Positions 1 through 51,032 of a DNA stretch of 51,032 nt are shown here, piece by piece (the stretch's first letter is position 1; each line of letters begins with the position of its first letter). Source of the DNA: a virus. The translations under genes and the position numbers were made by a program. A model generated the notes under the pieces. That model did not search any database and was not told the origin of the DNA. It saw only the letters and a program-made list of their open reading frames with translations. The DNA is taken from positions 1 to 51,032 of IMG/VR virus record IMGVR_UViG_3300037153_000456. One strand, 5' to 3'.

Positions 1-2
1 AC

Positions 3-818
3 TACGTGTTCGTGCAACTGATGAAGACGTCGTGGCAAATAACGAAAGGCACCAAGCTCCGGGTTGAAGTTGGTTTTGATCGCAATCTCGACGGGGTCGC
101 CGACAGCGCGCAAGGGGAATACATCAACGCGCAACTGGGCAGCTTGGTCACGTTCCATATTGGTAATGACCGGCTCGCCGACTTCATGCACGAATTCGGA
201 GAGGCCAATCATCTATGGGTCCGATTCCCGGGTGGCAACGAACAGCCATGGGTGATCGAGATGACCGGCAGTCGCAATGCCAAGACAGCGTTCATGTATT
301 GCGTAAACAAAGTGAGGGGTCTGCCTCCGGCGACGCAGCCGTACGGCACATCCCCTTCGACCCAGCCGTTCCAGCAGCAGCCCCAAGTGCAGGCGCCATC
401 GACGCCGCCGACGACGATCGCCGCCCGGCCAACCGGCAGAGACAGCGTTCCGATCATTGTCAGCGCCGACGGCAAGATGGTCCACGTGGACATGATTGTC
501 GGCGGCCAACCCGTCCGCATGCATCTCGACACTGGCGCTACGCAGATGACTATCACGGAAGCCATCGCCACAAAAATTGTCCGCGATCGTCAAGGCTCCT
601 ATGGCCCGAAAAGCAAAGGCAAGCTCGCAGATGGCACCATTCACGAAACCTACACGGTACTGATCAATGAGGTGCGGATCGGCACCCACACCATCCGCAA
701 CGTCACCGCCGCCATCATGGACAGCCTGCTGCTGCCGTTCCCGCTTGTGAACGACATCGCGCCGTTCACGGTCGACACCCGGGCGGGCGAGTTGGTGTTT
801 CACACGTCCAAATCATGA
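3..818 (+). CDS. Retropepsin-like aspartic protease domain protein, 5' partial
   Basis: The frame is open to the left edge, so the true start is probably outside the window; the GTG at 6 and ATG at 21 are only the first visible starts. The first 100 or so residues (TSWQITKGTKLRVEVGF and onward) resemble a small beta-rich periplasmic domain of the invasion-associated locus B type. A Pro/Gln-rich linker follows. The last 120 residues look like a clan AA single-domain aspartic protease: the motif LDTGATQMTI carries the catalytic DTGA, with hydrophobic strands after it. Such retropepsin-like proteins in alphaproteobacteria act as homodimers and are usually exported or membrane-bound. No signal peptide is visible because the N terminus is missing. 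The stop overlaps the next small ORF by ATGA. Fold assignment is by motif; the substrate is unknown. Confidence 0.72.
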   Translation, partial: YVFVQLMKTSWQITKGTKLRVEVGFDRNLDGVADSAQGEYINAQLGSLVTFHIGNDRLADFMHEFGEANHLWVRFPGGNEQPWVIEMTGSRNAKTAFMYCVNKVRGLPPATQPYGTSPSTQPFQQQPQVQAPSTPPTTIAARPTGRDSVPIIVSADGKMVHVDMIVGGQPVRMHLDTGATQMTITEAIATKIVRDRQGSYGPKSKGKLADGTIHETYTVLINEVRIGTHTIRNVTAAIMDSLLLPFPLVNDIAPFTVDTRAGELVFHTSKS

Positions 819-916
819 CCAAGATCATTCTGATCGCTGCGGCTCTGCTGACTGGCCTGTGGACTGGCTTCCTGCTGTACGGCGCGCTGCGCATGATCGA
901 TCTGGGGTTAATTTAA
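815..916 (+). CDS. 33-residue single-span membrane peptide
   Basis: The ATG overlaps the preceding stop in an ATGA junction, so translation is probably coupled. The product begins MTKIILIAAALLTG and is one hydrophobic helix with a short polar C terminus. It is too short to classify. Coupling, length and hydrophobicity support a real inner-membrane peptide, but no function can be assigned. Confidence 0.5.
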   Translation: MTKIILIAAALLTGLWTGFLLYGALRMIDLGLI

Positions 917-992
917 CTGTCAACTTGTGCTTGACACGAATGTCGGGTACAACCGGCGCCGTTTCCACTCCAGTGGGGGATAGATAAAACCA

Positions 993-1262
993 ATGAAGCT
1001 ATTTGCCGGACTATTCGCACTCGCACTAATGTCGACCACCGCGTCGGCGCAGTACATGCCGTACGGTGCAAGCCCAAATCCATACGGATACGGGTCTAAC
1101 CCGAATGCCCACGTCGTGCGTCCGTACCAGACGCAAAGTGGCACCTACGTGCAACCGCACTACCAGACCAATCCCAACAACACGCAGATGGACAACTACG
1201 GTACCCGCGGCAACATCAACCCGTACACCGGACAAGTCGGGACACGGACCCCGCGGTACTAA
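993..1262 (+). CDS. Small secreted Tyr/Pro/Asn-rich protein
   Basis: 89 residues. A signal peptide is clear: MKLF, then a hydrophobic core, ending with TASAQ as a signal peptidase I site near residue 20. The mature part is low-complexity and rich in Tyr, Pro, Asn and Gly, with the pattern HVVRPYQTQSGTYVQPHYQT followed by NINPYTGQVGT. This resembles a family common in Bradyrhizobium chromosomes and prophages. A purine-rich GGGGGAT lies about ten bases before the ATG. A strong terminator follows directly, so this is the last gene of its transcript. The role is unknown; it is probably periplasmic or extracellular. Confidence 0.75.
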   Translation: MKLFAGLFALALMSTTASAQYMPYGASPNPYGYGSNPNAHVVRPYQTQSGTYVQPHYQTNPNNTQMDNYGTRGNINPYTGQVGTRTPRY

Positions 1263-1298
1263 ACGCCGCTTAGACTTAGAAACCCAACATCACGAAGC

Positions 1299-1330
1299 GC
1301 CCCGGAGAAAAACTCCGGGGCTCTTTTTTT
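1299..1330 (+). terminator. Rho-independent terminator
   Basis: A perfect GC-rich stem (CCCCGGAG pairing with CTCCGGGG, plus one outer G-C pair) closes an AAAAA loop. It is followed by C and a run of seven T. It lies about 40 bases after the secreted-protein gene and ends the plus-strand transcript. Confidence 0.93.
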
Positions 1331-1529
1331 GCATTTGAATTGTGGCGGCCTCATTGAAATAAGGACTCTCACTCAAAGAATCGGAGCTAACCCATTGACC
1401 GATTCCGATTCACGAGTCGCGAAAAACTGATTGTGGCAACTTTTGAAATTTTGTTTGCAAATAATTTCAATGGTCTTGACTCGCTAAGTCATTGACGAAA
1501 TCGCAAAACGAAAATTCCAAAAAATTTCC
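1331..1529. other. AT-rich intergenic stretch
   Basis: I see no gene here. The stretch is clearly more AT-rich than its flanks. It holds an 8-bp inverted repeat, GAATCGGA at 1378-1385 and TCCGATTC at 1404-1411, and two TTGAC-type hexamers (1476 and 1492) without a convincing -10 at the right distance. It could carry an operator. Confidence 0.4.
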
Positions 1530-1913
1530 ATGTTAGAATCTCTCTGTCGGTTGGAGATGAGTCCGATCGATGCGAGCGACGTGCTCGGGTTGTTTGACAG
1601 TGTGAATATGAAACGAAGGGAGGTGAGAACAATCACCGCCGAGAAGAAAGACTACCTCGCCGTCATTGACGTGAGCGGCGTGGGCTCGTGGGCCCGGGGT
1701 CCTGACAAAGCGAAGACGATCAAGGATGTCGTCCGCATCTTCAAGCAGGACTTCAAGAGCCACTTCGTGCTGAAGAAAGGCACGACGCTCCACATCGACG
1801 TGCTCGATGTGACCGGCCACGACAAGATCAGGTGGGACTGCCGCGGCTTCTGGAACGACGACGTAAACAAACCGTTCGCCAGTCCAGTTGAGCGGGTCAC
1901 GGTCACGCTCTGA
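1530..1913 (+). CDS. Hypothetical small protein with uncertain start
   Basis: The open frame from 1530 codes for 127 residues, but the conserved-looking part begins near TAEKKDYLAVIDVSG. A perfect Shine-Dalgarno GGAGGTGA at 1619-1626 lies five bases before an in-frame ATC at 1632, which would give MTAEKKDY as the N terminus. The in-frame ATGs at 1530, 1557 and 1608 have no comparable ribosome site. The true start may therefore be a non-AUG codon or a mutated ATG. The protein is a compact alpha/beta domain rich in Lys and Asp with no motif I recognise. A GC-rich hairpin follows the stop. Confidence 0.6.
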   Translation: MLESLCRLEMSPIDASDVLGLFDSVNMKRREVRTITAEKKDYLAVIDVSGVGSWARGPDKAKTIKDVVRIFKQDFKSHFVLKKGTTLHIDVLDVTGHDKIRWDCRGFWNDDVNKPFASPVERVTVTL

Positions 1914-1922
1914 GGCAACAAC

Positions 1923-1945
1923 GGCCCGGTGCTCGTCACCGGGCC
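1923..1945 (+). terminator. Hairpin after a gene; possible weak terminator
   Basis: A perfect 8-bp stem, GGCCCGGT with ACCGGGCC, closes a 7-base loop just after the preceding stop codon. No T run follows, so intrinsic termination is doubtful. It may act as a 3' stabilising structure or insulate the next promoter, which starts at once downstream. Confidence 0.5.
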
Positions 1946-1948
1946 ATT

Positions 1949-1986
1949 CACGCCATCTTGACATAGACGTCAGAATGTCGTATAAG
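1949..1986 (+). promoter_or_regulatory. Early promoter-operator module, copy 1
   Basis: -35 TTGACA at 1958-1963, a 17-bp spacer, -10 TATAAG at 1981-1986. Outer half-sites are CACGCC at 1949 and GTCGTA at 1977, 28 bp apart. The spacer ends with the inner element CGTCAGAATGTCG. This is one of seven related modules in the window. A GGAGGT ribosome site and the ATG at 2008 follow. Confidence 0.85.
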
Positions 1987-2007
1987 AGAAATGGAGGTAC
2001 TGAACGC

Positions 2008-2352
2008 ATGAAATGCAAACTTGATCACAGCGAAGACGGAATGATCCCGCAGTTCCTGTGCGTGACTTGCAACCCGCGCAGGATCGGATCGAACTTCGGG
2101 CCGCCGCTGGTGGCCGAATGGGTCGACCCGGTCGCGGTCCGGCAGCGGGAGCTACGGGAGGCGCAGGCGGCAGCGGCCAAGGCCAAGAAGAAAGAGGCAC
2201 TGGCCAGCCACCTGCAGAAGATCGAAGACGACCACCCGGGCGAAGAGTGGGACCGCAAGAACAAGATGTGGAAACGGACCAAGCGGTCCATGGCCAGATA
2301 CGAAGCAAAGCTCAAGGCAGAGTTCGAAGCAGCAGCGAAGGAGGCAGCGTGA
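2008..2352 (+). CDS. Small charged early protein
   Basis: 114 residues from the ATG at 2008, chosen because GGAGGT at 1993-1998 is well placed and copy 1 of the early promoter lies just upstream. The N terminus has three cysteines and a histidine (MKCKLDHSEDG, then LCVTCNP), which could bind a metal. The rest is a highly charged helix rich in Lys, Glu and Ala, probably coiled coil. The stop overlaps the next gene by GTGA, so the two are translationally coupled. It is the first gene of a four-gene early operon. Function unknown. Confidence 0.75.
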   Translation: MKCKLDHSEDGMIPQFLCVTCNPRRIGSNFGPPLVAEWVDPVAVRQRELREAQAAAAKAKKKEALASHLQKIEDDHPGEEWDRKNKMWKRTKRSMARYEAKLKAEFEAAAKEAA

Positions 2353-2981
2353 CGATCCGTCAACCAGTCATCGAGACCAAGGTGCCCTACTGCGGGCCGA
2401 CCGCGATCGCGCTCCTGACCGGGGTGCCCTACAGCCGGGTCGAGCACATGATCCGGCGCAAGCGCGGCGGCTATCGCGACCGCAACGGGCGCCGCAAGAA
2501 GGTGAAGGGCTCCTACCATTGGGAGGTGACCAAAATCCTGAAGCGGCTCGGCTGCAAGGTCGAGGAGATCAAGGTCACCGGCTCCACGCTCGGCGCCTTC
2601 GTCGAAGACCAGCGCCATGCTGGCACCATGCTGGTCCGGGTCACCGGGCACTTCATGGTGGCGAGCGGCGGCATGGTTGCCGACACTACCTACCCGACCC
2701 CGGTCGCGATCGAGCAGTACCCGAAGCACACCCGGCGCGTCGTGCAGGCATGGCGGGTTGTGGCCCCGGAGACCCCGCGCTACACGGTCGCTGATCCGAT
2801 CGACCCGGTGCGCGAACCCAAGCCCAAGCCGGACATCCGTCTCGTGCGCTACCAGCGCGCGGTCGACAATCTCAAGCGCTGGCAGACCAAGGCCAAGCGC
2901 GCCGAGACCGCGATGCGCAAGCTGCGCAAGCAGGTCCGTTACTACGAAACAGCGCTGGCGGCAGATAGGAGTGTAACATGA
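2349..2981 (+). CDS. Putative papain-like (C39-like) cysteine peptidase
   Basis: 210 residues from the GTG at 2349, which overlaps the previous stop. Near the N terminus is the motif PYCGPTAIALLTGVPY, where the Cys would be the nucleophile of a papain-like fold. About 80 residues on, VTGHFMVASGG gives the His, and VADTTYPTP supplies a possible Asp. This Cys-His-Asp order matches C39-like and related phage peptidases. The last 50 residues form a basic helix. The product could process host or phage proteins early in infection, but no substrate is evident. It belongs to the operon led by promoter copy 1 and is followed by an ATGA overlap. Confidence 0.62.
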   Translation: MTIRQPVIETKVPYCGPTAIALLTGVPYSRVEHMIRRKRGGYRDRNGRRKKVKGSYHWEVTKILKRLGCKVEEIKVTGSTLGAFVEDQRHAGTMLVRVTGHFMVASGGMVADTTYPTPVAIEQYPKHTRRVVQAWRVVAPETPRYTVADPIDPVREPKPKPDIRLVRYQRAVDNLKRWQTKAKRAETAMRKLRKQVRYYETALAADRSVT

Positions 2982-3634
2982 AGCTGGGCGAGATCACGAT
3001 CGTCAGCAACCGCAAGATCACGGACGTTAAGTTGCTCAAGGCGCTGGCCACTCTCAACTACATCCATGACGAGTTCGACGCGACCGGCGTGATGGCGTTC
3101 CCGGGCAAGTCGAAGGAGTCCTGCATCCTGTCTGCCCTGACCGTGCGCGACTTCCTGCAGCGGGTCGGCTTCAAGCAGGCAAGCGTTCGATCGGTCGGCG
3201 TAATGATCCGCGCTTTCCGAAATGACATCGAGCTTCATTCGGTCGGCGTCGGCCTGCCCGCGCGTTTCTATACGCCGGACGCCAAAGGCATGTACGACAG
3301 CAGCGGCTGGAATGGCCACCTCGTGGCGACGGTCGAGGGCTATCTGATCGACGTAACCATGTCGCCGTGGAAGCGCGAGCAGTGGCCGGACCTGCCGGAG
3401 ATGCTGGTGATGCCGGTCGAGGAGCCAAATGCGCAGAGCTTCCCGCTCAATGGTCTGCATGCGATCGCGACCATGTGGCTCAGTGAATCCGAGGACAAAA
3501 GCTATACGGCTGATGTGCTCTACCTCGACCAGCCGACGAACCGCTCGTGGAAGATTGCGCCGGATGCCGGGAAGGATCGGCGCCGGGCTGTCACCGATGC
3601 CTTGGTGAAGCGCTTCGGTCCGTGGCGTGAGTAA
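2978..3634 (+). CDS. Hypothetical protein, possible transglutaminase-fold Cys-His-Asp triad
   Basis: 218 residues, start overlapping the preceding stop. A cysteine starts a helix (KSKESCILSALTVRDFLQRV). A Trp-Asn-Gly-His-Leu segment (WNGHLVATVEGYLIDVT) then gives His and Asp on successive strands. This spacing fits the transglutaminase/papain superfamily, though identity cannot be proved by eye. With the preceding C39-like gene it makes two cysteine-protease-type folds in one early operon. The C-terminal 80 residues show no motif I know. Confidence 0.55.
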   Translation: MKLGEITIVSNRKITDVKLLKALATLNYIHDEFDATGVMAFPGKSKESCILSALTVRDFLQRVGFKQASVRSVGVMIRAFRNDIELHSVGVGLPARFYTPDAKGMYDSSGWNGHLVATVEGYLIDVTMSPWKREQWPDLPEMLVMPVEEPNAQSFPLNGLHAIATMWLSESEDKSYTADVLYLDQPTNRSWKIAPDAGKDRRRAVTDALVKRFGPWRE

Positions 3635-3896
3635 AGCATCAGAACATGCTACTGAGTCTGCCATGGCGGAAATAACGCTCGAACTGCTCGGCGAAATGAT
3701 GAAGCGGATGATGGATCGGCAGGAGATCATCATCGCCGACATCGCTGCCTTGAGGGATCGGCTGACGGCAGTCGAGCAGCATGTTCATGCAACAGGCCAG
3801 CACGTGATCGCGCTCTCAACTGACATCGCCAATCTCAACGGGCGGATGGCGCGTGTTGAAGATCGACTTGATCGGATCGAGCGACGTCTCGGCTGA
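3627..3896 (+). CDS. Small coiled-coil protein
   Basis: 89 residues from a GTG that overlaps the previous gene, or 77 from the ATG at 3663; neither has a strong ribosome site. Almost the whole product is heptad-patterned (ALRDRLTAVEQHV, then GRMARVEDRLDRIERRLG), so it should form an oligomeric coiled coil. Proteins like this are common in rhizobial prophages with no known role. It is the last gene of the operon, and its stop lies three bases from the stop of the convergent membrane peptide gene. Confidence 0.68.
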   Translation: MSKASEHATESAMAEITLELLGEMMKRMMDRQEIIIADIAALRDRLTAVEQHVHATGQHVIALSTDIANLNGRMARVEDRLDRIERRLG

Positions 3897-3899
3897 CGA

Positions 3900-4019
3900 T
3901 TAGATCACACCAGACCAGCGCAGCACGACCAGCATGACCATGCCGATCGCGGCGTAGATCGCCAGCGCGTTCACGACCCCGGTGAAAAACTCTGAACTGA
4001 CACGTGGCCTGTCGTACAC
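3900..4019 (-). CDS. 39-residue single-span membrane peptide
   Basis: The start is the GTG at 4019, six bases after a GGAGGAG ribosome site on the minus strand. The product starts with a short polar segment (YDRPRVSSEFF), then one strongly hydrophobic helix (NALAIYAAIGMVMLVVL) and a short tail. It lies downstream of the Cro/CI-like gene on the same strand and overlaps one arm of an inverted repeat that carries the TACGAC half-site of the early promoters. It may be a small membrane effector or a holin-like peptide, but nothing decides this. Confidence 0.5.
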   Translation of the reverse strand: MYDRPRVSSEFFTGVVNALAIYAAIGMVMLVVLRWSGVI

Positions 4020-4049
4020 GGCTCTCCTCCACGGAGAACCGTACGACAG
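4009..4049. repeat. Inverted repeat with TACGAC half-sites
   Basis: CTGTCGTAC at 4009-4017 and GTACGACAG at 4041-4049 form a perfect 9-bp inverted repeat, 23 bases apart. The arms contain the GTCGTA and TACGAC hexamers that flank the early promoters. The repeat lies between the Cro/CI-like gene and the small membrane peptide, so it is a candidate operator for the same regulator. Confidence 0.6.
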
Positions 4050-4075
4050 TTTTGTCAAGTGAGTTTGGTACGATC

Positions 4076-4309
4076 CTACTTGTCGGCAAAGAATGCGGTG
4101 ATCGGAACCCGCAAGGCTTTCGAAATCTCTTCGAGCCGCGACGCCGCAACCCGATTGACTCCGTACTCGTATTTCTGCACCTGCTGGAACGTGATGCCGA
4201 GCTTCCCGGCCAGCACCTCCTGCGACATCCCGTTTTTCAGACGGATTTGCCGGATGCGGCTGCCGACGTGAACGTCGCGCGGATGCGGCGCCTTTTTATT
4301 ATTGGCCAT
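4076..4309 (-). CDS. XRE (Cro/CI) family DNA-binding regulator
   Basis: 77 residues, a single helix-turn-helix domain with almost nothing else. The HTH is clear: VGSRIRQIRLKNGMSQEVLA, then KLGITFQQVQKYEYG, then NRVAASRLEEISKAL. This is the standard alphaproteobacterial XRE pattern. There is no C-terminal peptidase or dimerisation domain, so it is Cro-like or a short repressor, not a RecA-cleavable CI. It overlaps the upstream regulator gene by 11 bases and is transcribed divergently from the early operon that starts at 2 kb. It is the best candidate in the window to bind the repeated promoter operators; that is inference. Confidence 0.88.
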   Translation of the reverse strand: MANNKKAPHPRDVHVGSRIRQIRLKNGMSQEVLAGKLGITFQQVQKYEYGVNRVAASRLEEISKALRVPITAFFADK

Positions 4310-4694
4310 GACCGTTCGTTTTCTTTTTGCGCTTGCGCTTCTTCTTCGGTCCGCGCCCTTGCTTGATCAGCCACGTCGCTTGTGCTTCCCGCTCTTTGCT
4401 GTAGTTGAACTTGCGCACGTCGCGGAAGCCGATGATGAGGTTGCCGTCCTCGTCGATGTCGTCGCGCCGTACGGCACCGACCGCGGTGGTGAAAGCGGCG
4501 ACCGTCATGTTCTGCGGTCGCTTGGTCTTGCCAGACAGCCAGTTGGCGAAAGTGGCAGAAGCCACGCCGGACACCTCGTGTGCCCGGTGCGGGTTAAGCC
4601 CACGATCTTCCATCAAGGTTTGCACCGCGTCGACAATCTGGTCGCGATCGCCCCAGCGCAAGCCACGGTAGTTCACACCGATGCGTGGCGCCAT
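4299..4694 (-). CDS. HTH-type DNA-binding protein with basic tail
   Basis: 131 residues. The middle part (NPHRAHEVSGVASATFANWL, then SGKTKRPQ and MTVAAFTTAVG) reads as a helix-turn-helix of XRE-like type. The C-terminal 20 residues are almost all Lys and Arg (GPKKKRKRKKK), suited to non-specific DNA binding. It lies between two other small regulator-type genes on the minus strand and overlaps the XRE gene by 11 bases. It is probably a transcription regulator of the phage. Confidence 0.7.
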   Translation of the reverse strand: MAPRIGVNYRGLRWGDRDQIVDAVQTLMEDRGLNPHRAHEVSGVASATFANWLSGKTKRPQNMTVAAFTTAVGAVRRDDIDEDGNLIIGFRDVRKFNYSKEREAQATWLIKQGRGPKKKRKRKKKTNGHGQ

Positions 4695-4709
4695 TGCATA
4701 TCCTCCTCG

Positions 4710-5126
4710 TTATTTTTTTGTTTTCGATTTCGGTTGCTTGTGGCGCAGCCGGTCGCGGGCGCCCTTGGTCAGCAGCCAGCCGCTACCATCATCGGCGCGC
4801 TTGATGTCGCCGCTGGTTTTCAGAACATGCATCACCGAGCTAATCGATTTGTCAGAGCGGCCAGCGGCGGAGAACGCTTGGCGCAATTCATCGGTGGTGA
4901 GTTGCTTGTGCTTGTAAAGCGCCTGCAGCATGAACTCGCGACCGGGTGTGGCGAACACACCGCGGCGGCGTGATGGCTCTGGTTCCGCGTGCCCGTTTGG
5001 TTTGCGTGGGCCGTTGTCGAGGTCGAGATCGATCTTCAATACGCCGCGCATCTTCTTTAATGCTTCGATAGTGGCGCCGACCGCCTCCGGCTCGACGCCT
5101 AAACGGATTGGAAACAGTTTCGCCAT
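4710..5126 (-). CDS. Putative winged-helix regulatory protein
   Basis: 138 residues. The C-terminal half (REFMLQALYKHKQLTTDELR, then SDKSISSVMHVLKTSGDIKR and GSGWLLTKGARDRL) has the helix, helix, recognition helix and wing layout of small winged-helix proteins. The N-terminal 60 residues are a charged linker region. It is first of three minus-strand regulator genes. Upstream on this strand lie TATGAT-like and TTGAAC-like hexamers without a clean pair, so its promoter is not resolved. The product probably binds DNA. Confidence 0.62.
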   Translation of the reverse strand: MAKLFPIRLGVEPEAVGATIEALKKMRGVLKIDLDLDNGPRKPNGHAEPEPSRRRGVFATPGREFMLQALYKHKQLTTDELRQAFSAAGRSDKSISSVMHVLKTSGDIKRADDGSGWLLTKGARDRLRHKQPKSKTKK

Positions 5127-5227
5127 GTAAATCGTTCCTCTGTGTTCGTGAAGCCGTTAGGCTATCGTACAATCATAGGTGGTTCAAGGCTTGCTTGACA
5201 GTTCGCGCAAATGTCAGATTGCAGACA

Positions 5228-5265
5228 TAAAAAAAGAACCCCCAAGACCGGGATGGCCTTGGGGG
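5228..5265 (-). terminator. Terminator of the late operon
   Basis: Read on the minus strand, CCCCCAAG pairs with CTTGGGGG around an 11-base loop. A TTC and a run of seven T follow. It lies about 30 bases after the stop of the lysozyme gene and closes the long minus-strand structural operon. Confidence 0.92.
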
Positions 5266-5295
5266 CGCGGAGGTTGGAGGATTCAAGCTATGGTA

Positions 5296-6435
5296 CTAAT
5301 CAACCACCCTGACATTGACCGTGACATTTGGCGGCGCCGCAATTTCCAGCACAATATCCACGACTGATTGTTCCGGCTCCGGTTCTGGCGGGGCTGGCTC
5401 GGCACCGCCTTCGGACCATTCGGCGCGCAGCCGTGCAGCCGTGCCATTATAGCGATTGACATCGAGCGCGCCGTCGCTGTCGCCGGGGATGCCGGGACAT
5501 GATCCATATTCGGTGTACTGCCAGAGGAAATAATTCGGCCACGTCCCTTTCGGCCAGTCCGGTTCGCCGGTCGTGTACTGGGCGAGCCAGAGTTTGTACT
5601 GCGCCAGTTCCTCGTCGCATTCGTCTTCGTCGACTTGCTCCTTGAGCACGTGACCGGAATAAATGATCGCGCGCACGCCGGTCAGCATGAAGACCTCATG
5701 CAGCCATGCCTTGAGATCATCGAGCGAGACGTCTTCATCTTCGTGGTCAGCCGCGAGCAGGTAGCCGCAGTCCGCGGCGTCTTCACCAATCTTGTCGACA
5801 AAAAATCTCGCCTGTTCCTTCATGTCCCCGGGCCTTAGAAAATGATACGCGCCCCAGAGCAATCCCACATCGAGCGCCGCAACCTTGCGCTGGTTGTAGG
5901 TTGAATCGACCGTATTCGCGCCTTCGGTGATCTTGTGAATGATTCCCACCACCCCGGCAGCCTTGGCCTTTTCGAAGCTCTCGACCTCGTCCCAGTGCGA
6001 CAGATCGATCACCGCCTTGTCGAGCGTGACCGCGCCTTGCGAAGTTGCCGGGAAGATCACCTGCACCTCGTCATCGGTCTCGATCCCGAGTTGCTCCAGC
6101 AGGCCCGGGCTGATGTCGGCAATGCGTCCGGTATTTTCGTGCGGGCCCCAGTCGGCGGGGAAGGCTGCGCAGACGCGCCCGGTCCTTGGCGCCCGCACGA
6201 TCGCCACCTTGTCCAGCAGCATCTCGCGCGGGGTGACGTCATAGTCCCAGCGGCAGGCGATGTACGGTGTATTTGGATCGAGCCGCCGGGCAAGGCCGGT
6301 TGTGCCGACCGGCTGCTCGTCGAGAAACAGTTGCGGCGCATCGGAGACGTCGTAGATAAACGCCAGCCCCTCGTCCGGCGAGACACCTTCATCATCCGGC
6401 CCGCCAAACCATGAGACCTTGCCAGAAAGTTTCAT
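5296..6435 (-). CDS. Endolysin: double-psi beta-barrel domain plus GH25 muramidase
   Basis: 379 residues. The C-terminal part is a glycoside hydrolase 25 lysozyme: VIDLSHWDEV near residue 142 carries the catalytic Asp of the first strand. Next come GIIHKITEGANTVDSTY, LLWGAYHFLRPGDMKEQA, LAADHEDED and RAIIYSGH, in the family order. About 140 residues precede it and include YIACRWDY and the AIVRAPRTGRVCAAFPADWG to DISPGLLEQLGIETDDEVQV stretch, which fits a RlpA/barwin-type double-psi beta barrel. A Pro/Glu linker and short hydrophobic tail end the protein. It should cleave the glycan of peptidoglycan for release. It is last in the late operon, overlaps the preceding membrane-protein gene by ATGA, and is followed by the terminator. 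No signal peptide is seen, so a holin would be needed. Confidence 0.9.
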   Translation of the reverse strand: MKLSGKVSWFGGPDDEGVSPDEGLAFIYDVSDAPQLFLDEQPVGTTGLARRLDPNTPYIACRWDYDVTPREMLLDKVAIVRAPRTGRVCAAFPADWGPHENTGRIADISPGLLEQLGIETDDEVQVIFPATSQGAVTLDKAVIDLSHWDEVESFEKAKAAGVVGIIHKITEGANTVDSTYNQRKVAALDVGLLWGAYHFLRPGDMKEQARFFVDKIGEDAADCGYLLAADHEDEDVSLDDLKAWLHEVFMLTGVRAIIYSGHVLKEQVDEDECDEELAQYKLWLAQYTTGEPDWPKGTWPNYFLWQYTEYGSCPGIPGDSDGALDVNRYNGTAARLRAEWSEGGAEPAPPEPEPEQSVVDIVLEIAAPPNVTVNVRVVD

Positions 6436-6800
6436 TTTTTGTCCTCGTCACAGATCGGTGGATTCCATTTGCGCAGTGATTTGCGGCTGGCGGCATAAGC
6501 CACGACACCGGGATTCATTCCGGCGATCGCACGCTGCGGCTGGTCGCGTGGGTCTTTCATCATCACGATGAACAAATTCTGCGTGTGCTCGCGCAGCCCG
6601 CGGTCGAGCGCTTCGAGGATGATGTCGCGCATGTGCTCGCGTTCCTCGACCGTAACGCAGTAATTGTATCGAAAGATGATCTCAGACCGCGGCGACGGCA
6701 CAGGCGGCGGCGTTTGTGGATTAGCCTGATAGATAGCAAGAACGATGAACGTCACCGCGACGAGAAAAATAATCCAGAGCGTCACGGCGAGGCGTTGCAC
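6432..6800 (-). CDS. Small membrane protein next to the endolysin
   Basis: 122 residues. One N-terminal membrane helix (LAVTLWIIFLVAVTFIVLAI) is followed by a Pro-rich linker and a soluble domain of about 80 residues with two cysteines. Gene position just before the lysozyme, with an ATGA overlap, suggests a lysis role such as a spanin or an atypical one-span holin. No coiled coil typical of Rz is obvious, and no lipoprotein partner was found nested in it. The lysis role rests on context only. Confidence 0.55.
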   Translation of the reverse strand: MQRLAVTLWIIFLVAVTFIVLAIYQANPQTPPPVPSPRSEIIFRYNYCVTVEEREHMRDIILEALDRGLREHTQNLFIVMMKDPRDQPQRAIAGMNPGVVAYAASRKSLRKWNPPICDEDKK

Positions 6801-6803
6801 GAT

Positions 6804-8252
6804 TCACCCGCCATAAAGGATGCGGATGCCACCGGGCGAACCGGCGCCGCCCGCATACGCAGTGCTAAAATAGGCACCGCCACCACCGCCACCACCGCCG
6901 TAATTGCCGCCGTTATTGCCGGGAACGCCATTAATTCCCGCTACCGCGTCACCACCTTTGCCTGACGCGCCGCCCACCGACGCGCCGCCGGTCCCGCCTT
7001 GGGTCCACATCTTACCGGCGTTTCCGGCAGAGGTTGGACCGGCGCTGCTGCCGCCGCCGCCGCCTGCCGCGCCCTGCGAGCCGCCCGCTTGGCCGGTCCA
7101 GCCACCACTTTGTCCGCCAGAACCGCCATTAAATTTTGTTGTTCCGACGCTGCTGGCTGCCGCACCGCCTATGCCTTCACTCACTGAACCTGAACTATTA
7201 GCAACCGCACCGCCTGTGCCGCCTTTTGCCAGCACGGTGCCGGTGTTGATGAACCAAGTGTCGCCGCCGGTGCCACCGTTGCCGGTCGTAGCGGCCCCGC
7301 CTGTGCCAGCGGCACCGATGCTGTAGGAGACTGTCCCGCTCAATGATCTGTTGGTGATGACGGCGCATGCGCCGCCGCCGCCACCGGCGCCGCCAGCGGC
7401 ATCGGTGCCGTTAGTAAGACCGCCACCACCACCGCCGCCGCCGCCGTAACATTCGATGGTGTTCTTGGTTGGGGTAAAATCAGCAGGCACAACCCACGAC
7501 GAACCGGACGAAAGAATGATGAATTGCTGCGGCATCGTGGGCGGGCTTGGCTGCGTCGCCGGGTCGTAGGGCGCAGCCGGTGCCGTGAAACTCGCGGTCC
7601 ATCTAGCGACCCCTTTTGACACTCTCAGTTCGTCTATGTAGCCGCCGTAATAGGAGCCGCTCTGACAGCCGCCGACGCAGAACGGGGTCGTCCTTGCCAG
7701 CAACGACGCCGATGAGGTCCATGTATCAACCTGCGTCCCGTTCTTGAAGGTGCGGAATGTGGTGCCGCTGCGCGTGATGGCAAGGTGGACCCACGCGTTG
7801 AGCGTGGCCGCGCCAAACGCATTGCGCCCGTTCGAAACGTCCCACGACGAGCCGGTCGAAGACATATAGCAGAGCAGATTGCCGCCCGAATAATAGGACA
7901 AAAAGAACGGAGCATAGGTGTTTGTAAAATCGCGGGCGATGGCGCAGCCGCCGCCCGTTCGATATTCGAACCACTCGATTGTGAAATCTCCCGACCCGAA
8001 CTCAAAATCGCTCGAATGGGGAAACGTGAACGCGCCGTTGCCGCTGAGCAGTGCTGACGCAACGCCAAACTTTTTCTGCGCGGTCGATTGTATCGCGCCA
8101 GAAGCGACCTGTGTCGAATAGCCTCTGTTCTTCGGAGAATAATCGAGCATTGCCGGTGAGCCGGTAGTGTCGCAATGCAGGAGCAGGACGGTGAAGGCAT
8201 CGGCTCCGGCTGCGGCCTGTCGAAACAATGCTGGTGTGAATCCCGGCAGCAT
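6804..8252 (-). CDS. Tail adhesin: LamG-like domain plus glycine-rich domain
   Basis: 482 residues from the ATG at 8252, whose ATGA overlaps the upstream fibre stop. Residues 20-230 look like a concanavalin/LamG fold: FTFPHSSDFEFGSGDFTIEW, then LNAWVHLAITRSGTTFRTFK and YIDELRVSKGVARW. The second half starts with SSGSSWVVPADFTPTKNTIE, then [11 protein letters not shown] and long Gly-rich repeats ending GGIRILYGG. Such Gly-rich domains can form polyglycine II bundles in phage adhesins. The Gly-rich half is clearly homologous to the product at 9928-10656. It probably sits at the tip of the fibre encoded just upstream and binds the host surface. The LamG domain is specific to this copy. Confidence 0.78.
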   Translation of the reverse strand: MLPGFTPALFRQAAAGADAFTVLLLHCDTTGSPAMLDYSPKNRGYSTQVASGAIQSTAQKKFGVASALLSGNGAFTFPHSSDFEFGSGDFTIEWFEYRTGGGCAIARDFTNTYAPFFLSYYSGGNLLCYMSSTGSSWDVSNGRNAFGAATLNAWVHLAITRSGTTFRTFKNGTQVDTWTSSASLLARTTPFCVGGCQSGSYYGGYIDELRVSKGVARWTASFTAPAAPYDPATQPSPPTMPQQFIILSSGSSWVVPADFTPTKNTIECYGGGGGGGGGLTNGTDAAGGAGGGGGACAVITNRSLSGTVSYSIGAAGTGGAATTGNGGTGGDTWFINTGTVLAKGGTGGAVANSSGSVSEGIGGAAASSVGTTKFNGGSGGQSGGWTGQAGGSQGAAGGGGGSSAGPTSAGNAGKMWTQGGTGGASVGGASGKGGDAVAGINGVPGNNGGNYGGGGGGGGAYFSTAYAGGAGSPGGIRILYGG

Positions 8253-9931
8253 CAGGCAAAGCCCGCGTTGAAGGTTGTGAACAGATTTGCGCCGCTGTAG
8301 GCATACGAAAGAATGTCGTAGCTGCCTGCTGCTGTTGACAGCACCGGCTTGGTGCCGCCGGGAAACTTCCACAAGTTGCCCCACGTTGTGATCGTGCGGT
8401 TGCCGGTCGCATCCTGAATTAAATAGATGAGGCCCTTTTGTCCCGATTTCATGTTTGCGGGGTTGTTGAGCGTGTGACCGGCTTGGTTCAACGTCACATA
8501 AAAGTCGATGCCGAAAGCAAAGTCAGGTGTGAGCGATGCAGCAGTAGCAATTTGAACCGGAGCAGCCGCCGCCCACACTTTGTCGGTGGTGAGAATTAAA
8601 TTCGCGGTGTTGGCGAGATATTGCGCGCTCGTCGCAATCGCCGTCGCGTCGAGGATGCGCGTCCACGGCTGCCAAGTCCCGGCCAGCAATCGCCGCGTAT
8701 AGACCAGACCATCAGTGATGAGGCTGTAGGCGACCTGAACAAGATATTGCGTTGAAGGACCGTAAGTCAGAACGTGCAGATACCATTGGCCCGCGCCGGT
8801 CGGCTCGTTTGGATTATTATTGCCGCCGGAACAAGCATAGGTGCCGGGAGCGGTAATGGTGTTGAGGTCAATCGTTGCGCCGATGATCTGCGATTGATTG
8901 ACGAACGCGGTGGTCGCCAGCTTGGTCGAAAAATCAGCAACCGTTGGCGTTGGCGCGGTCGGTGTGCCGGTAAATGTCGGGGACGCAATCGGCGCATAGG
9001 GACCGCCAGTGACGTAGCCCTGCGCCTTCACAAACGCAGTCGTTGCTATCGATGTGTCGTTGTCCGCCGTCGCTGGCGTTGGTGCTTGCGGGTCGCCGGT
9101 AAAGACCGGAGAGGCGAGCGGCGCACGCGATGTGTCTGTCGGATGCCGATGATCTTCGCGTGAGAATAGTAGCGATGTGCCGACTGCCGCCGTGCCATCC
9201 ATGAGCGGCGGCGCAGTGCCGGGAGCGCCAGCACCATCAGCACCCGGCGGGCCTTGCGCTCCAGTGTCGCCCTTCGGGCCTTGAGGTCCTGTTGCGCCGG
9301 TCGGGCCGGGATCGCCTTGTGGTCCCTGCGAGCCGGTTGCTCCGGTTGCGCCAGTCGCGCCGGTATCACCCTTTGGCCCCTGCGGTCCTACTGGACCGGG
9401 GACAGTGCTGTCGGCACCAGTCGCGCCGGTATCGCCTTTGGGACCTTGCGCACCGGTTGCGCCGACTGGCCCTTGTGGACCGACGTCGCCAGTATCGCCT
9501 TTCGGTCCTTGCGCTCCGGTAGCTCCAGTATCGCCTTTGGGACCTTGCGCACCGGTTGCGCCGACTGGCCCCTGCGCGCCCGTCGCCCCTTGCGGCCCGG
9601 TTGGCCCTAATGGCCCCTGCGCCCCAGTGCTTCCTGTATCGCCCTTTGGACCGGTTGGCCCTGTCGGCCCTGTCGGCCCGGGTGGTCCAGTTGGTCCGGG
9701 CGGACCACCGGGATCGCCGGGATCGCCCTTTGGTCCCTGCGCGCCGCGTGGTCCGGTGATGCCAGTAGTGCCCGGATCACCCTTGTCGCCCTTGTCGCCC
9801 TTCAGACCCATCGGACCTTGGGCCGGGACCGAGATTACGATCGTCTCGTCATCCTGATCGACGTATTCAGTTTGACCTTGGACCGTCGGCGGCGTGTCTT
9901 CGTCATCGGTGTCGATATATTCGACGGTCAT
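8252..9931 (-). CDS. Collagen-like tail fibre with knob domain
   Basis: 559 residues from the ATG at 9931, within an ATGA overlap. After an acidic head, a Gly-X-Y collagen-like triple-helix region runs from about residue 35 to 230. Next come two tail-fibre repeats of the type [13 protein letters not shown] and [13 protein letters not shown], each followed by TKLATTAFV-like ends. A pyocin-knob-like segment has WQPWTRILD. The C terminus ([20 protein letters not shown], then [20 protein letters not shown]) is homologous to that of the fibre at 10653-11507. The protein should trimerise as a side tail fibre. It pairs with the glycine-rich adhesin directly downstream. Confidence 0.85.
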
Positions 9932-10656
9932 GGCGATCCCCAAGTGATCTTGATCGCACCTTGTGCGCCAGCCCTTCCCGGTTGATCGCCTGATGTCCAA
10001 GCAGCGCCAGCGCCAGCGCCGCCATATGGATTGCCAGCAGTGCTTACGTTGACGTTGCTTGGCGAGCCTGTGCCGCCACTACCAGCAATCCCGCCGCCGC
10101 CTGCGCCGCCTGTTGCGCTGTTGACCACAGCATTGCCACCATTACCTGACGAACCTGCTGCGCCACCGCCTCCCGGAGAAGGTACAGACGGCTGACTACT
10201 AGCTGCGCCGTTGCCGCCGCTAAATTTCGTTGAACCAGTGCCTGACGCTGCTGCACCGCCAACACCGGCAACGCTCCCTGCGTAGTTTTTGCCGCCTGTG
10301 CCACCCTTCGCTAGACAGGTTGCTGTGTCCTTAAACCAAGTGTCGCCGCCGTTTCCGCCGTCATTGCCAACAGCAGCGGCGGCACCTGCTGCACCTATTT
10401 GTATGGAGATATTCGCACCGGGAGTTAATGCTAAGTTAGTGATCTTGGAGTACGCACCACCGCCGCCACTCGCACCAGTGTAGAAATAGGAATTGTATGA
10501 ACCTGCTCCACCTCCACCTCCACCGTAGCACTCGATGGTGTTAATCGAGTTATTCCAGTTTGCAGGAACGGTCCACGTTGTGCCGCTGGTGAGCGTGACT
10601 GATCCTGATCCTCCTGCCGCACCTCTGTTGAGTACCGGCGCAACACAAGGGATCAT
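9928..10656 (-). CDS. Glycine-rich tail adhesin, short paralogue
   Basis: 242 residues from the ATG at 10656, which overlaps the upstream stop. After about 20 residues, [20 protein letters not shown] and [10 protein letters not shown] start a Gly-rich domain that fills the protein and ends [10 protein letters not shown]. The segment [20 protein letters not shown] matches GGTGGDTWFINTGTVLAKGG in the adhesin at 6804-8252, so the two are duplicates. This copy lacks the LamG domain. It probably caps the collagen-like fibre encoded just before it. Confidence 0.75.
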
Positions 10657-11507
10657 TTTAAATCCGCGCTGAAGAAGCAGGCGATATTTGTCGCGTCGAT
10701 GACGTGATACGAGATGGCATCGAGTGCGTTTGCCGCCACCGTAAGTGTAGGCTTCGTGCCACCGGGAAACTTGTACATGCTTCCCCAGACGGTCACTGTC
10801 CGGTTGCCAGTCGCGTCTTGCTTGAAATAAATAATTCCGGTCTGGCCGGGTTTTGCCGATGCAGGATTTGCAAGTTGACGGCCCGTACCAGCCAACGTCC
10901 ATACGAAACTATTACCGCCAGCAAAGTTAGGGGACCAAGACGCTGCATCGGCTACAGCTACAGGTACTGCTGAAGCCCAGATCGCCGGAGGGGTGACAAG
11001 CCTGTCAGGCTGATTGCTCAAAAACTCAGCCGCCTGTCTAGCCGTAATTGCCTGCTTGGTTTTCAGCGGTGTCATTGCGCTGGTATCAACAGCACCGCCC
11101 TCCGCCTCAACTTGCGTTGATGGGGTGACTGTAATTACTCGATTGGCGGAAAGATCACCGCCGCCGCTGGCAAGACCTCCACCTGTAACAGTTCTGGTGA
11201 TTGGCACTGCACCAGAGACATCTCCCATCGGACCTTGCGGACCTTGAGGACCTGTAGCACCGGGAGACCCCTGCGCCCCGGTATCGCCCTTCGGGCCTTG
11301 AGCACCGGTTGGCCCGGCTGGTCCAGTTGGCCCGGGTGGTCCCTGATCGCCCTGTGGTCCACCCGGATCGCCGGTATCACCCTTCACGCCTTGGGCGCCA
11401 CGCGGTCCGGTAATTCCGGGTATGCCCGGATCGCCCGGATCACCTTTGTCACCTTTCGGGCCTTGCGGTCCCTGCGCCGGGACCGTGATGATCTTTACAG
11501 AACTCAT
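10653..11507 (-). CDS. Collagen-like tail fibre, short paralogue
   Basis: 284 residues. A short head ([13 protein letters not shown]) leads into about 75 residues of Gly-X-Y repeats, then a small domain with [19 protein letters not shown]. The C terminus ([20 protein letters not shown], then [20 protein letters not shown]) is shared with the fibre at 8252-9931. Start and stop both overlap neighbours by four bases. The product is expected to be a trimeric fibre partnered with the glycine-rich protein at 9928-10656. It appears to be the simpler member of a duplicated fibre cassette. Confidence 0.82.
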
Positions 11508-11872
11508 CGGGTTGGTCCTATGGCGTGGGTCAGCATGCCGCGCCAGATGTCGTCATGCAGCGTATCTGGTCGGATAAGGATCAGGCTGTGGACGTAATCG
11601 CCCGGCGCCAACTCGGTCATCTGCTCACGCATGATGTAAATACTGAAGGTCGTGAGCTTGCCGTCGACATCGGGCGTATAAGCGATGCCACCGTTCTCGG
11701 TACTCAGTGACAGGAAAACTTCGGCATCGTCGGCGCGCTTGCGCACCATCATCGCCAAGCCATAGCCAGTGAAGTCGAACGGCACGTCGTTGATCACCCA
11801 CTGGAACGCCTGTGCAAAGTCAGCGTCGGAGAATGTCGTGAAGTTGACGCCAGCCGCCGCCATGAGAGCCAT
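11504..11872 (-). CDS. Baseplate/fibre-associated beta-rich protein
   Basis: 122 residues. The pattern [20 protein letters not shown], then [20 protein letters not shown] and [17 protein letters not shown] is typical of small phage proteins encoded beside tail fibres, with a domain like the N-terminal parts of baseplate upper proteins. A likely role is anchoring the collagen-like fibres to the baseplate, judged from its place between the collar fibre and fibre genes. It overlaps the next gene by ATGA. Confidence 0.55.
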
Positions 11873-11875
11873 CCC

Positions 11876-12106
11876 TCACAAGTTTGCGTAGTAGTCATCC
11901 AGTGGATCGGGAGCGAGTTCAGCGATGAGCCATTGTCCATCGCGCCAGACCGGCCACAGGCCTTTGCTGCAGTTCGGAGGTTCGATTGTCGTGGCGTTGC
12001 CCGGGATCAGCACGATGCCGGGTGCGCGCTGATCGCAATCCCCGACCGTAAGCTGCTGCGGACCGGTATAGGCACCGGTCACGTAATCGAAGGTGTAGAC
12101 GATCAT
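11876..12106 (-). CDS. Tail fibre assembly chaperone-like protein
   Basis: 76 residues. The start YTFDYVTGAYTGPQQLTVGD, then PGIVLIPGNATTIEPP and WPVWRDGQWLI match the N-terminal motif of tail-fibre assembly chaperones (Tyr-Asp-x-x-Thr-Gly-x-Tyr-x-Gly, later Pro-Gly-x-x-x-Ile-Pro). It overlaps the collar-type fibre gene upstream by ATGA, which is the usual arrangement. It probably helps fold that fibre. It is shorter than the T4 or Mu chaperones. Confidence 0.7.
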   Translation of the reverse strand: MIVYTFDYVTGAYTGPQQLTVGDCDQRAPGIVLIPGNATTIEPPNCSKGLWPVWRDGQWLIAELAPDPLDDYYANL

Positions 12107-13545
12107 CCGTCAACGATGCAGGGGACGATCGCCGTGTTGCGCACCCGGCTTTCCTTACCGGGATTGAGATTGAGGCTCATGTTGCCGGACATGACTTTAG
12201 GGTTCGGCAACGGGTATAAAAGTCTGGATGATGTCGATTCGGCACCAGTAACATTGGTAAGAACGGAGTCGGCCAACCCCAGTGTCCCCGACCCCTGCCA
12301 ACCGGTAACGCCCGGCCAGATGTCAGGCGTAGCACCGGGCGTGGGGTAAGGGGGGTTCGGCCATGAAAAGACGACATCGGTAACCTGAACCGTGCCTGTT
12401 GCAGTCACCGCGCCGACCTGACCGTCCTGCTGCGTCGTCAAGGCGCGTGGATCGACGCCACGTCCATCATCATAAAAGCGCATGAACTCGGCACGAAAAT
12501 CCGGCAGGCGGAAATTTGTGCTGCCGTCGCCGCGCGAGAATGCAGTCCAGTAGCGATTTCCGGCATTCTGCCATTCGCTCTCATTGACGATGCGATTGCT
12601 GCCATTGGCGAACGCCCACAATGCTGGATGCTCGGCGCGCAGCAGCATGGCGCCGTTTAATTTGACGGTGCCGAGCGGTGCCACGCTGGCTGGGGTTAGC
12701 ACAATGCAGCCGACCGGTAAGCCGTAGCCACTGAATGCCTGCGGGATGATGCCGCTGAACTGGAATTGTCCGGCGGCAGAATTGTAGATCAGCAGCATGA
12801 TCTGGGAGACGACGGCGTCGTTTGCCTGCAGTGGGGCGCCATTGGCGCGGACGATCGGGACCGGTGCCAGCGCATTGACTTTGATCGTCGATGGCCCGGT
12901 GATGTTGTTGGCGAGCTTGATCTCGATGGTGAGCCCGGGTGTTAGCGCCGTGATTGCCGGGACGTAGGCGCCGACCAGCGCATTGGTCACACCTGTATCC
13001 TGCACGTACGGGATGTTGATGTACGTGTTCGTGGTGCTGCCCCCGCCGCCAGCGACACCCAAAAACGGGTTGAATTCCCAATACCCGGTATCATTCCAGA
13101 ATGCCTCGAACAGCACGCCGGTCAGAATAGCGCCCGCAACAAGCTCGGAGCCATCGGCATAACGCAACGGGTTGGAGATGCCGTCGACTTTCAGCATCGT
13201 TGCCCCGGTGTTGTTCTGCACCGCCTTGATGCGCAGCGGCATGCCCGGGGTCATGGTGGTCGAGATCGGCGGATCGAATTCGACCTCGACCGTGTTGGCC
13301 GTCCCTGCCCCGGTGTTGAGCGCCAGCCCGTAGTTCATGCGCTGGCTGCGCACCGCCTGCAGCAGTTGCGTGAGGTCGCCGTTGTCCGGCACCTCCGACG
13401 CACTTTCGATCACCGTAACAATTTCACGCTGCGGATATTCAACCGCGGCTGCCGGGATGATCGAACCCTTCCGGCCAACGGTCGGGTCGCCGTTGATATA
13501 CGGTGCGGTCGGGTCACTGATGCCAAAAGGTTGGTTGTATTTCAT
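12103..13545 (-). CDS. Tail fibre protein with phage tail collar domain
   Basis: 480 residues. The N terminus (APYINGDPTVGRKGSIIPAA, then AVEYPQREIVTVI) is the baseplate-attaching part seen in Mu/P2-like fibres. Two beta-rich repeats follow (residues about 75-180 and 185-270, each with TPG then IKVN/LKVDG elements). The C-terminal third has a collar motif, NFRLPDFRAEFMRFYDDGRG, followed by VDPRALTTQQDGQV. The baseplate J and gp48-like genes upstream and the chaperone downstream support a main tail fibre role. Confidence 0.85.
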   Translation of the reverse strand: MKYNQPFGISDPTAPYINGDPTVGRKGSIIPAAAVEYPQREIVTVIESASEVPDNGDLTQLLQAVRSQRMNYGLALNTGAGTANTVEVEFDPPISTTMTPGMPLRIKAVQNNTGATMLKVDGISNPLRYADGSELVAGAILTGVLFEAFWNDTGYWEFNPFLGVAGGGGSTTNTYINIPYVQDTGVTNALVGAYVPAITALTPGLTIEIKLANNITGPSTIKVNALAPVPIVRANGAPLQANDAVVSQIMLLIYNSAAGQFQFSGIIPQAFSGYGLPVGCIVLTPASVAPLGTVKLNGAMLLRAEHPALWAFANGSNRIVNESEWQNAGNRYWTAFSRGDGSTNFRLPDFRAEFMRFYDDGRGVDPRALTTQQDGQVGAVTATGTVQVTDVVFSWPNPPYPTPGATPDIWPGVTGWQGSGTLGLADSVLTNVTGAESTSSRLLYPLPNPKVMSGNMSLNLNPGKESRVRNTAIVPCIVDG

Positions 13546-13555
13546 AGTTGTCCTC

Positions 13556-14260
13556 TCATGGCGTGCCAGCCATCGGGTCGTTCAACTGGCCGGAGTAATC
13601 CAAAACGATCTGGGTGTGCGCTGGCTTCCAGCGTTCGAGGATGCAAAGCAGGTCTTCTGGCATTCCGATGATCAAATGCGGATCAACGCCGACTTCGCCG
13701 CCTCCGGCTCCGACCCGGAACCAAGTGAGTGTCACGTCGCCGACGTGGATGGTCCAGTAAAAGCGGATTTCTTCCGGCCCAAGCTGCCAGCGCATGTCGG
13801 GTGGGTGGCCGCCAGCTTCGATTTCCTGCTGGGTCGTGTCGCCGACCATCGAGACGCCGCACATATACGGCGAGAACTCGGTGATCGTGATGTCATAGCC
13901 AAGCCACTTTGCAACTTCGGTAAAGAAGTCGCGCGACTGGGCGCCAAGCAGCGTCATCTTGAGCATCAAGATGCGCCGCCGGTCCTCCAGCGATTGCTGC
14001 TTGCCAAAGAAGCACGGATCGGGGAGACCCCAGTTGCGCTCCCAGTCGTCGAGCAGTTCGACCGTCAGCCGCGGGTCGGATTCAACTTCGAGCAGATCGG
14101 CGGCGCGGCCATCGACATAACCCCAGTATTTATTGAGCCCGAGACAGGTGAGGACCAGCGTGCTCTCGGGATGCCGCGGCCACGCCTGACCGGTGGGCAG
14201 CAGCGAGAGGAAGGCTTGTGCGTAATCATCACCAGTGCGGCGAACGTGGCGATCATACAT
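13556..14260 (-). CDS. Baseplate protein, Mu gp48-like (YmfQ/DUF2313)
   Basis: 234 residues. The opening YAQAFLSLLPTGQAWPRHPE is the family hallmark, followed by ADLLEVESDPRLTVELLDDW and ERNWGLPDPCF. In Mu the protein joins the baseplate wedge after the gp47 J protein. It overlaps the J-like gene by 8 bases and comes before the fibre gene, in the Mu order. Length is within the family's range. Confidence 0.87.
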   Translation of the reverse strand: MYDRHVRRTGDDYAQAFLSLLPTGQAWPRHPESTLVLTCLGLNKYWGYVDGRAADLLEVESDPRLTVELLDDWERNWGLPDPCFFGKQQSLEDRRRILMLKMTLLGAQSRDFFTEVAKWLGYDITITEFSPYMCGVSMVGDTTQQEIEAGGHPPDMRWQLGPEEIRFYWTIHVGDVTLTWFRVGAGGGEVGVDPHLIIGMPEDLLCILERWKPAHTQIVLDYSGQLNDPMAGTP

Positions 14261-15386
14261 GGACGGCGCTGGTGATTGCCTTGGTGTCGGCAGGCGCTGG
14301 TAATTCGACCGTGCTGTAGAAGATGTCGTTCAGGTAACCGAGATGACCTTGCGACGGCATGACGTCATCGTCGCAGTTGCCCATGTCAAATGAGATCACT
14401 GGCGCATTCATGATGGCCGCGTACTTCCATGCCGCGTAGATGGTCTGACCGGGAGCAGCCCGCTCGAACAGCATCTCGCGGATACATTGCTCGATCGCCG
14501 CGCGCACGGCTGGCGTATCCGGCACCAGATTGACGATGTCGAAGTTGATCGGTTGCTTCAGCGGCGCCTCGACGAAGGCGTCCTTCACCGTCACCGGTCG
14601 CTTGGTGTTGATGTATGAGGCGACTTTGGCAATATCATCCGGCAGCGGGAAGCCGTCATTGTCGGCGCGCAGGTCATCCATCATGAAGCGTAGCGTAACC
14701 GTGCCGATGCCCATTTCGCTCTGCGCCCATGCGCGGGTGACGCCCGGCACCGCCAGCGCCCATGCCTCGTAATCATAGGCAGCGCCACCCATCGGCGGCT
14801 GCTGGATGCGGCGCAGAACGCGGGCCCGCAGTTCCTCATCAGTCTCGGTGTCGGTACCGCCTGACAGTTCTACGACTTCAACTAAATTATCAATCCCCGG
14901 AGGCGGCTCCGACATCGCCATGGCTGAACCGGGCGGCAGGTTGCCAACCGTGCCGGGATCAAGCGCCCGCACCTTGGCTGGCGTCGGCACCGTGCCGACC
15001 ACAATATCTTCGATGGTCTCAAAACCGATGTCACCGCTCGATGCCTCAAGCTGCGTACCTTTTGGGACCGGCATGCCGTTCTGACCGGTGAATAATACTT
15101 CGCCGGTTGCCAGCGTTGCCATCTTGCGACCGGTCGTGCCGTCTGCATTCACCAGCCATATCTTGCCGTGCCGATCGAGCCATTCATGCTCTGCCGTATC
15201 CGGCAGAAGCTGCAGTGCCAGCCAGTCGATGTACTGCAGCGTCAGGTGACACAGGCCGCCTTGGCTGTCGGAGATGACGCGCAGCACGCTGTTCGGGACG
15301 TTGGCATCGGAGCCCGGCAGCGTCGACTGGATATAGTCGCGGACCGCACTGCGGACTACTCGAAGTGTCGGCGTCGACCACGGCAT
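14253..15386 (-). CDS. Baseplate J-like wedge protein, Mu gp47-like
   Basis: 377 residues. Baseplate J features are visible: an N-terminal helix region (RDYIQSTLPGSDANVPNSVL), then GTQLEASSGDIGFETIEDIV and VRALDPGTVGNLPPGSAM. Next is GGTDTETDEELRARVLRRIQ, QPPMGGAAYDYEAWALAVPG and VTRAWAQ. It forms the baseplate wedge with the gp46- and gp48-like proteins. Gene order gp46, gp47, gp48 is as in Mu. Confidence 0.93.
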   Translation of the reverse strand: MPWSTPTLRVVRSAVRDYIQSTLPGSDANVPNSVLRVISDSQGGLCHLTLQYIDWLALQLLPDTAEHEWLDRHGKIWLVNADGTTGRKMATLATGEVLFTGQNGMPVPKGTQLEASSGDIGFETIEDIVVGTVPTPAKVRALDPGTVGNLPPGSAMAMSEPPPGIDNLVEVVELSGGTDTETDEELRARVLRRIQQPPMGGAAYDYEAWALAVPGVTRAWAQSEMGIGTVTLRFMMDDLRADNDGFPLPDDIAKVASYINTKRPVTVKDAFVEAPLKQPINFDIVNLVPDTPAVRAAIEQCIREMLFERAAPGQTIYAAWKYAAIMNAPVISFDMGNCDDDVMPSQGHLGYLNDIFYSTVELPAPADTKAITSAVHV

Positions 15387-15390
15387 TCGA

Positions 15391-15915
15391 TCACCCCTGA
15401 TCCTGAATCATTTCCTGCCAGAGAATTTGATAGCGTAGTTCGATCTCCAGCAGCGGCCCGCGATAAATTCTGATCAGCGCATCGATACGCTGTTTGTCCA
15501 CGCGATTGACCCAGACGTCAAAAAAGCTGCAGATGCGTCGATTAACAAAGGGCTGGAGCGAATCGCGGATGTAAGTCTCGATCGCGACCAGTGTCGAGCC
15601 TTCTGCCGCGCCTGACGGCGTGATCTTGCTGCGCACGAGCAGCCAGAGCTTCGAGCCGATCGCCCAGCCATTCCAGATCGCTTCGGCATCATAATCACCC
15701 CACCAGCCCCTGCGATCTTCAGAATCTGGATCAGGCAACACATCGGACACCGACGCCAGTCCGTCGGTGCCAAGGGCGACGATGATGGCTGATGCCAGCG
15801 CCTTGGTATCATCGAGCGTACCATTATCGCGCAGCGACCAGTCGCACGTGACCGAATATTTCGGGAACGCGTTATTCTGGACGATCCTGATGTCGGGGAC
15901 GATCGAGGTCGTCAT
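15391..15915 (-). CDS. Baseplate protein, Mu gp46-like
   Basis: 174 residues. RRGWWGDYDAEAIWNGWAIG and SKLWLLVRSKIT are the signature of the phage GP46 family. The rest (AIETYIRDSLQPFVNRRICS, IYRGPLLEIELRYQILWQEM) fits a lysozyme-free gp25-type wedge component. It overlaps the spike gene by ATGA and precedes the J gene by four bases. It should join sheath initiation to the baseplate. Confidence 0.9.
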   Translation of the reverse strand: MTTSIVPDIRIVQNNAFPKYSVTCDWSLRDNGTLDDTKALASAIIVALGTDGLASVSDVLPDPDSEDRRGWWGDYDAEAIWNGWAIGSKLWLLVRSKITPSGAAEGSTLVAIETYIRDSLQPFVNRRICSFFDVWVNRVDKQRIDALIRIYRGPLLEIELRYQILWQEMIQDQG

Positions 15916-16688
15916 GACGGCGAGGAATCCGGTGGGTCAAGTCGGCCCCACACGTTGACCGCCGGTCCGTCGAGCGTCACCACCAGCGAGAACATGTTCT
16001 TCTCCTTCTCGCCGCCGCAATACATATTCTTGTTTTCATGGATTTCGCAGTAGACCTTGCCGTCCGTCAGCATCGAATGCACGCGCTTGCCGGAGACGCG
16101 GCTTTTCTTGTCGGTGATGTCGACAAAGTATTTCGAACTCTTGTTGTCGTCGAGAACCGGCTTCTGGCCCCTCTTTTTTTGTTGACCCTGCTGATCGCCA
16201 GACTGTTGTCCACCATTCGTTGCCTTCGACTGGCCCTGCTGTTGCTGCTGTGATGCTGGCACCAGCGCCATGCGCAACGTCTTGTCCGTCGGCGCCGACC
16301 AGTGGCCGCCGTCCTTGTTCATGTGGAATTGCTGCTTGTCGTCCTTGCCGCGAAACATCGCGGTGTCGCCTTTTTCCATCCCGTACAGCCGATGCCGTCT
16401 GTCATCCATCGGACCGGCGACCGGGAAGGACCGATTGCCGCCCATAAAATTGATCGTGCATTCGGCACCGTCGGTGATCTGACCCTGCGCATCTTTGTCG
16501 GCATCAAAGACGACAGAGGTGAAGCCGTAATTCTGCGGCGCTTCGATTCCCTGACGCGATTCATTGTGCTGAAACATGCCGCCCATTTCTTGCATCAATT
16601 TACTGTCGTCGACCTTCTCGACAACGCTACGCGCGCCACCGGCCACATAGCCGCGGTGTGAAGACGACAATGGTGTTGCGCGATGCAT
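15912..16688 (-). CDS. Baseplate spike/assembly protein, Mu gp45-like (gpV)
   Basis: 258 residues. The middle contains ITDGAECTINFMGGNRSFPV, then GDTAMFRGKDDKQQFHMNKD, the pattern of Mu gp45 and gpV puncturing spikes. A Gln/Gly/Lys-rich insert follows, then a beta segment with IHENKNMYCGGEKEKNMFSL. The trimer should form the membrane-piercing tip below the hub. The Gln-rich linker (SQQQQQGQ region) is longer than usual. Confidence 0.85.
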   Translation of the reverse strand: MHRATPLSSSHRGYVAGGARSVVEKVDDSKLMQEMGGMFQHNESRQGIEAPQNYGFTSVVFDADKDAQGQITDGAECTINFMGGNRSFPVAGPMDDRRHRLYGMEKGDTAMFRGKDDKQQFHMNKDGGHWSAPTDKTLRMALVPASQQQQQGQSKATNGGQQSGDQQGQQKKRGQKPVLDDNKSSKYFVDITDKKSRVSGKRVHSMLTDGKVYCEIHENKNMYCGGEKEKNMFSLVVTLDGPAVNVWGRLDPPDSSPS

Positions 16689-16699
16689 CAGTGCTCTCC

Positions 16700-17839
16700 T
16701 TATGTGTCAGCCATTTCTGGTGGCGGCGGCACGCTGCCTGTGGAATTTGGCCCGCGCTTCACGCCGTATTGATCGTTGACTTTCCACGGACTAACCAGAT
16801 CGATCTGGGTGAGCGTGCCGGTTGCCCGATCCTGCGTGAACGTCACCCGTTCGATTGTCAGCACGTCTTCGAGCAGCGCCATCGGCGATTTCACGAATAC
16901 GTTTTCATTTGTCGACCACAAATTCACATCGTCTCGCAACCAGCCCTGCACCGTCACGTGTGCGGTGATGAGCATGCCGTCATGCCATTTCCGCACATTC
17001 TTGACATGGTCTGCCACGTCTTTTGGCTGGCTGGCGGTCTGCTCCATCGACGTGATCAGGATGCTCGGTATTTTTGTTACCGTGCCCGGCAGCATCGAAG
17101 AAAGTTGGCTCGCCTTAACGACATTCATGTTGTCGCCCGGCTTTGCCTGTGCGTCGACGCGATACTTGTTGTAGGCATACTTGTCAGTGATCACGCACTG
17201 CATCGCCTTGATATTGATGCCTTCATACAGATTGGTGACCACCGGGAATGTGTGCTCACCAATCAATACGAAGTTGCCAAACGAATCAGAACTGAGAATG
17301 ATGCCTTTCGGACGAGCAATCCGTTCCAGAAAATCCCAGATGTTTTCGCCCGGCTGACACTGCAGTTGCTCGAATGGTGTCTTGTTCAACTCACCGAGCG
17401 TTTTGATCCCAACACCGAAATTCTGCAGCACCTTGCGAGCGACCTGTTCGTAGGTCATACCGTCAAATGATCCGTTCTTAGTATCGACGCTCGACTTTGC
17501 TGGCCAGTTCGTTGCGCTCTTGCCGATCAACTGCACGCCATGCGCGTTGGCGTCATAGGCGACCTGCCGCGTCTCGATATAGCCGGTCACCGCCAAGACG
17601 CCAGCAAGTATGATCTCGCACTTGTCGCCGGGCTTGAATTGCAACTTCTGCCACGCCGGGATCATGCCGACGTTCAGCAGGTCTTCCGGTTTTCTGAAAA
17701 ATAACGGATCACGCTCGGCAGCGGAAAAACGAAAAACGGTTGCGTCCGTGCCAACCGCCGCCTGCACCCAGACGCTTTCCCAATCGTCGAACCTCTGGCC
17801 ATTGACGACCAGCGTTGCCAACTCTTTTGGTTTTGGCAT
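16700..17839 (-). CDS. Baseplate hub protein, Mu gp44-like (gpP/gpD type)
   Basis: 379 residues. Features of the gp44/gpP hub family: ELATLVVNGQRFDDWESVWV at the N terminus, GDKCEIILAGVLAVTGYIET, then SATNWPAKSSVD and QCQPGENIWDFLERIARPKG. The hub trimer connects tube and spike, similar to VgrG and T4 gp27. It lies between the gpN-like genes and the spike gene as in Mu. Confidence 0.9.
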   Translation of the reverse strand: MPKPKELATLVVNGQRFDDWESVWVQAAVGTDATVFRFSAAERDPLFFRKPEDLLNVGMIPAWQKLQFKPGDKCEIILAGVLAVTGYIETRQVAYDANAHGVQLIGKSATNWPAKSSVDTKNGSFDGMTYEQVARKVLQNFGVGIKTLGELNKTPFEQLQCQPGENIWDFLERIARPKGIILSSDSFGNFVLIGEHTFPVVTNLYEGINIKAMQCVITDKYAYNKYRVDAQAKPGDNMNVVKASQLSSMLPGTVTKIPSILITSMEQTASQPKDVADHVKNVRKWHDGMLITAHVTVQGWLRDDVNLWSTNENVFVKSPMALLEDVLTIERVTFTQDRATGTLTQIDLVSPWKVNDQYGVKRGPNSTGSVPPPPEMADT

Positions 17840-17842
17840 TGA

Positions 17843-18511
17843 TCACGCCGACAACGCCTGCCCGGTAGTCGGACAGAATGCCGGGTGGACGATCTTGTTT
17901 TCCTTGCGCACTTCGTCTGCCCTGCCTGCATCCCCATAGAGCCTGTGCGCCACCACCAAGGTCGGCAGCGGCTCGAAGAAGATATAATTCAGCATCTGCG
18001 GCAGCGGCAGCGCCGTGGTCACCAGATGATTGCTGATTGCTGCGTGTAAGCCAACCAGCGCCCGGAACGCCGCCGAGTCCATCGCATCGGCTGCGATCTC
18101 TTCCGCTTCCGCAAACGGTCCGCTCAATGCCGACTTCAGCACATCAACATCCTGACGGCTGACAAATTGAATGTCCGCGATAATCCGGCCTGCGGTTGCC
18201 AGACATAACTGGATATTTGAATCTCGCACCAGTTTGCCACCGAGCAGCTTCGGGGTTTCCGTTGCAAGCTGTCTGCGCACCGCCTCGATGGAGGTCAATG
18301 TGCAGCCCGCCTTGAATGTTTTGTCGTAGGCATCGAGCAGCGCATCACCGATTTCGTCGTTCATCAGCATGTGCAACGCATTGACCCGGGCGTAATTAAT
18401 CGCCGTACGTGCATCGGCACCTGAACGCCCATAGCTCGCCACCGCCGTGAGCAGTGCATCCATGGTGCGCTCGACAATCCCGGCACCCTCAACTGCGTCG
18501 CGGCGTTTCAT
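17843..18511 (-). CDS. Mu gpN-like protein, C-terminal part
   Basis: 222 residues of mostly helical sequence with no enzymatic motif. It overlaps the DNA-circularisation N-domain gene by ATGA. In Mu and relatives the N (gp43) protein is one polypeptide with an N-terminal domain and a long helical C-terminal part. Here the C-terminal part (DALLDAYDKTFKAGCTLTSI, NHLVTTALPLPQMLNYIFFE) appears to be a separate gene. It should act at the tape-measure end or the baseplate. Confidence 0.7.
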   Translation of the reverse strand: MKRRDAVEGAGIVERTMDALLTAVASYGRSGADARTAINYARVNALHMLMNDEIGDALLDAYDKTFKAGCTLTSIEAVRRQLATETPKLLGGKLVRDSNIQLCLATAGRIIADIQFVSRQDVDVLKSALSGPFAEAEEIAADAMDSAAFRALVGLHAAISNHLVTTALPLPQMLNYIFFEPLPTLVVAHRLYGDAGRADEVRKENKIVHPAFCPTTGQALSA

Positions 18512-19125
18512 GCCGGGGTCCCGCCATCGGTTGGCGGCGGTACGTCACCAATGGGTCCGGTCTCCAGACCCGGCGGCGGACGAATGCTTTGCGACCCGGC
18601 ATCGTTGTCCAGATTGTTCTTCGCGGACTCCTGCATGGCATCAGCCGCTTTGCTGATCGCACCCTTGGTGTCCATGACCGAAGCCGGTGAATTCGGATTG
18701 ATCCCGACTTCCGTGAACATCATGTCAAATACGCAATAGCCGCCCATGCGCTCTTCTTCAGTCAGGCGATAGCGCTGGCAGACGACCCACACGCCGGGCT
18801 GCGTCGGCAGTTGCAGCAGGCCCGGGCCTTCTTCTTCAAGCTCGTTGCGCAACAGGTTGCGTGCAATCCGATAATCGCGGTTGAACAAAATCCCTTCGTT
18901 GCCGTCCACCGTGCTCGGGAATGAAATGCAATAGCCGCGCACCGAAAACCCGATTGCCTCGCGACCCATATCTTCGGCGTAGGGAAGATTTTTCTTAGGA
19001 AACTGGTGCTGCACGATCCGGCGACCACTTTCACGTGCATTGGTCTCGCAATGAAACCGTGCGCCGCGAAACGATGCCGGTGCCAGCGCATCGCGCCAAG
19101 GATTGTGGATGTCTGTAATCTTCAT
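18508..19125 (-). CDS. DNA circularisation protein N-domain (Mu gpN-like)
   Basis: 205 residues. The N terminus NPWRDALAPASFRGARFHCE, then SGRRIVQHQFPKKNLPYAED and MGREAIGFSVRGYCISFP is the DNA_circ_N pattern. The family name comes from phage P22-era annotation; in Mu-like phages the protein is a tail/baseplate component. After about 140 residues a Pro/Gly-rich tail ends the ORF, where other members continue into a helical region. The adjoining ORF supplies that region. Confidence 0.86.
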   Translation of the reverse strand: MKITDIHNPWRDALAPASFRGARFHCETNARESGRRIVQHQFPKKNLPYAEDMGREAIGFSVRGYCISFPSTVDGNEGILFNRDYRIARNLLRNELEEEGPGLLQLPTQPGVWVVCQRYRLTEEERMGGYCVFDMMFTEVGINPNSPASVMDTKGAISKAADAMQESAKNNLDNDAGSQSIRPPPGLETGPIGDVPPPTDGGTPA

Positions 19126-21893
19126 GCGACCGCGCCAAAGGTCGAATCAGACGGCCCGCGGGCTGCTGCGTCCATCTGCACTTGCCGGTTGATCTCGACT
19201 GTCCTGAATAATCCATCGCCTTCCGCGTCGACCTTGGTGCCGCGTGGCGCGTTCACATCGACCTTGATCTTGCCGCTGCCTTCCACCTTTTGCGCCTCGT
19301 TTTGCTTGCGCAACGATTCGCGCGCTTCCAAGATTTCCTGTTTGCGTTTCCATGCTGCGTCGCTCATGCCTTCGAAGTGCATCGGATCGCCAAAACGGCC
19401 ACCCCATGACAGGCCATGCCGCCATGCCATGTCTTCCACGTCGGTCGGCATGTCGGTCGTGCCGCCACGCCGCATTGGATTACGACCGGGATTGATGTCG
19501 ACGGCGGCGCCGTAGGCATGCATCGAAAGCCCGCCACCGCCAGCCTTGGCGCGATAATTGTATCCGCCAACGCTATCGATTTTGTAGCCGCGATCGATTA
19601 ACTCATTGAGGAAACCTTTATAGCGATCGGCAAGAGCCGCATTGACTGTGACGCTCTTGCCATTCTTGAGTTGGATCGTTGTCTGATTGGTCCCAGCCCT
19701 TCCCCAGATGCCGGAGGCCGCAGCATTAAATTCGCCCGGATCGCCTTTGCGCGTTTGATAAGTGCGCGCTACACCGCCGCGGTCGCCGCCAGCGCCGGGA
19801 GCATCAGCACCGGCACCGACACCAGCCTTCATTCGATCGGCCCACGCTTGATCCTGCTTCTCGATGCCGAAACGCTCGGGATTTGCACCGGGAGATGAAT
19901 ATGTCTGCGGCCCGCCACCGAAACCGACGCCGCCTGATGCATTGCCGGTGGCAAAGCCGGAAATATTTGACCCACCCATGACGTTGCCGAAAACGTCCGA
20001 GTAGGATTCCATCTTCTCTTGCGAAATACCCTTTGCGGCCTTGTCGTGCGTCGACTTTGGAAAGTATGAACTGGACAATGTCTCTGAAATTGTCTTGCCA
20101 CGCGCGGAGGCGCGATTGAGCACGCTTTCAAGGAACGCCTGTTTTGCTTCCGGGCCCTGCCCGCCCACTTCCGCTTCCGCATATGCAAACAGCCGCTTGC
20201 GCACCTCTGGATCAGCCAACTCCTTGGCGTGCGCTTGGCGTGCGGCGGCCAGACCGGCGCCAGCCGCAGCGCCACCGCCCATTGGGGGCTCCGCACCAGC
20301 CCCACCTCCGGGTTGGCCCGGCTGGCGTGGTATCTCACCCGGCAATCCAGTGGTGCCACCGGGAGCACCGCCGCCGGGGGCAGCAGCGCCGCCGGGTCCG
20401 TAAGCGCCACCACCCAATGACGCGCGCTGCAGCAAGCCGCCATAGCCGCCCTGACCGCCCTCACCGCCGCCGTAAAGAATAAGCTCAAGCAGTTCGTTGT
20501 TTTTTCGGACCGCTTCAGTGTTGTCTTCGGTTGCTTCTTTTTCGTCGAATGTACCGCCCAGCGGACCGCCGAATGGTGAGTAGCTCATTTTCTGCGGCGT
20601 GACCGGACCCTGCTCGATCAGGCGCCTGCGTTCTTCTTTCCAGTTTTGCTGCTGCTGTTGTACTGCATTCGGCGGCTCAACAACCGGCGGCTTCTCCAAC
20701 AACTCTTTGCGCTGTTGTCCCCACTGCTCCATGTGCTCGACGGACTTGTCCCAGAATTCTCTCTTGAGCCACTGTCCAAAACCGTGATCACTGATGTATT
20801 TCAAATTTTCAACGAGATTTTCAACACCTGAAGCAAGTGCATCAACAACGGCATTCATCGCCTTGAACATCCACAGCGGCGCAAACAACAGATCGGTCAA
20901 TTCACTGATTCCATCCTTCAGCCTGCTCCAGCTTTCACTCAGTTTGTCTGCTTGTTTGATCTTCTCTTCTTCGCGTATACGATCGGCCTCCGACATATTT
21001 TCGAGTTTCTTCATCAGCACCATGCGTTCATTTAATTCAAATTCAGCCAAGAACCGGCGCTTCTGCTCGGCTGCGTACTGCTTGCTGCCGGTTGATTCCA
21101 GTGCGTTGCGATAAACCTCTTCACCAGCCAAACGTATCGCGTTGAATTTTTCAATATCGTTTCGCCCACGATTGATGGCGTCGAGATACTGATTCATAGT
21201 CTCACGATCTTCCGGCGCGGTGTTACCAAGAATCCGCATCCGCAGCGGACTATCCGGTCGCTGCAGATCGGCCTGCGCCTTGGATAATTTGGCAATCGCA
21301 TCGGCTGCGGTACCAGCATCGATGCCCATGCGGCCAAATTGTCTGACGATGTTGCGGTACGAACTTTCGTCCGCGCCGACCATTCGTGCCGCCTGCGCGG
21401 CCTTGTGTAGTTCATCAGTCAGAAACGCTGTCTTGACTGCAGCAATCCCGACATAAGTTGCGAATGCCGCCACCGCAGTGCCGCCGAGCGCAATGCTACC
21501 GCCAAAAATCGCGAGCGCGCGTGCAGCGGTGGCGGTCTCAACTCCAGCCGCCTTCATCTCGGCGGTAAACCCTTCAGAAAACCCCTTCGTGATGCTGCCG
21601 AGCAGCCGCATCTTACTGCCGAAGGCATCCATTACCGCACCGGCCCGCACCCAGCCGCCGATGAACTCATTCATCTTGCGACCGTCGCCGACCTGATCCT
21701 GCAGCGACTTGAGTTGGTCAACCAGCGAGCGGACACCGTGTCCGGTTTGCTCAAAGTGACGTCTGGTGTTCCCAGTCGATTGTTGAACGTCCTGCTGCAG
21801 CCTTTGCGAACTCGTGCGGAATCGCTCCATCTGCGCGGACGCATTGTCCTGCAGATTGACGACTAGATTTAATTGTTCTTCTTGTGTCGCCAT
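19122..21893 (-). CDS. Tape measure protein with two peptidoglycan hydrolase domains
   Basis: 923 residues. Residues 1-350 are helical with a hydrophobic stretch at about 125-155, typical of tape measure proteins. A Gln-rich and then Gly/Pro-rich linker spans 400-550. Residues 565-620 (AEAEVGGQGPEAKQAFLESV, LNRASARGKTISETL) resemble the SleB-type cell wall hydrolase pattern. Residues 730-845 resemble an M15 D-Ala-D-Ala peptidase: the zinc motif SMHAYGAAVDINPG gives His792 and Asp799, and GDPMHFE gives His839. The protein sets tail length and could open peptidoglycan during DNA entry. It is short for a long tail. It follows the frameshifted chaperone gene, as usual. Confidence 0.9.
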   Translation of the reverse strand: MATQEEQLNLVVNLQDNASAQMERFRTSSQRLQQDVQQSTGNTRRHFEQTGHGVRSLVDQLKSLQDQVGDGRKMNEFIGGWVRAGAVMDAFGSKMRLLGSITKGFSEGFTAEMKAAGVETATAARALAIFGGSIALGGTAVAAFATYVGIAAVKTAFLTDELHKAAQAARMVGADESSYRNIVRQFGRMGIDAGTAADAIAKLSKAQADLQRPDSPLRMRILGNTAPEDRETMNQYLDAINRGRNDIEKFNAIRLAGEEVYRNALESTGSKQYAAEQKRRFLAEFELNERMVLMKKLENMSEADRIREEEKIKQADKLSESWSRLKDGISELTDLLFAPLWMFKAMNAVVDALASGVENLVENLKYISDHGFGQWLKREFWDKSVEHMEQWGQQRKELLEKPPVVEPPNAVQQQQQNWKEERRRLIEQGPVTPQKMSYSPFGGPLGGTFDEKEATEDNTEAVRKNNELLELILYGGGEGGQGGYGGLLQRASLGGGAYGPGGAAAPGGGAPGGTTGLPGEIPRQPGQPGGGAGAEPPMGGGAAAGAGLAAARQAHAKELADPEVRKRLFAYAEAEVGGQGPEAKQAFLESVLNRASARGKTISETLSSSYFPKSTHDKAAKGISQEKMESYSDVFGNVMGGSNISGFATGNASGGVGFGGGPQTYSSPGANPERFGIEKQDQAWADRMKAGVGAGADAPGAGGDRGGVARTYQTRKGDPGEFNAAASGIWGRAGTNQTTIQLKNGKSVTVNAALADRYKGFLNELIDRGYKIDSVGGYNYRAKAGGGGLSMHAYGAAVDINPGRNPMRRGGTTDMPTDVEDMAWRHGLSWGGRFGDPMHFEGMSDAAWKRKQEILEARESLRKQNEAQKVEGSGKIKVDVNAPRGTKVDAEGDGLFRTVEINRQVQMDAAARGPSDSTFGAVA

Positions 21894-21899
21894 TGATCC

Positions 21900-22070
21900 T
21901 TACTCTTCAGATGGCATGGGCCGATCGGCCCGTTGCACCTGACCGGTGCGACGCATGTGCGTCTCCAGTTCTGTAACTGACATGGTGAGAAACACGTCAG
22001 GGCTGACGTGGTAGTGTCTGGCAAGCCGGTAGCAGTCGAGGATTATTTCGTCTTCGTCGCCTGCTACCAT
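21900..22070 (-). CDS. Downstream frame of the tail chaperone, expressed by -1 frameshift
   Basis: A 56-residue frame (VAGDEDEIILDCYRLARHYH, VSPDVFLTMSVTELETHMRR) fills the gap before the tape measure gene. It lacks a clear ribosome site of its own at the ATG at 22070. The same frame continues upstream to a TTTTTTTC slippery site in the preceding gene, so the product is most likely a C-terminal extension of the gp41-like protein made by -1 frameshifting. Position and size match E' extensions in P2- and Mu-like tails. Confidence 0.72.
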   Translation of the reverse strand: MVAGDEDEIILDCYRLARHYHVSPDVFLTMSVTELETHMRRTGQVQRADRPMPSEE

Positions 22071-22558
22071 GCTGCCAAATCTGGAAGAAAAAAACGGCGC
22101 AAGCGATACGCCACGCTGTTCCAGTCCCGCGGGTCCATCTGCTCGATCATGGGCGGAAGAATCTCCGTCAGCGCCGCCATCATGTACGTCATCTTGCGCT
22201 CATCAATCACGATCTCGTTGTCGTTATTGATACGCACCGGATTGCCGTAGCGATTGATGTCGGATGCCTTCGGTTCGCGCAGCGACACCTCGCGAACCTC
22301 TTCGCCCCTGTTGTTCTTGATCGGCTTGTAGAGCAGTTTGACCTTGATCGGCCACCGATCGAGATCGAGCGGCGGCAACTCTGCCGGTGATTTTTCAAGC
22401 TCCGGTGGCGGGACCGCTTGCTTCTCCGGTGCCTTGGTCTCGACTTTTTCCGGCGCAGGCGCCGGGTCTTCGTCGGGCGGACGCGATGGAGGGGCAGCGG
22501 ACTGCCCCTCGTGCTGGAAACCTTCGCGTCCTCTGCCGTTCTGGCTCATCTGGCTCAT
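22064..22558 (-). CDS. Tail assembly chaperone, Mu gp41/P2 gpE-like
   Basis: 164 residues. An N-terminal Pro/Glu-rich tail is followed by the compact family domain: VREVSLREPKASDINRYG, then NEIVIDERKMTYMMAALTEI and LPPMIEQMDPRDWNSVAYRL. The zero-frame product ends just after the slip site with FFLPDLAAW. The short form and the frameshifted long form together should hold the tape measure during tail tube assembly. Gene order tube, chaperone, tape measure supports this. Confidence 0.86.
   Translation of the reverse strand: MSQMSQNGRGREGFQHEGQSAAPPSRPPDEDPAPAPEKVETKAPEKQAVPPPELEKSPAELPPLDLDRWPIKVKLLYKPIKNNRGEEVREVSLREPKASDINRYGNPVRINNDNEIVIDERKMTYMMAALTEILPPMIEQMDPRDWNSVAYRLRRFFLPDLAAW
22088..22094 (-). 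promoter_or_regulatory. Programmed -1 frameshift heptamer
   Basis: On the minus strand the coding sequence reads CGT TTT TTT CTT, giving a run of seven T that allows both tRNAs to slip back one base. After the slip the frame runs TCT TCC AGA and on to the stop at 21900. It lies 8 codons before the zero-frame stop, a usual distance for tail chaperone genes. Confidence 0.78.
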
Positions 22559-22575
22559 CGTACGTCCTTGTTGTT

Positions 22576-22947
22576 TTACGTTGCGAGCGCAACCTCTTCA
22601 CAGGTGACGCCCTCCCAGCGCACGCGCACCTGTCCGTCGCGCGTGTTGTTTTCAAAGCCGCCCTTGCAGACGGCTTGGGTGAGTGTGTACTGCATGCCGT
22701 TGGCCAGTTGCGCAATTATTGTCGAGTTCGTCTGCTCAAGCAGATTTTCCAGATAGTAATTGCGTGGCGTCGACATATCACACTCGATGTACGGCACCCT
22801 TGGCAATTCTTGGAAACCATGGATGCCGTCCTGTCCTGCGATCATCGTCCGCTCGACTACGCTCGGGCTGACGACGAAGTTGCCGCGTACGAGTACCTGC
22901 TCGTCGTTGACGGTGAGGAACGCGATACCGGCGATTCTCTCTGCCAT
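22576..22947 (-). CDS. Tail tube protein, Mu gpM-like
   Basis: 123 residues. The sequence AGIAFLTVNDEQVLVRGNFV, then RTMIAGQDGIHGFQELPRVP and YIECDMSTPRNYYLE fits the Mu-type tail tube family. It follows the sheath gene and precedes the chaperone, the standard place. It should form the inner tube of the contractile tail. A clear GGAAAG-type ribosome site lies upstream. Confidence 0.88.
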   Translation of the reverse strand: MAERIAGIAFLTVNDEQVLVRGNFVVSPSVVERTMIAGQDGIHGFQELPRVPYIECDMSTPRNYYLENLLEQTNSTIIAQLANGMQYTLTQAVCKGGFENNTRDGQVRVRWEGVTCEEVALAT

Positions 22948-22980
22948 TGCTCAGTCTCCTTTCCGCGTTCTTGAATGCCG

Positions 22981-24555
22981 TTACGCGACGGTTGCAGCGG
23001 ATGCTGCGTTGAATGGCGGTTGCGCGGGCCCGATGATCTGGACATCGATTCCGCGGTCGTATTGCAGCCTGAACTGCGCCAGCACGCTGAAAATTCTGAG
23101 CTGGTTTATTAAATCTGGGGGGTATAACACATTGATTCTATTGGGGTTATCCGGGTCGCGCTCGACGATCAGGTAGCGCTTGAAGTTGCGCATGTCCTCG
23201 ACCAGACCAGAGAACATATCCTGCTGATACTGGGCGATGAGCGTGCCCTTGATGATCCCGGGGGTAACGATCGCCTGTCCGGGCCCAAATTTGGTCCCGT
23301 CGTTGGCGAGCTTGTGCCGCGGGAATCTGGTCGTGATGATGTAGCGCTGATTGCGCAACAGCTTGGCGAGTGTCGCGAGCGTCGTGACTAACTCAAAGGC
23401 ATCGTCACTCTGTCCATATTTATTGAGTTGGTACAGCGTTTGCTCGCGGGCGATCTGCGGCTGATTGTCAGGGCCGACTTTGGCGATCGCCAAGCCGGTG
23501 CTGGCAAGACTATTCAGTTCTGGGAAGTCCCAGCGCTGATTGATCGGCGCCGCCTTGATCTTGTTGAGCGTCAGCGTCTGCAACGGACGCGCCGGGTCGT
23601 TGATCAGCGCCCGTTGTGCCTTGGCTGCGTAGGCCGCCGCCCACTCGAACGTCGGCGACGGACTGCCGACTTCGACCGCTATCACTGACTCGACCGGGCT
23701 GTTTTGCGTCTCGCCCCAGAGGACCAGATTGGAGTAGGTGTCGCGCTTGGCCGAGAACACGTGACCGAATAACTGTCTCTGCCAACCCCACCGGCCTTGA
23801 TCTTCAAAGCCATACTCCTGATCCCAGTCGAAGAGCGAATTCGAATCCGTATACGGCATCGCCACGTATTCAAACGGCTCCTCTCCCATGTTGGAGATTG
23901 CCTGCGTGAAGTCCGGCACGCCGACACCGCCAGCAAGGTGACCATCCGTCGGCAATTCAAGGTCAAGCCCAACCGGCGTATTTTCTCCGCCGCGCGAGCC
24001 GAAGTAGTTCAAGCCAACCGTGATGTCGTTGGCGTTGATGCTCTTGAACACCGACGTGAGCGTGACCACCGCGGCAGCGGCAACCGCTGTCACCGGCAAC
24101 GTAGAATTTTCGTTGATTGCCGCAGCGATCGCCGCTGCGATCTCGTCCGCCGTATCGGTCGTCGAAAGGTTGATGCCGAGATGTTCCCCGGCAATATAAA
24201 GATGCAACGTGCCAGCCGAAGTCGGCGGGGCATTGACTGTGATCGTGCCGGTCGCTGCGGCTGCAGCAGCCGGTTCGGCCACCGGCAAGCCCCACACTTC
24301 GTTGGCGAAGTTGTTGTCGTAGTACGCCTTGAACATCCGGTGAAGTTCAGACCCTTCACCAAAGTGCGCAGCCGCCTGCGACAATGATCCAACCGGGATC
24401 GGCATATCCGCGGTCGCGTCACCGTCCGCGGTCATCACGCCAACAATCAACGCACGCAGGTTGATGTTCGGAAGTCCAGCCATCGATGAGTCGACTTCGA
24501 CCCAATATAAAGGGACCTTTATATTGGCCGGAATGTTTGCGAAAGAGATAGGCAT
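22981..24555 (-). CDS. Tail sheath protein, Mu gpL-like
   Basis: 524 residues from the ATG at 24555, chosen for the AAAGGAAAG ribosome site just upstream; an earlier ATG at 24573 lies within that purine run. Family features: ISFANIPANIKVPLYWVEVD at the N terminus, an Ala-rich inserted domain at about 100-200, and the sheath core from 215 on with PFEYVAMPYTDSNSLFDWDQ, NRINVLYPPDLINQLRIF near the end. It forms the contractile sheath, so the phage is a myovirus. Confidence 0.93.
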   Translation of the reverse strand: MPISFANIPANIKVPLYWVEVDSSMAGLPNINLRALIVGVMTADGDATADMPIPVGSLSQAAAHFGEGSELHRMFKAYYDNNFANEVWGLPVAEPAAAAAATGTITVNAPPTSAGTLHLYIAGEHLGINLSTTDTADEIAAAIAAAINENSTLPVTAVAAAAVVTLTSVFKSINANDITVGLNYFGSRGGENTPVGLDLELPTDGHLAGGVGVPDFTQAISNMGEEPFEYVAMPYTDSNSLFDWDQEYGFEDQGRWGWQRQLFGHVFSAKRDTYSNLVLWGETQNSPVESVIAVEVGSPSPTFEWAAAYAAKAQRALINDPARPLQTLTLNKIKAAPINQRWDFPELNSLASTGLAIAKVGPDNQPQIAREQTLYQLNKYGQSDDAFELVTTLATLAKLLRNQRYIITTRFPRHKLANDGTKFGPGQAIVTPGIIKGTLIAQYQQDMFSGLVEDMRNFKRYLIVERDPDNPNRINVLYPPDLINQLRIFSVLAQFRLQYDRGIDVQIIGPAQPPFNAASAATVA

Positions 24556-24625
24556 TTTACTTTCCTTTCCCATTTGTGAGGATTATATTAGGCTACCCCA
24601 AGCCACTAGAAACGGACCCTAGCAG

Positions 24626-25171
24626 ATGGGCTCACCGTTAGATCATCATGTCGTTTATTGGCTGTATGACGCCGGTTGTGTTTCGCCGAAAAAAGACGGC
24701 TATATCGGCGCCTCAAACAATCCGACCAAGCAGGCTTGGCGATATGAGAAGGCTAAAAAATTCGGGGATAAAAAATTTCAGATGAAAATTCTATTTTGGG
24801 GTAGCAAGGAAGAATGTTTGGCAGTCGAACGTCAATTAAGACCGCATCACGGCATTGGGTGGAATAAAGGCGCTGGCGGATTTAAAGATGGCTCTGGTTG
24901 TAAAGGCGTTGCCAAGTCAGCGGAGCACAAAGCTAAAATACGCGCTGCTGCCCTAGCTCGTTATCAAGACCCTGCTGAACACAAGCGCACGTCGAGAGAC
25001 GTAAAACGAGGTCTTGGAAGGAATCATAGCGTCGGCGTTAACAATCCGATGTTCGGTCGCGAGATGTCGGACAAATCCAAGCAAAAAATCCGCGATCGGA
25101 TCGAGCAACGTGGCGGCGTGTTCGGCAAAAACAATCCAAACTACCGCCACGGTCGCTATTCCGACAGTTGA
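24626..25171 (+). CDS. GIY-YIG homing endonuclease with NUMOD3 motifs
   Basis: 181 residues on the plus strand inside the minus-strand tail operon. The N-terminal nuclease domain shows VVYWLYDAG and then DGYIGASNNP, equivalents of the two GIY-YIG strands, followed by EECLAVERQL with the catalytic-type Glu. The C-terminal half has NUMOD3-like DNA-binding repeats: SAEHKAKIRAAALARY, then NNPMFGREMSDKSKQKIRDR and GKNNPNYRHG. Its stop abuts the stop of the gp38-like gene with no gap. It is a free-standing mobile element that probably cut a neighbouring tail locus. The region is somewhat more AT-rich than its flanks, a sign of separate origin. Confidence 0.92.
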   Translation: MGSPLDHHVVYWLYDAGCVSPKKDGYIGASNNPTKQAWRYEKAKKFGDKKFQMKILFWGSKEECLAVERQLRPHHGIGWNKGAGGFKDGSGCKGVAKSAEHKAKIRAAALARYQDPAEHKRTSRDVKRGLGRNHSVGVNNPMFGREMSDKSKQKIRDRIEQRGGVFGKNNPNYRHGRYSDS

Positions 25172-25480
25172 CTACTCGGTGGTGGCACTCTCGGTTCGCC
25201 GCCGATGATGTTGCTGCGGCTGTTTGTTTCTCTCGTCGGCCTGCTCGACTTTGATCACGCCCTCGGCGATACGCCGCTTGGTGAAGCGATCATTCGGCCA
25301 CTCGATGCTGCCCTCTGGCCGGAATGCGATGCCACTGGGATGCTTGAGCACCCGATACTTCTCATCGGTTGGCACCACACGAACCTTGCTACGTCCTTGC
25401 GGTTTCGCCGCCATGATCCGTTCTATCCGCTCGCGCCGCCGCTTCGCACGGAGCGATACGTCAGTCTTTACCTCAACCAT
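25172..25480 (-). CDS. Small tail protein, Mu gp38-like (DUF2635-like)
   Basis: 102 residues. VRVVPTDEKYRVLKHPSGIA, then EGSIEWPNDRFTKRRIAEGV fits the short family that in Mu lies between gp37 and the sheath. Basic N-terminal and Gln/His-rich C-terminal extensions are unusual. The gene overlaps gp37-like by 8 bases. Family membership is moderate; position agrees. Confidence 0.6.
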   Translation of the reverse strand: MVEVKTDVSLRAKRRRERIERIMAAKPQGRSKVRVVPTDEKYRVLKHPSGIAFRPEGSIEWPNDRFTKRRIAEGVIKVEQADERNKQPQQHHRRRTESATTE

Positions 25481-26150
25481 CTTTCTGCTCCTTCTGGTTC
25501 GGCTTCGCTTGCGTCGTAGCCGTCTCTAGAACCAAATCAACTCCAACCTGCTGTCTCTGCGCCATCTGCTCTTCGGTCTCGCCGATCTTGATGCCGGTGC
25601 GCAGCCTCATCTCGTTAAAGTCATCGAATGGCCCCGGCGACCAGACCGTGCGATAGAAAACGCTCACGTCATACTGCAGTTCGGCAAGCGGTGTTTCATT
25701 ATTGGCTTGGTTGGTGCCAAACTGATGCCGTCGCTTGCCACCAACGACGCTTTCAAACATTGTGTTGTCAGGATTGCCGAAGCCGAGATGCGGGTTATAC
25801 GTGTCGATCACGTTTGACAGATACGGGTCTTCCCACAAGATGTGCATGATCTTCCAGTACGCCGCGTCGATCGTCCTTTCCGCGGCTTCATCATCATTGA
25901 GTGCAACCCTTACTGAAAATCCGATGCGCAGCGTGTGACTGAACCGGATCGCTGTGGCATTGGCATCGCCGTCTCCCGCCAGATTTTCGTCGAGGAAATA
26001 GACAGCGAGATGCGGCAGCATGGGCGGCGGCACCACCAGCATGCGTGTCTTGCGCTTGGTGTAGTTCGTAAAGAACGGGTCGCGTGCCACCGCGTCGAAA
26101 AAGACGTCACGAATTACGAGCGAATAACTTTGTGTGTCGGTGATGCCCAT
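25473..26150 (-). CDS. Mu gp37-like tail terminator candidate
   Basis: 225 residues from the ATG at 26150 (MGITDTQSYS); the frame is open further to 26207 but that part overlaps the upstream gene. Motifs: LVIRDVFFDAVARDPFFTNY, then RMLVVPPPMLPHLAVYFLDE and YWKIMHILWEDPYLSN. The middle agrees with the gp37 family placed between connector and sheath genes. It should end tail polymerisation at the neck. The overlap with the preceding gene is 37 bases. Confidence 0.68.
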   Translation of the reverse strand: MGITDTQSYSLVIRDVFFDAVARDPFFTNYTKRKTRMLVVPPPMLPHLAVYFLDENLAGDGDANATAIRFSHTLRIGFSVRVALNDDEAAERTIDAAYWKIMHILWEDPYLSNVIDTYNPHLGFGNPDNTMFESVVGGKRRHQFGTNQANNETPLAELQYDVSVFYRTVWSPGPFDDFNEMRLRTGIKIGETEEQMAQRQQVGVDLVLETATTQAKPNQKEQKDG

Positions 26151-26527
26151 TTTCGATCCGCTGATGCGACGCCTACGATCGTTTCGTATTTGCGGATGGT
26201 CAGGCACGTCTGGCCGCCGCCATCGCTGGTGGAATCAATGATCTGGTACTCGCCCTTCGGCGCCTCGTTGCAGTCCTTCGGGATGATGACGTGATCATTC
26301 TGCTGCGGCATGACCGCAAATTCGCTGTCACGGATGTCGAGGATCGTGCGTTGATCCGAATAGATCGAGCCATCGTCGCCGACCACGTCGAGCGTGTAGG
26401 TGTTGAGAATGCCGCGCCCGGAATAATCCGGCTGTCCGGGTTGCGACTTCAGGGGCCGGAACGTGCATGGCACCGACCAGAAGTCAAAGATCGGCGACTG
26501 CAGCAACACGTCGAGATTTACTGCCAT
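26114..26527 (-). CDS. Head-tail joining protein candidate
   Basis: 137 residues, beta-rich (VPCTFRPLKSQPGQPDYSGR, then DIRDSEFAVMPQQNDHVII and PKGEYQIIDSTSDGGGQTCL). The pattern resembles small neck proteins of the stopper type found after the connector gene. It overlaps the HK97-gp10-like gene by 10 bases. Position, length and beta content support a stopper/joining role; no specific family is proved. Confidence 0.6.
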   Translation of the reverse strand: MAVNLDVLLQSPIFDFWSVPCTFRPLKSQPGQPDYSGRGILNTYTLDVVGDDGSIYSDQRTILDIRDSEFAVMPQQNDHVIIPKDCNEAPKGEYQIIDSTSDGGGQTCLTIRKYETIVGVASADRKWASPTHKVIRS

Positions 26528-26940
26528 TTAATTTCGCCCAGCACTTCCGTCGTCATCCGGTCATGCAGCTTGTCGACCAGCACTTGGCGCAGGATCGGGC
26601 GTCTACTTGGCGTTGGCGCCGCCGCTTGCCCGCCCGGCACATATTTCCGTGGCCCCAAACGTCCACGTCGTGCCTGCTTGATGTATTTCAAGAATTCCTT
26701 TTTCGGTCGCTCCCGGCGCGAACGCGGCCAGATCATCGTCCTTACAGACACAGTGTTCCCTGCCTGCTTGACCTGAAGGTTCGGGTACTTGCGCTTCATA
26801 TCCTCGGTCTGCCACGCGACGAGGACGTCCTGCATTTTCTCGTGCGACTCTTCCAATTCATCAAGCATGTGATCGAATTGGGCGACCAGCCGATCGGCGC
26901 CTTCAAGATGAATGTCAAAGCTGTCTGGCATGAGCGTCAC
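26518..26940 (-). CDS. HK97 gp10-like tail completion protein
   Basis: 140 residues. The N-terminal segment (FDIHLEGADRLVAQFDHMLD, ELEESHEKMQDVLVAWQTED) and the later basic loop (RSRRERPKKEF) match the general outline of HK97 gp10-type neck proteins. It begins in an ATGA overlap with the connector gene. Assignment is by position and secondary structure. Confidence 0.62.
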   Translation of the reverse strand: MTLMPDSFDIHLEGADRLVAQFDHMLDELEESHEKMQDVLVAWQTEDMKRKYPNLQVKQAGNTVSVRTMIWPRSRRERPKKEFLKYIKQARRGRLGPRKYVPGGQAAAPTPSRRPILRQVLVDKLHDRMTTEVLGEIKWQ

Positions 26941-27644
26941 ACATAGAACCGCATGTAGTGATAAAGCAGCGCGTTGACGGTATCCGCCGCCGCACCGAGC
27001 GGCCCGCTGGCGCCACCTTTGGCCATGGCCTGATTAACGTCGAAGAACATCACGCGCGATTCCCGGTGCGAGATCGAGCGGATGCCGGAGGTCAGTTCGC
27101 GCTGCTGCGACATGCGCGCCGCGCTGACCATCAGCGCCAGCGCCTGCTTGAGTGCGGGTGGCGCTTCATCCGGCAACAGGTAGCCGCCCGTATAGGTCAC
27201 TCGGATCGGCGCCGACCATGACTGGAAAAACTGCATCTTGCCGCTGCGATTTTCCAGTTCGTAGTACGGCGCCTCGACCGGCGCGGTATGTTGCATCAAT
27301 TCATCCGAGCGACGGGACGCTCGCACCGTATCCGGGTTGGGATAGGCCGTCGGCGCGTAGACAACCTCAACGTCCTCGTCCTTGACCGGATAGTGCGTGA
27401 GAAAGATGCGCCCGCGCTCGGTGTCGTATGGTTCGAGATCACCGCGCCATGTCTCCTGCACCTTCTCCTTGGCAAAGACGCGATTGCACATGGTGGCGAT
27501 CACGTCGGAATATTGCGTGATCCACAACGCCAGCATCTCGTCTTCGTCGGTCGAGGAGATGTCGAGCATCGTCTTCAATTCGTCGAGGGTGCAGAGATCG
27601 ATGCTCGCGGCTGGCTCGATGACCTTGATGGTGATGTCAGCCAT
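26937..27644 (-). CDS. Head-tail connector, HK97 gp6-like
   Basis: 235 residues. CTLDELKTMLDISSTDEDEM, then LALWITQYSDVIATMCNRVF is the helical start of gp6-like connectors. VRVTYTGGYLLPDEAPPALK, then QALALMVSAARM is the second typical block. It should bind below the portal. It overlaps its neighbours on both sides, which places it in one translational chain with the collagen-like gene. Confidence 0.84.
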   Translation of the reverse strand: MADITIKVIEPAASIDLCTLDELKTMLDISSTDEDEMLALWITQYSDVIATMCNRVFAKEKVQETWRGDLEPYDTERGRIFLTHYPVKDEDVEVVYAPTAYPNPDTVRASRRSDELMQHTAPVEAPYYELENRSGKMQFFQSWSAPIRVTYTGGYLLPDEAPPALKQALALMVSAARMSQQRELTSGIRSISHRESRVMFFDVNQAMAKGGASGPLGAAADTVNALLYHYMRFYV

Positions 27645-29149
27645 CAGTGCGTCTCAATCTGATACTGTTCAAACAACCCGCGCAGTTCGAGTGGCGGCAC
27701 GTCGCTGTTGTCCGACATGATCGGCGTCACCGCATAGCTCGCGCGATCAATCTTCCATGCAAGGATCGTCGGACCCGGTTCACCGGTCAGCCCGCGTTCA
27801 CCTTGCTTGCCCGGATCACCGCGCTCGCCTTTCGGGCCGGGCTTCCCGGGCCGACCGGCGGAGGCTATCAACTGCCAGTCTGACCCGGGACAGGCGCCCG
27901 GGGCGTCCTTCCGGGCCACGAAGCTCGATCCATTCAGCGCCACAATGTCGAAGCGCTGGTAGTCTTTGATCGTCTCGCTGTAGGTGCCGCGGATCACCGG
28001 CATCGGTGCATCCACGCCTGCGCGGGCGAGCATGAGCCAGTCGCCACCTTCTCCCGGCACGCGTCCGGTATCGCACTGGGCCTGCCACATCGCACCGTCG
28101 TGCGAGACCACGTCAGCTTCGTAGTGAACGCCTTCCTTCCACGCCTTGACGATCGGCAGCTTGCCGGGCGGGCCGATCGGTCCGCGTTCGCCGTCCTTGC
28201 CGGGCGTCCCGGTCAGGCCGGTTAAACCGCGTTCCCCGGGCGGGCCTCTTTCTCCTGCCGCTCCCGTCTTTCCCGTTGCTCCCGCTGCTCCGGGTTCTCC
28301 GCGGGCTCCGGCTGGTCCGGCTGGACCGGGTTCTCCGCGGACTCCGGCTGGTCCGGCGGGACCTGCTGATCCGGGCTCGCCCCGTTCCCCGCGCTCACCT
28401 GCGGGGCCGGGTTCTCCGGCTGATCCGGGTGTCCCGGCAGCGCCCCGTTCACCGGGCGAGCCCTGCTCTCCGGCTGGTCCGGGCTCTCCACGTTCTCCGG
28501 GTTCTCCGGCTGGTCCGGGTTCGCCCCGTTCCCCGGGTGGGCCTGCTGGTCCGGGTTGTCCGGGTTCGCCGTCTTTGCCGTCTCGTCCGGGCTGACCGTC
28601 GGCGCCGTTTTCGCCCTTCTCGCCGCGCTCGCCTTGCGCGCCGACTTCGCCCGGCGGGCCTTGTTCGCCTTGCTGGCCTTGCTCACCTTGCTCGCCTTTT
28701 TCACCGGGTTCGCCTTGCGGGCCTTGCTCGCCTTGCGCGCCGACTTGGCCCGGCTCACCTTGTTCGCCTTTCTCGCCTTGCTCACCTTGGTCTCCTTTCT
28801 CGCCGTGCTCGCCCGCTTCACCAATCGGGCCCTGCGCTCCGGGCGTCCCCGGCTCACCGGGGGCTCCGGGTTCACCACTCTGACCATCGATGCCATCCTT
28901 GAGTTCGGCCAAGCGCGCATTGACACGCTCGGTGATCTCGGTGCGAAGCTCGGCGATCTCGGCGCGCAACGTCGCCACGACGCTTTGCGCCTGTGCTTCG
29001 ATCAGTGCGCGCTCACGTTGCCACGCTTGACGTTCACTGTCGAGCACCTCGGCCAGCGCTTCGCGCCAGACGTCAAGCAGAAAGTCGCCTCTGCTTGATT
29101 CTGGCTGCGCTGGTGAGGAGGTTTCTGACTTCCCGTTTGATGTCATCAC
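27644..29149 (-). CDS. Collagen-like protein with two carbohydrate-binding-like modules, in the head cluster
   Basis: 501 residues. An N-terminal helix ([20 protein letters not shown]) of about 85 residues leads to some 240 residues of Gly-X-Y repeats. After it come two similar modules: [39 protein letters not shown], and [31 protein letters not shown]. Their Trp/Tyr spacing is like chitin-binding CBM5/12 modules. A second short collagen stretch follows. The start at 29149 overlaps the portal gene by 77 bases. Placement between portal and connector suggests a head fibre or capsid-surface decoration that binds polysaccharide; that is inference. Confidence 0.75.
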
Positions 29150-30533
29150 GGTTGCCTTTCGTCTCAGGCGCGGGCTCCGGTTTTGGTTTCTCTGTAGAGG
29201 CTGGGGCTGCCGACGGTGCCGGTTTTGCGCCCGGCGATGGCGGTGCCGACGGAATTGCCTCGGCAGCCGACAATGGTACGACCTGCTGCTGCACGCGCGG
29301 CTCGTCGCCGGATTTCACGTTATCGAGACCTTCGGTATTCCGTGCTTCGTTCGGCGAGAACACGCCGCCCTGCACCGCTCGTACCAGCGCCTCGATGCGA
29401 TCTTTGAACTGGGTGCGCAGCAGTGCCGCGGTATCGAATTCGAGGTACTCGTCCGGTTGCCCGTAGAGCCCAAACAAAAGCCCGAAGGCTTCCTCGACGT
29501 GGTTGAGGCAGAAGCCGAGCCCGGACGCCAGCCAGAACTGCATCAGCGCCTCGGTTGAGCCGTACGAGGTGCCGCCGCTTAGACCGAGTACCTGCAGCGG
29601 GATGCGGAACGCCAGCGCGATGTTCTCGTTCGACAGCTTCAGGATGTCAGCGGTCCCGGCATCCTTGCCGCCGAATGACCACGGCTGAACTTTCAACCCG
29701 CTGGTCAAGATCGGCGTACCGCCTTGGTGCAGGTTGCGGGTCTGGTCATTCCAGCGATCGCGCAGCGCCTGCACCTGATCCTTGTCGAGTTGCATCTCGG
29801 TCGACAGCACCGCGCTGGGCCGTGCCTCGTTGCGGTAGAAAGCAGCCTGCTGGGCGGCGATCGCGTTGCCGACCCCGATGTCCGGGTAGGCCGCGCAGAT
29901 CGGCGACTGACCCATGAGCGGCTGCGGGTATTGATAGTTGGTATGCAGGCGGATGTGCAGGACATCGCGCTGCGGCACCACGACTGGATATTCGTAATTG
30001 TGGTAGCGCAGCCGGTTCTCGATGACGTCATTGCCGCGCAGGTAATAAAAAATGTCGCCGTTCTCCGCCACCCGCGGGTACGACTCGTTGCTGTTCATCA
30101 GATGCAGTTCGTCGATCTCGTAGCGCGAATTACGCAGCGCCAGCGCGTAGGCATTGCCTTCCAGATAGAGCCAGCGCACCGCGTTGAGCAGGAAGTCGCT
30201 GATCGACTGGTAGGAATTTGGATGGCGCAGGATGCGCGAGAGCGACGAGGTCTCGACACGATCGCGCCCGCCCTTGTCGTTCTTGAGCCAGTGATCGCCC
30301 GGGCACATGGCGACCGTCTGTGCGTAAGCCGATACGCACGCCTCGACCATGGCCGATGACGAGCCGCTGTAAATCGGATCGTAGCCGTTCTGCCACCAAT
30401 TCCAGCTATCGCCGACATTGGCAGCCAGCCAGCCGCCAGTGATCGGCAGATGCCATGGACCCGGACGCACATCTCCCTCGCCCTTGCGGACGAGGGAGAC
30501 CATGCGTTGCATCAAACCGCTGACAACGCTCAT
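29073..30533 (-). CDS. Portal protein, HK97 type
   Basis: 486 residues. Family features: DPIYSGSSSAMVEACVSAYA, then PNSYQSISDFLLNAVRWLYL and EGNAYALALRN, RDVLHIRLHTNYQYPQPLMG, and LGLSGGTSYGSTEALMQFWL. It forms the dodecameric DNA entry ring. A Pro/Ala-rich tail covers the last 80 residues. It is placed after the capsid gene, the reverse of the usual HK97 order. Start overlaps the small upstream gene by ATGA. Confidence 0.93.
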   Translation of the reverse strand: MSVVSGLMQRMVSLVRKGEGDVRPGPWHLPITGGWLAANVGDSWNWWQNGYDPIYSGSSSAMVEACVSAYAQTVAMCPGDHWLKNDKGGRDRVETSSLSRILRHPNSYQSISDFLLNAVRWLYLEGNAYALALRNSRYEIDELHLMNSNESYPRVAENGDIFYYLRGNDVIENRLRYHNYEYPVVVPQRDVLHIRLHTNYQYPQPLMGQSPICAAYPDIGVGNAIAAQQAAFYRNEARPSAVLSTEMQLDKDQVQALRDRWNDQTRNLHQGGTPILTSGLKVQPWSFGGKDAGTADILKLSNENIALAFRIPLQVLGLSGGTSYGSTEALMQFWLASGLGFCLNHVEEAFGLLFGLYGQPDEYLEFDTAALLRTQFKDRIEALVRAVQGGVFSPNEARNTEGLDNVKSGDEPRVQQQVVPLSAAEAIPSAPPSPGAKPAPSAAPASTEKPKPEPAPETKGNRDDIKREVRNLLTSAARIKQRRLSA

Positions 30534-30811
30534 TCGCTGCGTTGGCCAGCACGATGCGGGGTAGCAGCCCGAGTCTGATAAGCGCCCGGTTTGCCTGCTT
30601 CGACATTGCGTGTGCTGAGGTTATGCGGATCGGGCCCGCTACCGTCAGCTTCCAATTCAGGATGACCGCCAAGAATGGCGATGTCATTTTCTTCCTGCGT
30701 TGGTGTCGGCTTGCCTTTCGTCACTTCCGCGCGTTGCTTGTCCTGCTCCGCGCGAAGCTCCTTTCCTTGCGCCAGACCCTTCTTGGCGGCTTCGGTTGCT
30801 GTATCTGCCAT
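30530..30811 (-). CDS. Small hypothetical virion-type protein with PTQEEND motif
   Basis: 93 residues. A GAGGAGGG ribosome site lies six bases before the ATG. An N-terminal charged helix is followed by PTPTQEENDIAILGG. Nearly the same motif occurs in the IPT-domain protein at 34403-34816 (TPTQEENDLAKLG), which suggests a shared docking tag. The last 128 bases of the HNH endonuclease frame overlap this gene. The product probably belongs to the particle; no function is known. Confidence 0.68.
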   Translation of the reverse strand: MADTATEAAKKGLAQGKELRAEQDKQRAEVTKGKPTPTQEENDIAILGGHPELEADGSGPDPHNLSTRNVEAGKPGAYQTRAATPHRAGQRSE

Positions 30812-31487
30812 TTTTGACCCTCCTCTTTGGAAAATTGAGGCGATAGTGCGGATAGCGCCTAGCTATTGCATCATAAGCACGCGCCGCATCTATCTCGTGA
30901 TTGAACAAGCCGAGATCGCGCACTTTCCCGTTAATCGCAATTCGCGCTCGCCATTTTTGATTGTTCCAAAAATCGACGCCGCGATATTTACTCGATGCAT
31001 CCCGTTTTTTGCGCCGATTTTTCTGTTGAGCAACACTGTCAGCAGTCCACCGGACATTACCCGGTCGATAATTTCCGTTCGGATTAATGCGATCAAGTTC
31101 ATGGCGCGAACTCGGTCGCTCGCCCATGTCCGCTAGAAACTTTTCAAACTTTTGCCATCGGCGGCAGACCTTGATGCCGCGGCCACCGTAATCTGCATAT
31201 GACTTGCAATTTGGATTTGTGCATCGCTTCCGCATGTCGGCCCAGATTCTATAAATATTGTCTTTAGAGCGGCCATGCGTGCGCATTAAGTCTCCTAATT
31301 GATTACGTTGCAAACAGCCGCACGATTTCGCGTGACCGGTCGTCAAAGCAATCAATTTCTTTACACAAATGTTCCCGCAAGCGCATCGAACTCTAAAAGC
31401 ACGACGATCACCAATATGTCCGGCTGGACCAATGATGGTCAATCGACTGAACCGCATTCCTTTCTTGATTTCCAGTGCATTTGGCAT
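30684..31487 (-). CDS. HNH homing endonuclease with AP2 DNA-binding domain
   Basis: 267 residues. The N-terminal 55 residues contain four cysteines and a basic patch (RVRCACGNICVKKLIAL, KSCGCLQRN). Next is the HNH nuclease: YRIWADMRKRCTNPNCKSYA, YGGRGIKVCRRWQKFEKFL and RHELDRINPNGNYRPGNVRW. An AP2 domain follows (SSKYRGVDFWNNQKWRARIA, then DAARAYDAIARRYP). The AP2 domain ends at LNFP, right at the ribosome site of the next gene, and the remaining 40 or so residues are the next gene read out of frame. This is a free-standing homing gene between capsid and portal genes. A hairpin covers its ribosome site. Confidence 0.9.
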   Translation of the reverse strand: MPNALEIKKGMRFSRLTIIGPAGHIGDRRAFRVRCACGNICVKKLIALTTGHAKSCGCLQRNQLGDLMRTHGRSKDNIYRIWADMRKRCTNPNCKSYADYGGRGIKVCRRWQKFEKFLADMGERPSSRHELDRINPNGNYRPGNVRWTADSVAQQKNRRKKRDASSKYRGVDFWNNQKWRARIAINGKVRDLGLFNHEIDAARAYDAIARRYPHYRLNFPKRRVKNGRYSNRSRQEGSGARKGASRGAGQATRGSDERQADTNAGRK

Positions 31488-31490
31488 TGA

Positions 31491-31519
31491 GTACCCTCCG
31501 TAATTATAACGGAGGGTAC
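31491..31519 (-). promoter_or_regulatory. Hairpin hiding the ribosome site of the HNH endonuclease
   Basis: GTACCCTCCGT and ACGGAGGGTAC form a perfect 11-bp stem around a 7-base loop. On the minus strand the 3' arm contains the GGAGGG ribosome site, seven bases before the ATG at 31487. The loop contains a consensus TATAAT on the minus strand. A transcript reading through from the capsid gene would fold and hide the site; one starting from the loop hexamer would lack the 5' arm. Confidence 0.72.
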
Positions 31520-31550
31520 CATTTCTACCAGTAAGTAAACATAACTTCGG

Positions 31551-33791
31551 CTACCACGTCACACCAACCACCGCGCTAACCACCCCCGGCCTTCTGATCG
31601 CCCAGTTGGTCGGCATGATGAGGCGGAGCGCGATCGAGTCGGTCTGCCACATCGATTTGACCGGATTGGCCGTCGTCGGCGTGCCACCGCCGCTGACGAT
31701 GTCTGCCGGAGCGGTGTCCTCCATGTGCAGCGTCGCCTGATCGCTGAGTTCGAAGCGCGGAGCCTCGCCGCCCACGCTGACGAAGTCTGCCGCGTCCATC
31801 GCGATCACCGTGCCGAGCGGGACCGTGCCAGAGTCAATGATCGGCCACCCTTGCAGGTTGCCGTTGTTGATCTGGTCTTGGAACGGGAACGCCCCGACAC
31901 CCGGCGCCGGAGTGAGACCCGCCGACATGACCTGTTGCGGGTTCATGATCCAGACCGGTGCGCGCACGTTGCCCTTGGTCGCGGTGAGCAGCGCGCCGCT
32001 GATCTGCTTGATGTCGCCCACCAATGCCGTAAATCCGCCGCCCGCGGTCGCGGTGAGCGGTGTCACACCATTGAGGATGCCAGCCGGACGGATGAGCGTC
32101 GCCGCATTGGCGTCGAGCAACACGGTGTCAAGCGAGACCGCCGTGTCTTCTTGGATTGCGGCCCGCAGCAAGCCCTCGATCGCGGGCACGCTGGCCTCAT
32201 CGATTTCGCGGGTCCACGTGGTGATGACCGCCATCTTCTTGGGCGTCAGGACTTGTGCCGTGAAAGCACCCTGACGGACAGGAATCGGCTGCCCTTCACC
32301 AACGAACGATCCGGCGATCGACGGCGTCAGTGCCCGGGTCGGGACGCTGATCCGGCCATTGCGACCGAAGGTCAACGACAGACCCTTGGCCGACAGGCGC
32401 GGGAACACCGACTTCGGCATCAGTGTCGACATGAAGGACGCGAACAGGGTCTGCACCAGTTCCTGCGCCCAGCCGGTGACCGTGGTCATGGCCGGAGCGC
32501 TCGCCGCCTTCATGGTCCATTCGAGCATGGCCCGGGTTGGCTCATCGTCCGGGTACACCATCTTGCGGATTTCCTCGATCGGTTTCCGCTGCTGGTGCGC
32601 CACCATCATGATCGCGCCGGAGCGGGCCAACAGGTCGATGATGTTGACCTCTTTCCGGGCGCCCTTGAGGTTGAACGGACGCGAGCCGCCGTTCGGCCTG
32701 ATCTCGGCGCGCTGGCTATGCACGACGAGGCCACGCCCCTTGCCGCCATCGTCTTCGCTGGATTCGGCGAGGTGCCGCTCTGCTTCCTGCAGCGCGGTGA
32801 GCCCCTTCTCTTCCTGCGCGATCTTGGCGTTCAGTTCCTGCGTCACCTCAAGCTGCTCGTCGGTGACATTTGAATCATCGACGTCTTCAAGGTGCGCCTT
32901 CAGTTGGTCACGCAGAGCCACCAGACGGGTCTGCGCTTCCGTTACGCGTTGAGCGAGCGACATAGCCGCCCCTCCTTTTCTGATTGTCAGTTTTCCGGCT
33001 TGCCCGCCGATGAGCCCGCGTTTCACGGTCAGGCCTGTTGCGCCTTGCCCGGCGAAGACCAGATCGATTGTTGCGGGAGAAACCCCGAGTGATTTTGCAA
33101 TCGCCAGCGCATTCGGGTTCGCTGGCACGGCGACGAGGCTGGTCTCCACCAATTCACTCTTGGTGAAAATGCTGCCGCCAATTCCGAATTGATCATCCTC
33201 TTTGCGCGATTGCCGCTTGACCGGTCGGAAACCAACGCTGACCGCCTTGAGGATGTCGGCCTCGATCAGCTTGCGGATTTCATCGATGCGCGGGGATGTG
33301 CCAGCGGGTGCGAGCACAAGGTTGCCGCGCAACTGCTTGTTCTGCTTGTCGACGCGCAGATCGGACCATTTGCCGATCACAAAATTTGGATTGTGATTGA
33401 ACAGCGCGATCGGATTTTTCTTGAAGTTCTCAAGGTCCCAGCCGTCCGACCGGATGATGTCGTCCATGCGGTCCGGCGTCTCGTCGGACAGCACGAACTG
33501 CATGCCGTTGACGGTCTCGGCGTGCGTCTTGTGCAGGACGGCATCACCGCCGCGGTTCTCCGACCAGATCACCCGGCATTCATCGGAATCCAGTTCCTCT
33601 TCGCAGCGATCCATGAAGTCTTCAAAGGATTCGCCATCGTCCGGTTCGACCTGCTTCTCGCGGCTGCGCCACATGCTCATGCAGGCGGCCACGGCCTGAT
33701 CCTGCTCGCGCTTGCCGTCGCCCATCATTTCGGACACGCAGCGGTGCATCCAATCTGACTGACTTTCATCTTTGTTCGGTTTGATAGGCAT
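31551..33791 (-). CDS. Prohead protease fused to HK97-type major capsid protein
   Basis: 746 residues. Residues 90-235 form an HK97 prohead protease domain: ALFNHNPNFVIGKWSDL gives the catalytic His133, and ELVETSLVAVPANPNALAIA gives Ser218. A coiled-coil delta-like scaffold spans about 277-345. From about 370 onward the HK97 fold capsid appears, with MTTVTGWAQELVQTLFASFM, FVGEGQPIPVRQGAFTAQVL and the C-terminal SMWQTDSIALRLIMPTNWAI. Fused protease-capsid ORFs are known in some phages. An internal ATG at 32963 (residue 277) has a strong AAGGAGG site, so the free capsid is probably also made. The N-terminal 85 residues have several Cys and acidic residues of unknown role. Confidence 0.92.
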   Translation of the reverse strand: MPIKPNKDESQSDWMHRCVSEMMGDGKREQDQAVAACMSMWRSREKQVEPDDGESFEDFMDRCEEELDSDECRVIWSENRGGDAVLHKTHAETVNGMQFVLSDETPDRMDDIIRSDGWDLENFKKNPIALFNHNPNFVIGKWSDLRVDKQNKQLRGNLVLAPAGTSPRIDEIRKLIEADILKAVSVGFRPVKRQSRKEDDQFGIGGSIFTKSELVETSLVAVPANPNALAIAKSLGVSPATIDLVFAGQGATGLTVKRGLIGGQAGKLTIRKGGAAMSLAQRVTEAQTRLVALRDQLKAHLEDVDDSNVTDEQLEVTQELNAKIAQEEKGLTALQEAERHLAESSEDDGGKGRGLVVHSQRAEIRPNGGSRPFNLKGARKEVNIIDLLARSGAIMMVAHQQRKPIEEIRKMVYPDDEPTRAMLEWTMKAASAPAMTTVTGWAQELVQTLFASFMSTLMPKSVFPRLSAKGLSLTFGRNGRISVPTRALTPSIAGSFVGEGQPIPVRQGAFTAQVLTPKKMAVITTWTREIDEASVPAIEGLLRAAIQEDTAVSLDTVLLDANAATLIRPAGILNGVTPLTATAGGGFTALVGDIKQISGALLTATKGNVRAPVWIMNPQQVMSAGLTPAPGVGAFPFQDQINNGNLQGWPIIDSGTVPLGTVIAMDAADFVSVGGEAPRFELSDQATLHMEDTAPADIVSGGGTPTTANPVKSMWQTDSIALRLIMPTNWAIRRPGVVSAVVGVTW
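32961..32977 (-). promoter_or_regulatory. Internal ribosome site and start within the protease-capsid ORF
   Basis: Minus-strand AAGGAGG at 32977-32971 lies seven bases before an in-frame ATG at 32963 (MSLAQRVTEAQ). This is exactly where the scaffold/capsid part begins, so a 470-residue capsid precursor can be started independently. Confidence 0.75.
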
Positions 33792-33856
33792 AGATTCACC
33801 CTCCGCCGGACGGGTTCCGCCCGGGCGTTGCTGATTTCCCTGATATTTGAGCTACT

Positions 33857-33894
33857 TACGACCTCTTGACGTCAACGTCAGGATGTCGTATATA
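33857..33894 (+). promoter_or_regulatory. Early promoter-operator module, copy 2
   Basis: Half-site TACGAC at 33857, -35 TTGACG at 33866-33871, 17-bp spacer, half-site GTCGTA at 33885, -10 TATATA at 33889-33894. The -35 lies in the palindrome TTGACGTCAA. The spacer contains CGTCAGGATGTCG. It drives the winged-helix gene at 33923. Confidence 0.9.
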
Positions 33895-33922
33895 TAGTCT
33901 GTAAGAAGAAAGGAAAAAGGCG

Positions 33923-34219
33923 ATGAAATTGACCCCCAGAGAAACCAAGGTTCTGAAGGCGATGGCATTCAACCACTACGGTGAAGGAACCTGCACTTGG
34001 TCTTGGGCCATGAACGAAAGCCGGGCGCCGAGCGGGATCAAGGGCAAGGAACTCTCCGGTGTGATCGCCTCCTTGGCCAAGAAGGGCCTGCTCTCGGTCG
34101 AAAAAGGCGAGACCAAAAAAGACGACGCGATCTACACCACCGAGGCAGGCAAGGCCGCCATGGTGAAGGCCGGTTGGATGAAAGAGGACGGGATGTTGAA
34201 CTGGGAGATGGCGAAGTGA
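33923..34219 (+). CDS. Small winged-helix-type early protein
   Basis: 98 residues. An AAGGAAAAAGG ribosome region lies before the ATG. The product starts MKLTPRETKVLKAMAFNHYG, then IKGKELSGVIASLAKKGLLS and DDAIYTTEAGKAAMVKAGW, the pattern of a small winged helix with a beta wing. It is first in a module driven by promoter copy 2. Similar architecture recurs at 39636-39842. It probably binds DNA or acts as an anti-repressor-like regulator; not proven. Confidence 0.7.
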   Translation: MKLTPRETKVLKAMAFNHYGEGTCTWSWAMNESRAPSGIKGKELSGVIASLAKKGLLSVEKGETKKDDAIYTTEAGKAAMVKAGWMKEDGMLNWEMAK

Positions 34220-34410
34220 CCGAAGCCGACATCCTGTACGAACTGACAAACTTCTGGGTCGCCCGCGGGCCCAATGGCTACGAGGTGCTGGAATATCGCG
34301 CCACCCATTCCGTCGTCGTCGGCACCTTCGGTTACGGGCTCCCCAACGCCCTCGGTCGCGCCATTGCCGAGTGCGACCGACGCCAAGTGCTGGCCGACAA
34401 AGCTACTTGA
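34216..34410 (+). CDS. 64-residue early hypothetical protein
   Basis: The GTG at 34216 overlaps the previous stop. The product begins TEADILYELTNFWVARGPNG and contains YEVLEYRATHSVVVGTFGYG, a small alpha/beta protein. Its end overlaps the end of the convergent IPT-domain gene by 8 bases. No function recognised. Confidence 0.62.
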   Translation: MTEADILYELTNFWVARGPNGYEVLEYRATHSVVVGTFGYGLPNALGRAIAECDRRQVLADKAT

Positions 34411-34816
34411 ACTGAAACTGCATCTTGTTGCTGTCACCACCGGCATCACGCACCCACACGTCATAAAACCCGACGCCCGGCTTGGTGATCGTTGCCTGCA
34501 GCCATTCCAAGGTCTGCACCGTGGTGACCTGCTCGGCGCCATTGAACACGATCTTTGATGCTGGCGTGAACCCGGTCCCGCGCACACTGATCTTCTGGCT
34601 CCCGGTATTCGTAGTGGTCGGAGAGATCGACGTGACAACAGGCGGAACGCCGGGCTCCGGGTCAGGCGGCTCCGGGTCCGGCGGCACCTGCGGAGGCGTG
34701 GTGGGGTCCGGTGAATTTGGATCGACCGGCGACCCATCCCATTCCTTGACCGGCACAAAGATTCCCAGCTTGGCGAGATCGTTCTCTTCCTGTGTCGGCG
34801 TGGCCTGTACACCCAT
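34403..34816 (-). CDS. IPT/TIG immunoglobulin-like virion protein candidate
   Basis: 137 residues from the ATG at 34816, with an AAGGATG site upstream. The N-terminal tag ATPTQEENDLAKLG is shared with the small protein before the portal. A Pro/Asp-rich linker follows (about residues 30-60). The C-terminal 80 residues are an IPT/TIG domain: VVTSISPTTTNTGSQKISVR, GTGFTPASKIVFNG and TLEWLQATITKPG. It is the only minus-strand gene within the plus-strand early island and lies upstream of the capsid gene. It probably decorates the capsid or another virion part. Confidence 0.75.
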   Translation of the reverse strand: MGVQATPTQEENDLAKLGIFVPVKEWDGSPVDPNSPDPTTPPQVPPDPEPPDPEPGVPPVVTSISPTTTNTGSQKISVRGTGFTPASKIVFNGAEQVTTVQTLEWLQATITKPGVGFYDVWVRDAGGDSNKMQFQFK

Positions 34817-34881
34817 GATTTTCATCCTTCTTTTGACCAGCGGCAATCGCCAGTAAAAGTTCCTCATTTAATTAACCCTTA

Positions 34882-34919
34882 TACGCCCCCTTGACGTGCC
34901 CGCCATTATGGCGTATATA
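34882..34919 (+). promoter_or_regulatory. Early promoter-operator module, copy 3
   Basis: Half-site TACGCC at 34882, -35 TTGACG at 34891-34896, 17-bp spacer, half-site GGCGTA at 34910, -10 TATATA at 34914-34919. The spacer holds a perfect palindrome CGCCATTATGGCG. It drives the gene at 34954. Confidence 0.9.
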
Positions 34920-34953
34920 AGTCCTGTAGGTTGAAAAAGGAGGTAGGTCAGAA

Positions 34954-35394
34954 ATGGAATACGGTTCGTTGCGGGAGAAAATCGCCGCGGAAAGCAAGGC
35001 GCGAAAGGAGCGCTACGCCAAGTTCGAGGAAGTCTTCAACGAGGCCAACCGGGCCGGATATGCGGCTGCCGAAGCAATGACGCCGCGCGCCATGGTGGTC
35101 GCCTCGCATTCGAACCCGTTGGACGACTCAAGCCCGGTCGAGAAGGCTTGGTACGTGCCGGACGGCGTGTGCGGGTTCGCTTGGGTCAAGGTCTTCCCGG
35201 CCAATAGCTCGTTCGCCAAGTGGCTGGTCAAGGCCGGTCACGCCAAAGGCCGGGCCTACGGCGGCGGCATCGACATCTGGATCAGCGCGCACAACCAGAG
35301 CATGGAGCGAAAGGAAGCCCATGCCGCGAAGATGGCGGAAATCCTGAGAGAGAAGCTCGGCGTGAAAGCCTACGCCCAGTCACGGATGGATTAA
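34954..35394 (+). CDS. Early hypothetical protein
   Basis: 146 residues; an AAGGAGGT ribosome site lies upstream. A charged N-terminal helix (EYGSLREKIAAESKARKERY) is followed by an alpha/beta domain with VCGFAWVKVFPANSSFAKWL and GRAYGGGIDIWI. The C terminus is a Lys/Glu helix. It looks like a conserved phage protein of unknown role. It begins the three-gene module under promoter copy 3. Confidence 0.7.
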   Translation: MEYGSLREKIAAESKARKERYAKFEEVFNEANRAGYAAAEAMTPRAMVVASHSNPLDDSSPVEKAWYVPDGVCGFAWVKVFPANSSFAKWLVKAGHAKGRAYGGGIDIWISAHNQSMERKEAHAAKMAEILREKLGVKAYAQSRMD

Positions 35395-35409
35395 CGGAGG
35401 ATCACAAAA

Positions 35410-36039
35410 ATGGGTTGGCTCTACTTCCACAAACCGAAGGGCGTCAAAGCGATCGACGCGATCAAGAGATCGAACGGCGCCGAATGGTGGGACAAACACG
35501 TGGTCGCCGCATCGGCCACCTTCGAAGCGGTCCACTTGGTCGTCAAGTATCACAAGCCCGACAGCGACATTTACGTGCCGGACGCCGACGGCATGATCCG
35601 CGGCATCGCCGTGCTCAAGATCAATAACCGGCCAAAGGATGAGCACAACTTCGGTTACAAGGATATGGACGAGGCCATGGGCCCGTACGGCTGCGAGTGT
35701 ACGCCGTCGATCATCGCCGCCGCCTCGCCGCTGCGGCCATTGCCGGAAGTCCTGCCGGAATACAGCGGCCTGAAGTCCGCGCACGAGTACCGGGCGCGAT
35801 CGTTGGCTAAGTCGAAAGCCAAGGCCGCCAAGCGGTCCCTGAAGGTCGGGGCCAAGCTCAAGCTCGCCAAGCCGCTGTCCTTCGGCGGCATCGAACTTGA
35901 CGAGTTCGTGGTCGAGCGCTGCCGGGTGCGAGGCCGCAAAGGCATGTCGACCGTCTTCCGGTCGGTCAAGACCGGCGGGCTCTATAGCCTGTCTGCGATG
36001 GATTTAATCGGAGCAACAGAAGCAAAGGAGAATGCATGA
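35410..36039 (+). CDS. Early hypothetical protein, GWLYFHK type
   Basis: 209 residues. The N-terminal MGWLYFHKPKGVKAIDAIKR is a recurrent opening in phage proteins of unknown function. A basic Lys/Ala segment (AKSKAKAAKRSLKVGAKLKL) lies near residue 140. The last third (FGGIELDEFVVERCRVRGRK) resembles the C-terminal domain of the product at 36642-37253, suggesting relatedness. GGAGG precedes the start. Confidence 0.7.
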   Translation: MGWLYFHKPKGVKAIDAIKRSNGAEWWDKHVVAASATFEAVHLVVKYHKPDSDIYVPDADGMIRGIAVLKINNRPKDEHNFGYKDMDEAMGPYGCECTPSIIAAASPLRPLPEVLPEYSGLKSAHEYRARSLAKSKAKAAKRSLKVGAKLKLAKPLSFGGIELDEFVVERCRVRGRKGMSTVFRSVKTGGLYSLSAMDLIGATEAKENA

Positions 36040-36347
36040 AGAAGTTCTTGATTCTTGTCGGCATCGTCGTCGCTGTACTCAATAGCGCGTGGATCGCTGA
36101 AGGCACCAGTAACAACTGTGCCGCCTATGAAAGTTGGGCAATGAAAAAGGCGATTCGAACCAGCGATACAAACAGCGCCGCAAAAAGTATCGGCGCTGGC
36201 ATGGCCGTGGCTCTCATGCGCCAGTCGAATGGCGCTTTCGCCGCTGCGATCGCTGCAGAGAAGGTCCCGCAATTACCGACGTCGGTCTCCTGCAACCTCG
36301 TCTACTGGTACGCCACCCTTGGCGGGATCGAGCCGCCGAAGTCGTAA
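36036..36347 (+). CDS. Small exported protein
   Basis: 103 residues, start overlapping the previous stop by ATGA. The N terminus MKKFLILVGIVVAVLNSAWI is a signal peptide or anchor. The mature part has two Cys (NNCAAYESW and VSCNLVYWY) that could form a disulphide in the periplasm. No family recognised. It may act on the host envelope early in infection. Confidence 0.65.
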   Translation: MKKFLILVGIVVAVLNSAWIAEGTSNNCAAYESWAMKKAIRTSDTNSAAKSIGAGMAVALMRQSNGAFAAAIAAEKVPQLPTSVSCNLVYWYATLGGIEPPKS

Positions 36348-36369
36348 ATTAACCTCCAAATTATCTTCA

Positions 36370-36407
36370 TACGCCCCCTTGACGTGCCCGCCATTATGGC
36401 GTATATA
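36370..36407 (+). promoter_or_regulatory. Early promoter-operator module, copy 4
   Basis: Half-site TACGCC at 36370, -35 TTGACG at 36379-36384, 17-bp spacer, half-site GGCGTA at 36398, -10 TATATA at 36402-36407. The 38-bp module is identical to copy 3, including CGCCATTATGGCG. The next gene's ATG lies only eight bases after the -10, so its message may be leaderless. Confidence 0.9.
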
Positions 36408-36414
36408 GGTGGTG

Positions 36415-36627
36415 ATGGAAAAGAAAGCCACAGTTTTGAAGCGGTCCGCCTCGCGCGGGGATTTGGCACGGACCGCCACTTCTATCGATCCGGCCATCCT
36501 CTGGGACATCGAGCGCCGCAAGCGCGAAATCGAGAAGGACGACCGGGTGCCGCTCTACGTCCCGCTGCCCGAGCGCGGGCCGCCGGAAGTACCGAGAAAA
36601 GAAACCGAGTTCGTAATCGAATTCTGA
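36415..36627 (+). CDS. Small early protein, possibly leaderless
   Basis: 70 residues (EKKATVLKRSASRGDLARTA, then ILWDIERRKREIEKDDRVPL). Charged and probably helical. The ATG is eight bases from the end of the -10 hexamer of promoter copy 4, so transcription would start at or next to the ATG and leave no ribosome site. A frame in another phase overlaps it, but codon use favours this one. Confidence 0.6.
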   Translation: MEKKATVLKRSASRGDLARTATSIDPAILWDIERRKREIEKDDRVPLYVPLPERGPPEVPRKETEFVIEF

Positions 36628-36641
36628 AAGGAGCCAAGCGA

Positions 36642-37253
36642 GTGAGAATCAAGATGCCACGAGAGTTTTACATCCCGAGCGACTCGGTCGAACTGGTCGA
36701 CCCGCAATCGGATGCGGTCGCCTACCTCTGGTTCGCCGGAAACGGCAAGCCCGGCGCCACGATCTTCTTCGGCAAGCAGGCCAAGCACATCTCGAATTTC
36801 TATTACCGCGACTATGCGCGGATGGATGAGGCGATCGCCCGCGCCTTCGCCGGTCGGCGCAGCACCAAAGCCTACAAGGCCGAGCGCGCCGCCAAGCGGA
36901 AGGAATTCCAGCACACCGCCAAGGTCGGCGACATCTACCGCACAAGCTGGGGCTACGAGCAGACCAACGTCGAATACTTCGAGATCGTCGAGATCAAAGG
37001 CAAACACGCGATCCTGCGCGAGATCGGCGCCGAGAGCATCGACACCGGTTACCTGACCGGTCGGTGCGCGCCCCTGCCCGGCGCATTCCTGAAGCCGCGG
37101 TTCGAGGGCGACAAACGAGGCCAGCCGATCCGGCGCCTGATCCAAGACGGCTACATCAAAATCTGTGACGTCCGCCACGCGTGGCCGATGAAGCCCACCG
37201 AGGTCGCGGGCGTGAAGGTTTACGAGAGTTCACGCTGGTCCGCTTACCACTAG
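36642..37253 (+). CDS. Early hypothetical protein
   Basis: 203 residues from the GTG at 36642, eight bases after AGGAG; the ATG at 36654 is an alternative. It starts with PREFYIPSDSVELVDPQSDA and then AVAYLWFAGNGKPGATIFFG. A basic helix (STKAYKAERAAKRKEFQHTA) leads to a beta domain with VGDIYRTSWGYEQTNVEYFE and IVEIKGKHAILREIGAES. The layout is like the protein at 35410-36039: an N-terminal module, a basic linker and a small beta barrel. Conserved phage protein of unknown function. Confidence 0.72.
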   Translation: MRIKMPREFYIPSDSVELVDPQSDAVAYLWFAGNGKPGATIFFGKQAKHISNFYYRDYARMDEAIARAFAGRRSTKAYKAERAAKRKEFQHTAKVGDIYRTSWGYEQTNVEYFEIVEIKGKHAILREIGAESIDTGYLTGRCAPLPGAFLKPRFEGDKRGQPIRRLIQDGYIKICDVRHAWPMKPTEVAGVKVYESSRWSAYH

Positions 37254-37266
37254 GAAAGGAAGACAG

Positions 37267-37479
37267 ATGGCACGAAAAACGAAAGCGCAGAAGCAGGCAG
37301 AGGCCTACGTCAAGAAGCTGGTCGGCAATGCGCTCTACCGCAACCCGATCAACATCTTCGACATCAGCAAGGTGTTCAAGCTCGCCGAAACGCTGGTGGC
37401 CAAAGGCGACGACGAACCGACGATCGCCGCAGCCCTCAAGGTTTACGTGGAATCAATCAGCAAAAAGGATGTCGCCTGA
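37267..37479 (+). CDS. Small basic early protein
   Basis: 70 residues with an AGGAAGG site upstream. It is helical and Lys-rich (RKTKAQKQAEAYVKKLVGNA, then FKLAETLVAKGDDEPTIAAA). Its stop overlaps the start of the next gene. No family recognised. Confidence 0.65.
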   Translation: MARKTKAQKQAEAYVKKLVGNALYRNPINIFDISKVFKLAETLVAKGDDEPTIAAALKVYVESISKKDVA

Positions 37480-37751
37480 TGCCGCTCACGTGGAAAGAAA
37501 CGGACGAAAAAACCTACTGGTACATGCTGGAGGTGCTGCCTCCCGCCGTAATGACCCGGCTCGGCTTCCTCGTCGGGGAGCCGCTCGATCACGCCACCTG
37601 CCCGGTCACCGGCAAGTTCGGCCCGCGGTTCGAAGCCTACGCCAAAGTCGGCGGGAAATTCTTTGTCGGCAGCCTGCCGATGTCGGTCGGTGGTTTTAAG
37701 ACCGTCACCGCCAAAGACCTGTACCCCAAAACCGTGAAGGAGACCGGATGA
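37479..37751 (+). CDS. Early hypothetical protein
   Basis: 90 residues. The sequence TYWYMLEVLPPAVMTRLGFL, then VGEPLDHATCPVTGKFGPRF suggests a small conserved plasmid/phage domain, similar to short proteins found with antirestriction-type genes, but I cannot name it. It shares one base with the previous stop and overlaps the next gene by ATGA. Confidence 0.65.
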   Translation: MPLTWKETDEKTYWYMLEVLPPAVMTRLGFLVGEPLDHATCPVTGKFGPRFEAYAKVGGKFFVGSLPMSVGGFKTVTAKDLYPKTVKETG

Positions 37752-38101
37752 AACGCACCCCCAACATCCTGACCCGCGAGGTGCTCGCCAAGATTCCGGC
37801 GATGGTCGCAAGCGGTGAGTATGCCAACCGGCAGGCGATCGCCGACGCACTGGGCTGCAAGCTCACGACCCTGACCGTGCGCTGCTCGCAGAGCGGCATC
37901 AGCCTGCGCGTCGCTGGCGGCAAACGTCGCGGCCCGGAGCCTTACACAATCGTCCGGCTGGACCAGAACGTCGCCGACAAGCTGAACGCGTACGCCGCCA
38001 AATCCGGCATGACCGGGCAGGCCCTCGCCCGGCGCCTGATCGAGACGATCGCGCAGGACGATCTCTACGCCGCGGTGCTCGATGACAAGGTGGCGGCATG
38101 A
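37748..38101 (+). CDS. Putative DNA-binding protein with HTH and ribbon-helix-helix-like parts
   Basis: 117 residues. The first half (LAKIPAMVASGEYANRQAIA, DALGCKLTTLTVRCSQSGIS) is a resolvase/Myb-like helix-turn-helix. The second half (YTIVRLDQNVADKLNAYAAK, SGMTGQALARRLIETIAQ) has a strand and two helices as in ribbon-helix-helix repressors. It is a strong candidate regulator within the early island. Confidence 0.72.
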   Translation: MKRTPNILTREVLAKIPAMVASGEYANRQAIADALGCKLTTLTVRCSQSGISLRVAGGKRRGPEPYTIVRLDQNVADKLNAYAAKSGMTGQALARRLIETIAQDDLYAAVLDDKVAA

Positions 38102-38307
38102 TCGTCTACATGCTCGTCGCCGTCATTCTCGCCCAAGGCCAGCCACCGTCTTACACCGTCCCGGCGGCCCAGCCGTTTTTCCGCACATTGGCCGAATGCC
38201 AAGCGGTCGTCCGCGAGATGGCCAACGCCCCGCCGATCGTGGCCGAGATCACGTGCCAGCGCGTCAGCCTCGACATGGCCACCGGCAGGACCACAAAAGT
38301 CCAATAG
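38098..38307 (+). CDS. Small exported or membrane-anchored protein
   Basis: 69 residues, starting in an ATGA overlap. The N terminus IVYMLVAVILAQGQPPSYTV is a signal-like segment. The rest (FRTLAECQAVVREMANAPPI, VAEITCQRVSL) carries two cysteines at a spacing common in small rhizobial periplasmic proteins. Function unknown. Confidence 0.62.
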   Translation: MIVYMLVAVILAQGQPPSYTVPAAQPFFRTLAECQAVVREMANAPPIVAEITCQRVSLDMATGRTTKVQ

Positions 38308-38318
38308 AACCCGCTAGT

Positions 38319-38356
38319 TACGACCTCTTGACACTTACGCCTAGATGTCGTATATA
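38319..38356 (+). promoter_or_regulatory. Early promoter-operator module, copy 5
   Basis: Half-site TACGAC at 38319, -35 TTGACA at 38328-38333, 17-bp spacer, half-site GTCGTA at 38347, -10 TATATA at 38351-38356. It heads a seven-gene module of small early genes. Confidence 0.9.
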
Positions 38357-38381
38357 TTGTCTGGAGGTAAGACGGAAGCAA

Positions 38382-38504
38382 ATGATGATGATGACGTTCG
38401 AAGAGTTCAAGTGCGTGTCGATGATGATGCTCTACTACCTCGTGGCCTTCGGGCACGTGAAGGTCGCGGCGCCTGCCAATGTCTGGATCGGAGGTAAGAA
38501 ATGA
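38382..38504 (+). CDS. 40-residue early peptide starting with four Met
   Basis: Four ATG codons in a row at 38382 follow GGAAGCAA. The product (TFEEFKCVSMMMLYYLVAFG, then HVKVAAPANVWIGGKK) is partly hydrophobic. It lies directly after promoter copy 5, and its stop overlaps the next start by ATGA, so it is likely translated. Function unknown; any of the four ATGs may be used. Confidence 0.6.
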   Translation: MMMMTFEEFKCVSMMMLYYLVAFGHVKVAAPANVWIGGKK

Positions 38505-38674
38505 TGCACCTGACAATCGCGGAAGCCAAGGTCTTGTCCGAGGCTCTCGCCCAGTACCTCGAAAACACGGACTTCGAACTGCACGAGCCCACCGAGGCCG
38601 AGAAGTTCAACTACGCGCTGGCCGAAATGATGATGGACAAGTGCGACGCGAAGATCGCGGGGTTGGCAAACTGA
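38501..38674 (+). CDS. 57-residue early protein
   Basis: A GGAGG site lies six bases before the ATG at 38501. The product (HLTIAEAKVLSEALAQYLEN, then EAEKFNYALAEMMMDKCDAK) is acidic and helical. The stop overlaps the next ATG. Small acidic helical phage proteins are often anti-host or DNA-mimic factors, but nothing proves that here. Confidence 0.62.
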   Translation: MMHLTIAEAKVLSEALAQYLENTDFELHEPTEAEKFNYALAEMMMDKCDAKIAGLAN

Positions 38675-38913
38675 TGTTCTGGATTGCGAGCAGCGCCCCA
38701 AAGTTGGCCCAGCCTGTCTGGCACGTCGGCACGATCAAGGAGTTGCGCGGCGCCAAGACCGGCAAAGTCATGAGCACCTACAAGGTCACGCTCTGCACTG
38801 GCCGCGGACTTGGTGGAGCATGGGGCTGCACGACCCACGAGGGAAACGAACCGCCAAGCGGCACCGTCTGCAAAGCCTGCGAAACCAAGATGGAGAAAAC
38901 GAGATGTGGATAA
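38674..38913 (+). CDS. Early protein with possible zinc site
   Basis: 79 residues from the ATG at 38674, overlapping the previous stop. The core VWHVGTIKELRGAKTGKVMS, then TYKVTLCTGRGLGGAWGCTT is beta-rich. Three cysteines and a His at WGCTTHEGNEPPS and VCKACETKM suggest a small zinc ribbon. Function unknown. Confidence 0.62.
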   Translation: MFWIASSAPKLAQPVWHVGTIKELRGAKTGKVMSTYKVTLCTGRGLGGAWGCTTHEGNEPPSGTVCKACETKMEKTRCG

Positions 38914-39050
38914 TCAAACGGTTTAAAACCGAATCGGCACAGGAGCAGTGGATCGCTGCGAATGCTGGCACCTGCGAAATCGTGCGCCTCTTCGTGAACA
39001 ACGGTTACGCGGTCGAGTACCGCAAACTTCGCGTGATGCTGCGAGAGTAA
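38904..39050 (+). CDS. 48-residue early protein
   Basis: The ATG at 38904 follows GGAGAAAACG and overlaps the end of the previous gene by ten bases. The product (WIIKRFKTESAQEQWIAANA, then CEIVRLFVNNGYAVEYRKLR) is a compact alpha/beta peptide. No family recognised. Confidence 0.55.
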   Translation: MWIIKRFKTESAQEQWIAANAGTCEIVRLFVNNGYAVEYRKLRVMLRE

Positions 39051-39064
39051 AAAAAGGAGAAACC

Positions 39065-39379
39065 ATGGGACTGCTAGCTTGGATTTACGACAGCCCGCTG
39101 GGCAACTGCTCGAACAAAGGACTCAGTTCGAAGTTCAAGGAGGTCTGCATCGTCAACGTCGACGGGCCGTTCAGCCCATCCGAAAAAACTCCAGCGGTGA
39201 GACTGGTCAAGCGCAAATGGGGCAACATTGTCGCCATCCCGGTCGGGCTCGAAGACAGCGGGACCATGTTCGGCGGCGCCTACGTCGCCACGAGCGACAG
39301 CCGATTCAGTCAGGCGGTCGAGAAATTGTCCGGGTACGAACACGGTTTCCCGGTCGCCCTGCACGATCGGGTGGAATGA
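39065..39379 (+). CDS. Early hypothetical protein
   Basis: 104 residues; AAAAGGAG lies before the ATG. The N terminus GLLAWIYDSPLGNCSNKGLS and VAIPVGLEDSGTMFGGAYVA give a soluble beta-rich protein. The end includes FSQAVEKLSGYEHGFPVALH. It looks like a conserved phage protein with no known role. It overlaps the next start by ATGA. Confidence 0.66.
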   Translation: MGLLAWIYDSPLGNCSNKGLSSKFKEVCIVNVDGPFSPSEKTPAVRLVKRKWGNIVAIPVGLEDSGTMFGGAYVATSDSRFSQAVEKLSGYEHGFPVALHDRVE

Positions 39380-39639
39380 TGATCAAGCTCGCGATCGCCA
39401 TCTTGGCCGCCTGCCTCGCAGGCCGCGCACTGGCACAGCAAACCACGATCTACGGACCGGACGGCAAGGTGCAGGGCCACATTGCCACCGACAGCCAAGG
39501 GTCGAAAACGATCTACGACGCGCAGGGCCGCATCACCGGACGCACATCAACCGACAGTCAGGGTACGACGACAATCTACGATTCAAAAGGTGGCCGCGTC
39601 GGCACCGTATCACCGGGTAGGAGCGGAGGAAGAAAATGA
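39376..39639 (+). CDS. Exported YD-repeat-like protein
   Basis: 87 residues. Signal peptide IKLAIAILAACLAGRALAQQ, then three imperfect 20-residue repeats: TTIYGPDGKVQGHIATDSQG, KTIYDAQGRITGRTSTDSQG and TTIYDSKGGRVGTV. Such short repeat proteins are common in Bradyrhizobium and its phages and resemble single YD/Rhs-type repeats. The product should be periplasmic. Its presence supports the host assignment. Confidence 0.74.
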   Translation: MMIKLAIAILAACLAGRALAQQTTIYGPDGKVQGHIATDSQGSKTIYDAQGRITGRTSTDSQGTTTIYDSKGGRVGTVSPGRSGGRK

Positions 39640-39842
39640 GCGACAAACTTAGCGACGCCCAGATCAATATCCTGACCGTCCTGCACGAGATGCCCGCCAA
39701 GCACAAGAACGGCTCGTGGATCGAATGGAAGTATCTGCAGATTTACGACTGGCGCACCGTGCAGTCGCTGGTCCGGCGCGGGCTAGTCGAACAGTCTGGA
39801 TCGAGGTTCCGGCTGACCAAGGAAGGCCGAGCCGTTTTATGA
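39636..39842 (+). CDS. Small winged-helix-type protein
   Basis: 68 residues from an ATGA overlap. SDAQINILTVLHEMPAKHKN, then YDWRTVQSLVRRGLVEQSGS and FRLTKEGRAVL is a helix-helix-wing arrangement. It resembles the product at 33923-34219 in layout. It probably binds DNA. It is last in the module led by promoter copy 5. Confidence 0.68.
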   Translation: MSDKLSDAQINILTVLHEMPAKHKNGSWIEWKYLQIYDWRTVQSLVRRGLVEQSGSRFRLTKEGRAVL

Positions 39843-39871
39843 CGCCCAAAACCGTCCCTTTTTCAGCTACT

Positions 39872-39909
39872 TACGTCCTCTTGACAGTACCGTCAGAATG
39901 GCGTATATA
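39872..39909 (+). promoter_or_regulatory. Early promoter-operator module, copy 6
   Basis: Half-site TACGTC at 39872, -35 TTGACA at 39881-39886, 17-bp spacer with CGTCAGAATGGCG, half-site GGCGTA at 39900, -10 TATATA at 39904-39909. It drives the genes from 39939 on. Confidence 0.9.
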
Positions 39910-39938
39910 GGTGGTGTAGGTTGATGGAAGGGAAAGAA

Positions 39939-40172
39939 ATGACAAAAGAACTGATGACGGCCAAGGAACTCCGGGCAGCGATCCGAAAGGCCAAGATCGT
40001 GTACGTGTCGCCCCGGTTCGGTTGCTCCGAGCATGTGATCGAGGTGACCAAGAAAGCGGCTCTTGAATTTGTCGCCGCCACGGTCAGCGAAGAAACGACC
40101 CCCAGAGAAGCGGAAATGTTCGGTGGCTCCTTCGGCGAGTTGACGGAAACCGGCGAAGTCTACATCGGCTGA
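39939..40172 (+). CDS. Small early protein
   Basis: 77 residues from the ATG at 39939, chosen for the GGAAGGGAAAG site upstream; ATG at 39924 lies inside that purine run. The product (LMTAKELRAAIRKAKIVYVS, then SEHVIEVTKKAALEFVAATV) is a small alpha/beta protein. Function unknown. Confidence 0.65.
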   Translation: MTKELMTAKELRAAIRKAKIVYVSPRFGCSEHVIEVTKKAALEFVAATVSEETTPREAEMFGGSFGELTETGEVYIG

Positions 40173-40240
40173 GGCAAGCCGGTCGAGTTGAAGATCGTGA
40201 ATCCACCAGCAGCAGCAACCAGCGACGAGGAGATACCGTT

Positions 40241-40684
40241 TTGACCGAAGCAAAGAACGACTACGTCGTGCAAACCAACACCAACATCTCGCCCGAGCGG
40301 ATCGCCTACGTGATCTGCGCCGGAGTCGAAGGTGGCATCAGCTACTGGGCGACCGACTTCCTGCTCAAGCAGGACGCTGCGGTCACACTTGCCGACGGCA
40401 AGACGCGCGGTATGCGACCGACGAAGCCCGGCGAGCATTGGTACGTGGACCCAGCCCTCTACGCTGGCGATGGTTTCGTGATCGAGGTGATCCAGATCGA
40501 GGAACACGCGACCGGCGCAGGCAAGTCAGTCCTCATCGACAAGGCCGCCATCCAAGAGGCGCTGCAGATCATGGCCGACAAGTATCCTTGGCACTGGGAA
40601 AACATCGTCAAGGAAAACGAAGACAGCGAAACCGGCGACGTGCTGATCCAACTCGCCGCATTCAAGGAGATCGTTTACGGATGA
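40241..40684 (+). CDS. Early hypothetical protein with TTG start
   Basis: 147 residues. The TTG at 40241 is preceded by GAGGAGATACCG, a good ribosome site, and no ATG is near. Motifs: ISPERIAYVICAGVEGGISY, then WATDFLLKQDAAVTLADGKT and DKAAIQEALQIMADKYPWHW. This resembles conserved phage proteins of unknown function that act early. It overlaps the next gene by ATGA. Confidence 0.66.
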   Translation: MTEAKNDYVVQTNTNISPERIAYVICAGVEGGISYWATDFLLKQDAAVTLADGKTRGMRPTKPGEHWYVDPALYAGDGFVIEVIQIEEHATGAGKSVLIDKAAIQEALQIMADKYPWHWENIVKENEDSETGDVLIQLAAFKEIVYG

Positions 40685-40911
40685 CAAAGAACGAAGAAGC
40701 CCGCCGCATGGCGGTATTGCGATCGCGGCAGGAGGCCCGCATCCACGAGCTTGGAGGAAAAGTGCCGCCGGTCTGGCCATGGGGTCGCGGCGATTATTTC
40801 ATCCGCAGCCTGCAACTCATCGAGATGATCGAGTTGCTGGAGGCGGGCAAGAAGGATGAAGCCGAGGCGGAATATCAAAGTGCCCGCAGGATGGAGGCGT
40901 TCGGTGCCTGA
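40681..40911 (+). CDS. Small early protein
   Basis: 76 residues from an ATGA overlap. Charged helices (KNEEARRMAVLRSRQEARIH, then IEMIELLEAGKKDEAEAEYQ) flank VPPVWPWGRGDYFI. No family recognised. It is translationally coupled on both sides. Confidence 0.62.
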   Translation: MTKNEEARRMAVLRSRQEARIHELGGKVPPVWPWGRGDYFIRSLQLIEMIELLEAGKKDEAEAEYQSARRMEAFGA

Positions 40912-41326
40912 ATTCATCCTGCCGCACGGCACCGAGGCCAATGAGCGCAAGTTCAACGATATGGACCCGTTCATCCGCGGCTATATCGAGGCGATGTTCT
41001 TCACCAACACCGGCAACCTCGAAGACGGCGACCTGCAGGACGCGACCACTGCCGATCTGGCGCAGGCAACACTGCTGGCGATCATTATCGATTGCGCGGA
41101 CTTCCAGCACAAAGCCGAGCGGTTTCTGAAAAAGGTCTACGCCTCGCCGAAGGGATACGACCCGGTGCAGGCTGGCCGCGACTTCTGGTTCACCCGCTGC
41201 GGTCACGGCGTCGGGTTCTGGGACCGCGGACTGGGGACACCGGGCGATGACCTGTCAGAGATCGCCAGAGCATTCGGTAACGTCGACATGGTCCGCGGCG
41301 ACGATGGAAAGGTTTATGTGGAATGA
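40904..41326 (+). CDS. Conserved phage early protein (GHGxGFWDRG type)
   Basis: 140 residues from the GTG at 40904, seven bases after GGAGG. Features: DPFIRGYIEAMFFTN, then LAQATLLAIIIDCADFQHKA and AGRDFWFTRCGHGVGFWDRG, ending VRGDDGKVYVE. The segment with Phe-Trp-x-Thr-Arg and Gly-His-Gly is found in many phages of unrelated hosts as a protein of unknown function. It closes the module of promoter copy 6. Confidence 0.78.
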   Translation: MPEFILPHGTEANERKFNDMDPFIRGYIEAMFFTNTGNLEDGDLQDATTADLAQATLLAIIIDCADFQHKAERFLKKVYASPKGYDPVQAGRDFWFTRCGHGVGFWDRGLGTPGDDLSEIARAFGNVDMVRGDDGKVYVE

Positions 41327-41330
41327 AGGT

Positions 41331-41373
41331 TACGTCATCCTGACTTGCGTCATACTGGCGTATGAATTATATA
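41331..41373 (+). promoter_or_regulatory. Early promoter-operator module, copy 7 (diverged)
   Basis: Half-sites TACGTC at 41331 and GGCGTA at 41357 are 26 bp apart instead of 28. The inner element CGTCATACTGGCG is kept. The likely promoter is TTGCGT at 41345-41350, 17-bp spacer, TATATA at 41368-41373, shifted relative to the other copies. Confidence 0.7.
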
Positions 41374-41392
41374 CAGGAGAATCAATGTTGGA

Positions 41393-41644
41393 ATGAACGA
41401 GGATTTAATGGCGAAGAAACCCAAACGGTCCGCTTCCAAGCGGATGTCTTATGACACGTATCGCGAGGCGATCGAGAAGCTCGGTCTCACGCAGGAGGGC
41501 GCTGGCGAGGTCGTCGGCTTGTCCCCGCGGCAGGCCCAGCGCGTGGTCGGTGGCCACTCCAAGGTCCCGCGCGCCGTTGCCAAATTGATCAACCTGATCA
41601 TCAAGCGTAAGATCACCGTGGAGGACGCGATCGAAGCCGGATAG
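41393..41644 (+). CDS. HTH-type regulator
   Basis: 83 residues from the ATG at 41393, or 78 from the ATG at 41408, which has GAGG five bases before it. A Lys/Arg-rich start is followed by a helix-turn-helix, YREAIEKLGLTQEGAGEVVG, then LSPRQAQRVVGGHSKVPRAV. This is an XRE-like domain common in alphaproteobacterial phages. A 3-codon ORF (ATG TTG GAA TGA) at 41385 with its own GGAG site overlaps the first start. Confidence 0.72.
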   Translation: MNEDLMAKKPKRSASKRMSYDTYREAIEKLGLTQEGAGEVVGLSPRQAQRVVGGHSKVPRAVAKLINLIIKRKITVEDAIEAG

Positions 41645-41651
41645 GTGTGTC

Positions 41652-42101
41652 ATGGCGAATAGCAAAAAAGAGTTGGAATGGCCGCGCACCAAGCTCGGAC
41701 CGATCCCGCCTGAACACCTTGAGAATGAAGCGCCCTTCCGCGAAGTCGCCGACAAGGGCCCGGGCTCGCTTCATGCCGCGCTCATGCAACATATCGATTC
41801 GGTGAAGCCCGCGGCGCCAGCCGCACCGGCAGCGCCAGCCGCGACCACCATGGGCGCCAGTGGCATGCAGCAGAAGATGGAACCAACGCCAGACATCGGT
41901 ACGAGCTACGCAATCTGGGAAGGCGACCCGGTGCGCTGTACCACGACCGAATCATGGATATACGACGGCACCAAGTGGTACGAATACCAAGCGACCGGCG
42001 AGGTGCTGGCGAACGCGCACATGGTCACGAAGGAAGCGTTCGAGGCGTACGCGCCAAACCTGCCGCCGCTCCCCGCAGAAGCGTTCCGATCCAAGCCTTG
42101 A
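41652..42101 (+). CDS. Hypothetical protein with Ala/Pro linker
   Basis: 149 residues. The N terminus LEWPRTKLGPIPPEHLENEA precedes an Ala/Pro-rich linker at about 50-75, then a C-terminal domain with YAIWEGDPVRCTTTESWIYD and GTKWYEYQATGEV. It is the last plus-strand gene of the early island. Its final 77 bases overlap, convergently, the end of the large minus-strand effector gene. Confidence 0.68.
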   Translation: MANSKKELEWPRTKLGPIPPEHLENEAPFREVADKGPGSLHAALMQHIDSVKPAAPAAPAAPAATTMGASGMQQKMEPTPDIGTSYAIWEGDPVRCTTTESWIYDGTKWYEYQATGEVLANAHMVTKEAFEAYAPNLPPLPAEAFRSKP

Positions 42102-43881
42102 GCCGGACCGCGTTCTTCATCGCCTCTTTCCAAGCCCCGGTATAGCCGTTCTGCACCGCGGTGTACGCCGCCACCTGCCGCGCCAGCGCGTCCTTGTATC
42201 GTTTGCTGGTCTTGTCGACATCCTTGGCGCGGGTGATCTTGTAATCGTTATGAACCGTTTTCTTGGCGTCTTGCATGGTCTTATCCATGACCTGCACTTC
42301 CGCGATCAGGCCGTTGGGCAACCGGACGTTGGCCGATCGATCGGCATATTCCTCATGCGTGATGCGCCACGGCTCTGACGCCAACTCGAATTGCTGGCTT
42401 AGTCCATCAAAAATCTGGTTGGCCTTGTCGGGGTGATCGACCACGAATGAGACCCGCGCGAGGTCACTGACCGCGGCAATGTTGCCGCCGTATTTCGTTT
42501 CGGCTTTTTCCGCGACCCGCGCTTCGCCGCCGCCATATCCTTTCAGGCCAGCGGTAAACTTGTCCTCACCGTAGCCGATCTCCACCCCCGGACCTTCCAG
42601 CTTCTTGGCGGCAGCGTTGAGTACCTGCTGTCCGGCCAGCGCCATGCGCTTTGCGTCGTCCATGGTCTTGAGCGGCGACGTGTTGGCCCATTCGGCTCGG
42701 GCCTCCTTGGTCTGCTTCATGTCGCCGCCGGGCGGGGTCTTGGCGCCCGGTTTGTAATCCTTCACCCGCTCGCCGCGCGCATAAAACTTCGGCGCCTTGC
42801 CGTTGTTGTCGTAAATCTCAAACGCGTCGATCCGGTCCTTGATGCCATCGAAGCTCGCCTCGTTGGTCGTCGAAGAGAGCGAGTATTCCGGCATTACGTA
42901 GCGCCCGGTCTCGCCGCCGCGCACGAAGCGCTCCAGTGCCCGCTGCGCCGCGTTCGCGGGCGAGGTGTACATATAGTGCCCGACGATCCGGTAACCGGCT
43001 TTCTTGAAGGCGTCGACCCGCGCATTGAGCGAAGCAGTCGATCGCATCGTGCCGTCGACGATGACATTGAGCCTATGCTCGCGCGCAGCCTGCTCCGCAT
43101 GCGCGAGCATGTCGCTTGATTCCTCGTGCAGCAGCGGCGAATTCCAGCCCTGATATTCCGGCAGCGCTTTCTTGAAGTCGTCGCTGTTCAGATACAAAGG
43201 GCCTTTCTCGATCGTACCGTTCTTGCCGGTGAACCAACTCTTGCCGGAGCCGCCACGCCCGCCCAGCAGATGCAAGGTTGGCTGCTCGCCCGGCTTCGGG
43301 GTGGCCGCGGCGATCTGCTCCGGCGTGAACACATCGCGCGAAATGATGAACTGCTGGGTGCCGATACGGTCAGCCGTGTAGCGGCCATCCGGTTTCTTGA
43401 ACCCGCCCTGCTCGACCGGTGCATCGGTCGGCACCAGCTTTTCGAGCCTTGCATTGGCTTTCGCAACCTTTTCGCGGGCACCCGGCACCCGGTCGAGCAA
43501 CTGATCGACGGTGACGTGCTCTGGCTTGAGCAGGGAGCTTGCCGACGTATCGCCGCCCTCGCTGCCGCCGGATTCCGTCCAGCGACCGTGCTCGTCGCGC
43601 GGATGCTCCGATTCATCCCAATCCCGCTTGCGGTTGAGCAGCACCGCGGACTGCGTCTTGGCTTTGATGAACTCGACCCGGCGCTTCACCCGATCGGTCT
43701 GGCCGGTCAGCTTGTCGATCTCCTCGTCGGTCAGGCCGAGACGCTTCGCCACTTTGCGGCTGACGGCTTCCGCCTTAGCGTGATCGCCATCTTCGAGAAT
43801 TGGATCGTGTAGCTCGGCATCGGCACGCTGATGGCCGCGCCAGTAAAACATCTCAGGCTGCTTTGGGTGCTTTACTGACAT
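42025..43881 (-). CDS. Header-tagged effector: Zeta-toxin-like kinase plus RelA/SpoT-like domain
   Basis: 618 residues. Residues 64-106 are the shared header (VKRRVEFIKAKTQSAVLLNR, DESEHPRDEHGRWT). Residues 200-345 match the Zeta toxin/UDP-GlcNAc kinase fold: Walker A GGRGGSGKS at 207-215, the acidic pair in LNSDDFKKALPEYQGW, and VIVDGTMRSTASLNARVDAF. Residues 435-545 resemble a RelA/SpoT nucleotidyltransferase: FTAGLKGYGGGEARVAEKAE, AVSDLARVSFVVD and LIAEVQVMDK. No epsilon-type antitoxin gene is adjacent. It lies downstream of two similar ORFs and the terminase. It may be packaged or act late; that is inference. Activity depends on residues that need testing. Confidence 0.78.
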   Translation of the reverse strand: MSVKHPKQPEMFYWRGHQRADAELHDPILEDGDHAKAEAVSRKVAKRLGLTDEEIDKLTGQTDRVKRRVEFIKAKTQSAVLLNRKRDWDESEHPRDEHGRWTESGGSEGGDTSASSLLKPEHVTVDQLLDRVPGAREKVAKANARLEKLVPTDAPVEQGGFKKPDGRYTADRIGTQQFIISRDVFTPEQIAAATPKPGEQPTLHLLGGRGGSGKSWFTGKNGTIEKGPLYLNSDDFKKALPEYQGWNSPLLHEESSDMLAHAEQAAREHRLNVIVDGTMRSTASLNARVDAFKKAGYRIVGHYMYTSPANAAQRALERFVRGGETGRYVMPEYSLSSTTNEASFDGIKDRIDAFEIYDNNGKAPKFYARGERVKDYKPGAKTPPGGDMKQTKEARAEWANTSPLKTMDDAKRMALAGQQVLNAAAKKLEGPGVEIGYGEDKFTAGLKGYGGGEARVAEKAETKYGGNIAAVSDLARVSFVVDHPDKANQIFDGLSQQFELASEPWRITHEEYADRSANVRLPNGLIAEVQVMDKTMQDAKKTVHNDYKITRAKDVDKTSKRYKDALARQVAAYTAVQNGYTGAWKEAMKNAVRLKAWIGTLLRGAAAGLARTPRTLPS

Positions 43882-45484
43882 AGGCGTTGAACCGATCCAT
43901 GGACTCCCTGTCCGTCAGGTTCAGCGAGCCGTACCAGTCAGTGCCAAGCAACAACTCCTTGCCCCACTGGGAATCGGCGATTGCCCAGATCGCTTTCGGA
44001 TCGTCGCTCGCTGTCAGGCGATGCAACACATTGGCTTCCTCGTCGCTGATCTCACCGGTCCCTTTGTCCGGTTCTGTGCCTTTGACCTGCTCCGGTGCGT
44101 AGCGTTCAGCCCACGCGAATTTTTCGTCATCGTCCATCGCGTCCCATTCTTGGTTCATGGTCTCGCGAACGGAATCGTTGATCCAGTCCGGTGGGTCGAT
44201 GTCGGTCGATCGTTCGGATGCCTCGTTATCGAAGGATTTTTCCAGCGCGCGTCCAATCTGGTCGCGCATAAGTTTGGTCAACCGCTCGTGCGGCTTGGCC
44301 GGTTCGATGCCGGGGAGGTTCTGCTGGTTTGGATCGGGGGCGCCCTGCGGCTCCGTCAGCGCAGCGTCATTAAACTCGATCTTGAGATCGCCGCCGCCCT
44401 CACCGTCGCTGCCGTATTTGACATCGATCGCCGAGATCAGTTGCGTCGTGGTGAACGGAATGTCGCGCTCTTCCTTCACGGCATCGATCGCATCGATGGC
44501 CCATGCCGAGCCGACACCGAAGCCGTCCGCCAGTTCAACTTTGGCTTCATCGAGCGCACCACCATTGTCGCGCCAGTTGTCGACTTCGTACGACAGGAAT
44601 TGCTCGTGGGCTTCGCGATACCATTTGATCTCGATCACCTGCCGCTGGCTCGGTGTCAGGTCCTCCCAGCTACTGGCCGGACCGGTGCCATCACCGCCGG
44701 ATGACATGCTCCTAATTTTGTCGTCAATCTCGCCGGAGAGCGCATTCCATTGCGTCCGATCCGGCACGTATCCGTACTTGGCCCACGCGTAGCCGCCGAC
44801 GTCGATGTTGGCGTGCAGCTTAACTTTGGTGACGCCCATCTTTTGGTACATCTCGACATTGGCCTTGAGCATTTTCTTGCCGACATCCTTGCCGGTCTTG
44901 CCATGGTACAGCCTGAAAAACGAACTCGTTGCGTTGTGGTCATCGAGATCGATGTCGCGGGTGTACTCGCCGATTTTGGTGGCCTCTGGCCCTTCCTTGT
45001 CATACAGGCCACCGGACACCGTGATCACGTTTGTTGCCTCTCTAAACGTGACGCTCATGGTGCCCGGCAGGCCGCCGACAAAATTCTTCTTGAACTCCGC
45101 TGGCGCTTCGTCAACGTGCTCATTCCACAGGTCCAGAAATTTCTTGCCTTGTTCGGAATCGACCCGCGTTGCTTGGTCGAGGATGATGCCATCTTTGGCG
45201 AAGTCCGATACTTTCTCGGCCTTTCCCTTCTTGCCGCTGCTTGGTTTGTCGCCACCGCTGCCGGTGAACTGGCCACCGGTTGGTGAGCCAGCCGGGTCGC
45301 GCGGATGCTGGCTTTCGTCCCACGCTTTCGCTTTTGGTGCCGGGCGCGCGCCCAAGATCAACTGGCCGCCGTCGTCGAACACGATCTTCAGGAAGCTGGC
45401 TTTTGCTTCCTCGACCGGCACGAACTTGTCACTGAGGAAGCACGCGGAGCCTTCGCGTCCATCAACCGTGACCCGCTGGATCAT
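43853..45484 (-). CDS. Header-tagged effector: GNAT-like domain, large unknown C-terminal part
   Basis: 543 residues from the ATG at 45484, which overlaps the previous stop (ATGA). After a short N-terminal domain (REGSACFLSDKFVPVEEAKA) comes a variant header, WDESQHPRDPAGSPTGGQFT. Residues 125-245 resemble a GNAT-like fold found in phage structural clusters: SSFFRLYHGKTGKDVGKKML, KANVEMYQKMGVTKVKLHAN and VGGYAWAKYGYVP. The last 300 residues are acidic and helical with no motif I know. It overlaps the next effector gene by 29 bases. Role unknown; context suggests virion association. Confidence 0.7.
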   Translation of the reverse strand: MIQRVTVDGREGSACFLSDKFVPVEEAKASFLKIVFDDGGQLILGARPAPKAKAWDESQHPRDPAGSPTGGQFTGSGGDKPSSGKKGKAEKVSDFAKDGIILDQATRVDSEQGKKFLDLWNEHVDEAPAEFKKNFVGGLPGTMSVTFREATNVITVSGGLYDKEGPEATKIGEYTRDIDLDDHNATSSFFRLYHGKTGKDVGKKMLKANVEMYQKMGVTKVKLHANIDVGGYAWAKYGYVPDRTQWNALSGEIDDKIRSMSSGGDGTGPASSWEDLTPSQRQVIEIKWYREAHEQFLSYEVDNWRDNGGALDEAKVELADGFGVGSAWAIDAIDAVKEERDIPFTTTQLISAIDVKYGSDGEGGGDLKIEFNDAALTEPQGAPDPNQQNLPGIEPAKPHERLTKLMRDQIGRALEKSFDNEASERSTDIDPPDWINDSVRETMNQEWDAMDDDEKFAWAERYAPEQVKGTEPDKGTGEISDEEANVLHRLTASDDPKAIWAIADSQWGKELLLGTDWYGSLNLTDRESMDRFNAYVSKAPKAA

Positions 45485-47802
45485 TTCTTTTGCTTCTGCA
45501 GTTCGTCGTAGGTCTTCATGATGTCGCGGTAGTAGCGCCGCCAGACCGGCGTGCCCTGCAGCTTGCCGGTGTCCACTTGCAGCCGCGCCAGTTCGGCGAT
45601 CGTCTCGTGCGTCGACTGCAGGATTGTGACCTGTTGCCCTTGGCTTTCCTTTGTCGCCTTCCAATAGGCCGTGCTGTACGGGGTGACGCCGTCGTCATCG
45701 ATCAGCTTGTGGAAGACGTCGCCCTCGTACTTCACGAAGCGCGAGTAGAGCGGATACTTTTCATCGAGCGGCGGTTTCAGCGAGCCGTCGGCGCGCATGC
45801 CTTCTTTCGTATCCGGGTCCGCCATCACCGCTTCACGTTCTTTCGAAACGGCGTTGATCACGGTCTGATACTTCTGATGCGCGATCTCGTGCGCGGTCAC
45901 GCTGACCGCACCATCGGCGCTGAAAATCTGCCGCGGAAAAATCTCGATCTTGCCGGTGTCGAGATGCGCCAGCCCGGCAGCCTTGTAGCCGCCCAGCGTG
46001 CCGACCGTAAACGGGTGCTCGCCCATGTTGATCGAGACAAGGTTTGGATCGTAGCCGAGCAGCCGGGCCGAGGCTTGCGAGGCGCCGAAGATCGCCGCGG
46101 CGTGGACCGGCGAACTGTAAATGGCGCTGGACGTTTCCTTGACGTAGGTGACGTAAGGCCCGGTCGAGCCCTCCTTCACCTTGAAGTCAGCCGCCTCGAA
46201 CATCGCCTGCGTGGCGTTATCGAAGCTCGCTGCTTGGCCTTCGATCGATCCGACCTTGTCGTCGAATTGTGTGGCGACCATCGACAGCGCCTTGACGCCA
46301 GCATTGTGATTGGTGGCGCCGAAGTGCTGGATGACCGCTTTGTTGTTCTGCTCGTAGGTGAACGCCGTGCTCAATAATTTATTGTCATCGACGTGATAGA
46401 TTGCCGTAAGGCTGGCGTTGCCTTTGTTGATATTCTCCTCCGATTCCTGACCATAGGAACGGAGTGCCGACTGCATGTTGCCGAGTTGCCGGTATTCGTC
46501 GCTGTCGGATTTGCCTGCTTTCTCCAGTTCGGCCTGACGCGCAGTTAGCTCGTCGTCCCACTTGTCGATCTTTTCCTGCGACGGACGCTGGCTGATCAGG
46601 AAGTTGTGTTCTTCCTGCGTGAGTGTCGGCGGTTCAGACGGCGAAGCACCGGCATCGGTCCAGCGGCCATGTTCATCGCGGGGATGTTCGGATTCATCGT
46701 AAGCGCGCCGCAGCAGGACTGCCGATTGCGCCCGGGCCATCGCCCAGTCGACGCGCCGTCTGACTAGAGATCGCCGATCGCCCGCGCCTGATTGAGCGAC
46801 AGATTGATTTCCTGCTCGGTGAGCGGGCGCCCGTAACTCTTTTCCAGATAGTCGATGATCGCTTTTTCTTCCGGCGACAACCCGGCTGTGCTCTTTGGCA
46901 CTGTCGTAGTCGCTGGCGTAACTACTGGTTTGTTCATTCGGTATCCACTTGTCTTTCGACGATTTGGCGCGCTCGATCGCGCCCTTCTCGCCGCCCTGTA
47001 GATAACCTCTCCACGCCATAAAGACAACATCGGGCGTGCCGTCTTCGGCCTTCCAACCATGGGCGAATTCCGGGTTAAACTTAATTCGCCCGGTCTCCAC
47101 AAAACCAAACTGGTGATAGTAATCCGGCAGATACCCGGCGTAGCAGTCGAGCGTACGGGCGCCTTTGCTGATCGCCTCCGCGACGAGGTCCGCCGCTATT
47201 CCCTTCGGCCCGCCGTTGTTGAACAAATTCTGCAGGTCGCCCTTTGGATCGATCGCCACACCTGCCTTCTTGTCCGGCGTCGTGATCAGCGTATGCCCGG
47301 TCAGATCATCCGGCTTGAGCGGCGACAGATATTCCGGGCGCGTCGTCTCATCGCGTGCGGCGATGAAGTCTTCCGGCGATGGAGAAACAAACCCGCCAGC
47401 GTCTACTTCTTCGTTGTTCGTCCACCAAAAACTTTTCAGCGCCGCCTGCTCAGTTTTGAAACTGGACTTACGCTGCGGCGGATAATTCTTGTAGTGCATC
47501 CAGATTTCATACGGCTTTTTATTTCCAGTCGAAGGATCGTGAACGATTTGCACTTTGATCGGGCTGTCTGGACCTTTTGCTTTTACATTTTTTGAATGAA
47601 TGACTGTGCCCTTGCCACTTGGGCTAGGTTCGGTGGGACTAGGCTCGCTGGGACCGGAATCGCCACCACCGGCATCCGTCCAGCGCCCATGATCGTCACG
47701 CGGATGCTCGCTCTCGTCAAATCCTGCGCGCGTCAGCAGCACCGCCGAGCGCGCCTTGGCAACCGCCCACTCGACGCGAGTGCGTACGCGCGGATGCATC
47801 AT
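45481..47802 (-). CDS. Tandem header-tagged effector ORF: GNAT-like module and zincin protease module
   Basis: 773 residues with two headers. Header 1 (RVRTRVEWAVAKARSAVLLT, DESEHPRDDHGRWTDAG) opens the protein. Residues 165-280 look like a GNAT fold (DKKAGVAIDPKGDLQNLFNN, KGARTLDCYAGYLPDYYHQF). Header 2 (RRRVDWAMARAQSAVLLRRA, DESEHPRDEHGRWTDAG) is at 347-384. A region with NKAVIQHFGATNHNAGVKAL follows, then a zincin with VTAHEIAHQKY (zinc His639 and His643, Glu640) and a possible third ligand in THETIAELA. Residues about 308-345 read as non-coding in this frame; another frame codes there (46764-46937). It may be two genes joined by a frameshift, the second perhaps starting at 46740. Confidence 0.75.
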   Translation of the reverse strand: MMHPRVRTRVEWAVAKARSAVLLTRAGFDESEHPRDDHGRWTDAGGGDSGPSEPSPTEPSPSGKGTVIHSKNVKAKGPDSPIKVQIVHDPSTGNKKPYEIWMHYKNYPPQRKSSFKTEQAALKSFWWTNNEEVDAGGFVSPSPEDFIAARDETTRPEYLSPLKPDDLTGHTLITTPDKKAGVAIDPKGDLQNLFNNGGPKGIAADLVAEAISKGARTLDCYAGYLPDYYHQFGFVETGRIKFNPEFAHGWKAEDGTPDVVFMAWRGYLQGGEKGAIERAKSSKDKWIPNEQTSSYASDYDSAKEHSRVVAGRKSDHRLSGKELRAPAHRAGNQSVAQSGAGDRRSLVRRRVDWAMARAQSAVLLRRAYDESEHPRDEHGRWTDAGASPSEPPTLTQEEHNFLISQRPSQEKIDKWDDELTARQAELEKAGKSDSDEYRQLGNMQSALRSYGQESEENINKGNASLTAIYHVDDNKLLSTAFTYEQNNKAVIQHFGATNHNAGVKALSMVATQFDDKVGSIEGQAASFDNATQAMFEAADFKVKEGSTGPYVTYVKETSSAIYSSPVHAAAIFGASQASARLLGYDPNLVSINMGEHPFTVGTLGGYKAAGLAHLDTGKIEIFPRQIFSADGAVSVTAHEIAHQKYQTVINAVSKEREAVMADPDTKEGMRADGSLKPPLDEKYPLYSRFVKYEGDVFHKLIDDDGVTPYSTAYWKATKESQGQQVTILQSTHETIAELARLQVDTGKLQGTPVWRRYYRDIMKTYDELQKQKK
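46764..46937 (-). CDS. Alternative-frame C terminus of the first GNAT-like effector module
   Basis: Within the long ORF, the +1 frame from 46937 codes for 57 residues ending GLSPEEKAIIDYLEKSYGRP, LTEQEINLSLNQARAIGDL and a TAG at 46764. Codon use in its second half is normal for this phage, while the long frame there uses rare codons. This suggests the first module really ends here, through a one-base shift in the CCGGGTT run near 46880 (mutation, sequencing error or programmed +1 shift). It could also be a small separate gene from its own ATG. Confidence 0.5.
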   Translation of the reverse strand: MNKPVVTPATTTVPKSTAGLSPEEKAIIDYLEKSYGRPLTEQEINLSLNQARAIGDL

Positions 47803-48293
47803 GGTTCATCCTTCTTACGCGTGCGTTTTGCCGGGCGGTCCGCCAACCGCTGCTCCATCTCCAGCAGCCGCGTCTCCATCGCCGCCAGCCGGTTCTCCGT
47901 GGCCGCGGCACCGGTCGGTGTGAAGTACAATTCGAACCAGTGGCCCTGATCGTTGCAGACGTAGGCGCCGTAACACTCTTCGGTGATGATGCGATCTTGG
48001 CCGGTGATCAGCACCAGTTCGGGCGGATTGTGGTGCAGCGTTATTTCCGGTTTCGGCCCGCCTTCGCCGGGCGGTTCTTTGCCATGTGCGTTACCAGCCG
48101 GTCGGAAAACGATGCGCTTGTTGATGAAGCCGCCGGGCCCGGTACCCAGCGAGGTAATGTCACCTTCGCCTTCGATGATGATGCCGTTGCTGTCGACGCT
48201 GTCGTCCGGCGGGGCGATGTCCACGGTCTGCGCGCAGGCAAGTGTGACTGGAGGCGCTTCACCATGTGCGCAACGCCACGGCAAAATCGGCAA
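47799..48293 (-). CDS. Conserved phage protein upstream of the effectors
   Basis: 164 residues. The core NKRIVFRPAGNAHGKEPPGE, then KPEITLHHNPPELVLITGQD and ITEECYGAYVCNDQGHWFEL is beta-rich and looks well conserved. The C terminus is a coiled coil (ENRLAAMETRLLEMEQRLAD). It overlaps the first effector ORF by four bases. It could be a virion-associated adaptor for the effector proteins, but that is only position-based. Confidence 0.66.
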   Translation of the reverse strand: MPILPWRCAHGEAPPVTLACAQTVDIAPPDDSVDSNGIIIEGEGDITSLGTGPGGFINKRIVFRPAGNAHGKEPPGEGGPKPEITLHHNPPELVLITGQDRIITEECYGAYVCNDQGHWFELYFTPTGAAATENRLAAMETRLLEMEQRLADRPAKRTRKKDEP

Positions 48294-48299
48294 GGCGGT

Positions 48300-48428
48300 C
48301 TATCTCCCAACATCGCAGCAGTTTCCATAGCCCGAGAGCATGACGCCGATGATCACGGCGACGATCATGGTGACGCCGAGGATGACGAGCCCACGAAAGG
48401 TCACCGGCAGCATGAACCGTGGCATCAT
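48300..48428 (-). CDS. 42-residue membrane peptide
   Basis: The ATG at 48428 overlaps the terminase stop (ATGA). The product (PRFMLPVTFRGLVILGVTMI, then VAVIIGVMLSGYGNCC) is one hydrophobic helix with a C-terminal Cys pair. Small membrane peptides flank the terminase on both sides in this phage. Function unknown. Confidence 0.55.
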   Translation of the reverse strand: MMPRFMLPVTFRGLVILGVTMIVAVIIGVMLSGYGNCCDVGR

Positions 48429-49951
48429 CCGATGAGGGCCTCGATGTCCACCGCTGGGGTCGACAGCGGCGCCACCCCGACCGCCATGGTAAGCGCGATC
48501 ATGCCGTCGATGCGTCCGGTCGACTTGTTCTTCGACAGCCGCCGCGTTGACTCATCCTTGCCGTCGACCACCGAGCAGGCCGCACACATCGCCAGCACCG
48601 GGTGATTGCCGTGCGCAATTTCCTTTTCGCGGATCGCGGCTTCGAGATCGCGCAGCGCGGGCGCCATGGTCTTGCCACCCTGCCGGAATTTGTGGAAGCG
48701 CTCCTCGATCATCTGCTCGGAGAACCCGGCCTTGATCAGCCACGGCTTGAGGTGGACCATGCCCCAGTCGTCGAACGCCAGCTTGCGGATGTTGTATTCG
48801 GCGAACATCCGGTAGAGATATTCAGCCACATACTCGTAGCTCACCGACTTGCCGTGCGTGGTCTCCAGAAAACCCTGCTCGTGCCACAGATCGTATGGCG
48901 TGCGGTCCTTCTTCGACTTCTCACGCAGACCTTCCTCCGGCAGCCAGAACGTCGGCTTCACGTGCCACGTCCGATCGAGCTTTCCGATCAGCACCAGCGC
49001 GGTTAGGTCCGCGACGCTTGAGAGGTCGAGCCCGCCGTACACGTCGATGCCGTGCAGGTCGCCGATCGCGTCCCCGCATGCTTTCCACGCCGAGCGGGAG
49101 ACGAAAGGGTTGTACACCTCCACGCGCTGGTTGAGCACGAGGTTGCGAAACTCCGCCTCGCGTGCGGGCATGCGCTGGGCGTCGTGCGCCATGCCGAGCA
49201 CTTCCTGCTTGTTGAGGAAATCCCCGAGCGCCGGATTGGCGAGCGCGATCGTTGCTTCCTCGAACGGATCGAGGTCTTTCGGTGCGCTGTAGAGCGACAG
49301 GATTGTGCGCGGGTCACTTCCGGTTGCCGCGTCGTCGATCAAGATTGAAAGGAGGTCGTTGTCCGTTGCGGCTTGGGTCGAAATCACGATCGACAGCGGG
49401 TTTTCCTGTGCCCCGGTCGCGGTCTCCAGCGCCTCGTAGAGCGCCGAGCGTGGCCCGCGCACCTGCCCAAGCTCGTCGTGGCAGATGAAGACCGGCGACA
49501 GGCCGAAGGCGGTGGCCGCTTCTGCTGACAGCGCCCGGTAGAGCGTGCCGAGGTCCGGGCAGAACAGTTGCTTGGCGTTCTCGCGAATCACCACGACCGA
49601 GCGCAGGTCAGGCGACATGCGGACGATCTTCGCGGCCAACGCAAACAAGAGGCCAGCTTGGTCGCGTGACTGCGCCGCCGAGAACAGTTGCGAGTTGAAC
49701 CGCTTCTCCGGGCCGCACAGATGCAGCAGCAGCAGGAAGGCGGCCAGCGCCGTTTTGCCGTTCTTGCGCCCGAAGGAAATGATCGCCCGTCTGGTGCCGT
49801 TCGGGTTGTCGTAGATTTTCCTGATCTCGTCCTGCTGCCACTCGCGCAGGCGCACCTTGTGGCCGATCTGCGGGCCCTCCGGCACCCGGCAGTATTTCTC
49901 GATCCAGTCGATGTTGCGCTGGCCGCGGATCGACTTGCGCTTGCGGGGCAT
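48425..49951 (-). CDS. terL: Terminase large subunit
   Basis: 508 residues. ATPase: RAIISFGRKNGKTALAAFLL is the Walker A-type motif, and SPVFICHDELGQVRG gives Walker B with the catalytic Glu. Nuclease: GIDVYGGLDLSSVADLTALV supplies an RNase H-like Asp, with later acidic residues at LAFDDWGMV and TGRIDGMIALTMAVG. This is the HK97/Terminase_1 type. It packages DNA into the prohead through the portal. It is preceded by a tiny membrane peptide gene whose stop overlaps its ATG. Confidence 0.95.
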   Translation of the reverse strand: MPRKRKSIRGQRNIDWIEKYCRVPEGPQIGHKVRLREWQQDEIRKIYDNPNGTRRAIISFGRKNGKTALAAFLLLLHLCGPEKRFNSQLFSAAQSRDQAGLLFALAAKIVRMSPDLRSVVVIRENAKQLFCPDLGTLYRALSAEAATAFGLSPVFICHDELGQVRGPRSALYEALETATGAQENPLSIVISTQAATDNDLLSILIDDAATGSDPRTILSLYSAPKDLDPFEEATIALANPALGDFLNKQEVLGMAHDAQRMPAREAEFRNLVLNQRVEVYNPFVSRSAWKACGDAIGDLHGIDVYGGLDLSSVADLTALVLIGKLDRTWHVKPTFWLPEEGLREKSKKDRTPYDLWHEQGFLETTHGKSVSYEYVAEYLYRMFAEYNIRKLAFDDWGMVHLKPWLIKAGFSEQMIEERFHKFRQGGKTMAPALRDLEAAIREKEIAHGNHPVLAMCAACSVVDGKDESTRRLSKNKSTGRIDGMIALTMAVGVAPLSTPAVDIEALIG

Positions 49952-50046
49952 CAGGTGATCGCGACCCAGATGAAGAACACCATGACCGTGGCGATCACGG
50001 CGAGCACGATCAGGAGCCGCAGCACGATGACGGCTTGCGGGGTCAC
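49951..50046 (-). CDS. 31-residue membrane peptide
   Basis: The GTG at 50046 overlaps the stop of the CxxC protein, and its stop overlaps the terminase ATG. The product (TPQAVIVLRLLIVLAVIATV, then MVFFIWVAIT) is a single membrane helix. The double overlap makes real translation likely. No function assigned. Confidence 0.55.
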   Translation of the reverse strand: MTPQAVIVLRLLIVLAVIATVMVFFIWVAIT

Positions 50047-50333
50047 TGCGTCCGCCGCCATCGCCGTCGTCCCGAGCCGTCGCCGCTCTGCACCAGATAC
50101 ATGCGCAGGCGGTCCCATGGCGTGAACTGCACCGGCACCTCCAGCGCCCGCTGCAGGATGAAGTGCTCCGGCCAGTCGCGGTACTCGACCCGCTTGACGG
50201 TGCCGTTCGGGTAATACTCGATCGCCCGGATCAGATCGCTGTTGAGCCCCTCGCTGGTGCCGCAGACCGGGCAGGTCTTGATCTCGATCTGCTGCTTTGC
50301 CGTTGCCGTTGCCGGGGCCGGGGTGTCAGTCAT
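50043..50333 (-). CDS. Small protein with CxxC between terminase genes
   Basis: 96 residues from the ATG at 50333 (MTDTPAPATATAK); it overlaps the small terminase gene by 8 bases. EIKTCPVCGTSEGLNSDLIR shows one CxxC. NGTVKRVEYRDWPEHFILQR and PWDRLRMYLV follow. It could be a small terminase or head-completion helper, judged from location only. Confidence 0.62.
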   Translation of the reverse strand: MTDTPAPATATAKQQIEIKTCPVCGTSEGLNSDLIRAIEYYPNGTVKRVEYRDWPEHFILQRALEVPVQFTPWDRLRMYLVQSGDGSGRRRWRRTQ

Positions 50334-50766
50334 TGTGCTCGATCTCCCACGGTTTCGGACCACCCTGCCCGGGCAGCTTGTCCGGCTTCTCGGGCCGGTA
50401 GCGGGACTGGTTGGTCAGCCGGAGCTTGGTGGCGAGATGGGCAGCGCCGCGGGTTTCCAGTTCCCGCATCTTGAGCAGCGAGTGGTAGCGCTGCAGCCCT
50501 TCCTTGGTTTCCAGCAGGCCCGGCTCGAAGGCGTTGATCCGTTCGGTCAGCGTTTCGCTCACCTCGCGGTGACAGCAGTAGGCGGCCAGCATGCCGGTCA
50601 CGGCGCCGGGCGAGAAAAAGCCGATCGCCTCCGCGCGCACGGTGTCGCGCCAAATCTCACGCTGCCGTGAATTCAGTTCCGGCGGCGGTTCCGGGCGCTT
50701 GCCCCCGAAGTCCGCGGTTACGACGGCACTTTCCGCTGCCGAGATACGGCCACGTGTACGCATCAC
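50326..50766 (-). CDS. terS: Terminase small subunit, P27-like
   Basis: 146 residues. The basic N-terminal arm (RTRGRISAAES) and PPPELNSRQREIWRDTVRAE, then LAAYCCHREVSETLTERINA and LQRYHSLLKMRELETR agree with P27-family small terminases, which recognise the packaging site and hand DNA to the large subunit. A Pro/Gln-rich tail ends the protein. A repeat-rich non-coding stretch lies immediately upstream. Confidence 0.85.
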   Translation of the reverse strand: MMRTRGRISAAESAVVTADFGGKRPEPPPELNSRQREIWRDTVRAEAIGFFSPGAVTGMLAAYCCHREVSETLTERINAFEPGLLETKEGLQRYHSLLKMRELETRGAAHLATKLRLTNQSRYRPEKPDKLPGQGGPKPWEIEHND

Positions 50767-51032
50767 TTAGCCCTGTTGTTGGTGATTCTGCGATTTCTCA
50801 GAAGTCACTGGGAGAGAGGCACATCTTGCATGGAACAGGAGAACATTCCTTGTCATATTTCTCGTTTTCTGAATCGAGAAAATCGCAGAAGTTGTATGCA
50901 AGAAGTGCCCGGTTTTATTGGGTTCCCACTCCCGCTAAGTGAAGTTCCACGATTCCGAAAGTGCCTGCAAATCAAGGACTTCTAGCACAACCAATCGCAG
51001 GTTGTAGGTTTTTTCGGTTCCGTGTTTCCAAA
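50767..51032. other. Repeat-rich non-coding segment, candidate packaging site
   Basis: No convincing gene is present. Two motif pairs occur in opposite orientations: TTCTGCGATTTCTC (50786-50799) with GAGAAAATCGCAGAA (50876-50890), and GGCACATCTTGCAT (50818-50831) with ATGCAAGAAGTGCC (50896-50909). The position just upstream of the small terminase is usual for cos or pac sites. Base composition is more AT-rich than the genes. Confidence 0.5.
50987..51014 (+). terminator. Possible plus-strand terminator
   Basis: ACAACC at 50987-50992 and GGTTGT at 51000-51005 form a 6-bp stem with a 7-base loop. AGG and then six T follow. The stem is short, so termination is uncertain. It could end a plus-strand transcript coming from the left. 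Confidence 0.35.

Follow-up and report, generated by a model that had tools for sequence, protein, structure and literature searches.

The window analysed here, which comprises an entire IMG/VR virus record (51,032 bases), has a homing-endonuclease gene directly behind the gene for its major capsid protein. This raises the question of how a selfish gene with a toxic product can persist next to the gene that a phage expresses most. A testable answer may lie in an RNA hairpin that covers the ribosome site of the endonuclease gene. The prohead protease / major capsid fusion gene (31551..33791, minus strand; PF04586 and PF05065; phrog_617 major head protein) is immediately upstream, and 63 nt separate its stop codon from the ATG of the endonuclease gene. 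The latter occupies 30684..31487 on the minus strand (ATG 31485-31487) and matches the phrog_374 HNH endonuclease family with an E value of 1e-60. Its C-terminal AP2 DNA-binding domain (30852..31013, minus strand; residues about 159-212) was recognised with a profile of the window protein and three sister genes, which matched PDB AP2/ERF chains (7wq5, E 2.5e-13, profile positions 159-212). Pfam returned no match for the window protein, and the AP2 domain of four sister genes fell below the Pfam cut-off. From its domains, the gene is classed with the AP2-associated HNH homing endonucleases (IPA-HNH) of the phage ICP1 kind, which likewise have an N-terminal HNH and a C-terminal AP2 domain and in many cases lie close to essential genes (PMC10448857).

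A hairpin over the ribosome site

The computed hairpin is located at 31491..31519 on the minus strand and is preceded by the 31-nt leader (31520..31550) that follows the capsid stop codon. From 31519 to 31491 it reads GTACCCTCCGT-TATAATT-ACGGAGGGTAC; the 5' arm (31519-31509) and the 3' arm (31501-31491) form 11 of 11 perfect pairs around a 7-nt loop (31508-31502). The Shine-Dalgarno (SD) sequence of the HNH gene, GGAGGG (31494..31499, minus strand), is within the 3' arm, 6 nt from the ATG (31487). RNA folding of the hairpin alone gives -19.6 kcal/mol with a z of -6.2, which none of 200 shuffles equalled, and the hairpin is also the dominant structure within contexts of 63, 103 and 141 nt. The calculated cost of opening the SD is 20.7 kcal/mol, so that both folding and opening cost place the SD in a stable stem. 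The first-pass annotation, made from the letters, had described an 11-bp perfect stem over GGAGGG and a TATAAT on the coding strand of the loop; both are confirmed, the latter at 31503..31508 (minus strand). The exact palindrome occurs once in the virus record and has no exact DNA match in IMG/VR.

Further copies at the same junction were found with a profile of the window gene and three sister genes. Full-length copies are present in the loci L308 (=L309, L310), L311, L312 and L318 (=L319, L264), in which the HNH proteins are 46-52% and the capsid proteins 35-62% identical to those of the window. A strong hairpin covers the SD in five of five full-length HNH genes, the window included. The leaders of the window, L308, L311 and L318 can be aligned, and all 47 of the 47 scored pair cells hold standard pairs. 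Four pairs have compensatory changes on both sides, and in L311 one pair is gone from both arms together; the structure is kept in relatives through compensatory change. When the partner columns were slid as a control, pairing fell to 30-59%. The covariation score was reached by 7 of 500 shuffles, a count that with four sequences is modest when taken alone. The recurrence of the predicted hairpin across all five copies, more than the covariation count, makes its conservation convincing. GC-rich phage genomes often contain isolated hairpins, and the structure could be a chance palindrome without function; however, the folding z, the covariation and the presence at the site in all five copies make this extremely unlikely.

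The hairpin of L312 has a sequence unrelated to that of the window, and its predicted stem extends into the start codon. The capsid frame of this locus is apparently shifted near its end (L312:2421-2447), with the usual ..VTW* ending in another frame.

An N-terminally shortened HNH/AP2 gene is found at the window's site in L244, L245 and L313-L317. These truncated genes are outside the 11 capsid-linked cases discussed below, as their short N-termini kept them from automatic start finding. The ATG of L244 and L245 follows the capsid stop by 8 nt, and their HELDRI motif is changed to HELTRI. Together with the hairpin, the lineage has lost its N-terminal domain and some of the conserved residues near the HNH motif. 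Since these truncated capsid-linked genes have no hairpin, the rule proposed below is stated for full-length genes only. Hairpin loss alongside an apparently decaying nuclease would be expected if an active nuclease needs a throttle, but a single lineage proves little.

Insertion site and nuclease cassette

The small gene (30530..30811, minus strand) lies directly behind the capsid gene in HNH-less relatives and marks the empty site. Its SD, GAGGAGGG (30818..30825, minus strand), lies within the 3'-terminal part of the HNH gene (compare L264 and L244). The DNA alignment with L004 ends at the capsid stop codon (31551) and restarts at 30814, just ahead of the small-gene start; this locus and 93 HNH-less capsid/next-gene junctions set the insertion against an empty site. 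Among 15 annotated regions, no named isolate with a capsid-linked HNH gene of the window family was recognised. AP2-tail remnants (..LNFP..) precede the small-gene ribosome site in L056, L018, L019, L265, L271 and L301 and look like scars of lost HNH/AP2 genes. Their presence at the junction in several relatives suggests that the site has been occupied repeatedly or anciently. In the window, the HNH frame lacks the stop that its relatives have after the conserved LNFP and continues for about 45 codons (30684-30811), overlapping the small-gene start in another frame.

A covariance model was built from the window, L308, L318 and L349, and L311 was left out. L349 is from another phage, in which the HNH gene is behind a head structural gene, and its leader is clearly related to that of the window. 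The model scores the window, itself one of the four model sequences, at 48 bits (E 5.5e-11) and recovers the left-out L311 at E 2e-4. Against about 500 kb from 76 other capsid loci with this junction, almost all of them HNH-less (L245 has a truncated HNH gene), it gives no match, and it gives none in 88 other HNH loci. Since the model finds L311 and no HNH-less capsid locus, the computed linkage is to the HNH gene and not to the capsid gene, which makes the hairpin part of the HNH cassette. Inheritance of the hairpin from the capsid gene is rejected on the same ground, although other hairpins occur in the HNH-less capsid loci.

Those other hairpins bear on a second explanation, in which the structure mainly serves the capsid mRNA through 3'-end protection, RNase processing or partial termination, and the SD is covered incidentally as a result of compact spacing. 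A strong hairpin follows the capsid stop in 66 of 93 HNH-less relatives, which makes a role in the capsid mRNA possible and is counted against a throttle on the nuclease, and the HNH-bearing versions have no separate hairpin. However, at a stem score of at least 20 the next ribosome site is inside the stem in 0 of the 93 relatives, compared with the SD in the stem in all five full-length HNH genes. Above background, the leader model matches HNH-bearing loci only. The window stem is not followed by a U-run and is not among the hits of the terminator scan; an intrinsic terminator was rejected for the same reasons. A main role in the capsid mRNA is therefore unlikely. The hairpins of the relatives (L003-L060, L229-L307) have very different sequences, some with U-runs (L287, L230), and are separate from the next ribosome site.

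Capsid neighbours and a probable limit on translation

The calculated cost of freeing the ribosome site was used as the measure for all collected HNH genes, and a cost of at least 12 kcal/mol was taken as strong occlusion. When a major head gene is directly upstream, 11 of 11 HNH genes reach this value (median 17.0; window 20.7). When another classified gene is upstream, 6 of 52 do so (median 5.6), and no major head family is found upstream of these 52 comparison genes. The capsid-linked genes belong to three capsid families: the window type, phrog_9953 (L348, L346, L342, L441, L448) and a P22-type coat (L367). The start codon of L342 was corrected by hand. The P values for this computed enrichment (Fisher 2e-8; Mann-Whitney 4e-7; GC-corrected 3e-7; Mann-Whitney 7e-6 for intergenic gaps of at least 20 nt only) overstate independence and are descriptive only, since the 11 cases represent about three capsid lineages and the HNHs share ancestry. 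The rule was first seen in part of the data, after which the set was enlarged and 50 more upstream genes were classified; the rule is therefore in part post hoc. Two of the added genes, L441 and L448, are capsid-linked, and both fit it. In HNH-less relatives, the small gene that follows this capsid gene reaches at least 12 kcal/mol in 0 of 93 cases.

When all HNH genes were pooled and compared with their neighbours, 8 of 146 versus 3 of 293 had a hairpin at a stem score of at least 20. The hairpin as a trait of all HNH genes is rejected, since this enrichment is weak and the signal comes mostly from the capsid-linked genes. The HNH gene of L121 is behind an exonuclease VIII gene and has a 12-bp SD hairpin with CATAAT in the loop (L121:1430-1474), an exception to the capsid rule.

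The explanation that we favour, with a probability of about 0.8, is a mobile HNH/AP2 cassette behind the capsid gene that has its own 5' leader hairpin, which would limit nuclease translation on read-through mRNA. The HNH/AP2 gene would have inserted between the major capsid gene and the small gene and would have brought its own 5' leader, folded over the ribosome site. The HNH gene would be reached by transcripts that read through from the capsid gene, and nuclease translation on this presumably abundant mRNA would be held low by the hairpin. A toxic, non-essential nuclease would thus not be produced at capsid-like levels, and the benefit would be a limit on dosage. The first-pass annotation had already suggested that the hairpin hides the endonuclease ribosome site on capsid read-through transcripts, and this is supported by strong comparative evidence (5/5 copies; 47/47 pair cells; 0/93 HNH-less relatives; 11/11 versus 6/52 HNH genes). 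Judged from sequence, translational throttling of the HNH gene is well supported, and the hairpin probably acts as a built-in volume control that lowers translation. Two further points count against the throttle. The 6 of 52 HNH genes behind non-capsid genes, such as that of L121, are also occluded, and a stem of about -20 kcal/mol or more leaves the synthesis of the nuclease unaccounted for.

The loop motif and known systems

The TATAAT in the loop was read in the first-pass annotation as the -10 box of an internal promoter, with the caution that the -35 region is weak and the start close to the ribosome site. The best -35 partner of the motif, CTGGTA with a 17-nt spacer, matches the consensus at 3 of 6 positions, and a start 6-8 nt downstream would fall inside GGAGGG. 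The loop site fails a standard promoter scan, and the best site in this leader is equalled by 7% of shuffled leaders. TATAAT is absent from the nine other loops of the family (L308, L311, L312, L318, L367, L348, L346, L441, L349), and it occurs 5 times in the window compared with 3.6 expected. By our estimate, the chance of TATAAT in an AT-only 7-nt loop is about 3% (two placements, each one half to the sixth power), and the motif is probably a chance feature of such a loop. A conserved loop promoter is rejected given the other loops, the weak -35 and a start that would cut the SD. We infer that the gene has no dedicated promoter that yields a transcript without the 5' arm.

A more specific version of the promoter idea is a timing switch like that of I-TevI, in which the loop -10 yields a short hairpin-free transcript and the nuclease is translated only while the promoter is active. 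The loop TATAAT is a consensus match, and the design is convincingly realised in the relatives L127 (1440-1510) and L131 (1420-1490), whose HNH genes are behind a phrog_3287 head structural gene. Their near-consensus promoters (TTGACT-18-TATAAT in L127 and TTTACA-17-TATAAT in L131; 11/12 consensus; 0/200 shuffles score equal) are just 5' of short, weaker SD hairpins, and their predicted start would fall in the 5' arm, which the transcript would then lose. These two loci, rather than the window, look like the T4 arrangement. For the window itself, the -35 region, the 7% of shuffles, the position of the start and the nine loops that have no TATAAT make the switch very unlikely. The HNH gene is also already within the capsid operon. 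Since this is a late operon, a standing limit on the level of expression is more likely than temporal gating of the T4 td kind.

Two reviews (PMC2988022, PMC3014915) describe hairpins that sequester the ribosome site, combined with middle or late promoters, for I-TevI, I-TevII, I-TevIII, segB and mobE. They call hairpin control experimentally established for mobE of Aeromonas phage Aeh1, a free-standing HNH gene, and likewise for T4 I-TevI. According to the same reviews (PMC2988022, PMC3014915), mobE and T4 segB are, like the window gene, free-standing homing endonucleases among essential phage genes with a hairpin-sequestered ribosome site. However, mobE and segB are from T4-like phages, with the nrd operon and a late promoter, whereas the window has a capsid operon and no conserved promoter; the neighbouring gene and the hairpin sequence are unrelated. 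I-TevI, I-TevII and I-TevIII of T4 also have an SD about 8 nt before the AUG in a stable hairpin on read-through transcripts, but they are intron-encoded, and their middle or late promoters lie within the hairpin or next to it. The I-TevI hairpin, unlike that of the window, also protects intron splicing. Translation of T4 e, soc, 25 and others from long transcripts is likewise affected by RNA structure that covers the ribosome site, although these are ordinary phage genes and not mobile nucleases.

The parallel to T4 I-TevI drawn in the first-pass annotation thus holds for an SD-hiding hairpin on read-through transcripts and fails for the internal promoter, which is not conserved and has a -35 of 3/6. 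The phages are indeed unrelated to T4, as had been stated, but the claim of an unrelated nuclease family was partly wrong, as mobE and I-TevIII are HNH nucleases with the same control (PMC2988022). By analogy, the window would work like mobE in its hairpin and departs from it in the promoter. Since the mechanism is known from T4 I-TevI and Aeh1 mobE, the window is a variant and not a new principle. What is new is the capsid rule, the occurrence in non-T4 phages and the absence of a conserved promoter inside the hairpin. No description of hairpin control of capsid-linked HNH genes was found in the open-access literature, and the IPA-HNH study does not mention a hairpin or promoter, so that a capsid-linked leader hairpin is undescribed there (PMC10448857).

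I-TevI is also its own regulator, acting at an operator similar to its homing site (PMC2988022), and the window hairpin could similarly be a regulated operator, bound by the nuclease through its AP2 domain or by another phage or host protein or ligand that alters access to the ribosome site. The window loop (TATAATT) resembles that of L318 (TGTAGTT). However, the other loops vary in length and sequence, and no Rfam family matches. The similarity between the leader and the capsid 3' end is at shuffle level (P 0.11-0.62), and an I-TevI-like operator of that form is rejected. A regulated operator is therefore quite improbable, and a fixed limit on nuclease translation is preferred.

Hairpin control of homing endonucleases, known from T4-like phages, thus seems to extend to unrelated phages, where the hairpin travels with the nuclease gene and its presence follows that of a capsid neighbour in three capsid families. 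We lean slightly towards a general rule by which homing endonucleases directly behind major capsid genes could persist in this most strongly expressed region of the genome only with a cassette-borne hairpin, already present or newly evolved, that holds down their translation; L127 and L131 would add an I-TevI-like bypass through a strong promoter at the hairpin edge. A hairpin behind a capsid gene may serve as a sequence rule for spotting such nuclease genes. The window also has a second putative homing endonuclease (NUMOD3; phrog_314) at 24626-25171 on the plus strand, opposite to its neighbours, and a TATAAT at 24582-24587 on the minus strand adjoins this gene.
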